Origin: Lachnospiraceae bacterium
GTDB taxonomy: Bacteria > Bacillota > Clostridia > Lachnospirales > Lachnospiraceae
Assembly (NCBI GenBank): GCA_017617395.1
Contig: JAFZWG010000090.1
Location: forward strand, 1 to 37,779
Reading direction: 5' to 3'
Length of the DNA: 37,779 bases
The notes under the pieces are model-generated. The model ran no database searches. It was not told the origin of the DNA and worked only from the letters and a program-made list of their open reading frames with translations. The stretch's first letter is position 1. Each line of letters starts with the position of its first letter. Shown piece by piece: positions 1 through 37,779 of this stretch. The position numbers were made by a program, and so were the translations under genes.

Positions 1-1
1 G

Positions 2-2074
2 GACTGGGAAGAGTATCGGCAGAAGTACATCTCTTTTATCTTCCAGGACTATAATATCATCGACAGCTTCACGGTTCTGCAGAACGTGGAGCTTGCTTTG
101 ATGTCCATCGCGGACCCGGCGGCGCGCAGAAAGCGCGCGATTGAGCTGATCGACCGTGTCGGGCTTCGAAGCCACATGCGCCACAAGGGAAGCCATCTCT
201 CCGGCGGCCAGAAGCAGCGCACCGTAATCGCGCGTGCGCTTGCGAAGGAGAGCCCGATCATCCTTGCGGACGAGCCGACCGGAAACCTCGATTCGGAGAC
301 TTCGAAGGAGATCATCGAGCTTCTTCGGGACGTGTCGAAGGACAAGCTTCTGATCGTCGTCACGCACAATTTCGATCAGGTCGAGGACGTTGCAACAAGG
401 CATATCCGCGTCTACGACGGAGCCATCGAGTCCGACCGCACCTTGGCGGAGACGGTGCCGGTGGAGAAGAAGGAGGAAGAGCCCGCGCCGACGGCTGTCA
501 AAGAGCGCCTTCGCACGATCTCGAACGGCTTTCTTCTCGGCAAATCCATCTTCCTTGCGAAGCCGAGGCTCAGTCTGTATCTCTGCCTTTTGATGATCAT
601 CGGCGCATCCGCGATCTTCTTTGTCACGGCATTTTGCGGTGACTTCCTAAACGCGTTCAAGAAAAACCGGTATTTCTGCTACGAGGAGGGACGCCTCGTC
701 TTCGTGCACTACACCGACGACCCGATCACCGACGAGGAGCTTGAGGAGCTTTCGAAGGAGCTCGGAGCCGTCCGTTCGGAGCATTATGACTATCTGTATG
801 ACGTCCGGATCAAGACGCTCGAGGGAAGCTGGAGTTATTCCGAGCTTGCCAAGAACGTCAAGACGACCGCAGAGGACGATATCGGCGTGTTTACGTGCAC
901 GTTCGGTCACGATTACGGAGAGCCGGACTTCGGCCGGTATCCGGAAAGTGAAGCCGAAGTCTTATTGTATCTGCCGTACTACTACAAGGATGTCATCACG
1001 GAGGAGAAGGCGAAGGACCTCATCATTGAGATCGGTGTTGCCAACTTCGCGGTCTCGGGCGTCAAATTCTACCCCGACAGCAGTCAGATTGCAAAGGCCG
1101 TGATGACCGAGGCGGGATTCCGCCGCGGCACCGCAGCGTATGCCCTCGATATCGGGTATATTGCATATGTGGAGGCATCGGAGTCGTTGATATTCGAAGC
1201 CGATCTGTTCGGACATCAGGATCTGAAATTCATGGTCGGAGATCACATGCCCGAGGGGACCATCTACATCGATGATTTCTACACGAGAGCAACCATGTTC
1301 CAAAGCAGCGAAGGCAATCTGAAATTCATGCTTCGCGCGTTTATGGACCTTAAGGGAACCAACAAAAATGCGAACCAGCATTTTGATTTCCGGGGGGATA
1401 CAAGTATGATCGGCATCGACGCCGAGAAATCGCTGGCCGAGTATGACGGTCTTATCGCCCCGAGCTTCAGACCGACGGAGGTTCGCGTGTACGTAAGTCC
1501 CGATATCGCCGAGCAGATGCTCTCCGAGGTCGGAGTGGCAAACTACTATCAGGCTAGTCTGTTCTTTAAGACCGACAAGGAGGCGAAGGAGGCCGCGGAG
1601 AAGCTCAATGCGAAGAAGTACGTGGCACTGACGGCGACGGACGCCTACAAGCCCAACGCCGGCGATCTGATCAGCCAGCTGGCCGCCGCGGCAGTGCAGT
1701 TTGCTTTGTGGATCATTGCCATTCTGTTCCTTGCATTTTTCATCAATCTGTGCAGCCACAGAGCCATCGGAGCGTTCCGCGATGACATGACCATCATGCG
1801 CTCCATGGGAATTCCGACGAAGGTTGTGCGGATCGGCATTTACGTGCGCATGTTCCTGGCGTTGCTTCCTGCATTTTTCGTGATTCCGGTGCTGTCGTAC
1901 TTCGTGTACCGCGTGCCGAAGCTTAATATGCGGCTATGGTATCTGCAACCGTGGCACTACGTGATCCTGTATATCGGACTTGTGCTGATCACGCTTCGCG
2001 TGACGCGCCTTCAGAGCCGTGCGCTGTTCGGCGTGAGTGTTAAGAAGTCTTTGAGAGGAGGTGCGGAAGTATGA
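2..2074 (+). CDS. ABC transporter ATPase-permease fusion, module copy A1 (5' end outside window)
   Basis: The reading frame is open from the first bases, so the gene starts upstream and its Walker A motif is missing here. Visible in order: Q-loop (FQDYN), signature LSGGQKQR, Walker B ILADEPTGNLD and the H-loop VTHN. Then comes a membrane helix at about 560-630 nt, an ectodomain of roughly 330 residues, and three C-terminal helices in an FtsX/MacB-type permease region (bases 1690-2010). This is the four-helix MacB (type VII) layout, in which ATP hydrolysis drives periplasmic or extracellular conformational work rather than classical transport. The stop overlaps the ATG of the next gene (ATGA), so the two are translationally coupled. 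The copy at 4936 has nearly the same ATPase (about 16 differences over about 143 aligned residues by eye) but a much more diverged ectodomain. The substrate is unknown; antimicrobial-peptide defence or envelope work are possibilities, not shown by the sequence. Confidence 0.9.
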   Translation, partial: DWEEYRQKYISFIFQDYNIIDSFTVLQNVELALMSIADPAARRKRAIELIDRVGLRSHMRHKGSHLSGGQKQRTVIARALAKESPIILADEPTGNLDSETSKEIIELLRDVSKDKLLIVVTHNFDQVEDVATRHIRVYDGAIESDRTLAETVPVEKKEEEPAPTAVKERLRTISNGFLLGKSIFLAKPRLSLYLCLLMIIGASAIFFVTAFCGDFLNAFKKNRYFCYEEGRLVFVHYTDDPITDEELEELSKELGAVRSEHYDYLYDVRIKTLEGSWSYSELAKNVKTTAEDDIGVFTCTFGHDYGEPDFGRYPESEAEVLLYLPYYYKDVITEEKAKDLIIEIGVANFAVSGVKFYPDSSQIAKAVMTEAGFRRGTAAYALDIGYIAYVEASESLIFEADLFGHQDLKFMVGDHMPEGTIYIDDFYTRATMFQSSEGNLKFMLRAFMDLKGTNKNANQHFDFRGDTSMIGIDAEKSLAEYDGLIAPSFRPTEVRVYVSPDIAEQMLSEVGVANYYQASLFFKTDKEAKEAAEKLNAKKYVALTATDAYKPNAGDLISQLAAAAVQFALWIIAILFLAFFINLCSHRAIGAFRDDMTIMRSMGIPTKVVRIGIYVRMFLALLPAFFVIPVLSYFVYRVPKLNMRLWYLQPWHYVILYIGLVLITLRVTRLQSRALFGVSVKKSLRGGAEV

Positions 2075-4917
2075 TTCGCGTATCTCATCTCAACAAGTTT
2101 TATAACCGCGGGAAGTCGAACGAAATTCACGTGTTAAACGACATCTCGCTCGAGCTGCCCGACAGCGGCATGGTCGCGATCTTCGGACCGAGCGGCTGCG
2201 GCAAGACAACACTTCTGAACGTCATCGGCGGCCTGGATAACGCGGGCAGCGGTGAGGTGAAAATCGATGATTCGGTGATGAGTGTTAACGATGCCGTCGT
2301 GCGAAATAAAGAGATTGGCGTCATTTTCCAGAATTACAGCTTAAACCGTGACGAGACGGTCGCGGAAAATGTATCCGACGCGCTTCGACTGTGCGGCATG
2401 GACGACGAGGAGGAGATTGCCAAACGTGTGACGGCGGCGCTTGCGGGCGTCGGCATGGAGAAGTACGCAAACCGTACTCCCGACACGCTCTCGGGCGGTC
2501 AGCAGCAGCGAGTGGCGATCGCGCGAGCCATCGTCAAGAACCCGCCGGTGATCCTTGCGGACGAGCCGACCGGAAACCTCGATGAAGCCAACACGATTCT
2601 TGTCATGGACATCTTAAAGGCGATGTCCAAGGACCGTCTGGTTCTTTTGGTCACGCACGAGGCGAACCTGGTCGACAGCTATTGTGACATTGTCGTTGAG
2701 CTCAAGGACGGTTCGATCGTAAACGTTCGCGAGAACGAGAATGCGACCGGTTACTACGCAAAAAAGAAAAATGAAATCTACCTGGGCGAGCTTGCGAAGG
2801 ACGACCTCGGCGATGCGAACGCGGAAGTGTCGTTCTACGGCGACACGCCGCAGGAGCCTGTGAAGCTGACTGTGGTGAACCAGGGAGGACGCATTTTCCT
2901 CAAGGTTCACACACCGAAGGTGACGATCCTCGACGATGCGAGCGAGGTCAAACTCTGTGAGGGCGTGTTCAGCGAGAAGGAGGAGCGGGAGCGTAAGGAG
3001 AAGGACATCGACATGTCCGAGCTGCCGCCGATCGAGGGGAAGGAGTACGGACGGCTGTTTAAGTTCAAGAACACCGTAAAGCGCGGCTTCACCTCAAATT
3101 ACCGCTCGATGATGCAGCGAAAGAGCAAGAAGCGCCTGAGCGCATGTCTTGCGTTGTTCGGAGCGGCAATCGTGTTTTTAACGGCGTATTGTTCGACCGG
3201 AATCCGCCAGAGAATCGAACTTCGCGAGCAGTACAACAACAATGTGTTCCTCTTGGCTGCGGGCACGCAGGATATCGCGCAGCGGATGATCGATGCGGCG
3301 AACGACCCGGCGTCCGGAATCGAGGACTTCTATGTCCGTTCAAGGATTGAGCCGACCCGGATCGGAGAGGACAGCGCCAAATTCCGCATGGCTTTGTTTG
3401 ACACTGCCGGCGTTTACGAGGGCGGTTTCAAGGCCGGTCTGTCGGTGGAGTCTCCTGTGACATTCCTGTCGGAGAAGAATGCAGCCGGTAAGACCGTGAT
3501 TGCCGGCCGCGTGACGGATCTCGCGGACAACGAGGTCGTGATCACCACGAAGGTTGCGGATAAGATTCTGCGGGATGTTCCGTACGAGTTCATCAAGAGT
3601 TACGAAAATGTGATCGGCATGATCTGCCGGTATGAGATCGGCGACCAGCTGATCACCACCTATGTCACGGGTGTTGTGGAGGATGAGGAGCCGACAGCGT
3701 ACGTTGCGACCAGAACGCTCGATTACATCTCCCTGTACAGCATGTTCGGCGTGTTTGACAACGTTGTGGATGACAAATTCGGCATGTTCGACCTCAAACC
3801 CGGCGAATGCGTCGTCGTCAGACTTCGCCCGACCAAGGGCGGTTACGAGTCGGTGGACTACTACGGAAACCAGTATGCGGACGACCATGATGCCGACAAA
3901 GATCCGGAGATTGCGGTCGGGGATGAGCTTGTCATCAACAATGTCTCCCTTCGCGTGAAAGAGTTTCAGCGGTATGATTATCCGAAGCAGGATGACATAC
4001 TGTTCCGAAACGGGTATACCGCCTGGGCGACGTTAACTCCCGAGCAGGAGAGCGCGGTCATGAATGAGTACTGGTTTGAATACTCGGAAACCGGCTTCCG
4101 GAGGAATCAGTTTGCTTACTCCTTCGAAAAACACTTTGACTTCGACCCGGGAAGGAATTACCCGAGCTGGCTGGATTCCATGACGAAGATGGTGATTGTT
4201 CACCCGGACGATTTCCACAAACTGGCCAGAACCATCGGACTGACCACAAGACGGGCGACCGGCTATTACCAGCTTGTGGAGGAGCCGGTGGACTTTAAGA
4301 CCGTGCTTCGGTATTCGCCGAGACTGTATGATTTTGACACGATGTTCTACCAGGTGTACTCGAACGATCCGGAGAAGACGGAAGCGTATCTCAAGGAGCA
4401 TTTTTCGGATGTGCCCAAGCCGATGCGCGGCGTGATGTACGAGGATCCGGAGTTCGTCTCGCAGACGATCTACACACCGCAGGATCGCTTTGACCGCTCA
4501 TTCGTGTCCCTTAGCGACAATGTCATCCAGCTGTTCTTCGTGTGGATCGGCGTCATCGTCTTGATGTGCATCTCGATGTATTTCATCATGCGCTCCACGG
4601 TGATGAGCCGCATGCGCGAGATTGGAATCTACCGTTCCATCGGTACATCGAAGAAAAATGTGGTGTTCCGTTTCGCGGTGGAGACCGGAATCGTGGTAAC
4701 CTTCAGCGTCATGCTCGGTTACCTTGCGGCATCCGCGATCGTCTGGTATATCCTAAGAAGCGGCGGTGCGGCTACGGCCTGGCTGTATTATCCGCTGTGG
4801 ATGGCATTGCTGATTATCGTTTTGTTGTATGTGATATGCATTCCGTGCGGTATCCTTCCGGTGCTTCGACTGATCCGGAAGACGCCGAGCGAGATTATGG
4901 CAAAATACGATATTTGA
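2071..4917 (+). CDS. ABC transporter ATPase-permease fusion, module copy B1
   Basis: 948-residue fusion protein. The N-terminal ATPase has Walker A GPSGCGKTT at residues 39-47, signature LSGGQQQR near 140, Walker B ILADEPTGNLD with the catalytic Asp-Glu at 164-165, and a VTHE H-loop. Between the ATPase and the first helix (about 356-377) lies an extra segment of about 120 residues, rich in beta-strand-like and charged stretches, which the A-type partner lacks. A large ectodomain follows, then three C-terminal helices (about 818-840, 865-895 and 904-930) with the FtsX-like MREIGIYRSIG segment. The start overlaps the stop of A1 by four bases and follows an AGAGGAGG ribosome binding site. The A/B pairing suggests that one A and one B chain form a heterodimer; this is inferred from gene order. 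The 12-base gap to the next module keeps the array in one transcript. Confidence 0.92.
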   Translation: MIRVSHLNKFYNRGKSNEIHVLNDISLELPDSGMVAIFGPSGCGKTTLLNVIGGLDNAGSGEVKIDDSVMSVNDAVVRNKEIGVIFQNYSLNRDETVAENVSDALRLCGMDDEEEIAKRVTAALAGVGMEKYANRTPDTLSGGQQQRVAIARAIVKNPPVILADEPTGNLDEANTILVMDILKAMSKDRLVLLVTHEANLVDSYCDIVVELKDGSIVNVRENENATGYYAKKKNEIYLGELAKDDLGDANAEVSFYGDTPQEPVKLTVVNQGGRIFLKVHTPKVTILDDASEVKLCEGVFSEKEERERKEKDIDMSELPPIEGKEYGRLFKFKNTVKRGFTSNYRSMMQRKSKKRLSACLALFGAAIVFLTAYCSTGIRQRIELREQYNNNVFLLAAGTQDIAQRMIDAANDPASGIEDFYVRSRIEPTRIGEDSAKFRMALFDTAGVYEGGFKAGLSVESPVTFLSEKNAAGKTVIAGRVTDLADNEVVITTKVADKILRDVPYEFIKSYENVIGMICRYEIGDQLITTYVTGVVEDEEPTAYVATRTLDYISLYSMFGVFDNVVDDKFGMFDLKPGECVVVRLRPTKGGYESVDYYGNQYADDHDADKDPEIAVGDELVINNVSLRVKEFQRYDYPKQDDILFRNGYTAWATLTPEQESAVMNEYWFEYSETGFRRNQFAYSFEKHFDFDPGRNYPSWLDSMTKMVIVHPDDFHKLARTIGLTTRRATGYYQLVEEPVDFKTVLRYSPRLYDFDTMFYQVYSNDPEKTEAYLKEHFSDVPKPMRGVMYEDPEFVSQTIYTPQDRFDRSFVSLSDNVIQLFFVWIGVIVLMCISMYFIMRSTVMSRMREIGIYRSIGTSKKNVVFRFAVETGIVVTFSVMLGYLAASAIVWYILRSGGAATAWLYYPLWMALLIIVLLYVICIPCGILPVLRLIRKTPSEIMAKYDI

Positions 4918-4935
4918 TGAAGGAGGAGAGTGCTC

Positions 4936-7247
4936 ATGGCATTTCTCAAACTGACCAACATCGGAAAGATTTATGTGTCCGAAGGGAATGTGAGCGTCGG
5001 TATCCGCGGGGTCAATCTGTCGTTTGACCTCGGGGAGTTTGTCGCCGTCACCGGTGCGTCCGGATCCGGCAAATCCACGCTTTTGAATGTCTTAAGCGGC
5101 ATGGACAGCTACGAGGAGGGCGAGCTCCTCATCGAGGGCAGTCCCACGTCTCACTACCTTCAGCCCGACTGGGAGGAGTACCGGCAGAAGTACATCTCCT
5201 TTATCTTTCAGGATTATAACATCATCGACAGCTTCACGGTTCTGCAGAACGTGGAGCTGGCCCTGATGACCATTCCGGACCCGGTGGCGCGCCGCAAGCG
5301 CGCCGTCGAGCTCATTGAGCGTGTGGGCCTTCGAAGCCACATGAAGCACAAGGGAAGCCAGCTCTCGGGCGGCCAGAAGCAGCGTACCGTCATCGCGCGT
5401 GCGCTTGCGAAGGACAGTCCGATCATCCTTGCGGACGAGCCGACCGGAAACCTGGACTCCGAGACCTCGAAGGAGATCGTGGAGCTGCTGCGGGAGGTTT
5501 CGAAGGACAAGCTTCTCATTATGGTCACCCACAACTTTGAACAGGTGGAGGATGTGGCCACAAGACACGTGCGGATCTTTGACGGCGCGGTGGAGTCCGA
5601 CCGGGTGCTTACCAAAACAAAGCCCGTGGAGAGAGAGACCGAGCCGGAGACGAAGAAGCGAAACGAGAGAGCGGAAAACCTCTCCAACGGCTTCCTTCTG
5701 GGGCGCTCGATCTTTTGCTCGAAGCCGCAGCTCAGCACCTTTTTGTGCCTGCTGATGCTGTTCGGCTCCTTCGCCGTGTTCTTTGCGACCACTTTCTGCG
5801 GGGATTTTACGAAAATGTTTCGCTCGTTCTATCTGTTCCGGAGGGAGCCGGGGCGTCTGGTTGTGGTGCACACCGAGGACCGGTCCTTTACGGACGAGGA
5901 GTGTGACAAACTGATGTCCGAAACCGGCGCGGAGCGGATCAGCCGGCTGGATTATATGTACGATATCAGCGTTGATGATCCGGCTCGTCTGCCGATGGCC
6001 CGCCTGGAGGAGGTCACCAGAGAGGACGCCGGAAAATACGTCTGTCTTCCGGTCTCGGATGTGGGAAGTTTAAGTCTGGGGCGCTACCCGGCGGCGAAGG
6101 ACGAGGTGCTTCTGTGCCTGCCGGTGTATTTTACGCCGCAGTTCGGAACGGACGCCATCGAGACAACGGAGCTTGATTTCTTCGGTTATTACTACAAGGT
6201 TGTCGGCATCAAGTACTACGCGGATGCGGAGAAAGAGGCCACGGCGCTGTTCACGGACGAGGGACTTGAGCTTGCTACGGTGATCTACGGCCTGTACGAG
6301 GGAGTCAGCGTAAAGGGCAACTGCATCGCGGACGGTACCGCGGTTCCGTTTACACTTCCGGAGGAGTACAGCAGCTCCTGGTTTGTCGTAAGCACCGAAA
6401 TCCCGGCGGACTCGATCTACATCGACAACGAGTTGATCAACATGAGTATTGACCAGTGTAAGGAGTTTTCCATAACGCTGTCGGCAAAGGCAAGATACGC
6501 CCGCGGAAACCTCTCTGAGGACGACTACGAAACCATGGAGCGGTATGAGGATCTGTTCTCTGTCGGCGAGAAGGAGGATCTGACGGAGACGGTCTTTACC
6601 AAGGAACGGATCGTCACGAAGAAGGGAGACTTCCGGGTCGCTGCTATGAAGCGGAGGCTTACGATCCTCATCGGCGAGGACGTGGCAAAGCATCTTATGG
6701 AGAAGGCGGTGGAAGGGGAGTATAACCAGATCAGTCTCTTCTTTAAGTCCGACCGTGCCGCAGCGAAAGCAGCGAAGAAATTAAACGGCAACGGCTATGT
6801 GGCACTCACGACGAAGGAGACCTATCGCCCCGGATTTATTGCAATGATCGAGTTGATCCTCGAATGTTTCCTGCTGGGTGTCGTGTGGTTCCTGATCGTG
6901 ACTTTCATTGCATTTTTCGTGAACCTCTGCAGCCACAAGACGGTGGAGGCGTTCCGGGACGATCTGACGATCATGCGCTCCATGGGTATTCCCGTGAAGG
7001 TCATCCGCATCGGAATCTACGTTCGTATGTTCCTTGCGCTCGTGCCTTCGTTCATTCTGATTCCGGTGGTGGCATACATCATCTACCACATTCCGACCTG
7101 GAACATGCGGCTTTATTACATTACGCCCTGGCACTATGTGTTCCTTTACCTCGGTATGATCTTCATCACGCTGCGCGTCACCAAGAAGCAGATCAAAAAC
7201 CTCTTCGCGGGCAGCGTCAAGAAGTCGCTGAAGGGAGGTGAGGACGC

Positions 7248-7251
<4 letters not shown>
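4936..7251 (+). CDS. ABC transporter ATPase-permease fusion, module copy A2
   Basis: 771 residues from the ATG at 4936. This start is preferred over a GTG six bases upstream because AGGAGGAG (4921-4928) sits 7 bases before the ATG and almost abuts the GTG. The ATPase is complete: Walker A GASGSGKST at 40-48, Q-loop Gln92, LSGGQ at 143-147, Walker B Asp167-Glu168 and H-loop His199. A first helix at about 268-290 is followed by an ectodomain of about 340 residues and three C-terminal helices (about 634-660, 699-720 and 732-750). The protein is collinear with A1. The ATPase and the C-terminal helices are closely similar between copies, while the ectodomains align only in patches (for example the ADSIYID-like segment and the SLFFK segment). 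It overlaps B2 by four bases (ATGA). MacB/FtsX family by architecture; substrate unknown. Confidence 0.92.
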
Positions 7252-10073
<2,822 letters not shown>

Positions 10074-10109
10074 TGACGGATGAAAGACATCCTGTGAAAA
10101 ATACAAAAG

Positions 10110-10142
10110 AAAGGCTGTCCCAGGTGTGGGGACAGCCTTTTT
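10110..10142. terminator. Bidirectional intrinsic terminator between the ABC array and icd
   Basis: A 12-bp perfect stem (AAAGGCTGTCCC with GGGACAGCCTTT) has a 7-base loop and T-rich flanks on both sides. It lies between the end of the plus-strand ABC genes and the end of the minus-strand icd gene, so it can stop both convergent transcripts. Confidence 0.85.
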
Positions 10143-10198
10143 GAATGCTTGTGTATGCGCGGGCAATCAGCCGAAAAATGCTGCGATCAATGCCACGA

Positions 10199-11413
10199 TC
10201 AACCGAGCTTGGCGGCGAGACGCTCGCGGATTGCCGCGATGAAATCGGCGGAGTTGACAGCCTTTGCGGTGTAGCCTTCCGAGACAAGACCTGCGAGGTC
10301 CTTAGTCATGATGCCGTCGTTTAAGGTCTGCAGAACAGCAGCTTCGAGGCAGTCGGCGTAGCGGACAAGATCGGCAAGGCCGTCCTTCTCGCCGCGCTTA
10401 CGGAATGCGCCGGACCATGCGAAAATGGTTGCCACAGGGTTCGTGGAGGTCTCCTCGCCCTTTAAGTAGCGATAGTAGTGGCGGGTTACGGTGCCGTGCG
10501 CGGCCTCGTACTCGTAGTTGCCGTCCGGGCTTACTAAAACGCTGGTCATCATCGCGAGGGAGCCGAAGGCGGTGCTGACCATATCGCTCATCACGTCGCC
10601 GTCGTAGTTCTTGCACGCCCAGATGAAGCCGCCTTCGGAGCGGATCACGCGGGCAACCGCATCGTCGATCAGGGTGTAGAAGTAGGTGATGCCTGCGGCC
10701 TCAAACTTCTCCTTGTACTCCGCATCGTAGATCTCCTGGAAGATATCCTTGAAGCGGTGATCATACTTCTTGCTGATGGTGTCCTTCGAGGAGAACCACA
10801 AATCCTGCTTTACGGAGAGAGCGTACTCGAAGCAGCTTCTCGCAAACGACTCGATCGAGGTGTCCTTGTTGTACATACCCTGCAAAACGCCGGGGCACTC
10901 GAAATCGTAGATCGTCTCGCGGAGCTCGGTGCCGTCCTCACCGGTGAAGAGCAATTCTGCCTTGCCCTTGCCGGGGATGCGGAACTCCGTGTTCTTGTAA
11001 ACATCGCCGTACGCGTGACGGGCGATGGTGATCGGCTTCTTCCACGTGCGAACGTTGGGCTTGATCAAGTCGATCATGATCGGAGCGCGGAAGACCGTTC
11101 CATCAAGGATGGCACGGATCGTGCCGTTCGGGCTCTTCCACATCTGCGAGAGATTGTACTCGGTGACGCGCTGTGCGTTCGGCGTGATGGTTGCGCATTT
11201 GACGGCAACACCGTACTTCTTTGCGGCGTAGCTTGCGTCGAGCGTAACCTGGTCTTTCGTCTCCTCGCGCTTTACGAGGCCTAAGTCATAGTACTCCGTC
11301 TTAAGGTCGACGAAGGGGAGAATGAGCTCATCCTTGATCATTTTCCAAAGGATGCGGGTCATCTCGTCGCCGTCCATCTCGACGAGCGGGGTGGTCATGG
11401 TAATCTTGGTCAT
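10199..11413 (-). CDS. icd: NADP-dependent isocitrate dehydrogenase
   Basis: 404 residues, the usual length of the homodimeric eukaryote-like (type II) NADP-isocitrate dehydrogenase. It oxidatively decarboxylates isocitrate to 2-oxoglutarate in the cytoplasm. Recognised from the N-terminal [13 protein letters not shown], the substrate-binding [26 protein letters not shown], the metal-binding region [11 protein letters not shown] and the NADP-site region [15 protein letters not shown] lies 5-7 bases before the ATG. It sits 18 bases downstream of the aconitase gene on the same strand, which implies one operon for the oxidative branch toward glutamate. No citrate synthase gene is in the window. 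The identification is firm; the NADP preference is by family membership. Confidence 0.96.
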
Positions 11414-11431
11414 GGGTTCCTCCAGTCTGAG

Positions 11432-13693
11432 TCAGGCATTCTTATGCTGCTCGGCGTAGTAGTTGATCAGGCAACCGTCGAGGATGATCGTCTTCTCCTC
11501 GTTGGTCAGGCCGTGAATCTCAAGCGTGAGATCGCTGACGGTTCCGTCCTTGCGAAGGGCTTTTGCGGCAAATGTCTCCTCACCAGCGGCGATCTTGGCG
11601 CGAACATCCGGAATGAAGATGTAGTCGCCTTCCTTGTACGGGAACTCGGCACCTTCGGGAAGCGTGAAGGGCAGGATGCCCCAGTTGATGCAATTGCTTC
11701 TGTAGCGCTTCGTCGCGTACTCGTAGCAGATGTTGGCGTAGCCGCCGAGCACCTTCTGGCAGGAAGCTGCCTGCTCGCGTGCGGAGCCGTCGCCGGGACG
11801 GTTCGCGAAGACGCAGGAACCGAACTGGGTGTTCTTAAGAAGTGCTGCCGCATCGCCGAAGTTGGCGAGAACGGACGTAAGCTCTGCGGGAGCACCGCCG
11901 TCGCGGCGAGCAAGGTCGAGTGCATGAATCTCCTTGCTGCGGCCGACATACTCGGGCACGCGGCGGGAGAGTGCAAACTCCGAAAGACGGAGCGGGTTGC
12001 TTCTGTACGAGCTTGTCTCGCCCGAAGGAATCAACTCGTCGGTCGTGGTCACCGGATCGCGGATGACAGCGGCAAGCTTCACGAGCATATTGTCCGTGAG
12101 CGCCTCCATCGAAGGCCAGTCGGTGATGTTGGGTCCGAGGATGAGCTCCGCATTCTTGTCGGCCTTGCCGAAGCCGTAGTACACGCGGTTGCGGTACACG
12201 GTCTTGTCGAAGTGGTACTCATGATTCGGAACTTCGTATTCGATATCGGTGGCAGCCGTGATCACGCCGCCGTTCGCAGCGGTAGCCGCGATGCTTCTCG
12301 CATCCATCAGAGCGACGCCGCACAGCTGACCCTCCGCGGGCTTGCTGCCTTCGCGGTTGGGGAAGTTGCGGGTTGTATGGCGGATCGAGAGACCGTCGTT
12401 GGCCGGAACGTCGCCCGCGCCGAAGCACGGACCGCAGAAGGACGGCTTGATGATCGCACCGGCTTTAAGAAGCGATGCGGTCGCGCCGATCTTCGTGAGC
12501 TCCAGGCTGACCGGAACGCTCGTCGGATACACATTCAGCGAAAAATACCCGTTGCCGCAATCCTTGTTGTCGAGAATTGCCGCCGCCTCATCGATGTTGT
12601 CGAACAGACCGCCCGAGCAGCCGGCGATGACACCCTGGTCGGCGTACACCTTGCCGTCACGAACCTTGCTGCGAAGATCGTAGTGATGTCCCTTGAACTT
12701 CGCGGCAGCCTCGGCCTCAACACCCGCGAGGATCTCGTCAGCATTTGCCACAAACTCGTGGATCGTGTAGGCGTTCGACGGATGGAAGGGAAGAGCGATC
12801 ATGCTCTCGGCCTTGTCGAGGTCGATCGTGATGAAACGGTCGTAATATGCGCATGCGCCGGGAGCGAGTTTCTTGTAGCACTCCGGACGCTCGTGTGCGA
12901 TGTAGTGGCCCTGCGTGATCTCGTCCGTCTCCCAGATGGACGAAAGGCAGGTCGTCTCCGTGGTCATGACATCGATTCCGTTGCGGAAGTCGATCGGAAG
13001 GTTCTTAAGGCCGGGGCCGGTGAACTCCAGAACGCGGTTCTTGACGAAGCCGTCCGCGAACGTTGCCTTGACAAGGGCAAGAGCGATGTCGTGAGGACCG
13101 ATGCCGCGCTTGGGCGTGCCGGTCACATATACCAAAACCACCTCGGGCATGTTGAGGTCCCAGGTGTTCTTCAAAAGCTGCTTAACAAGCTCCGGGCCGC
13201 CCTCGCCGACGCCCATGGTGCCGAGCGCACCGTAGCGCGTGTGGGAATCGGAGCCCAGGATCATATTGCCGCAGGCGGAGAGTTCCTCGCGCGCATAGGA
13301 GTGGATGACACTCTGGTTCGCGGGAACGTAGATGCCGCCGAAGCGCTTGGCTGCGGAGAGACCGAAGACGTGGTCGTCCTCGTTGATCGTGCCGCCGACA
13401 GCGCAGAGGCTGTTGTGGCAGTTGGTCATTGCGTACGGAAGCGGGAACTCTGTAAGTCCGCTGGCACGCGCCGTCTGGATGATGCCGACGTACGTGATAT
13501 CGTGCGATACCATCGCGTCGAACTTTATCTTCAGCTTGCTGTCATCACCGGAGGTGTTGTGCGCTGAGAGAATGCCGTAGGCGATCGTCTGTTTGCGGGC
13601 CTCCGCTGCCGGGATCGAACCGGACTGCTGCGGAACGCCGTTCTCGAGGAAAATACCGCCCTCATGCAGGGTTACACATGTGTTGTTGCTCAT
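11432..13693 (-). CDS. acn: Aconitate hydratase
   Basis: 753 residues from the ATG at 13693, which follows AAAGGAGA at good spacing; a longer frame exists upstream but has no ribosome binding site. Aconitase interconverts citrate and isocitrate through a 4Fe-4S cluster. The cluster cysteines fit the GCSGG segment and the later CGPC pair; N-terminal AMTNCHNSL and GSDSHTRYGALGTMGVGEGG are typical of the aconitase superfamily. The C-terminal swivel domain is present (FGSCVFANRPGDGSAREQA, then NCINWGILPF). The length resembles the mitochondrial-type rather than the longer AcnA or AcnB proteins. It is the first gene of an operon with icd, so the pair converts citrate to 2-oxoglutarate. A homoaconitase-like or other hydratase role is possible in principle, but the icd neighbour argues for aconitase. 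Confidence 0.9.
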   Translation of the reverse strand: MSNNTCVTLHEGGIFLENGVPQQSGSIPAAEARKQTIAYGILSAHNTSGDDSKLKIKFDAMVSHDITYVGIIQTARASGLTEFPLPYAMTNCHNSLCAVGGTINEDDHVFGLSAAKRFGGIYVPANQSVIHSYAREELSACGNMILGSDSHTRYGALGTMGVGEGGPELVKQLLKNTWDLNMPEVVLVYVTGTPKRGIGPHDIALALVKATFADGFVKNRVLEFTGPGLKNLPIDFRNGIDVMTTETTCLSSIWETDEITQGHYIAHERPECYKKLAPGACAYYDRFITIDLDKAESMIALPFHPSNAYTIHEFVANADEILAGVEAEAAAKFKGHHYDLRSKVRDGKVYADQGVIAGCSGGLFDNIDEAAAILDNKDCGNGYFSLNVYPTSVPVSLELTKIGATASLLKAGAIIKPSFCGPCFGAGDVPANDGLSIRHTTRNFPNREGSKPAEGQLCGVALMDARSIAATAANGGVITAATDIEYEVPNHEYHFDKTVYRNRVYYGFGKADKNAELILGPNITDWPSMEALTDNMLVKLAAVIRDPVTTTDELIPSGETSSYRSNPLRLSEFALSRRVPEYVGRSKEIHALDLARRDGGAPAELTSVLANFGDAAALLKNTQFGSCVFANRPGDGSAREQAASCQKVLGGYANICYEYATKRYRSNCINWGILPFTLPEGAEFPYKEGDYIFIPDVRAKIAAGEETFAAKALRKDGTVSDLTLEIHGLTNEEKTIILDGCLINYYAEQHKNA

Positions 13694-13734
13694 AGAAAAT
13701 CTCCTTTGTTCCGTGCCGATGCACATACGAAATC

Positions 13735-13763
13735 ATTGTACCGAAATCGCCCTGTGATGTCAA
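13735..13763 (-). promoter_or_regulatory. Promoter of the acn-icd operon
   Basis: Read on the minus strand, a perfect TTGACA (13758-13763) is followed by a 17-base spacer and TACAAT (13735-13740). The start codon of aconitase lies about 40 bases downstream. This is a strong sigma-A-type promoter by sequence. Confidence 0.85.
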
Positions 13764-13833
13764 TAACTTTTCGGGCGCGAAGAGCCAAATGAAGTGCGGA
13801 CAGAAAATGCATAAAATACGTTTTTTTTCTTGC

Positions 13834-13862
13834 ATTTTTCGTTGAAAACAGATAGAATAGAT
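13834..13862 (+). promoter_or_regulatory. Probable promoter of the membrane-protein gene at 13922
   Basis: TTGCAT, 17 bases, then TAGAAT in a locally AT-rich stretch about 60 bases before the start codon. An overlapping alternative uses TTGAAA a few bases downstream with a poorer -10. The positions are approximate to a base or two. Confidence 0.5.
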
Positions 13863-13921
13863 AGCATAGAGGCGTCGGCGAGAACCGAGCGATATCGGGC
13901 CGACAGAGGAGAGAGTTGAAT

Positions 13922-14752
13922 ATGAGTGTTAAGGCAGTTATGGGACAGTGTGTGATGCCGAAGGATATGTTCCTCGGTACCGCTTGGCCGCACGAGCAGA
14001 TCATCATCGGAGAGGACACTCTGGAGATGGTTGTCAGCCCGCTTTCGCAGCGGAAGAATGCAGTGCAGATTCACATGGCCGCAATGTGGAACGGAGAGGT
14101 TCTTACGTTCCATGATTTGAATGCCGAAATGAAGAAGGACAATGTGAAGCTGTATCTTGCTTCACTCTCGGATCGGCTTCGTTCCATTGTCGAGAAGTAT
14201 TTTATGTGGCCGGACGACGAGATCCACGATATGCTGATTTCGTTCGGCGGTCTTACCGAGCGTAAGGATGACGATGATCCGCTTGAGACCAACATGCGGT
14301 TTGTTTTGATGGTGAAGGATATCCTTCCGATCGAGGATCCGACCGAGCTTGATATGATCCACAAGAGCCTGAAGGGCGAGTTCAGCAACTGGCTTGAGGA
14401 GGTCATCAGCGACGTTCACAAGAAGAAGACTCCCGAGGAGCTCAAGAAGGATCCGACGGTTGTTCTCGATGTCGAGTTGATGAAGCACGAGCAGGAGGAC
14501 CTCGGACTGGAGAGCACATTTGCCATCTTCTCGCTGGTGTTCGCGGGACTCGGCATTCTCTGGAAGGATTGGTTCGTCTTCCAGGCAATGGCAATCGTTA
14601 TGGGCGCTTATGTCGCGTACCGTTCGTACCAGAAGCAGAGATGGGTCTGCATGGTGCTCGGTATGATTGCCTGCATCGTCGGCGTTGTTTTCACGGGCGT
14701 TGCGTACGGAGCGCTTCGCGAGCAGATGAAGAACGTCAAGCTGCCGAACTGA
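13922..14752 (+). CDS. Unrecognised protein with three C-terminal membrane helices
   Basis: 276 residues. The ATG at 13922 is chosen over a TTG two codons earlier because GAGGAGAG lies about 8 bases before it. I do not recognise the family. The first 195 residues are hydrophilic and rich in acidic residues, with a DDDDP stretch near 115-120. Three closely packed hydrophobic segments follow at about 198-214, 216-234 and 241-262, with a short basic tail. This predicts a cytoplasmic N-terminal domain tethered to the membrane. It has its own promoter and a hairpin after its stop, so it is probably monocistronic. No catalytic motif is visible. Confidence 0.8.
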   Translation: MSVKAVMGQCVMPKDMFLGTAWPHEQIIIGEDTLEMVVSPLSQRKNAVQIHMAAMWNGEVLTFHDLNAEMKKDNVKLYLASLSDRLRSIVEKYFMWPDDEIHDMLISFGGLTERKDDDDPLETNMRFVLMVKDILPIEDPTELDMIHKSLKGEFSNWLEEVISDVHKKKTPEELKKDPTVVLDVELMKHEQEDLGLESTFAIFSLVFAGLGILWKDWFVFQAMAIVMGAYVAYRSYQKQRWVCMVLGMIACIVGVVFTGVAYGALREQMKNVKLPN

Positions 14753-14778
14753 TCGGCGACAATTTCGCAAGACAAGGA

Positions 14779-14815
14779 ACCGGCTGTCGGAGTATTCCGC
14801 AGCCGGTATTTATTC
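14779..14815 (+). terminator. Hairpin after the 13922 gene
   Basis: ACCGGCTG pairs with CAGCCGGT and an inner CGGA with TCCG around a GTAT loop, giving 12 base pairs with one bulged T. An imperfect T-rich tail (ATTTATTCTTT) follows. It probably ends the upstream transcript or attenuates into the HAD gene. Confidence 0.6.
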
Positions 14816-14829
14816 TTTCGGGAGATTTT

Positions 14830-15510
14830 ATGGGAGATGAAAAATGTGTAAACAAGGCGTGCAAAAGCGATGTATCGGCACAGGCGAAAAACCGTCCGAT
14901 TACGACCGTTTGCTTTGATCTGGGCGGTGTGCTGCTTCGGCTTCGCCCCGAGGAGTACATGGAGGAGCTTGGTTTGAGCGCCGCCGCGAGACGCTTCTTC
15001 GACGAGGAGATTCTGCTCCGCGAGGATTGGTCGAGACTGGACGCTGGCGAGCTCACGCAGGCGGAAGCAATCGCCAAATGGTGTGCCAAACGTCCTGATC
15101 TTGCGGACGAGATCAGGCTTTACATGAAGGATCTGACACGGCTGATCGAGATGTATCCGGATTCGGAGAAGATTGTCGATGACATCAAGAAGAGAGGGTA
15201 CGAACTGTACGTTCTCTCGAACTATCCCGAGGAGATGTTCGCGCTGCACGAGAAGAATTCACTGCCGTTTCTTAAGCAGATGAACGGTCTGATCATCTCG
15301 GCGCGCGAGAAGAAGGTCAAGCCGAACGCGGATTATTACGAGCTCTTCCTGTCCAGATACGGCAAGAAGGCGTCGGAGTGCGTGTTCATTGATGACCGTT
15401 TGGATAATGTACAAGCAGCACGGGCGCTTGGCTTTCACGGAATCTGTGCGACACCCCGCGAGCAGGGCTTTGCGGAGCTGTTTGCTCTGTTGGATTTGCA
15501 GGAAGCGTGA
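14830..15510 (+). CDS. HAD-superfamily phosphatase, YihX-like
   Basis: 226 residues. The ATG at 14830 has GGGAG five bases upstream; the frame extends further upstream but overlaps the previous gene and its hairpin. HAD motifs are in order: motif I CFDLGGVLL, motif II VLSNYP, motif III Lys in KKVKPN and motif IV FIDDRLDN. The nucleophile Asp is present, but the second Asp of the usual DxD is Gly, as in E. coli YihX (a sugar-phosphate phosphatase; DLGNV there). A helical cap lies between motifs I and II. The substrate cannot be told from sequence. Its last 125 bases overlap the 3' end of the convergent GNAT gene. Confidence 0.88.
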   Translation: MGDEKCVNKACKSDVSAQAKNRPITTVCFDLGGVLLRLRPEEYMEELGLSAAARRFFDEEILLREDWSRLDAGELTQAEAIAKWCAKRPDLADEIRLYMKDLTRLIEMYPDSEKIVDDIKKRGYELYVLSNYPEEMFALHEKNSLPFLKQMNGLIISAREKKVKPNADYYELFLSRYGKKASECVFIDDRLDNVQAARALGFHGICATPREQGFAELFALLDLQEA

Positions 15511-16288
15511 GATACGTGCACGCTTTGAGTGTCGCAAGTGATGCGGCATTGTCCGGGTGAACGACCGCGTACAGAGGAGTGTTCGGCAAATACTTCGCAC
15601 AGGCTTCGGTCAAGGCATTGACAAGTCGTTTGCCAAGTCCCTTGCCGCGTTCTTCCGGAATGATATAATACTCGATTGTGAGTTTCATGGAGCCGTTCAG
15701 CGGTTCCTCAAAGGCTGCGACGCAGCCGACGGTCCTTGTCGAACCGTCCGGTTCGGTGAGAATCGCCTCGGCAGGGCCGAACCCGCGGGAGAGGGAGGCG
15801 AGCAGCGCGCGGCTTTGATATAACGAACGCATGGAAGCCTCGTCTGTTTGCTGTTCTTCTTCGGTCAGAAAAAAGGCTTCGGAGCGGAAGAGAGCAAAGA
15901 AACGGACGAAGGTGTCCTCGCTCATTTTACGGAGAGATAGATCGTTGTTCTGCCACAATATTTCGCGGCCGGACAGCGATTCGAAATATTGAAGATAGTC
16001 CGCGAGCGTCAGGTCTTCTGTTGAGAGAAGAATCTCACCGCAGGAGAGACGGATGCCGTCGTGCTCGAAACCTACGACGGGCAGACCGAGGGTTTTGCAT
16101 GTTTTGATGATGTCTTCGGAATCCGCGACGACAAGCGTGTCCGCTGCGTCAAATTCGTTTTGGCGCGCACGAAACCGATCCGGCGAAAGAAGCACGACGC
16201 AGATGTTGTTCCTGCGCGCTTCGCCGGAGAGTTCGGCCGGAAGCGTTGTGCGCTCCGGATCAACGAAAACGAAAACAAGTTGTTTCAT
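15386..16288 (-). CDS. GNAT-family N-acetyltransferase with an extra N-terminal domain
   Basis: 300 residues; the ATG follows GAGGA. The C-terminal half is a GNAT domain: a beta-strand then IPEERGKGLGKRLVNAL, the acetyl-CoA pyrophosphate-binding motif A, and HPDNAASLATLKAC, the usual Asn-x-x-Ser end motif. The first 120 residues form a Rossmann-like domain of alternating strands and helices (DTLVVADSEDIIKTCKTLG then PVVGF) that I cannot assign. The last 40 or so residues after the GNAT core are low in structure and lie in the region that overlaps the HAD gene on the other strand, so they look like a run-on tail. The substrate is unknown. Confidence 0.8.
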   Translation of the reverse strand: MKQLVFVFVDPERTTLPAELSGEARRNNICVVLLSPDRFRARQNEFDAADTLVVADSEDIIKTCKTLGLPVVGFEHDGIRLSCGEILLSTEDLTLADYLQYFESLSGREILWQNNDLSLRKMSEDTFVRFFALFRSEAFFLTEEEQQTDEASMRSLYQSRALLASLSRGFGPAEAILTEPDGSTRTVGCVAAFEEPLNGSMKLTIEYYIIPEERGKGLGKRLVNALTEACAKYLPNTPLYAVVHPDNAASLATLKACTYLTLPANPTEQTAPQSPARGVSHRFRESQAPVLLVHYPNGHQ

Positions 16289-16305
16289 GCATTTTCCTCA
16301 CAGAA

Positions 16306-16353
16306 TTGACAGCGGTACACGAAAACTGTACCACGGAAACGGAGAAACCGCAA
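16306..16353. promoter_or_regulatory. Overlapping divergent promoters with a palindrome, GNAT / CYTH genes
   Basis: Plus strand: TTGACA (16306-16311), 17 bases, TACCAC (16329-16334, weak). Minus strand: TTGCGG (16348-16353), 17 bases, TACAGT (16325-16330). A GGTACA/TGTACC inverted repeat (16314-16319 and 16327-16332) covers the shared zone and could be an operator. Confidence 0.5.
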
Positions 16354-16847
16354 TGGAAATCGAACGCAAATTCCTTGTCACAAAGCTGCCGGACAATCTG
16401 GCTGAGTACCCGCACGCGGAGCTTTCGCAGGGGTATCTGGCGAGCAAGGGGACGACCGTTCGGATTCGCAGGGCGGACGATCGGTATTATCTGACGATCA
16501 AGAAAAAGCCGGATGCATCGCAGGATTCGAAGGATGCTTTGGTGAACATCGAGATTGAGGAGGAGATTCCTGCGGAGTTGTTCGAGCGACTCTCGAAGTA
16601 TGTCGAGACGCCGTTGCTTCGAAAGACCAGATACCGTATTCCGCACCTTTCGTATGTTGCGGAACTGGATCTTTACCACGGCGTTTTGGAGGGGCTGGCG
16701 ACGGCGGAAATTGAGTTTCCGAACCTGTCGGAGGCGAAACTTTCGGACCTTCCGGAGTGGTTCGGACGCGAGGTTACGGGGGACCGGAGATACCGGAATT
16801 CGGAGCTTGCGAAGCTCACAACGCTGGATGGGCTTCCTTTGGAATAG
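16353..16847 (+). CDS. CYTH-domain protein (triphosphate tunnel metalloenzyme family)
   Basis: 164 residues; GGAG lies 8 bases before the ATG. The N-terminal MEIERKFLV is the ExExK signature of the CYTH fold, whose eight-stranded tunnel binds triphosphate and divalent metal. Further strands carry the expected charged residues: TVRIRRADDRYYLTIK, IEIEEEIP, KTRYRIP, ELDLYHG, TAEIEFPN and the C-terminal GREVTGDRRYRNSELA. Known members hydrolyse inorganic triphosphate or, less often, make cAMP or thiamine triphosphate products; in Firmicutes, tripolyphosphatase activity is the more common finding. Which substrate applies here cannot be read from sequence. No obvious operon partner: GNAT is divergent and the next gene has its own promoter. 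Confidence 0.9.
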   Translation: MEIERKFLVTKLPDNLAEYPHAELSQGYLASKGTTVRIRRADDRYYLTIKKKPDASQDSKDALVNIEIEEEIPAELFERLSKYVETPLLRKTRYRIPHLSYVAELDLYHGVLEGLATAEIEFPNLSEAKLSDLPEWFGREVTGDRRYRNSELAKLTTLDGLPLE

Positions 16848-16963
16848 AGTGAATTTTGCGAAAATGTAAAATATTCTTTCATATTTTTCGAGTTTCACAG
16901 CATGTTTTTCGGGGCTTTGCAAGAGCCTCCTGCCGAAAATAAAATACGCTTTTTGTGATAAAC

Positions 16964-17042
16964 GTACAAATGCACCGCGATATAGGGGATACTATGGCTT
17001 TAAAACGGTCATCCTGCTATATTTTCGCGGTGCTTTTTGTAC
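16964..17042. repeat. 79-base long hairpin (inverted repeat)
   Basis: The left arm GTACAAA-T-GCACCGCGA pairs with TCGCGGTGC-TT-TTTGTAC, continued by TATAG/CTATA and GGAT/ATCC around a 20-base loop. About 25 base pairs form with only small bulges. The 3' side contains TTTTT after the GC-rich part, so it may act as an unusually long terminator of the CYTH gene; it could also be a small structured RNA or a mobile miniature element. Confidence 0.7.
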
Positions 17043-17096
17043 ATATTTGACAAAAAGCTTGGCAAAACAGCCTGAAATTGACTGATTATTTGGGGC

Positions 17097-17126
17097 TTGC
17101 AACGGTTTGCGTAACGTTGCTATAAT
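17097..17126 (+). promoter_or_regulatory. Promoter with operator-like repeat, ParA-like gene
   Basis: TTGCAA (17097-17102), an 18-base spacer and a perfect TATAAT (17121-17126). GCAACG (17099-17104) and CGTTGC (17115-17120) form a perfect 6-bp inverted repeat filling the spacer, a position where a bound repressor would block RNA polymerase. Confidence 0.65.
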
Positions 17127-17235
17127 CGAAACACTCACTCCGCGGAACCGTCTGACTGGCCGGCGGGGGAGAATAACAACAGCGTGACTTTTCGGGCGCC
17201 ATCCCGAGAGTCGGAAAAAGAAGGAGGAAAAAATA

Positions 17236-18195
17236 ATGCTTTTTGCTGTCTGGTCACCTTCGTATCGTGAAGAAACGGCACCGTTAGCCGTGATGATCGC
17301 CGGAATGTGCGCTCGGCAATTCCCGTGTAATGTTGCAATGCTTGAGAACTACATTCATGCGGGAAACCTGGGGACGTATCTGTTGGGAAGCCGGTACGAC
17401 TATATCTGTCAATCGCTGGATCGTGATTTTGGGGGTTCCTACCTTCCGGGAGAGCAGTTCCTGCGCCATGTTGCGCACGAGACCGGAAGAGCGATCGTGT
17501 ATAATACGCTCATTCAGGTGGACGGAAACGGACTGTTGTTTATGCCGATGAATCAAAGCCTTTCGGAAAATGCGTACCGCTACGGCATGTATCAGGTGAT
17601 CGATGACCGGATCGACACGCTGATGAATCAGGTGGACGATGTCGTCGTCAATCTGGAGGCAACCGGCAATGAGACGACCGTGAGCCTTCTGCACCGTGCG
17701 GATATCGTGATTGTGTGTCTGCCCGCTACCATGTCGGCGTTCTCATCGTTCTACGACCGGTATCGCTCGATGCTCGACAAATGCTTCTTCGTGTTCTACG
17801 GTTCGACGCCGGCACCGGAACCGTTGTTAGGCAAGATTCAGCAGTTTATCCCGAGGCACGCGATGCGAAGCTGCTATCTGGAGATTACCAGACTTCTGCG
17901 CAGGCACATCGAGGAGGGACATGTTCTGGATTATCTGGACCGCTTCGGAGAAGGGAAGAAGCATGTCGGGCAGGTTGCGGAAAGCGCGGTGGAGTACGGA
18001 TCACAGAAGGAGCGGGAGAGCGTGCGGACCATCCGTTACATCAGTGAGTGGCTGATGCAGTTCGAGTATCCCGATGCACACGGCGACAACTGTCTGATCG
18101 CACAGCGGATGCTTCGGCGTCGCGTGATGCCGAACGAGGTTGCGGAGTGGGATCTGATGCGGTTCGGATCGATTGATCCGTTCACCAAGAAGTAG
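17236..18195 (+). CDS. ParA/MinD-fold-like protein lacking the Walker A motif
   Basis: 319 residues; AAGGAGG lies about 8 bases before the ATG. No family is certain, but the order of segments follows the MinD/ParA fold: an N-terminal strand and turn VWSPSYREETAPLAV where a deviant Walker A (KGGxGKT) would be, NVAMLENYIHAGNLGTYLLG where the second Asp-rich strand normally sits, a GLLFMPMN strand, and VDDVVVNLEATGNETTVSLL followed by RADIVIVCLPAT in place of the Walker B/switch II region. All the lysines and glycines needed for ATP binding are absent, so it is probably a non-catalytic relative, comparable with TadZ/CpaE-type pseudo-ATPases. The last 100 residues are helical and basic. It has its own promoter, with no secretion or pilus genes nearby. 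Confidence 0.75.
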   Translation: MLFAVWSPSYREETAPLAVMIAGMCARQFPCNVAMLENYIHAGNLGTYLLGSRYDYICQSLDRDFGGSYLPGEQFLRHVAHETGRAIVYNTLIQVDGNGLLFMPMNQSLSENAYRYGMYQVIDDRIDTLMNQVDDVVVNLEATGNETTVSLLHRADIVIVCLPATMSAFSSFYDRYRSMLDKCFFVFYGSTPAPEPLLGKIQQFIPRHAMRSCYLEITRLLRRHIEEGHVLDYLDRFGEGKKHVGQVAESAVEYGSQKERESVRTIRYISEWLMQFEYPDAHGDNCLIAQRMLRRRVMPNEVAEWDLMRFGSIDPFTKK

Positions 18196-18206
18196 GCAAG
18201 TCACAC

Positions 18207-18235
18207 TTGAATCTGCGGGGCGCGTATGGTACACT
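18207..18235 (+). promoter_or_regulatory. Promoter of the small conserved gene at 18274
   Basis: TTGAAT (18207-18212), 17 bases, TACACT (18230-18235). A GTATCC-AAA-GGATAC inverted repeat (18242-18256) lies in the leader just downstream. Confidence 0.65.
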
Positions 18236-18273
18236 TTCTTTGTATCCAAAGGATACGAGGAAGGAGAATTGAC

Positions 18274-18858
18274 ATGGGTTTCTTTGATGACCTGAAGAAA
18301 ACTGTCTCCAATGCGTTCGGCGGAACGAATACGAGTGCAAACAATGCATCGTACGATATCGCATTTGCCGATATTCCGACGTCGCTGGAGGCTATGAAGG
18401 CACTGCAGTATGCCGACATGCAAAGTCCGTACGCGGTTGCCGCGCTGTGCGTATGTGCGCTCAATGTGTTCGTTACCGATCAGGATGCTGCAGTAGCAAT
18501 GATGAACTATCTCAAGGGACCGGACTCGCTCACCCCGAGCGATATCGCGTTCATCCGCGACCGTTTCCGCGACAACAACACCTACAAGGTTCGCTCGTAT
18601 TTCCACGGTGCAACCCCCGAGAACAACTATATGCCGAGCTCCCCGTACACGATCACCGTGTCCGAGAACCCTTACAGCCGCGCGAATTTTGCGGACGGGT
18701 ACCTGGTTGTTTACTTAAAGTCCGGCGGTGCGGATTCGCCGAGACCGCTGACGCTCCGTCAGAAGAAGTCGACCGGCGAGTGGTTTGTCTTCTCGGATTC
18801 GTTCCGCGGCCTTCTTGCCGACATTCGCATTCCCGCAGAGCAGAATCCCTGGGCTTAA
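18274..18858 (+). CDS. Small conserved Clostridia protein (DUF6935-like)
   Basis: 194 residues; AAGGAG lies 7 bases before the ATG. The sequence fits a conserved small family found in Clostridia, which I recall as DUF6935 (number from memory). Its recognisable segments are FADIPTSLEAMKAL, SPYAVAALCVCAL, ATPENNYMPSSPYTITVSE, GGADSPRPLTLRQK, a conserved Trp in GEWFVF, and a terminal NPWA. The N-terminus has a short amphipathic FFDDLKK helix and a low-complexity Ser/Asn/Thr linker. There are no membrane segments or signal peptide. The function is unknown. It follows the ParA-like gene by 78 bases but has its own promoter and a strong terminator, so it is probably monocistronic. Confidence 0.85.
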   Translation: MGFFDDLKKTVSNAFGGTNTSANNASYDIAFADIPTSLEAMKALQYADMQSPYAVAALCVCALNVFVTDQDAAVAMMNYLKGPDSLTPSDIAFIRDRFRDNNTYKVRSYFHGATPENNYMPSSPYTITVSENPYSRANFADGYLVVYLKSGGADSPRPLTLRQKKSTGEWFVFSDSFRGLLADIRIPAEQNPWA

Positions 18859-18890
18859 GCGTTATTTGGAAAAAAATCTAATGCTGTGAA

Positions 18891-18933
18891 AAAACAGCCG
18901 ACCGCACAATCATCGTGCGGTCGGCTGTTTTAT
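18891..18933. terminator. Strong bidirectional terminator
   Basis: A 17-bp perfect stem (AAAACAGCCGACCGCAC with its complement) around a 7-base loop, with A-run and T-run flanks. It lies between the converging 18274 gene and the DegV gene. Confidence 0.93.
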
Positions 18934-18962
18934 ATTCGGGATGTAAGAAATCAATGTGTAAA

Positions 18963-19832
18963 CTAGCGCTCGTCGCCTAAGAAGAACAGCGCCACCGTGC
19001 CGGGACCGCTGTGGGATCCGATGACGGTGTTGATGTAGTTGTAGACGATGTTCGTGATGCCGAAGCGCTCGGTCACCAGGTTGCCGACAAACTCGGCGTC
19101 CTCGATGCAGTCGCAGTGGGAGATCAGTACGATCTCGTTCTTGTCGCGGAAACTGCCCATCGACTTTTCCATGTTGTCCACGAGCGAAACCAGAGCCTTC
19201 TTGCGGCCGCGAACCTTGCTCAGAGGAATCAGATGACCCTCGTTGTCAACGTGAAGCACGGGCTTGATGTTGATGAGCGTACCCAACAGCCACGAAACCT
19301 TGCTCACGCGTCCGCCGCGCATCAGGTACTTGAGATCGTCGACCGTGAACTGATGGCACGCGTGAAGAATGTTTGCCTCAAGCCATGCGATGATGTCGTC
19401 CATCGACGCACCTTCGCGCTTCAGTTTGCAGGCATAGTAGACAATCAAACCCTGGCCCATGGAAGCGGCGAGAGAGTCGATCGAAACGATGCGGCGCTCG
19501 GGAAACTCCTCGCGGAGATCGTTTACGGCCAGCTGCGTGTTTGCGTAGGAGCAGCTTAAGCCCGAGGAAAATGCAATGTGAAGAATGTCCTTGCCCTGTT
19601 CCAAAACAGTACGGAACGAGTTCGCAACGTCAATCGGATTGAGTGCGTTCGTCTTGTAGGTAACGCCCTGACGCATGTTGGTGTAGAACTGCTTTAAGTC
19701 CGTCGTGGGGCCGTCGCGGAACACTTCGGTTCCGTTGGTGTATTCCAGCGCCTCAAGCAAAATGTCGTTCTCCTTGATGAACGAATCCGGCAAATCGCAC
19801 GTTGAGTCTGTGCTGATGATAAAGTCACTCAT
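18963..19832 (-). CDS. DegV family protein (fatty-acid-binding, FakB-like)
   Basis: 289 residues from the ATG at 19832, which follows GGGAGG; the longer frame upstream overlaps that site. The DegV fold binds one fatty acid between two domains. Known FakB proteins present exogenous fatty acids to the FakA kinase. Seen here: N-terminal STDSTCDLP, the fatty-acid carboxylate-contact segment SSGLSCSYANTQLA, DSLAASMGQGL, YLMRGGRVSK and the C-terminal IGSHSGPGTVALFFLG. Length and motifs are typical. No FakA is in the window; many Clostridia carry several DegV paralogues, so the specific lipid cannot be given. It is transcribed away from secDF. Confidence 0.93.
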   Translation of the reverse strand: MSDFIISTDSTCDLPDSFIKENDILLEALEYTNGTEVFRDGPTTDLKQFYTNMRQGVTYKTNALNPIDVANSFRTVLEQGKDILHIAFSSGLSCSYANTQLAVNDLREEFPERRIVSIDSLAASMGQGLIVYYACKLKREGASMDDIIAWLEANILHACHQFTVDDLKYLMRGGRVSKVSWLLGTLINIKPVLHVDNEGHLIPLSKVRGRKKALVSLVDNMEKSMGSFRDKNEIVLISHCDCIEDAEFVGNLVTERFGITNIVYNYINTVIGSHSGPGTVALFFLGDER

Positions 19833-19958
19833 AAAATCCTCCCGTGGAAACACTTTTCGGGGGTTCGCCGAGACGATCGGGACGCAGTCCGACGTGGCAG
19901 TTACCCTGTGATAATCGGGCTCTGAAAAACAGATAACGTAGATTTCAAAACCACATCC

Positions 19959-19987
19959 ATTTTAACATAGAGGGAGCAGAAACGCAA
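19959..19987 (-). promoter_or_regulatory. Promoter of the DegV gene
   Basis: Minus strand: TTGCGT (19982-19987), 17 bases, TAAAAT (19959-19964). It implies a leader of about 120 bases in which I see no known riboswitch. Confidence 0.6.
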
Positions 19988-20021
19988 TAACATTTTTTCG
20001 AGCATTTTCCGCGCTTTTTTG

Positions 20022-20050
20022 TTTTCAATTTGCAAAAGATGTGATATACT
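20022..20050 (+). promoter_or_regulatory. Probable promoter of secDF
   Basis: TATACT (20045-20050) preceded by TGTGA, an extended -10 type, with a weak TTTTCA box 17 bases upstream. It lies about 60 bases before the secDF start. Confidence 0.55.
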
Positions 20051-20111
20051 GCAGTTTAGTGTGTGCGGACGCACGTTTCGCACAAATTCCGATGGACAAG
20101 GAAGGTTTATC

Positions 20112-22364
20112 ATGAAGGAAAGAACAAAGGGTATATTGATGTTGGTCGTGCTTGCCCTGGTGCTCGCGGGACTCGGTCTCTGGGGGTACTTCGGCTACAC
20201 GAACGATAACATTCCGGGTGCGCAGGATATTCACCTCGGACTCGATCTGGCAGGCGGCGTGAGCGTTACCTACCAGACGGTGAAGGAGGATCCGTCGAGC
20301 GCTGAGATGAGCGATATTCAGAGGAAGCTTGAGCTTCGTGCGACCGCTCTCAGCACGGAGTCCCACGTGTATATCGAGGGAAGCCGCCGTGTCAATGTCG
20401 ACATCCCCGGCGTCGATGACGCCGAGACGGTGTTCAACACGCTCGGTAATGCAGGTAACATTTATTTTATTTATACGGTTGACAAGGACGGCAACCAAAA
20501 CATCCGCGAGGATTCCACCGCGGAGTCCGGTTATCGCCTGGCTCGCTCCATGGAGGAGATCATCGCATCCGGCAGCGTTGTTGTTGACGGTAAGAATGTC
20601 GACGATGCGCAGGGAGTTGCCCGTCAGAACAGTTCGACCGGTGCGATCGAGTACATGGTTCAGCTGACGCTCGATGCCGAGGGCGGAAAGAAGTTCGCCG
20701 AGGGCACCGGCAAGTGCGCACAGTACGGCTACGGCACTCTGGAGCGCAAGATTGCGATCATTTACGACAACGAAGTGTACAGCGCTCCGAACGTAAACGA
20801 GAAGATTGAGAACGGTGAGGCGATCATCACCGGTTCCCGCACCATGGACGAGGCCAACAGCCTTGCAACGATCATCCGTATCGGTGCGCTGCCGTTGGAA
20901 CTCTCGGTGCTTCGCTCGAACGTGGTCGGCGCTACGCTCGGCAGCCGCGCCCTGAAGACCGGTCTTATGGCTGGTCTCATCGGTTTCATCCTGGTTTGCA
21001 TTTACATGATCATTTTCTATCGCCTGCCCGGTCTGTGCGCAAGCCTTAGCTTGATTGTCTATCTGGGAATCGTGCTCGGCCTTCTGCTTGTTTGCAACGT
21101 GACGCTGACGCTTCCCGGTATCGCCGGTGTCATATTGTCGGTCGGTATGGCGGTCGATGCGAACGTCATCATTTTCACACGAATCAAAGAAGAGATTGCG
21201 ACGGGCAAGACGGTTCGCTCGTCCATGAAGATCGGTTACCGCAAGGCGTTGTCCGCAATCGTGGACGGCAACGTAACCACGTTGATCGCGGCGATCGTTT
21301 TGTACTTCAAGGGCTCGGGTGTCATCAAGGGCTTCGCTACGACGCTCGGCATCGGTATCCTTGTTTCCATGTTCACGGCACTGGCAGTTACGAACTTCAT
21401 CATGCGTGCGTTCTACTATGTCGGTGTTGACAACATCAAGGCGTACGGCGTCGCAAAGAAGCCGAGAACGCTTCGCATCGTTCAGAACTGGAAGAAGTAT
21501 GTTTGCATTTCCGGCGCGATCATCGCACTCTGCATCACAATGCTGATCGTGAACCGCGCTTCGACGGGCAACGCATTGAACTACGGTCTTGACTTCGTCG
21601 GCGGTTCTTCGATTCAGGTAACGTTCGACAACACGGTTCCTTCGAACTCCGAGATGGAGACCTTCGTGAAGGACACCATCGGCGAGAAGGCTACGGTTTC
21701 GGCAGTAAAGGGCAGCAACGCACTCGTGCTCAAGACCATGTCGCTCTCGGAGGAGAGTATCACCAAGCTTAAGAAGGCTTTGAATACGAAGTACGGCGTT
21801 GCGGAGTCCGGCATCGAGACCGAGACCATCAGCGGTACCGTTTCGGGCGAGATGAAGACAAATGCAATCGTTGCGGTGATCATCGCTACGATCTGCATGC
21901 TTCTCTACATCTGGGTGCGTTTCAAGAATGTGGCATTTGCCTCGAGCTCGGTACTGGCACTCGTTCACGATATCCTCGTGGTATTGTGCCTCTACGCGGT
22001 TGTTCGTCTTACGGTTGACACGAACTTCATCGCCTGCATGCTGACCATCGTCGGTTACAGTATCAACGCGACCATCGTTATCTTCGACCGTCTGCGCGAG
22101 AATCTCGCGGAGATGAAGAACAAGGACAATCTCGCGGAAGTTGTCAACCGAAGCATCAGCGAGACGTTCACGAGAAGTATTCACACGTCGATCACGACAC
22201 TGCTTACGGTTGTGATGCTGATCATCCTCGGCGTCGAGTCGGTTCGCATCTTCGCGATTCCGATGGCCGTGGGTATCCTCTGCGGCGGTTACTCCTCCGT
22301 GTGCATCGCGGGTACGCTGTGGTACTTTATTAAGACCAGACGACTGAAGAGTGAGAAAGCTTAA
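20112..22364 (+). CDS. secDF: Protein translocase subunits SecD and SecF, fused
   Basis: 750 residues from the ATG at 20112, preceded by AAGGAAGG. The two halves are SecD (about 1-430) and SecF (about 455-750), each with one N-terminal helix, a periplasm-side domain and five further helices of the RND-like fold. Diagnostic segments are HLGLDLAGGVSVTYQT and SVGMAVDANVIIFTRIKEE in SecD, and YGLDFVGGSSIQVTF and VGYSINATIVIFDRLREN in SecF. SecDF pulls exported proteins on the outer side of the membrane using the proton or sodium gradient. Single-chain SecDF is common in Firmicutes. It has its own promoter and a terminator hairpin behind it, so recJ may depend on read-through or a separate promoter. 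Confidence 0.96.
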   Translation: MKERTKGILMLVVLALVLAGLGLWGYFGYTNDNIPGAQDIHLGLDLAGGVSVTYQTVKEDPSSAEMSDIQRKLELRATALSTESHVYIEGSRRVNVDIPGVDDAETVFNTLGNAGNIYFIYTVDKDGNQNIREDSTAESGYRLARSMEEIIASGSVVVDGKNVDDAQGVARQNSSTGAIEYMVQLTLDAEGGKKFAEGTGKCAQYGYGTLERKIAIIYDNEVYSAPNVNEKIENGEAIITGSRTMDEANSLATIIRIGALPLELSVLRSNVVGATLGSRALKTGLMAGLIGFILVCIYMIIFYRLPGLCASLSLIVYLGIVLGLLLVCNVTLTLPGIAGVILSVGMAVDANVIIFTRIKEEIATGKTVRSSMKIGYRKALSAIVDGNVTTLIAAIVLYFKGSGVIKGFATTLGIGILVSMFTALAVTNFIMRAFYYVGVDNIKAYGVAKKPRTLRIVQNWKKYVCISGAIIALCITMLIVNRASTGNALNYGLDFVGGSSIQVTFDNTVPSNSEMETFVKDTIGEKATVSAVKGSNALVLKTMSLSEESITKLKKALNTKYGVAESGIETETISGTVSGEMKTNAIVAVIIATICMLLYIWVRFKNVAFASSSVLALVHDILVVLCLYAVVRLTVDTNFIACMLTIVGYSINATIVIFDRLRENLAEMKNKDNLAEVVNRSISETFTRSIHTSITTLLTVVMLIILGVESVRIFAIPMAVGILCGGYSSVCIAGTLWYFIKTRRLKSEKA

Positions 22365-22394
22365 GAGATAACCCGAACACAAGGTTCGGATGTG

Positions 22395-22426
22395 GACTGC
22401 CGGACCGAAACGTCCGGCAGTCTTTT
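22395..22426 (+). terminator. Terminator after secDF
   Basis: An 11-bp perfect stem (GACTGCCGGAC / GTCCGGCAGTC) around a CGAAAC loop, followed by TTTT. The recJ ribosome binding site begins only about 10 bases later, so partial read-through into recJ is likely. Confidence 0.8.
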
Positions 22427-22444
22427 CAAAAACAGGAGTTGCGC

Positions 22445-24214
22445 ATGAAACGATATCGCGAGACATGGGTGGTCAAAAACCGCCCCGGAAACGTATCTGC
22501 GCTGATGCGGGAATTCGGCATCAGCGATGTTTGTGCGCGCATCCTTTGGAACCGCGGATACGAGACGAAGGAGGCTGTTGCGGACTTTCTGTGCGGAAGC
22601 ACCGGGACCGTGCGACTTCCGGAACTGCCGAACGAAGGCGCGTTTCTCGACGCCTGCGAAGAGGCGTTAAATGAGGGCGGCCGGTTCCGCGTGATCGGCG
22701 ACTACGACGTCGACGGCGTGACGGCAACGTATCTGATGGTTGCGGCGCTGCGGCTTCTCGGTGCCGAGGTTGACTACCGCATTCCCGACCGTGTTGCGGA
22801 CGGTTACGGCATCTCGGAGGAGATGGTTCGGACCGCGGCCGCGGACGGCATCCGCACGATCATCACCGTGGACAACGGAATCGCTGCCGTGGCGCAGATT
22901 GCCCTCGCAAAGCAGCTCGGCATCCGCGTGCTGGTGACGGACCACCACGAGCCGCAGGCGGAGCTTCCGTGCGCGGACGCGATCGTCGATCCGAAGCTTG
23001 CGGAGGGAAGCGAACGGCAGGAAAATCTTTGCGGTGCTGTTGTCGCGGGAATCCTTGCGGACCGGTTGCTTACAAACTCCGGTCGGGGCGGCTTTGCCGC
23101 AAGCATGATGGAAGTGATGGCGCTTGCGACCGTGTGCGACGTGATGCCGCTCACGGGATTTGCCAGAGATATCGTCCGCAGGGGACTGGCGAAGCCGAGG
23201 GACATGTGGAACCCAGGACTTCGGACGCTCGCGGAGGCGAACCGGCTTGATGTTGTGAGCCGGTGTTACCATTTCGGATTTGTCATCGGACCGTGTATCA
23301 ACGCCCTCGGACGGCTGGAGACGGCCGATTACGGTGTTGAGCTCCTGCTGGCAACGGACCCCGAGGCGATGCGCACATGCGCGTTCCGCATGGTCGAGGT
23401 CAACGAGACGCGCAAGGAGCAGACGAAGCGCTGCACGGAGCTTGCGATCGCCGAGGCGGAGCGCATGCTCAACGCTAATCCGGATACTTCGGTTTTGATC
23501 ATCTGCCTGCCCGAGTGCCACGAGAGCATCGCGGGAATCGTTGCGGGCAAGGTGCGGGAGCAGTTCTGCAGGCCCTCGTTTATCCTCACGGAGTCCGCGG
23601 GAAAACCCGGCGACTGGAAGGGCTCCGGCCGAAGCACCGAGACCTTCTCGATGTTCGAGGCCATGATGGATTGTAAGGACCTCTTCGTCAAATTCGGCGG
23701 CCATGCGATGGCGGCCGGCCTGACGATTCCGAAAGAGAATATCGATGCGTTTAGAAGCTCGATGGAGGAGTCGTTCCGCCGACAGGGCGCGACGACCGTA
23801 AACCGCGTGAAGATTGACCTGGTGATGCCTTTTAGGTATGTTACGGATGGGCTCGTGGAGGAACTCGCGGGGCTCGAGCCGTTCGGAACAGGCAACCCGA
23901 AGCCGGTGTTTGCGCAGAAAAATGTGGAGATCCGCTCCATGCGCTACATCGGAAAGACAGGGAATTTTCTGTCGATGAAACTTCGCGATGCGGAGGGCAC
24001 GGACATGTCGGCCGTGTACTTCGGAGATGCGAAGGAGTTCGCCGCAGAGCTTGCGAACGCGTACGGAAACGAGGCGGAGGAAGAGCTTTTGGCGGGGCGC
24101 CGAAGCTACCTGTTTGACATTTGTTATTACCCCGATAAGAACCAGTACAACGGAAGAGAGTATCTTCAGGTACAGATCGGAAATTATCATTTTCCGGAGA
24201 AGGATGCGCGATGA
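22445..24214 (+). CDS. recJ: Single-stranded-DNA-specific exonuclease RecJ
   Basis: 589 residues. The ATG at 22445 is chosen over a TTG six bases earlier because AGGAG sits 6 bases before the ATG. RecJ degrades single-stranded DNA 5' to 3' in recombination and mismatch repair. The DHH domain shows RVIGDYDVDGVTATYLM, TVDNGIAA and VTDHHEPQ with the metal-binding aspartates and histidines. The DHHA1 domain carries GKVREQF, GSGRS and GGHAMAAGL. The C-terminal OB-like domain has LEPFGTGNPKPVF and a beta-rich remainder. Length and domain set are those of full RecJ. The stop overlaps the thiN start by four bases, so the two are co-translated. Confidence 0.96.
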   Translation: MKRYRETWVVKNRPGNVSALMREFGISDVCARILWNRGYETKEAVADFLCGSTGTVRLPELPNEGAFLDACEEALNEGGRFRVIGDYDVDGVTATYLMVAALRLLGAEVDYRIPDRVADGYGISEEMVRTAAADGIRTIITVDNGIAAVAQIALAKQLGIRVLVTDHHEPQAELPCADAIVDPKLAEGSERQENLCGAVVAGILADRLLTNSGRGGFAASMMEVMALATVCDVMPLTGFARDIVRRGLAKPRDMWNPGLRTLAEANRLDVVSRCYHFGFVIGPCINALGRLETADYGVELLLATDPEAMRTCAFRMVEVNETRKEQTKRCTELAIAEAERMLNANPDTSVLIICLPECHESIAGIVAGKVREQFCRPSFILTESAGKPGDWKGSGRSTETFSMFEAMMDCKDLFVKFGGHAMAAGLTIPKENIDAFRSSMEESFRRQGATTVNRVKIDLVMPFRYVTDGLVEELAGLEPFGTGNPKPVFAQKNVEIRSMRYIGKTGNFLSMKLRDAEGTDMSAVYFGDAKEFAAELANAYGNEAEEELLAGRRSYLFDICYYPDKNQYNGREYLQVQIGNYHFPEKDAR

Positions 24215-24909
24215 AACAAGCCACGCAAAACAGAGTCTGCCACATCTTCGGAGCCGGCGAGCGCGTGTGTACCGATGATTTGGCGCGGCCCGCGGGAGAA
24301 GACTTGCTTATCGCTGCGGACGGCGGCTTCGAGTGGGTTTCGGAGCTTGCGTCGGCGGACGAAGCGTTCCGCGCGGATATCTTCGTAGGAGACTTTGATT
24401 CGGCAACGGAGAGCGCCGCGGAAATCCGCGTAAAATGCGCCGCAACCGGCACAGAGGTAGTGGAACTCCCCGTAGTCAAGGACGACACCGATACGGGCGT
24501 GTGCGTGCGCGAGGGAATGCTTCGCGGGTGCCGGACGTTTTATATCTACGGCGGAACCGGCGGACGGTGGGATCATACGATCGCGAACCTGCAGCTTTTG
24601 ACGCACATTGCAAGGGAAGGCGGACGCGGATTTTTGATCGGTGCGGATCTGTGCGCTACGACCGTGAACGCAGGGGAGAAGATTGCGATTAAAGGAAAGC
24701 CCGGCGGTCATTTGAGTGTATTTTCCGCGGGCGGAGAAGTGACCGGCGTGACGATCACGGGAGCGAAGTACGAGACCGAGCGGGTGACGCTTACGGACGA
24801 TTACGCGCTCGGGGTAAGCAATTCCTTCACAGCGCCTGCGACGACGATCGCATGCGAAAAAGGAACCCTCCTTGTGGTGGGAGAGTTCCTTCCGAAAGAC
24901 GTTGATTAA
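24211..24909 (+). CDS. thiN: Thiamine pyrophosphokinase
   Basis: 232 residues. The enzyme transfers pyrophosphate from ATP to thiamine to make TPP. Seen motifs: AADGGFEW near 35-42, the metal-binding FVGDFDS, the KDDTDTG catalytic segment, and GGTGGRWDHTIANLQLL. The C-terminal half is the beta-sandwich that binds thiamine. The start overlaps the recJ stop (ATGA). It converges on thiT, which brings in thiamine, with six bases between the stop codons; together they form a thiamine salvage pair although they are on opposite strands. Only thiT shows a TPP riboswitch; thiN is tied to recJ transcription. The 3' end of the coding region contains a hairpin that reads as the terminator of thiT. Confidence 0.95.
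   Translation: MKQATQNRVCHIFGAGERVCTDDLARPAGEDLLIAADGGFEWVSELASADEAFRADIFVGDFDSATESAAEIRVKCAATGTEVVELPVVKDDTDTGVCVREGMLRGCRTFYIYGGTGGRWDHTIANLQLLTHIAREGGRGFLIGADLCATTVNAGEKIAIKGKPGGHLSVFSAGGEVTGVTITGAKYETERVTLTDDYALGVSNSFTAPATTIACEKGTLLVVGEFLPKDVD
24857..24889 (-). terminator. Terminator of thiT, inside the thiN coding end
   Basis: Read on the minus strand: GGAAC, one mismatch, CTCC, an 8-base loop, GGAG and GTTCC, then TTTTT. The T-run lies on the thiT side only, so it ends thiT and not thiN transcription. Confidence 0.65.
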
Positions 24910-24915
24910 TTTGAA

Positions 24916-25629
24916 TTACTCGGTCTTGCCGCCTCTGCGGTTCTGGGTTGCCTCGTAGGCAATCATGCGAATCGCCTTTCTTACCGGCGGAAGCAGGAGC
25001 ACCACGATCGTGAGCGCCATCTCGACACCGATGTAGAGGTAGTTGTACGCGAGTGGATACAGGAATGCAAGGTTCTTCGGGAAGCTCTCGGGCATGTAGT
25101 CCATCCAGAAGAGATAGCCGGCGAGCGATGCGAAGACGCCGCGCGCGATGCAGGCGACGATATAACCGATCAGCAGACCGTGCTTCTTCTTATACCAGAA
25201 GCCAGCGATACCGAGTGCGGTGAACGCGAAGATGTAGTCGAGAAGCACCTGCGGGATCGAGAGTACGTACGAACCGCCGGACTGCAGGAACTGCAGAATG
25301 CTGTAGGCAAATGCCGCAGTCAATCCGGTGACGGGGCCGTACAGATAGCCGATGAAGCAGACGAAGAACATGCTGAACAGCGTGATGGAACCGCCGAGCG
25401 GCAGCTCGAACAGCTTGAAGAACGAAGTGACAAACGCGAGCGCGAGCGAGATCGCGGATACCGTGAGACGCACCGTGCGCATGTCATTTTCCTTGTCCTC
25501 GCGTGTCATGATCGACGCTGCGATGACAATCAGCAGAAGGATGATGATCGAGAAGATCACGTAGCCGCTCTGCTGCAGTACGAACGCGCCGTCCTGCTCT
25601 TTGAAGATTGACAATAAGAACGGAAACAT
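24916..25629 (-). CDS. thiT: Thiamine transporter ThiT, ECF S-component
   Basis: 237 residues. ThiT binds thiamine in the membrane and works with the shared ECF energizing module (not in this window). After an N-terminal extra helix (about 20-42) come six hydrophobic segments, with the S-component signature LPLGGSITLFSMFFV and the aromatic-rich stretch LFWMDYMPESF expected in the thiamine pocket; the C-terminal YNYLYIGVEM is also typical. The extension makes it longer than B. subtilis ThiT (about 190 residues). An internal Met near residue 50 is an alternative start, but GGGAGG lies 7 bases before the first ATG. The TPP riboswitch upstream confirms the substrate. Confidence 0.95.
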   Translation of the reverse strand: MFPFLLSIFKEQDGAFVLQQSGYVIFSIIILLLIVIAASIMTREDKENDMRTVRLTVSAISLALAFVTSFFKLFELPLGGSITLFSMFFVCFIGYLYGPVTGLTAAFAYSILQFLQSGGSYVLSIPQVLLDYIFAFTALGIAGFWYKKKHGLLIGYIVACIARGVFASLAGYLFWMDYMPESFPKNLAFLYPLAYNYLYIGVEMALTIVVLLLPPVRKAIRMIAYEATQNRRGGKTE

Positions 25630-25636
25630 AAAAAAA

Positions 25637-25661
25637 CCTCCCAGTGTTTATTACCGGAGGG
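25637..25661 (-). promoter_or_regulatory. Expression platform of the TPP riboswitch: hairpin that includes the thiT ribosome binding site
   Basis: Minus strand: CCCTCC (25656-25661) pairs with GGGAGG (25637-25642), followed by seven T and then the ATG of thiT. The same hairpin can mask the ribosome binding site and act as a terminator stem with a T-run. Confidence 0.6.
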
Positions 25662-25697
25662 CTTTGGCTTTCGCGCATCCGCGCGGCTTGATGAAGT

Positions 25698-25782
25698 TTC
25701 GCTTCCTTACGCCGGTATTATCCGGATCAAGTATTGAGGGATCGAACCTTTTTGGTCCATCTCAGCAAAGCACCCCTAGCGT
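25698..25782 (-). ncRNA. TPP riboswitch (THI element)
   Basis: On the minus strand the conserved blocks appear in order: CTAGGGGTGC, CTGAGAT, a variable hairpin, CCCT, ACTTGATCCGGATAATACC and GGCGTAAGGAAGC. These are the pyrimidine- and pyrophosphate-binding elements of the TPP aptamer. It lies between its promoter and thiT, and by established behaviour turns thiT off when TPP is abundant. Confidence 0.95.
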
Positions 25783-25793
25783 TTTACGAGGCT

Positions 25794-25822
25794 ACTATAC
25801 GTGAACGGGGCGGGTTTGTCAA
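25794..25822 (-). promoter_or_regulatory. Promoter of the TPP riboswitch-thiT transcript
   Basis: Minus strand: TTGACA (25817-25822), 17 bases, TATAGT (25794-25799). The aptamer begins about 12 bases after the -10 box, as expected for a riboswitch leader. Confidence 0.85.
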
Positions 25823-25846
25823 CCCCGAAGTTTGTAAGTTGACAAA
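25815..25846. promoter_or_regulatory. 9-bp inverted repeat made of two outward TTGACAAA boxes (thiT / pyrC)
   Basis: TTTGTCAAC (25815-25823) and GTTGACAAA (25838-25846) are perfect complements separated by 14 bases. The left arm contains the -35 box of thiT. The right arm has a TTGACA facing pyrC, but its -10 would fall at about 25862, in the ribosome binding site, and looks poor, so the pyrC promoter remains uncertain. Confidence 0.45.
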
Positions 25847-25876
25847 AGTCGAAAAATGTATCTAAAGGAGGACTCT

Positions 25877-27136
25877 ATGATACTTCGTAACGGACATGTG
25901 GTTGACCCCGCAAACGGGATCGACGGCAAATGCGATATTCGCTTCGAAAACGGTGTGATCACCGAGGTTGCACCCGTGATTCATGCGGACGGCTCGGACG
26001 AGCTCGACTGCCGCGGAGCCTATGTCATCCCGGGCCTTGTGGATCTGCACGTACATCTGCGCGATCCCGGCCAGACCGCGAAGGAGACGCTTGCGACCGG
26101 TACGGCGGCTGCTGCTGCCGGCGGCTATACGGCGGTTGCGCCGATGCCGAATACATCTCCCTCGACGGACTCGGCGGAGAAGATTACGGCACTTCTGGCT
26201 CGAGCCAAGGATGAGTGCAGAGTGAAGCTTCTTCCGATCACGGCGGTGACGCTCGGGCAGGAGGGAACGACGATGGCGGACCTCGCCGCGGCGAAGGCTG
26301 CGGGCGCGGTTGCGATGTCGGAGGATGGCAAATCCGTTATGGACATCACCGTTTACCGCGAGGCGCTTCGCACGGCCGCGAAGCTCGGGCTTCCGATGCT
26401 TGCGCACTGCGAGGACAAAAACCTTGTGGCCGGCGGCGTGATCAACGAGGGTGTCGCTTCGAAGAAGCTTGGCCTTCCCGGTATCACGAACGCCGTTGAG
26501 GACGTGATCGCTGCGAGAGATCTGATCCTCGCGGGAGAGACCGGCTGCCATGTGCATCTGTGCCATGTGTCGACCGCATTTTCCGCGGAGCTTTTGAAGA
26601 TAGCGAAGGAGGCCGGTTATCCGGTGTCCGGAGAGGTGTGCCCGCATCATTTTGCGATGTGCGACGACGAGATTCCGGAGGACGATGCGAACTACAAGAT
26701 GAACCCGCCGCTTCGGAGCCGCGCGGATATGCAGGCGCTCTGCGAGGCGCTTCGGGACGGCGTGATCGACTGCATCTCGACGGACCACGCACCACACACG
26801 GCGGAGGAGAAGAGCCGCGGCTTTTTGAAGGCGCCGTTCGGTATCGTCGGGTCGGAGACGGCATTTGCGCTCGCGTACACAACGCTCGTCAAGGGCGGTT
26901 ATCTCGACATGCCCGCGCTTGTTCGGCTGATGAGCACGAACCCTTCGAAGATCGTCGGACACACGGGCGGAACGCTCTCGGTCGGCGCTCCCGCGAACAT
27001 CGCGGTTGTCACCGGCGAGGAGACGCGGATCGACGCGTCGGAGTTCCAGAGCAAGGGTAAGAACACACCGTTTGACGGCAGAAGAGTGTACGGCAAGGTT
27101 TTAGCAACGTATGTTGACGGGCGACGTGTTTACTGA
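25877..27136 (+). CDS. pyrC: Dihydroorotase
   Basis: 419 residues, class I dihydroorotase of pyrimidine biosynthesis (carbamoyl-aspartate to dihydroorotate). The ATG at 25877 follows AAAGGAGG; an ATG seven codons upstream overlaps that site and is rejected. Metal ligands and signature: VDLHVHLRDPG (the HxH pair), GYTAVAPMPNTSP, AMSEDGKSV, LAHCEDK, HLCHVST, EVCPHHF and STDHAPH. Class I is indicated by the length above 400 residues and the DLHVHLRDPG form. It is followed after 47 bases by pyrF on the same strand, so the two are a small pyr operon; no PyrR-binding leader was identified. Confidence 0.96.
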   Translation: MILRNGHVVDPANGIDGKCDIRFENGVITEVAPVIHADGSDELDCRGAYVIPGLVDLHVHLRDPGQTAKETLATGTAAAAAGGYTAVAPMPNTSPSTDSAEKITALLARAKDECRVKLLPITAVTLGQEGTTMADLAAAKAAGAVAMSEDGKSVMDITVYREALRTAAKLGLPMLAHCEDKNLVAGGVINEGVASKKLGLPGITNAVEDVIAARDLILAGETGCHVHLCHVSTAFSAELLKIAKEAGYPVSGEVCPHHFAMCDDEIPEDDANYKMNPPLRSRADMQALCEALRDGVIDCISTDHAPHTAEEKSRGFLKAPFGIVGSETAFALAYTTLVKGGYLDMPALVRLMSTNPSKIVGHTGGTLSVGAPANIAVVTGEETRIDASEFQSKGKNTPFDGRRVYGKVLATYVDGRRVY

Positions 27137-27183
27137 TATAAATCAAGTCGGAAAATGATAACAAAAACACAGGAGATACAACT

Positions 27184-28113
27184 ATGATTCAAAAACTGAT
27201 CAACAAGATTCAAGCAACGAACGCACCGATCGTGGTCGGACTCGACCCGATGCTTTCGTACATTCCGGAGCACATTACGAAGGCCGCGTACGAGCAGTAC
27301 GGCGAGACGTTCGAGGGTGCTGCGGAGGCCGTATGGCAGTACAATAAGGCGATCGTCGATGCGACGTACGATCTGATCCCGTGCGTGAAGCCGCAGATCG
27401 CGATGTACGAGCAGTTCGGCGTTCCGGGTTTGATCGCTTTTAAGAAGACGGTGGACTACTGCCACGAGAAAGGCCTGCTGGTCATCGGCGACGTAAAGCG
27501 CGGCGATATCGGCTCGACGTCGGCGGCGTACGCGGTTGCGCACCTCGGAAAGACGGCGGTCGGAAGTAAGAGCTATGCGGCGTTTGACGAGGATTTTTCG
27601 ACGGTCAATCCGTATCTCGGCTCGGACGGCGTGAAGCCGTTTCTGGAAGTTTGCAACAGTGATGACAAGGGCATTTTCCTTCTGGTTAAGACGTCGAATC
27701 CTTCGAGCGGGGAGTTCCAGGACCGCCTGATCGACGGAAGACCTCTGTACGAGTGGGTCGGCGAGAAGGTTGCCGAGTGGGGCGCGATGAGCATGGACGG
27801 CTCGTACAGCAATGTCGGCTGCGTGGTCGGTGCGACGTACCCGGAGATGGGACGCATCCTTCGCAAGGTGATGCCCGCAGCGTACATCCTTGTGCCCGGC
27901 TACGGCGCACAGGGCGGCACGGCGGAGGGCCTGAAGCCGTACTTTAACGCGGACGGCCTCGGCGCGATCGTGAATTCCTCCCGCGGAATCATCGCCGCGT
28001 ACAAGCAGGCGAAATACGCCGATCGATTCAGCCCGGAGAATTTCGCGGATGCCTCGAGAGCGGCGGTCATCGACATGCGTGAGGACATCAACGGCGCGGT
28101 TTTCGGAAAGTAA
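27184..28113 (+). CDS. pyrF: Orotidine 5'-phosphate decarboxylase (long type)
   Basis: 309 residues; AGGAG lies before the ATG. It converts OMP to UMP, the last step of the pathway. The active-site DVKRGDIGSTS (Asp-x-Lys-x-x-Asp) is clear, with GLDPML near the N-terminus, CVKPQIAMYE, LLVKTSNPSSGEFQ, CVVGATYPEMG and the phosphate-binding VPGYGAQGG and NSSRGI. The length and the extra segments assign it to the longer PyrF subfamily (type 2), not to the 230-residue form. It is downstream of pyrC in the same transcript. A short CG-rich hairpin follows the stop but has no T-run, so no convincing terminator is seen before the leuS promoter. Confidence 0.96.
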   Translation: MIQKLINKIQATNAPIVVGLDPMLSYIPEHITKAAYEQYGETFEGAAEAVWQYNKAIVDATYDLIPCVKPQIAMYEQFGVPGLIAFKKTVDYCHEKGLLVIGDVKRGDIGSTSAAYAVAHLGKTAVGSKSYAAFDEDFSTVNPYLGSDGVKPFLEVCNSDDKGIFLLVKTSNPSSGEFQDRLIDGRPLYEWVGEKVAEWGAMSMDGSYSNVGCVVGATYPEMGRILRKVMPAAYILVPGYGAQGGTAEGLKPYFNADGLGAIVNSSRGIIAAYKQAKYADRFSPENFADASRAAVIDMREDINGAVFGK

Positions 28114-28155
28114 CGCGAAACCGCGTAGATTCGGGCATTTTGCGAAGAATTGCGG

Positions 28156-28184
28156 TTGACATTTGCCGAACTCGGTGATACATT
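28156..28184 (+). promoter_or_regulatory. Promoter of leuS
   Basis: TTGACA (28156-28161), 17 bases, TACATT (28179-28184). The leader to the start codon is only about 70 bases, with a CGCCGC/GCGGCG hairpin before the ribosome binding site; it is too short for a T-box, which many Firmicutes leuS genes carry. Confidence 0.75.
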
Positions 28185-28258
28185 ATGTCGTATATTTATC
28201 TTGGAAACACGTACAGCGACGCCGCACGGCCACCGCGCGGCGATAAAGGAGCAACGTT

Positions 28259-30694
28259 ATGAAGAACTATGAACCCGGAATGATCGAGCCGAAATGGCAG
28301 AAGTATTGGCAGGAGCATGACACGTTCCACACCGATGTGTGGGATTTCAGCAAGCCCAAGTACTATGTGCTTGACATGTTCCCGTATCCGTCGGGCGTCG
28401 GCCTTCACGCGGGACATCCCGAAGGATATACCGCGACCGACATCATGTCGCGCATGAAGCGCATGCAGGGCTACAACGTGCTGCATCCGATGGGCTATGA
28501 TTCGTTCGGTCTGCCGGCGGAGCAGTATGCCGTGACCACAGGACATCATCCGAACGGATTTACGCAGGAGAACATTCGCACGTTCGGCAAGCAGCTTCGC
28601 GAGCTTGGCTTCGACTATGACTGGTCGAAGATGGTCGCGACCTCCGATCCGAAGTTTTATAAGTGGACGCAGTGGATCTTCAAACAGCTCTATCTCGCTG
28701 GTTACGCAAAATACATCGACATGCCGGTCAACTGGTGCGAGGAGCTGGGCACCGTGCTTTCGAACGACGAGGTCATCGACGGTAAGAGCGAGCGAGGCGG
28801 ATATCCGGTTGTCCGCAAGAATATGAAGCAGTGGGTGATCGACCAGCCCGCGTTTGCCGAGCAGCTTCTTGAGGGTCTGGAGACGCTCGACTGGCCGGAG
28901 TCCACGAAGCTTATGCAGCAGAACTGGATCGGTCGCTCGACCGGTGTCGAGGTGAAGTTCGACATCGTCGGCGGAGGGGATTTTTCGATCTTTACGACGT
29001 GTATCGAGACCATCTACGGTATCACGTTCATGGTGCTTGCACCGGACGGCGATATCGTAAAGACGCTTTTGGACCGCGTCGAGAACCGCGAGGAAGTGGA
29101 CGCTTACATCGCGGAGACGTTGAAGAAAAATGATATGGACCGCACCGAGCTCAACAAGACGAAGTCCGGCTGTGAGCTCAAGGGTGTTACGTGTATCAAC
29201 CCCGTAAACGGCAGAGAAGTGCGCATGTTCATCGGCGATTTCGTTCTTGCCAGCTACGGTACCGGTGCCGTCATGGCGGTGCCGTCGCACGATCAGCGTG
29301 ACTTCGAGTACGCGATCGCGCACAATATCGATATGATTCAGGTTATCGACGGCGACGAGAAGCTCGGCCATGTGGACGTGAGCGAGCATGCCTTTGAGAA
29401 GGGCGAGTACCTCGGCAAGGGCTATCGTCTGATCAACTCCGAGGAGTTCACGGGACTGACCGTGGAGGAGGCCAAGGAGGCCATCACCGCGAAGCTCGAG
29501 AAGATGGGCGTTGCCAAGAGAACCGTAAACTATCACTTCCGCGAGTGGATCTTCGCCCGCCAGAGATACTGGGGCGAGCCGGTGCCGGTTGTTCATACCG
29601 AGGACGGCAAGATCCATGTTCTGGACGATGACGAACTGCCGCTCGTATTGCCGGAGCTTGACGATTACAAGGGCAAGAACGGTCAGGCGCCTCTCGAGAA
29701 CGCTACCGAGTGGAAGCAGTACGACCACAACGGCGTGAAGGGCAAGAGAGAGACCTCGACGATGCCCGGCTCCGCTGGTTCGAGCTGGTATTTCCTTCGT
29801 TACATCGATCCCGACAATGACAAGCAGCTGGCGGATCCGGAGCTTCTTAAGCACTGGATGCCGGTTGACCTTTACATCGGTGGACCCGAGCATGCGGTAG
29901 GACATCTTATGTACAGCCGCATCTGGAACCGCTTCCTCTACGACAAGGGCATCGCACCGACGAAGGAGCCGTTCAAGAAGCTTGTTCACCAGGGCATGAT
30001 CCTCGGCTCAAACGGCATCAAGATGGGCAAGCGCTACCCCGAGTACGTTGTCAATCCGAGCGACATCGTTCGCGATTACGGCGCCGACACGCTTCGTCTG
30101 TACCTGATGTTCATGGGACCGTTGGAAGTCAGCAAGCCTTGGAGCAACTCCGGTGTCGAGGGTGCCAGAAAATTCCTTAACCGTGTTTGGAATTTCATCA
30201 CGAACCCGGAAAATATCACCGAGGAAGAGATGCCGTCGCTTGAGAAGGTATATCATCAGACCGTCAAGAAGGTGACGAGCGACTTCGAGAAGCTTGCATT
30301 TAACACGGCGATCAGCCAGATGATGATCTTCGTTAACGCCTGCTACAAGGAAGGCCGCTACACGAAGTCGTATGCGGAAGGCCTTGTGAAGATGCTTTCC
30401 TGCATCTGCCCGCACATCGGCGAGGAGCTCTGGAGCGAGCTCGGACACGAGGACACGATCTCGTTCGAGGCATGGCCGTCGTTCGAGGAGGACAAGACCA
30501 AGGAAGACACGATCGAGATTGCGGTTCAGGTCAACGGCAAGGTTCGCGGCAAGGTCAACGTCACCATGGAGGACGACGAGGACAGCGTTCTTGCGAAGGT
30601 GCAGGAATCCGACGCAGCGAAGTTCTTAACCGGAACCATCGTGAAGAAGATTTACGTCAAGGGCAAGATCTTTACGATCGTTGTAAAGCCGTAA
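28259..30694 (+). CDS. leuS: Leucyl-tRNA synthetase
   Basis: 811 residues, standard bacterial length; AAAGGAG precedes the ATG. It charges tRNA-Leu in the cytoplasm. The HIGH-type motif is PYPSGVGLHAGHPEGY near residues 42-57. The editing (CP1) domain lies between about 220 and 410, with the VMAVPSHDQRD stretch typical of its active site. The zinc-less CP core has FARQRYWGEPVP. The second catalytic motif is NGIKMGKRYPEYVVNPSD, so the usual KMSKS reads KMGKR, a variant I believe recurs in Lachnospiraceae-like LeuRS. The anticodon-binding domain and the C-terminal QVNGKVRGKV domain are complete. Ends with a strong terminator. Confidence 0.97.
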   Translation: MKNYEPGMIEPKWQKYWQEHDTFHTDVWDFSKPKYYVLDMFPYPSGVGLHAGHPEGYTATDIMSRMKRMQGYNVLHPMGYDSFGLPAEQYAVTTGHHPNGFTQENIRTFGKQLRELGFDYDWSKMVATSDPKFYKWTQWIFKQLYLAGYAKYIDMPVNWCEELGTVLSNDEVIDGKSERGGYPVVRKNMKQWVIDQPAFAEQLLEGLETLDWPESTKLMQQNWIGRSTGVEVKFDIVGGGDFSIFTTCIETIYGITFMVLAPDGDIVKTLLDRVENREEVDAYIAETLKKNDMDRTELNKTKSGCELKGVTCINPVNGREVRMFIGDFVLASYGTGAVMAVPSHDQRDFEYAIAHNIDMIQVIDGDEKLGHVDVSEHAFEKGEYLGKGYRLINSEEFTGLTVEEAKEAITAKLEKMGVAKRTVNYHFREWIFARQRYWGEPVPVVHTEDGKIHVLDDDELPLVLPELDDYKGKNGQAPLENATEWKQYDHNGVKGKRETSTMPGSAGSSWYFLRYIDPDNDKQLADPELLKHWMPVDLYIGGPEHAVGHLMYSRIWNRFLYDKGIAPTKEPFKKLVHQGMILGSNGIKMGKRYPEYVVNPSDIVRDYGADTLRLYLMFMGPLEVSKPWSNSGVEGARKFLNRVWNFITNPENITEEEMPSLEKVYHQTVKKVTSDFEKLAFNTAISQMMIFVNACYKEGRYTKSYAEGLVKMLSCICPHIGEELWSELGHEDTISFEAWPSFEEDKTKEDTIEIAVQVNGKVRGKVNVTMEDDEDSVLAKVQESDAAKFLTGTIVKKIYVKGKIFTIVVKP

Positions 30695-30727
30695 TTACTC
30701 AAACCGTTTCATAATTACTTATTGTGT

Positions 30728-30761
30728 AAGCCGCCGGGGTTGTATTCCGGCGGCTTTTTTG
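30728..30761 (+). terminator. Terminator after leuS
   Basis: A 10-bp perfect stem (AAGCCGCCGG / CCGGCGGCTT) with a 9-base loop, followed by a T-run. Confidence 0.93.
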
Positions 30762-30803
30762 TTATGCTCAAATCGAAGCATTCTGCCCGGGAGGTTTTAG
30801 ATA

Positions 30804-33800
30804 ATGAGACGAAAAATGCGAGCGAATCTTAAGGTGATGATGAAGCGCGTGACGGCGGTTATGCTGGCGATGATGCTGGCATATGCCGGGGTAGGTGCGC
30901 TCGGAAGCGCGGGAGTTGCGCGGGGTGCGTAAAGCGAAGACAATGCGAGCGAGGGCGACCTTGGCGTAACGGTGGCGATCATAGGCAGCCGAAATGCGGA
31001 CAGCTATGGCGTCGGGTCTGAAATTGAGTACGCGATAACCGTTATGAACACCGGAGAAAACGTGATCAGAATGATATCTATCAAGGACTCATTATCCGGT
31101 GAGACTGCGGGCATTGAACGTTTCGAGTCATTGGCGTGCAAGGAATTTGATATGCGCTATACCATCAAGCAGAGCGATGTCGATGCCGGCGTGTCCAGTC
31201 TGATAAAAAAGATAGAGGACAAAGAATACCTTACGGTTACATCGGCTCCGTATAAGAAAAGCATGTCAGGGTCCTTTAAGATTACGAGTACACCCGCGAA
31301 CGGTAAGTTCTACGTCCTGGGGGAAATGGTTACATACAAGTTAACTGCCGTAAACAACGGAGACGTTCCTTTGACGGACGTTCGTATATATGATGCCGTG
31401 ACTGGCGAACAATGGGGGGCAATAGATCTCAAGGTTGACGAAAGCATTGAAATAGCCGGACACTGGACTATTACGGAGGAAGACGTCACGAAGGGCAATT
31501 TTTTCGGCGAACCGGTCGGCGTAGCGATCGTCTCGGGCGGCGCGGGCGAAACACTGGAAAATGCATCCGAGAAGTCCATTGCAGGCATCGGAACCACCGC
31601 GATCAGTAAACCCAGGGAGCCGGGGAGAAACGAAGACCCGTGGATAGGAAACTACGTGTATTACGGAACCTATGACGGTAAGTCGGTTAAATACCGCGTG
31701 CTTGATCCGAACACCACTGAATACAGCGCGGCGGATGCAAACGGGAAGAAAGCACATACGATGCTGATGGACTGTGATACGATTCTGTTTAATCATAAAT
31801 TTGACCCGGATTTAAATGTGTGGTATCGTCCGGCGAATGAGGAGACAAATAGAGAGGAATTGTCCTGCGAGTTACGGGATTATCTGAATAAGGACTCAAA
31901 TGGCTTTTATTGTAAAATCGGAGTCTTTTCGGATGCTGAGAAAGCTGCGATTACAGCAAGTACAAAAACCGCATCTGAAAATGAAACTGTTTTCCATCTT
32001 CTTTCTCCTATGTTTGGAGATTACATTTTCCTGCTTTCCGCTCCTGAAATATCAGAAACTAAATATGGGTATTATTACGATTCAAGCGTTGTAAGCTGGT
32101 TGAAAACCGGTGACGGTTCGGACTCCCAGTCAGACTACTGGTGGCTGCGATCGACCCGGGATTATGGTTTTGATAATGTTTACAATGTGACTTCCGGAGG
32201 AAACATCGCGATTAAGAAATCAACTAACGAATACGGTGTCTCCCCCGCCTTCAACATCGACCTCTCCTCCGTCATCTTCGCAACGAAGATTAAGACGGTG
32301 TACGAGAAGTACGGTGAGTACAAGTTGACGGTGGTGGATAAGGACCTGCAGGTAGCGGCGCCAACCGGCGACGATGTCACGAGAGAAGACAACAAGGTCA
32401 CCATCGCATACAACCTCACAGGCGATAATGCGAGCAAGGCTACCCGCATGTCGGTGCTGATCCTCGACAGAGAGTTTGATCCCACCGACAAGAAGACAAC
32501 CATCCTGCAGTATGAGAAGCTCACGCTTGACAAAGAGACGCCTGCGGAGTCCGCAAAGGGAAGCTTCACGCTTGATACGAGCAACAGCAAGATCAAGGAC
32601 GGCAAATGGGGCGAGGACTTCTTCGTATACCTCCTGGCGGAGGACGAGAACGACGGCGTCCTGACCGATTACGCCAGTGCGCCGGTGCTCGTGGCCGAGC
32701 CGGGCGAGGCGCAGATAGACATATGGATCACAACACAGAGCACGCCGGAAAATAAGCAGTATTATGTCCTGGGTGAACAGGTCAAATATGAAATCATGCC
32801 CATCAACAACGGAACCGCAACAGCAAGAGACTTTTCAATCACAGACAAGCTGACCGGTGTGGTTTACGAACATTTCACTATTAAACCCGATTCCAGAGAA
32901 GCAATCAAGGTGAAATACACGATCACGGAAGCGGACGTCCTCGCGGGGAAAATAACCCTCGGTACAAGCATCACCGCGGATGAGGACATCGCCGGCAAAA
33001 TCGATGAGTTCGAGTTATGCACCGGCAAGCTCAAAGCGCCCGAGAGCCTCACCGCAGACCAGAAACCGACGGCAAATTCACCCCTCGCCGAGGACGGTTC
33101 CGACCAGCCCCTCGTGACCGCGCCGAAAGAGGAGCCCGAGGGCTACACGGTGGAGTACAGACTCGACGGGGAGACCTGGAGCAAAGAAATCCCCACCGGC
33201 AAGGAAGCCGGAAAATACACTGTAGCTGTGCGCTATAACGGCGGCGGGGTACGGGAGGATTTGCCGGGCGAGATCCTTGAGATTGTCATAAACGAGAAGC
33301 CGAAGACGCAGTACACGGTCATCTGGAAGGATGCGAACGGAGCGGAGCTCGACCGCAAGACCTACGAGGAAGGCCAGGCGGAGCCCGCCACGGAGAAGAA
33401 GCCTGCTAAGGCTGCGGACGACACGTATACATATACCTTCAGCGGTTGGGACGCGGGCACCGTGAGCGGCACCACGAAGACGTACGAGCCGAAATTCACG
33501 GCGATCCCGAAGAAAATGTACACGGCCGACGCCGGTGCGCTGACGCACACCTTAGGGACCGAAACGGACGCCACGATGCACATCAACCGCGCCATCGAGC
33601 CTGAGACGTGCTATGCACATTTTGCGGGCGAAGTCTACGTCGGCACCGTCAAGGCCTCGCGCGGCAAGGACTACACGGACGCCTCCGGCAGCACCGTCAT
33701 CACCCTGAAGGCCGCCTTCCTAAACACCCTCACCGAGGGCGACCACACCGTGCGCGTCGTCTTCGACGACGGCGAATACACCACGAAGCTTGCCATTGAG

Positions 33801-33965
33801 GCCGCTGCTGCGGTCACCGAGCCCGCGGAGGAGCCTGCCGAGGTTGTTGCGTCGCCTAAGACAGCTGATACCGGGTCAGTGGGCGTTTGGATGTTGGTAT
33901 TGGCGATTGCAGGCGGAATGGCGGTTGTAGGAGTGAGAGTGAGGAGACGGCGGGAGGCAGAGTAA
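30804..33965 (+). pseudogene. Surface-protein gene interrupted by an in-frame TAA after the signal peptide
   Basis: An ATG at 30804, with GGGAGG nine bases upstream, opens a 42-codon stretch: a basic N-region (MRRKMRANLKVMMKR), a hydrophobic core (VMLAMMLAYAGVGAL) and a GSAGVARGA cleavage region. Then TAA at 30930-30932 stops it. The same frame continues directly as SEDNASEGDLGVTVA and stays open for 1010 codons to 33965. One base change (for example CAA, GAA or AAA to TAA) would explain the break. There is no other disruption, so it is either a very recent nonsense mutation, a base error in the assembly, or stop-codon read-through. Without the signal peptide the rest could not be exported. 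Confidence 0.75.
30972..33965 (+). CDS. Large surface protein body: DUF11-like repeats, DUF6273-like domain, LPXTG-like anchor
   Basis: The intact 997-codon part of the interrupted gene; a GTG at 30972 is only a formal start without a ribosome binding site. Domains in order: two DUF11/CARDB-like beta-repeats (to about 210) with EIEYAITVMNTGENV and MVTYKLTAVNNGDVP; a DUF6273-like domain (about 215-430) with IGNYVYYGTYDG, DYWWLRSTRDYG and GVSPAFNIDLSSV; a beta-domain; a third DUF11-like repeat (about 578-680, EQVKYEIMPINNG); an InlB/Flg_new-like repeat (YTVIWKDANGAELD, FSGWDAG); another beta-domain; and a C-terminal SPKTADTGS, hydrophobic helix and RRRREAE tail, the layout of a sortase signal with TA instead of TG. 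Family numbers are from memory. The DUF6273-like part is clearly lower in GC than its flanks. Probable role: cell-wall-attached surface protein; ligand unknown. Confidence 0.75.
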   Translation: MAIIGSRNADSYGVGSEIEYAITVMNTGENVIRMISIKDSLSGETAGIERFESLACKEFDMRYTIKQSDVDAGVSSLIKKIEDKEYLTVTSAPYKKSMSGSFKITSTPANGKFYVLGEMVTYKLTAVNNGDVPLTDVRIYDAVTGEQWGAIDLKVDESIEIAGHWTITEEDVTKGNFFGEPVGVAIVSGGAGETLENASEKSIAGIGTTAISKPREPGRNEDPWIGNYVYYGTYDGKSVKYRVLDPNTTEYSAADANGKKAHTMLMDCDTILFNHKFDPDLNVWYRPANEETNREELSCELRDYLNKDSNGFYCKIGVFSDAEKAAITASTKTASENETVFHLLSPMFGDYIFLLSAPEISETKYGYYYDSSVVSWLKTGDGSDSQSDYWWLRSTRDYGFDNVYNVTSGGNIAIKKSTNEYGVSPAFNIDLSSVIFATKIKTVYEKYGEYKLTVVDKDLQVAAPTGDDVTREDNKVTIAYNLTGDNASKATRMSVLILDREFDPTDKKTTILQYEKLTLDKETPAESAKGSFTLDTSNSKIKDGKWGEDFFVYLLAEDENDGVLTDYASAPVLVAEPGEAQIDIWITTQSTPENKQYYVLGEQVKYEIMPINNGTATARDFSITDKLTGVVYEHFTIKPDSREAIKVKYTITEADVLAGKITLGTSITADEDIAGKIDEFELCTGKLKAPESLTADQKPTANSPLAEDGSDQPLVTAPKEEPEGYTVEYRLDGETWSKEIPTGKEAGKYTVAVRYNGGGVREDLPGEILEIVINEKPKTQYTVIWKDANGAELDRKTYEEGQAEPATEKKPAKAADDTYTYTFSGWDAGTVSGTTKTYEPKFTAIPKKMYTADAGALTHTLGTETDATMHINRAIEPETCYAHFAGEVYVGTVKASRGKDYTDASGSTVITLKAAFLNTLTEGDHTVRVVFDDGEYTTKLAIEAAAAVTEPAEEPAEVVASPKTADTGSVGVWMLVLAIAGGMAVVGVRVRRRREAE

Positions 33966-34027
33966 AAGATATAAACAAACGCGGAGAAAGACCGCAAAAC
34001 AACCCTGCGCGAAAAGGAGGTAACCGT

Positions 34028-34402
34028 ATGACTTTGCGATGTAAGATGTTGGGACACAAATGGGGAAAATACACACCCTGCCATTGTCAAAGATGTAAAG
34101 AGACCAGACATGAATTTGTCGGCTGCAAGTGCACCCGCTGCGGCCGTGTACAGCACGACTGGGAAGTAATCGAAGACAACGTCGAATTCATAACAAAACG
34201 CTGCAAGGCTTGCGGCGAGACCGAGAAAACAAAGAAGCCATGCGAGCATGATTGGGTGCTTGTTGAGAGCGGTGAGGTTGAGGCAGAATACAGCTATGAG
34301 TCTGGCAACCAGTTCCTTATTTCAGAGGGCGGACGTTTCCGCAAGTACGAGTGCAGCAAATGCAGTGCATCTAATTTGATCTGGGACGAGAAATGGTATT
34401 GA
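34028..34402 (+). CDS. Small cysteine-rich protein with zinc-ribbon-like CxxC pairs
   Basis: 124 residues from the ATG at 34028, with AAGGAGG 6 bases upstream; the frame extends upstream into the surface-protein gene and is not used. The sequence has repeated Cys-x-x-Cys pairs (CHCQRC, CKCTRC, CKAC, CSKC) each followed by basic or His-Asp-Trp segments (HKWGKY, HDWEVI, HDWVLV), the pattern of stacked zinc ribbons. No membrane segment or signal is visible. I do not recognise a named family or function. It lies 62 bases after the surface gene with its own ribosome binding site and a terminator behind, so it may share that transcript. Its base composition is lower in GC than most neighbours. Confidence 0.78.
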   Translation: MTLRCKMLGHKWGKYTPCHCQRCKETRHEFVGCKCTRCGRVQHDWEVIEDNVEFITKRCKACGETEKTKKPCEHDWVLVESGEVEAEYSYESGNQFLISEGGRFRKYECSKCSASNLIWDEKWY

Positions 34403-34414
34403 GATTAGGAGTAG

Positions 34415-34449
34415 AAAAGGCTACCTGTCGTTTGACAGATAGCCTTTTT
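34415..34449 (+). terminator. Terminator after the cysteine-rich gene
   Basis: AAAAGGCTA-C-CTGTC pairs with GACAG-A-TAGCCTTTT around a GTTT loop, one mismatch, followed by T. Confidence 0.88.
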
Positions 34450-34553
34450 GTGTCCTTTTTATAGGCCAGGACGTAAGATAAACTTTCATATGACGGGATT
34501 CTATTGACCTTTTTCAGTGTTTGTGTCATTATTGGAAATGATGTGATTGAATG

Positions 34554-34585
34554 AGAAGCGCATGGTGGCTTAACCATGCGCTTCT
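34554..34585. repeat. 13-bp perfect hairpin between the cysteine-rich gene and luxS
   Basis: AGAAGCGCATGGT pairs with ACCATGCGCTTCT around a 6-base loop. Neither side has a good T-run, so it is a weak terminator of luxS at best; it may instead protect the 3' end of that mRNA. The surrounding 34450-34618 holds no gene. Confidence 0.65.
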
Positions 34586-34618
34586 TAAGTTACAAATGTG
34601 GCGTTTATGTATCGCATC

Positions 34619-35101
34619 TCACAAACTCGAATACGTATATCTCTCCTCCGACAGATGCATCAACGCATCCTCCAGAAATCGCTTAGCTAGGTAATTCGCC
34701 ATGGGAAGGTTCTGATCTAGATAGTTGCCGCACTGTTCGGGGGCGGCGCCTGGGATTTCGCCCTTGTAGGTCGCGATGAATGAGAAGCACTCCCTAAGAA
34801 GGGGAAGGATGTCGAGGGACGTGTAGTCGCCGGCCAGAAGGAGATAGAAGCCCGTGCGGCAGCCCATGGGGCCGAAGTAAAGCACGCGGTCGGACCAGTC
34901 CTTGTGGTTGCGAAGGAAGGTGGCGCCCAGGTGCTCGATGGTGTGGATCTCGGCAGTGTTCATGACCGGCTCGCGGTTCGGCGCCGTCATGCGAATGTCA
35001 AACGTGGTAACAACCGTTCCGCCGGCGGTGTCCTTGCGGGAAACATAGACGCCGGGAAGCAGTCTGGTATGGTCAACGGTAAAACTTGCGATCGTTTTCA
35101 T
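34619..35101 (-). CDS. luxS: S-ribosylhomocysteine lyase LuxS
   Basis: 160 residues. The ATG at 35101 follows GGAG by 6-8 bases; a TTG six codons upstream precedes that site and is rejected. LuxS splits S-ribosylhomocysteine into homocysteine and the AI-2 precursor DPD, closing the activated methyl cycle. The metal site HTIEHLGATFLRN (His-x-x-x-His) and the later Cys in PEQCGNY are present, as is the catalytic Cys in MGCRTGFYLLL. The length is typical. It has its own promoter and no pfs or methyl-cycle gene beside it, so a stand-alone gene. AI-2 signalling cannot be claimed from luxS alone. Confidence 0.97.
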   Translation of the reverse strand: MKTIASFTVDHTRLLPGVYVSRKDTAGGTVVTTFDIRMTAPNREPVMNTAEIHTIEHLGATFLRNHKDWSDRVLYFGPMGCRTGFYLLLAGDYTSLDILPLLRECFSFIATYKGEIPGAAPEQCGNYLDQNLPMANYLAKRFLEDALMHLSEERYTYSSL

Positions 35102-35143
35102 AATACGCTCCGTTTTCAAAATGCTGCATTACTGCGCCTTTAC

Positions 35144-35172
35144 AGTATACCCTCAGGGCGGCCCGAATGCAA
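35144..35172 (-). promoter_or_regulatory. Promoter of luxS
   Basis: Minus strand: TTGCAT (35167-35172), 17 bases, TATACT (35144-35149), about 40 bases before the start codon. Confidence 0.75.
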
Positions 35173-35187
35173 CGAAAACATGATTGC

Positions 35188-35244
35188 ATTTTCCGAAAGA
35201 CACGTCGGAAAATCGTTGACGATTTCCACGGAACGCGGTACTCT
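35188..35244 (+). promoter_or_regulatory. Promoter with upstream 9-bp palindrome, zinc-ribbon protein gene
   Basis: TTGACG (35216-35221), 17 bases, TACTCT (35239-35244). Just upstream, ATTTTCCGA (35188-35196) and TCGGAAAAT (35205-35213) form a perfect inverted repeat with an 8-base spacer, placed like an activator or repressor site. Confidence 0.6.
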
Positions 35245-35274
35245 TAAAGAAAGCGTAATCGGAGGAAAATGAAC

Positions 35275-36741
35275 ATGTATTGTTTGACTTGCGGATACAA
35301 GATCGAGGGCAGTCCGAAGTTCTGCCCGGAGTGCGGGAGCAGGCTGGAGGGAAATGTCAGCGAAGAGGCTCCCGAGCGCGGCGCCGGACAAAACGGCGGA
35401 ACTCCGGTGGGGGCAGGAACGGCCGGAACGCAGGAGATGCCTTCGTTTCCCGGATTCGGACCCGGCACAGGGTTCTTCGGGATGCTTGGCATGAATCAAC
35501 AAAGTATTCCGGTGTCGATGGAAGAGATGATGCGGAAGACGAATTCCGCATGGGTTTTCGAGTACTCCACGAGCGGCATGATGTACCGCTCCGGCGTGAC
35601 TTACCGGGCGTGGAAGAGCGACGACAAGACGAAGACGTACGTGCAGGTTCGCCTGAGCGGTGTCGACCTGAAGGATGCGCCGGTGTTTGAGACGGATGCC
35701 GCGTTCGCGGACACGCTCGAGATGATTTTAAAGGCCAACAACGCATCTGCCTGGGACGGCTTTAACGGTCATGCGAAGGATGTCATGGACGGCGACAGCT
35801 TCTCCTTCAGTTTCCGCGACGGCAACGGTTGCAAGATTAACGCCAACGGCTACATGGCATGGCCCGAGGGCTTCGGAGCGGCGCGGGCCGGCTGGGATGC
35901 GTTGTTCTACGGGGAGTACGATAAGCATTTTCCGAATTATGCGAAGCGGCTGCAGGATTACATCAACAAGACAGTCTTCCAGCAGTACGGCAAATGCGAG
36001 AACAACGCTTACGAGGTGCATTACACGTCCGTTGATCAGGACAGCTTTAACTACACCGCGAGCAACATGCCGGCCGGGATCATCACGTACCGAACCGGGC
36101 GGTTTACGCAGCCCAAGGCCAACGACGATACGGACAAAACCTGGATCGAGGCGCTTTTGGTGCGCTCCTTCAAGTCGCCGCGCGAGACCGATTCTTCGAT
36201 CGATGAGACCGGCCTGATCCTTGAGTTGTACCGCTCGGATTCGGAAGGGGTCCGCAAGGTCTTGGAGCAAACCGTGTACCGGGAGGTTGTGATTTCGGAT
36301 GAAGGAGAAACAGAAATTCTGTTCCGCGAAAACGGCGGGAAGACGGTGATCGGGATTTACCGAAACATCCGGTATCACTACGGAAGCACATACAAATCAT
36401 ATTTTATCCGCGCGATTGACCTGACCGGCGGAACGTGGAAGGTGCTCGGAGAAGCAAACGCCAAGACGGGAGCGCATGAGAGCATTTTCTCGGATGAGGA
36501 TCTTTTGAAGTTTACCGAGGTCATGGAGATGATCGGGCTTTCGGAGACCGCTGCGGGTTTTAAGGAGTCGAAGGAAGAGTATTCAATCAAGGATGCCTAC
36601 ACGAGGCTTGTCAAGATCAGCTGGTTTTGCAATCTGGATTCGGAATTTGCGCAGAAGACAAGGGAGACGGAGCCCGGGAATGAAATCGACGGCTATCGGG
36701 TGAGAATCATCATGCAGGCGACAGATTACTACTTCGGTTGA
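35275..36741 (+). CDS. Zinc-ribbon protein of unknown function
   Basis: 488 residues if the ATG at 35275 is used; an ATG two codons upstream (35269) is only three bases from the GGAGG and is less likely, but cannot be excluded. Residues 1-24 form a zinc ribbon, MYCLTCGYKIEGSPKFCPECG, with two CxxC pairs. A Gly/Pro-rich linker (about 30-65) leads to a domain of about 400 residues made mostly of alternating polar strands with several aromatic residues (GMMYRSGVTYRAW, FSFSFRDGNG, FEVSF-like stretches). No membrane segment, signal or catalytic motif is visible. I do not recognise the large domain. It is followed after 15 bases by the hydroxyacid dehydrogenase gene, which may share the transcript. 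Confidence 0.82.
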   Translation: MYCLTCGYKIEGSPKFCPECGSRLEGNVSEEAPERGAGQNGGTPVGAGTAGTQEMPSFPGFGPGTGFFGMLGMNQQSIPVSMEEMMRKTNSAWVFEYSTSGMMYRSGVTYRAWKSDDKTKTYVQVRLSGVDLKDAPVFETDAAFADTLEMILKANNASAWDGFNGHAKDVMDGDSFSFSFRDGNGCKINANGYMAWPEGFGAARAGWDALFYGEYDKHFPNYAKRLQDYINKTVFQQYGKCENNAYEVHYTSVDQDSFNYTASNMPAGIITYRTGRFTQPKANDDTDKTWIEALLVRSFKSPRETDSSIDETGLILELYRSDSEGVRKVLEQTVYREVVISDEGETEILFRENGGKTVIGIYRNIRYHYGSTYKSYFIRAIDLTGGTWKVLGEANAKTGAHESIFSDEDLLKFTEVMEMIGLSETAAGFKESKEEYSIKDAYTRLVKISWFCNLDSEFAQKTRETEPGNEIDGYRVRIIMQATDYYFG

Positions 36742-36756
36742 GTGGAAGGGATAACT

Positions 36757-37725
36757 ATGGAGAATCGTTTGAAAATCGTGATTATGGAGCGGGATACGCT
36801 TGGCGATGACGTCTCTTTGGAGGCGTTCTCGGAGTTCGGGGATGTGGTGTGCTACCACAAGTCCGAGCCCTCGGAAAATGCGCTCCGCGCAAAGGACGCG
36901 GACATTTTAGTCGTCAACAAGATTCCGATGAACGAGGAGACGCTTGCGGAGGCGTCGCACCTTAAGCTGATTTGCCTCACGGCGACCGGCACGAACAACG
37001 TTGATTTCGCGTACACGAATGCGCGCGGCATCACCGTGTGCAACGTCAAGGGCTACTCGACGGACAGTGTCGTGCAGCACACGTTTGCATTGTTGTTCTA
37101 CGTGTTCGAGAAGCTGGCCTATTACGACAATTTCGTCAAGAGCGGCGAGTATGCGAAAAATGACATATTCAGTCATTTTTCGATGCCGTTTCGCGAGCTT
37201 GCGGGCAAGACCTGGGGAATCATCGGCCTCGGCGCCATCGGCACGAAGGTCGGCGAGATAGCGGAGGCGTTCGGCTGCCGCGTCATCTACTACAGCACGA
37301 GCGGCACGCACCACACGGACCGTTTCCCCGAGCGCACTCTGCCCGAGCTTTTGGCGGAATCGGACGTTGTCTCGATCCATTGCCCGCTTTCGCCTGCAAC
37401 GAAGAATCTGATGGGAGATGAGCAGTTCCGTCAGATGAAGAAGGATGCGGTTTTGTTGAACCTCGGGCGCGGTCCCATCGTGGACGAGGAGGCGCTGGCC
37501 CGAGCGCTCACCGAAGGTGAGATCGCCGGAGCGGGGCTTGATGTTTTGGCGAAGGAGCCCATGGATCCCGCGAGCCCGCTTCTTCCCATCAAGGATTCGA
37601 CGAAGCTTGTGATCACGCCCCACATCGCCTGGGCCACCGTGGAGGCCAGGACGCGGTGCGTGGAGGAAACCGCGGCAAACGTCCGCGCCTACCTCGCCGG
37701 AGCACCCCGAAACGTAGTGAAATGA
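36757..37725 (+). CDS. D-2-hydroxyacid dehydrogenase (hydroxypyruvate reductase-like)
   Basis: 322 residues. The ATG at 36757 has GGAAGGG about 6 bases upstream; a GTG five codons earlier overlaps that site. The protein reduces 2-ketoacids to D-2-hydroxyacids with NAD(P)H. The NAD-binding GLGAIGTKVG near 165 and the three catalytic residues are seen: Arg in NLGRGPIVDE, Glu in AGLDVLAKEP and His in TPHIAWAT. The N-terminal TATGTNNVDFAYTNARGITVCNVKGYSTDSV is typical of the glycerate/hydroxypyruvate branch of the family. Substrate (hydroxypyruvate, glyoxylate or other) is not fixed by sequence. Two consecutive TGA codons end it, and an inverted repeat follows. Confidence 0.92.
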   Translation: MENRLKIVIMERDTLGDDVSLEAFSEFGDVVCYHKSEPSENALRAKDADILVVNKIPMNEETLAEASHLKLICLTATGTNNVDFAYTNARGITVCNVKGYSTDSVVQHTFALLFYVFEKLAYYDNFVKSGEYAKNDIFSHFSMPFRELAGKTWGIIGLGAIGTKVGEIAEAFGCRVIYYSTSGTHHTDRFPERTLPELLAESDVVSIHCPLSPATKNLMGDEQFRQMKKDAVLLNLGRGPIVDEEALARALTEGEIAGAGLDVLAKEPMDPASPLLPIKDSTKLVITPHIAWATVEARTRCVEETAANVRAYLAGAPRNVVK

Positions 37726-37738
37726 TGACAGAGGGACA

Positions 37739-37779
37739 GTCCCCAGTTGTCATCTCACCGTCAGATGACAACTGGGGAC
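37739..37779. repeat. Perfect 17-bp inverted repeat at the window end
   Basis: GTCCCCAGTTGTCATCT and its exact complement flank a 7-base loop; it ends on the last base. The preceding GACAGAGGGACA together with it resembles the REP-like palindromes that accompany single-strand (Y1) transposases in Clostridia. It may end the dehydrogenase transcript, though no T-run is seen before the window closes. Confidence 0.6.

Follow-up and report, generated by a model that had tools for sequence, protein, structure and literature searches.

A surface-protein gene interrupted directly behind its signal peptide, probably a young pseudogene, in a Lachnospiraceae bacterium

Introduction

In Listeria monocytogenes, the surface protein gene inlA occurs in natural nonsense forms, being interrupted by stop codons in some isolates and intact in others. 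InlA is a wall-anchored protein. More generally, the account of young bacterial pseudogenes outlined by Kuo and Ochman (2010, PMC2916853) joins recent inactivation to fast removal by deletion. A further described system concerns the DUF6273 domain: proteins that carry it are C-type-lectin-like, and some are hypermutated by diversity-generating retroelements in phages, as outlined in PMC10743442.

Here we describe a locus in which a comparable interruption is found at an earlier position in the gene. The window is a stretch of 37,779 nucleotides (contig JAFZWG010000090.1) from the genome of a Lachnospiraceae bacterium, a draft of 2.34 Mb in 97 contigs that is 85% complete. An initial annotation had described a signal peptide with its own ribosome binding site, cut by a TAA at 30930-30932, with the same frame running on for 1010 codons into a cell-wall-type protein. 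It offered a very recent nonsense change, phase-like variation by point mutation, a base error and read-through as possible readings. Literature searches, by titles and abstract openings among the matches listed, found no published work on this locus.

Results

The interrupted reading frame

All features of the locus lie on the plus strand. A Shine-Dalgarno-like site, GGGAGG (30789-30794), was read directly in the sequence upstream of an ATG at 30804. This ATG opens an ORF of 42 codons (30804..30929) with a basic n-region, a hydrophobic core and an ARGA end, called as a signal peptide from composition, hydropathy and inspection by eye. It is followed by the in-frame TAA (30930..30932) and then by the surface-protein frame (30933..33965), which comprises 1010 open codons plus a stop at 33963-33965. 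This frame has the same phase as the ATG and carries no second lesion over its 1010 codons. The initial description of the signal peptide, its ribosome binding site and the TAA thus proved exact to the base. An open run of this length is not due to chance, since in base shuffles of the same 3030 nt (n = 200) the longest open run averaged 99 codons and reached 209 at most.

The spacer between leuS and the surface gene contains a terminator-like hairpin (30728..30756) with a 13-pair stem followed by a T run; this was the only such hairpin found, against a mean of 0.4 in shuffles. A promoter scan over 30600-31100 found none. On the 3' side of the surface gene lies a small cysteine-rich ORF (34028..34402), which is kept in the related genome G002. 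At a distance from the locus, the window holds three large ABC-transporter ORFs in a row (2071-10073), and in two of them a single chain also carries FtsX-like permease domains.

If the stop and sense states alternated reversibly by point mutation, as the proposal of phase-like variation holds, one would have a ready account of why the state of the locus differs among three species (see below). This reading is extremely improbable, because no repeat spans the stop, the genome holds no second copy of the signal peptide, and the state of G002 is a deletion. Repeats of at least 14 nt in 30695-34300 amount to three direct families and one inverted pair, none of them extending across the stop, and the longest mono- to trinucleotide run beside it is GGGG (judged by eye; the repeat search left out units of 1-3 bases). 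A search of the own genome for a second copy of the signal peptide gave none, and this part of the initial annotation found no support in the sequence.

Identity of the long protein

With Pfam, the protein encoded after the stop matched DUF7507, DUF6273 and DUF11 well above the cut-offs and DUF7927 narrowly above, and NCBIfam identified a DUF11-type repeat. The DUF6273 domain is internal (31863-32261). These domain matches, together with a protein that is 93% identical in a sister genome, indicate that the frame after the stop is coding. The C-terminus consists of an SPKTA motif (found by eye), a hydrophobic stretch and a basic tail. Similar tails are found in six paralogues of the own genome, with SPKTA, SPKTG or APKTA in place of the classical sorting motif LPXTG. 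The genome also has four sortase matches, three of them above the Pfam cut-off. Given the sorting tail, the similar tails of the paralogues and the genomic sortases, the surface protein looks like a sortase substrate; the open frame, the domains and the tail agree with the earlier description of a cell-wall-type protein. A retroelement acting on the DUF6273 region was considered and rejected, as a DNA search with 31860-32270 revealed no second copy, e.g., a template repeat, in the own genome.

The frame also contains internal in-frame start codons, including GTG 31062 preceded by GGAG and ATG 31152 preceded by AGGA, both at usable spacing, from which ribosomes might re-initiate to give a signal-less intracellular protein with some function. 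We regard such a functional product as very unlikely: the Shine-Dalgarno matches are of four bases at best, and a protein that lacks an export signal yet retains a wall-sorting tail makes little sense. For another internal start, GTG 30972, no Shine-Dalgarno site was found.

Three states of the locus in related genomes

The nearest named relative found is the sister genome RUG12897 (G003), an uncultured Lachnospiraceae MAG; the RUG prefix marks rumen genomes. On its contig G003:C51, the surface gene likewise comes after leuS. The signal peptide is matched across 42 of 42 codons, with 35 of 42 residues identical, and the residues that follow the window's TAA are 93% identical, beginning with the first. 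In G003 no stop interrupts the frame between the start codon and the contig end, which lies 248 codons (245 of them aligned) beyond the place of the window's TAA. A copy thus exists whose frame is open over its whole readable length. The initial annotation had proposed looking for a sense codon at 30930-30932 in close strains, and G003, the one relative readable there, indeed has one.

In G002, the spacer, the start codon and the first 16 codons are joined directly, and in frame, to the gene's final residues. An overlap of 4 bases between the BLAST pieces places the deletion, of 3090 bases (1030 codons), between 4-base repeats (left copy 30849..30852, right copy 33939..33942); a scar of 23 codons is left. 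An insertion as the alternative to a deletion in G002 was rejected because the scar joins the signal-peptide start in frame to the gene's own end. On either side, G002 is close to the window: the C-terminus of leuS is 98% identical, and the small-ORF stretch (33963-34404) shows 97% DNA identity. Because the stop position is inside the deleted stretch, G002 cannot reveal whether the stop was present earlier. The premature TAA is thus not conserved, its place being taken by a sense codon in G003 and deleted in G002, and a single locus is found in three states: nonsense-cut in the window, open in G003 and deleted in G002. The loss of the gene by a microhomology deletion in G002 suggests that it is dispensable in this species group.

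The surface gene or its scar follows leuS in 3 of 22 genomes of the genus, the own genome included. In 16 of the 22, luxS is found in the ~1.5 kb after leuS and the surface gene is absent, and the remaining three (G004, G011 and G018) have neither in that interval. The interval between leuS and luxS looks like an insertion hotspot. In G002 (contig C24; G002:C24:9283-9569), about 8.4 kb separate the small-ORF stretch from the luxS-side match. When the genus was searched with the first 250 residues after the stop, 9 of 22 genomes matched, but near-full-length matches of high identity came only from the own genome and G003, the rest being partial and 24-50% identical. Among 299 genomes of the family, drawn evenly, matches were limited to the own genome, G002 and one of 27 bases; G003 gave no match in this set and was probably not drawn. 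A search of viral contigs for further strains gave no match, and in a search of genome contigs the G003 contig was the only relative among 10 pattern matches.

Divergence and exchange between species

The locus and its upstream neighbor differ in divergence. Between the window and G003, leuS differs at 221 of 2307 sites and at 190 of 769 third positions (NG86 dS 0.535, dN 0.018; YN00 dS 0.93). The gene after the stop differs at only 31 of 735 sites (4.2%), including 12 of 245 third positions (NG86 dS 0.069, dN 0.036; YN00 dS 0.061). With a dS of about 0.07 against 0.54, and leuS as the single upstream gene serving as yardstick, the segment has probably passed between the species by exchange since they split. 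The spacer differs from G003 at 8 of 109 sites. In comparison with G002, the end of leuS has 83 differences in 933 sites and the 462 bases 3' of the gene have 14. As a whole, the stretch 30695-34404, which covers the spacer, the surface gene and the small ORF, is closer to its counterparts in G003 and G002 than leuS is at third positions.

The limits of the exchanged segment are less clear. The signal peptide differs from G003 at 12 of 126 sites, overall as divergent as leuS, and its dS of 0.18 is between the leuS and post-stop values. Towards the end of leuS the boundary is blurred as well, with 0 differences from G003 in the 30 positions 30635-30664, and G002 and G003 differ from each other at 1 of 107 positions in 30485-30591. 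The pN/pS of the surface gene is 0.53, which is not significantly below 1 (Fisher p 0.12); constraint on this gene is weak or undetected, or the sample is too small.

Decoding of the stop codon

Were enough ribosomes to read through the TAA for some full-length protein to be exported, the intact 1010-codon frame after the stop would be explained, as a frame free of second lesions is equally expected under read-through. The position is nevertheless a sense codon in G003, the one relative readable there, and none of 39 distinct tRNA genes found by ARAGORN in the 85%-complete genome has a stop-reading anticodon (TTA, CTA or TCA). Rfam also gave 39 tRNA matches; one truncated match at a contig end is outside the ARAGORN set, and ARAGORN in turn adds one proline tRNA. 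Furthermore, the leuS stop is TAA in the window and a different stop codon at the same place in G003 and G002, so TAA terminates translation here. After comparison of the tRNA genes and the leuS stop, nothing remained in favor of a reassignment of TAA. Read-through, as offered in the initial annotation, is therefore disfavored, and we consider it highly improbable.

Reliability and age of the stop

The stop could also be a consensus or assembly error of the draft, or one allele in a mixed population, in which case most cells would have an open gene. In short-read contigs with good coverage, isolated substitution errors seldom occur. A rough scan for a signal peptide followed by a stop and at least 300 open codons, covering the window and 14 stretches of the own genome (281,075 bases), gave three matches; the two others were dismissed by eye, one as resembling the interior of an ABC-type ATPase and the other as resembling a non-coding frame. 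No other case was thus judged real, and G002, which has lost this gene, demonstrates that its absence is tolerated; both points weigh against an artefact. Its credit comes from the state of the genome, an incomplete draft in many contigs, and from the small distance to the relative's gene after the stop, which can trouble assembly; the G003 contig itself ends within the gene. In addition, internal stops in assemblies are often errors, as outlined in PMC11017572. On balance, we regard an artefact as unlikely, with a base error as the strongest competitor of the reading preferred here.

The reading that we prefer is a recent nonsense substitution. Had the gene been unconstrained after the stop, 1010 codons free of additional lesions would be expected with a probability of 0.0013 if the window branch has 0.02 substitutions per site, 0.036 if it has 0.01, 0.19 for 0.005 and 0.72 for 0.001, in a model that assumes 0.1 indels per substitution, two thirds of them frameshifting. 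The absence of further lesions hence means that the stop is recent, that the base is wrong or that the frame is still used. The earlier argument that a long-dead gene would have gathered more lesions holds in principle, and its force depends on the assumed indel rate. Provided that the ancestor had the G003 state, the stop would have arisen after the two copies separated, and if the low post-stop dS reflects an exchange, it would postdate that event as well. With a stop where the one readable relative is open and no further lesions behind it, the locus looks like a recent nonsense pseudogene, and among the four options of the initial annotation the very recent nonsense change is the best supported.

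Discussion

The locus is likely to be a young pseudogene: a surface gene, probably exchanged between species, that a single nonsense substitution has silenced where the signal peptide gives way to the mature protein. We infer loss of function, a recent date, the exchange and dispensability of the gene from sequence comparisons. Translation would begin at 30804 and end at the TAA, yielding the 42-residue signal peptide. The 1010-residue wall protein would not be exported, and at most a little unexported protein may arise from the weak internal starts. Such a locus is more readily understood as everyday recent gene loss than as some concealed decoding mechanism, and its comparison of three states is unusually clear. 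The locus can be seen as a natural snapshot of surface-gene turnover after an apparent exchange between species. It also bears on annotation, which might report an unexported protein of 997 residues from GTG 30972 and miss the lesion.

A more far-reaching reading is that the surface protein spreads between species and is repeatedly and adaptively switched off. The stop at codon 43 and the G002 deletion from codon 17 both leave nothing mature to export, which would fit selection against the displayed protein, e.g., as a phage receptor or immune target. It was noticed after the fact that, of 400 stop-making single changes outside the stop codon, 10 are in the 42 signal-peptide codons. The two lesions are possibly not independent, and we consider adaptive loss doubtful. 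Were the repeated loss adaptive, this would make the protein a candidate target of phages or of immunity in this group of bacteria.

Compared with known systems, the surface protein shares its DUF6273 domain with the phage proteins targeted by retroelements (PMC10743442, as outlined there). The resemblance to the young pseudogenes outlined in PMC2916853 extends to the lesions, the window and G002 together having two kinds at one locus, although G002 is another species and its deletion may not have followed a stop. In its natural nonsense allele, with an open gene in a relative, the locus resembles inlA as that gene is described in outline. The inlA stops, however, leave a truncated InlA, whereas the stop described here leaves at most the signal peptide.
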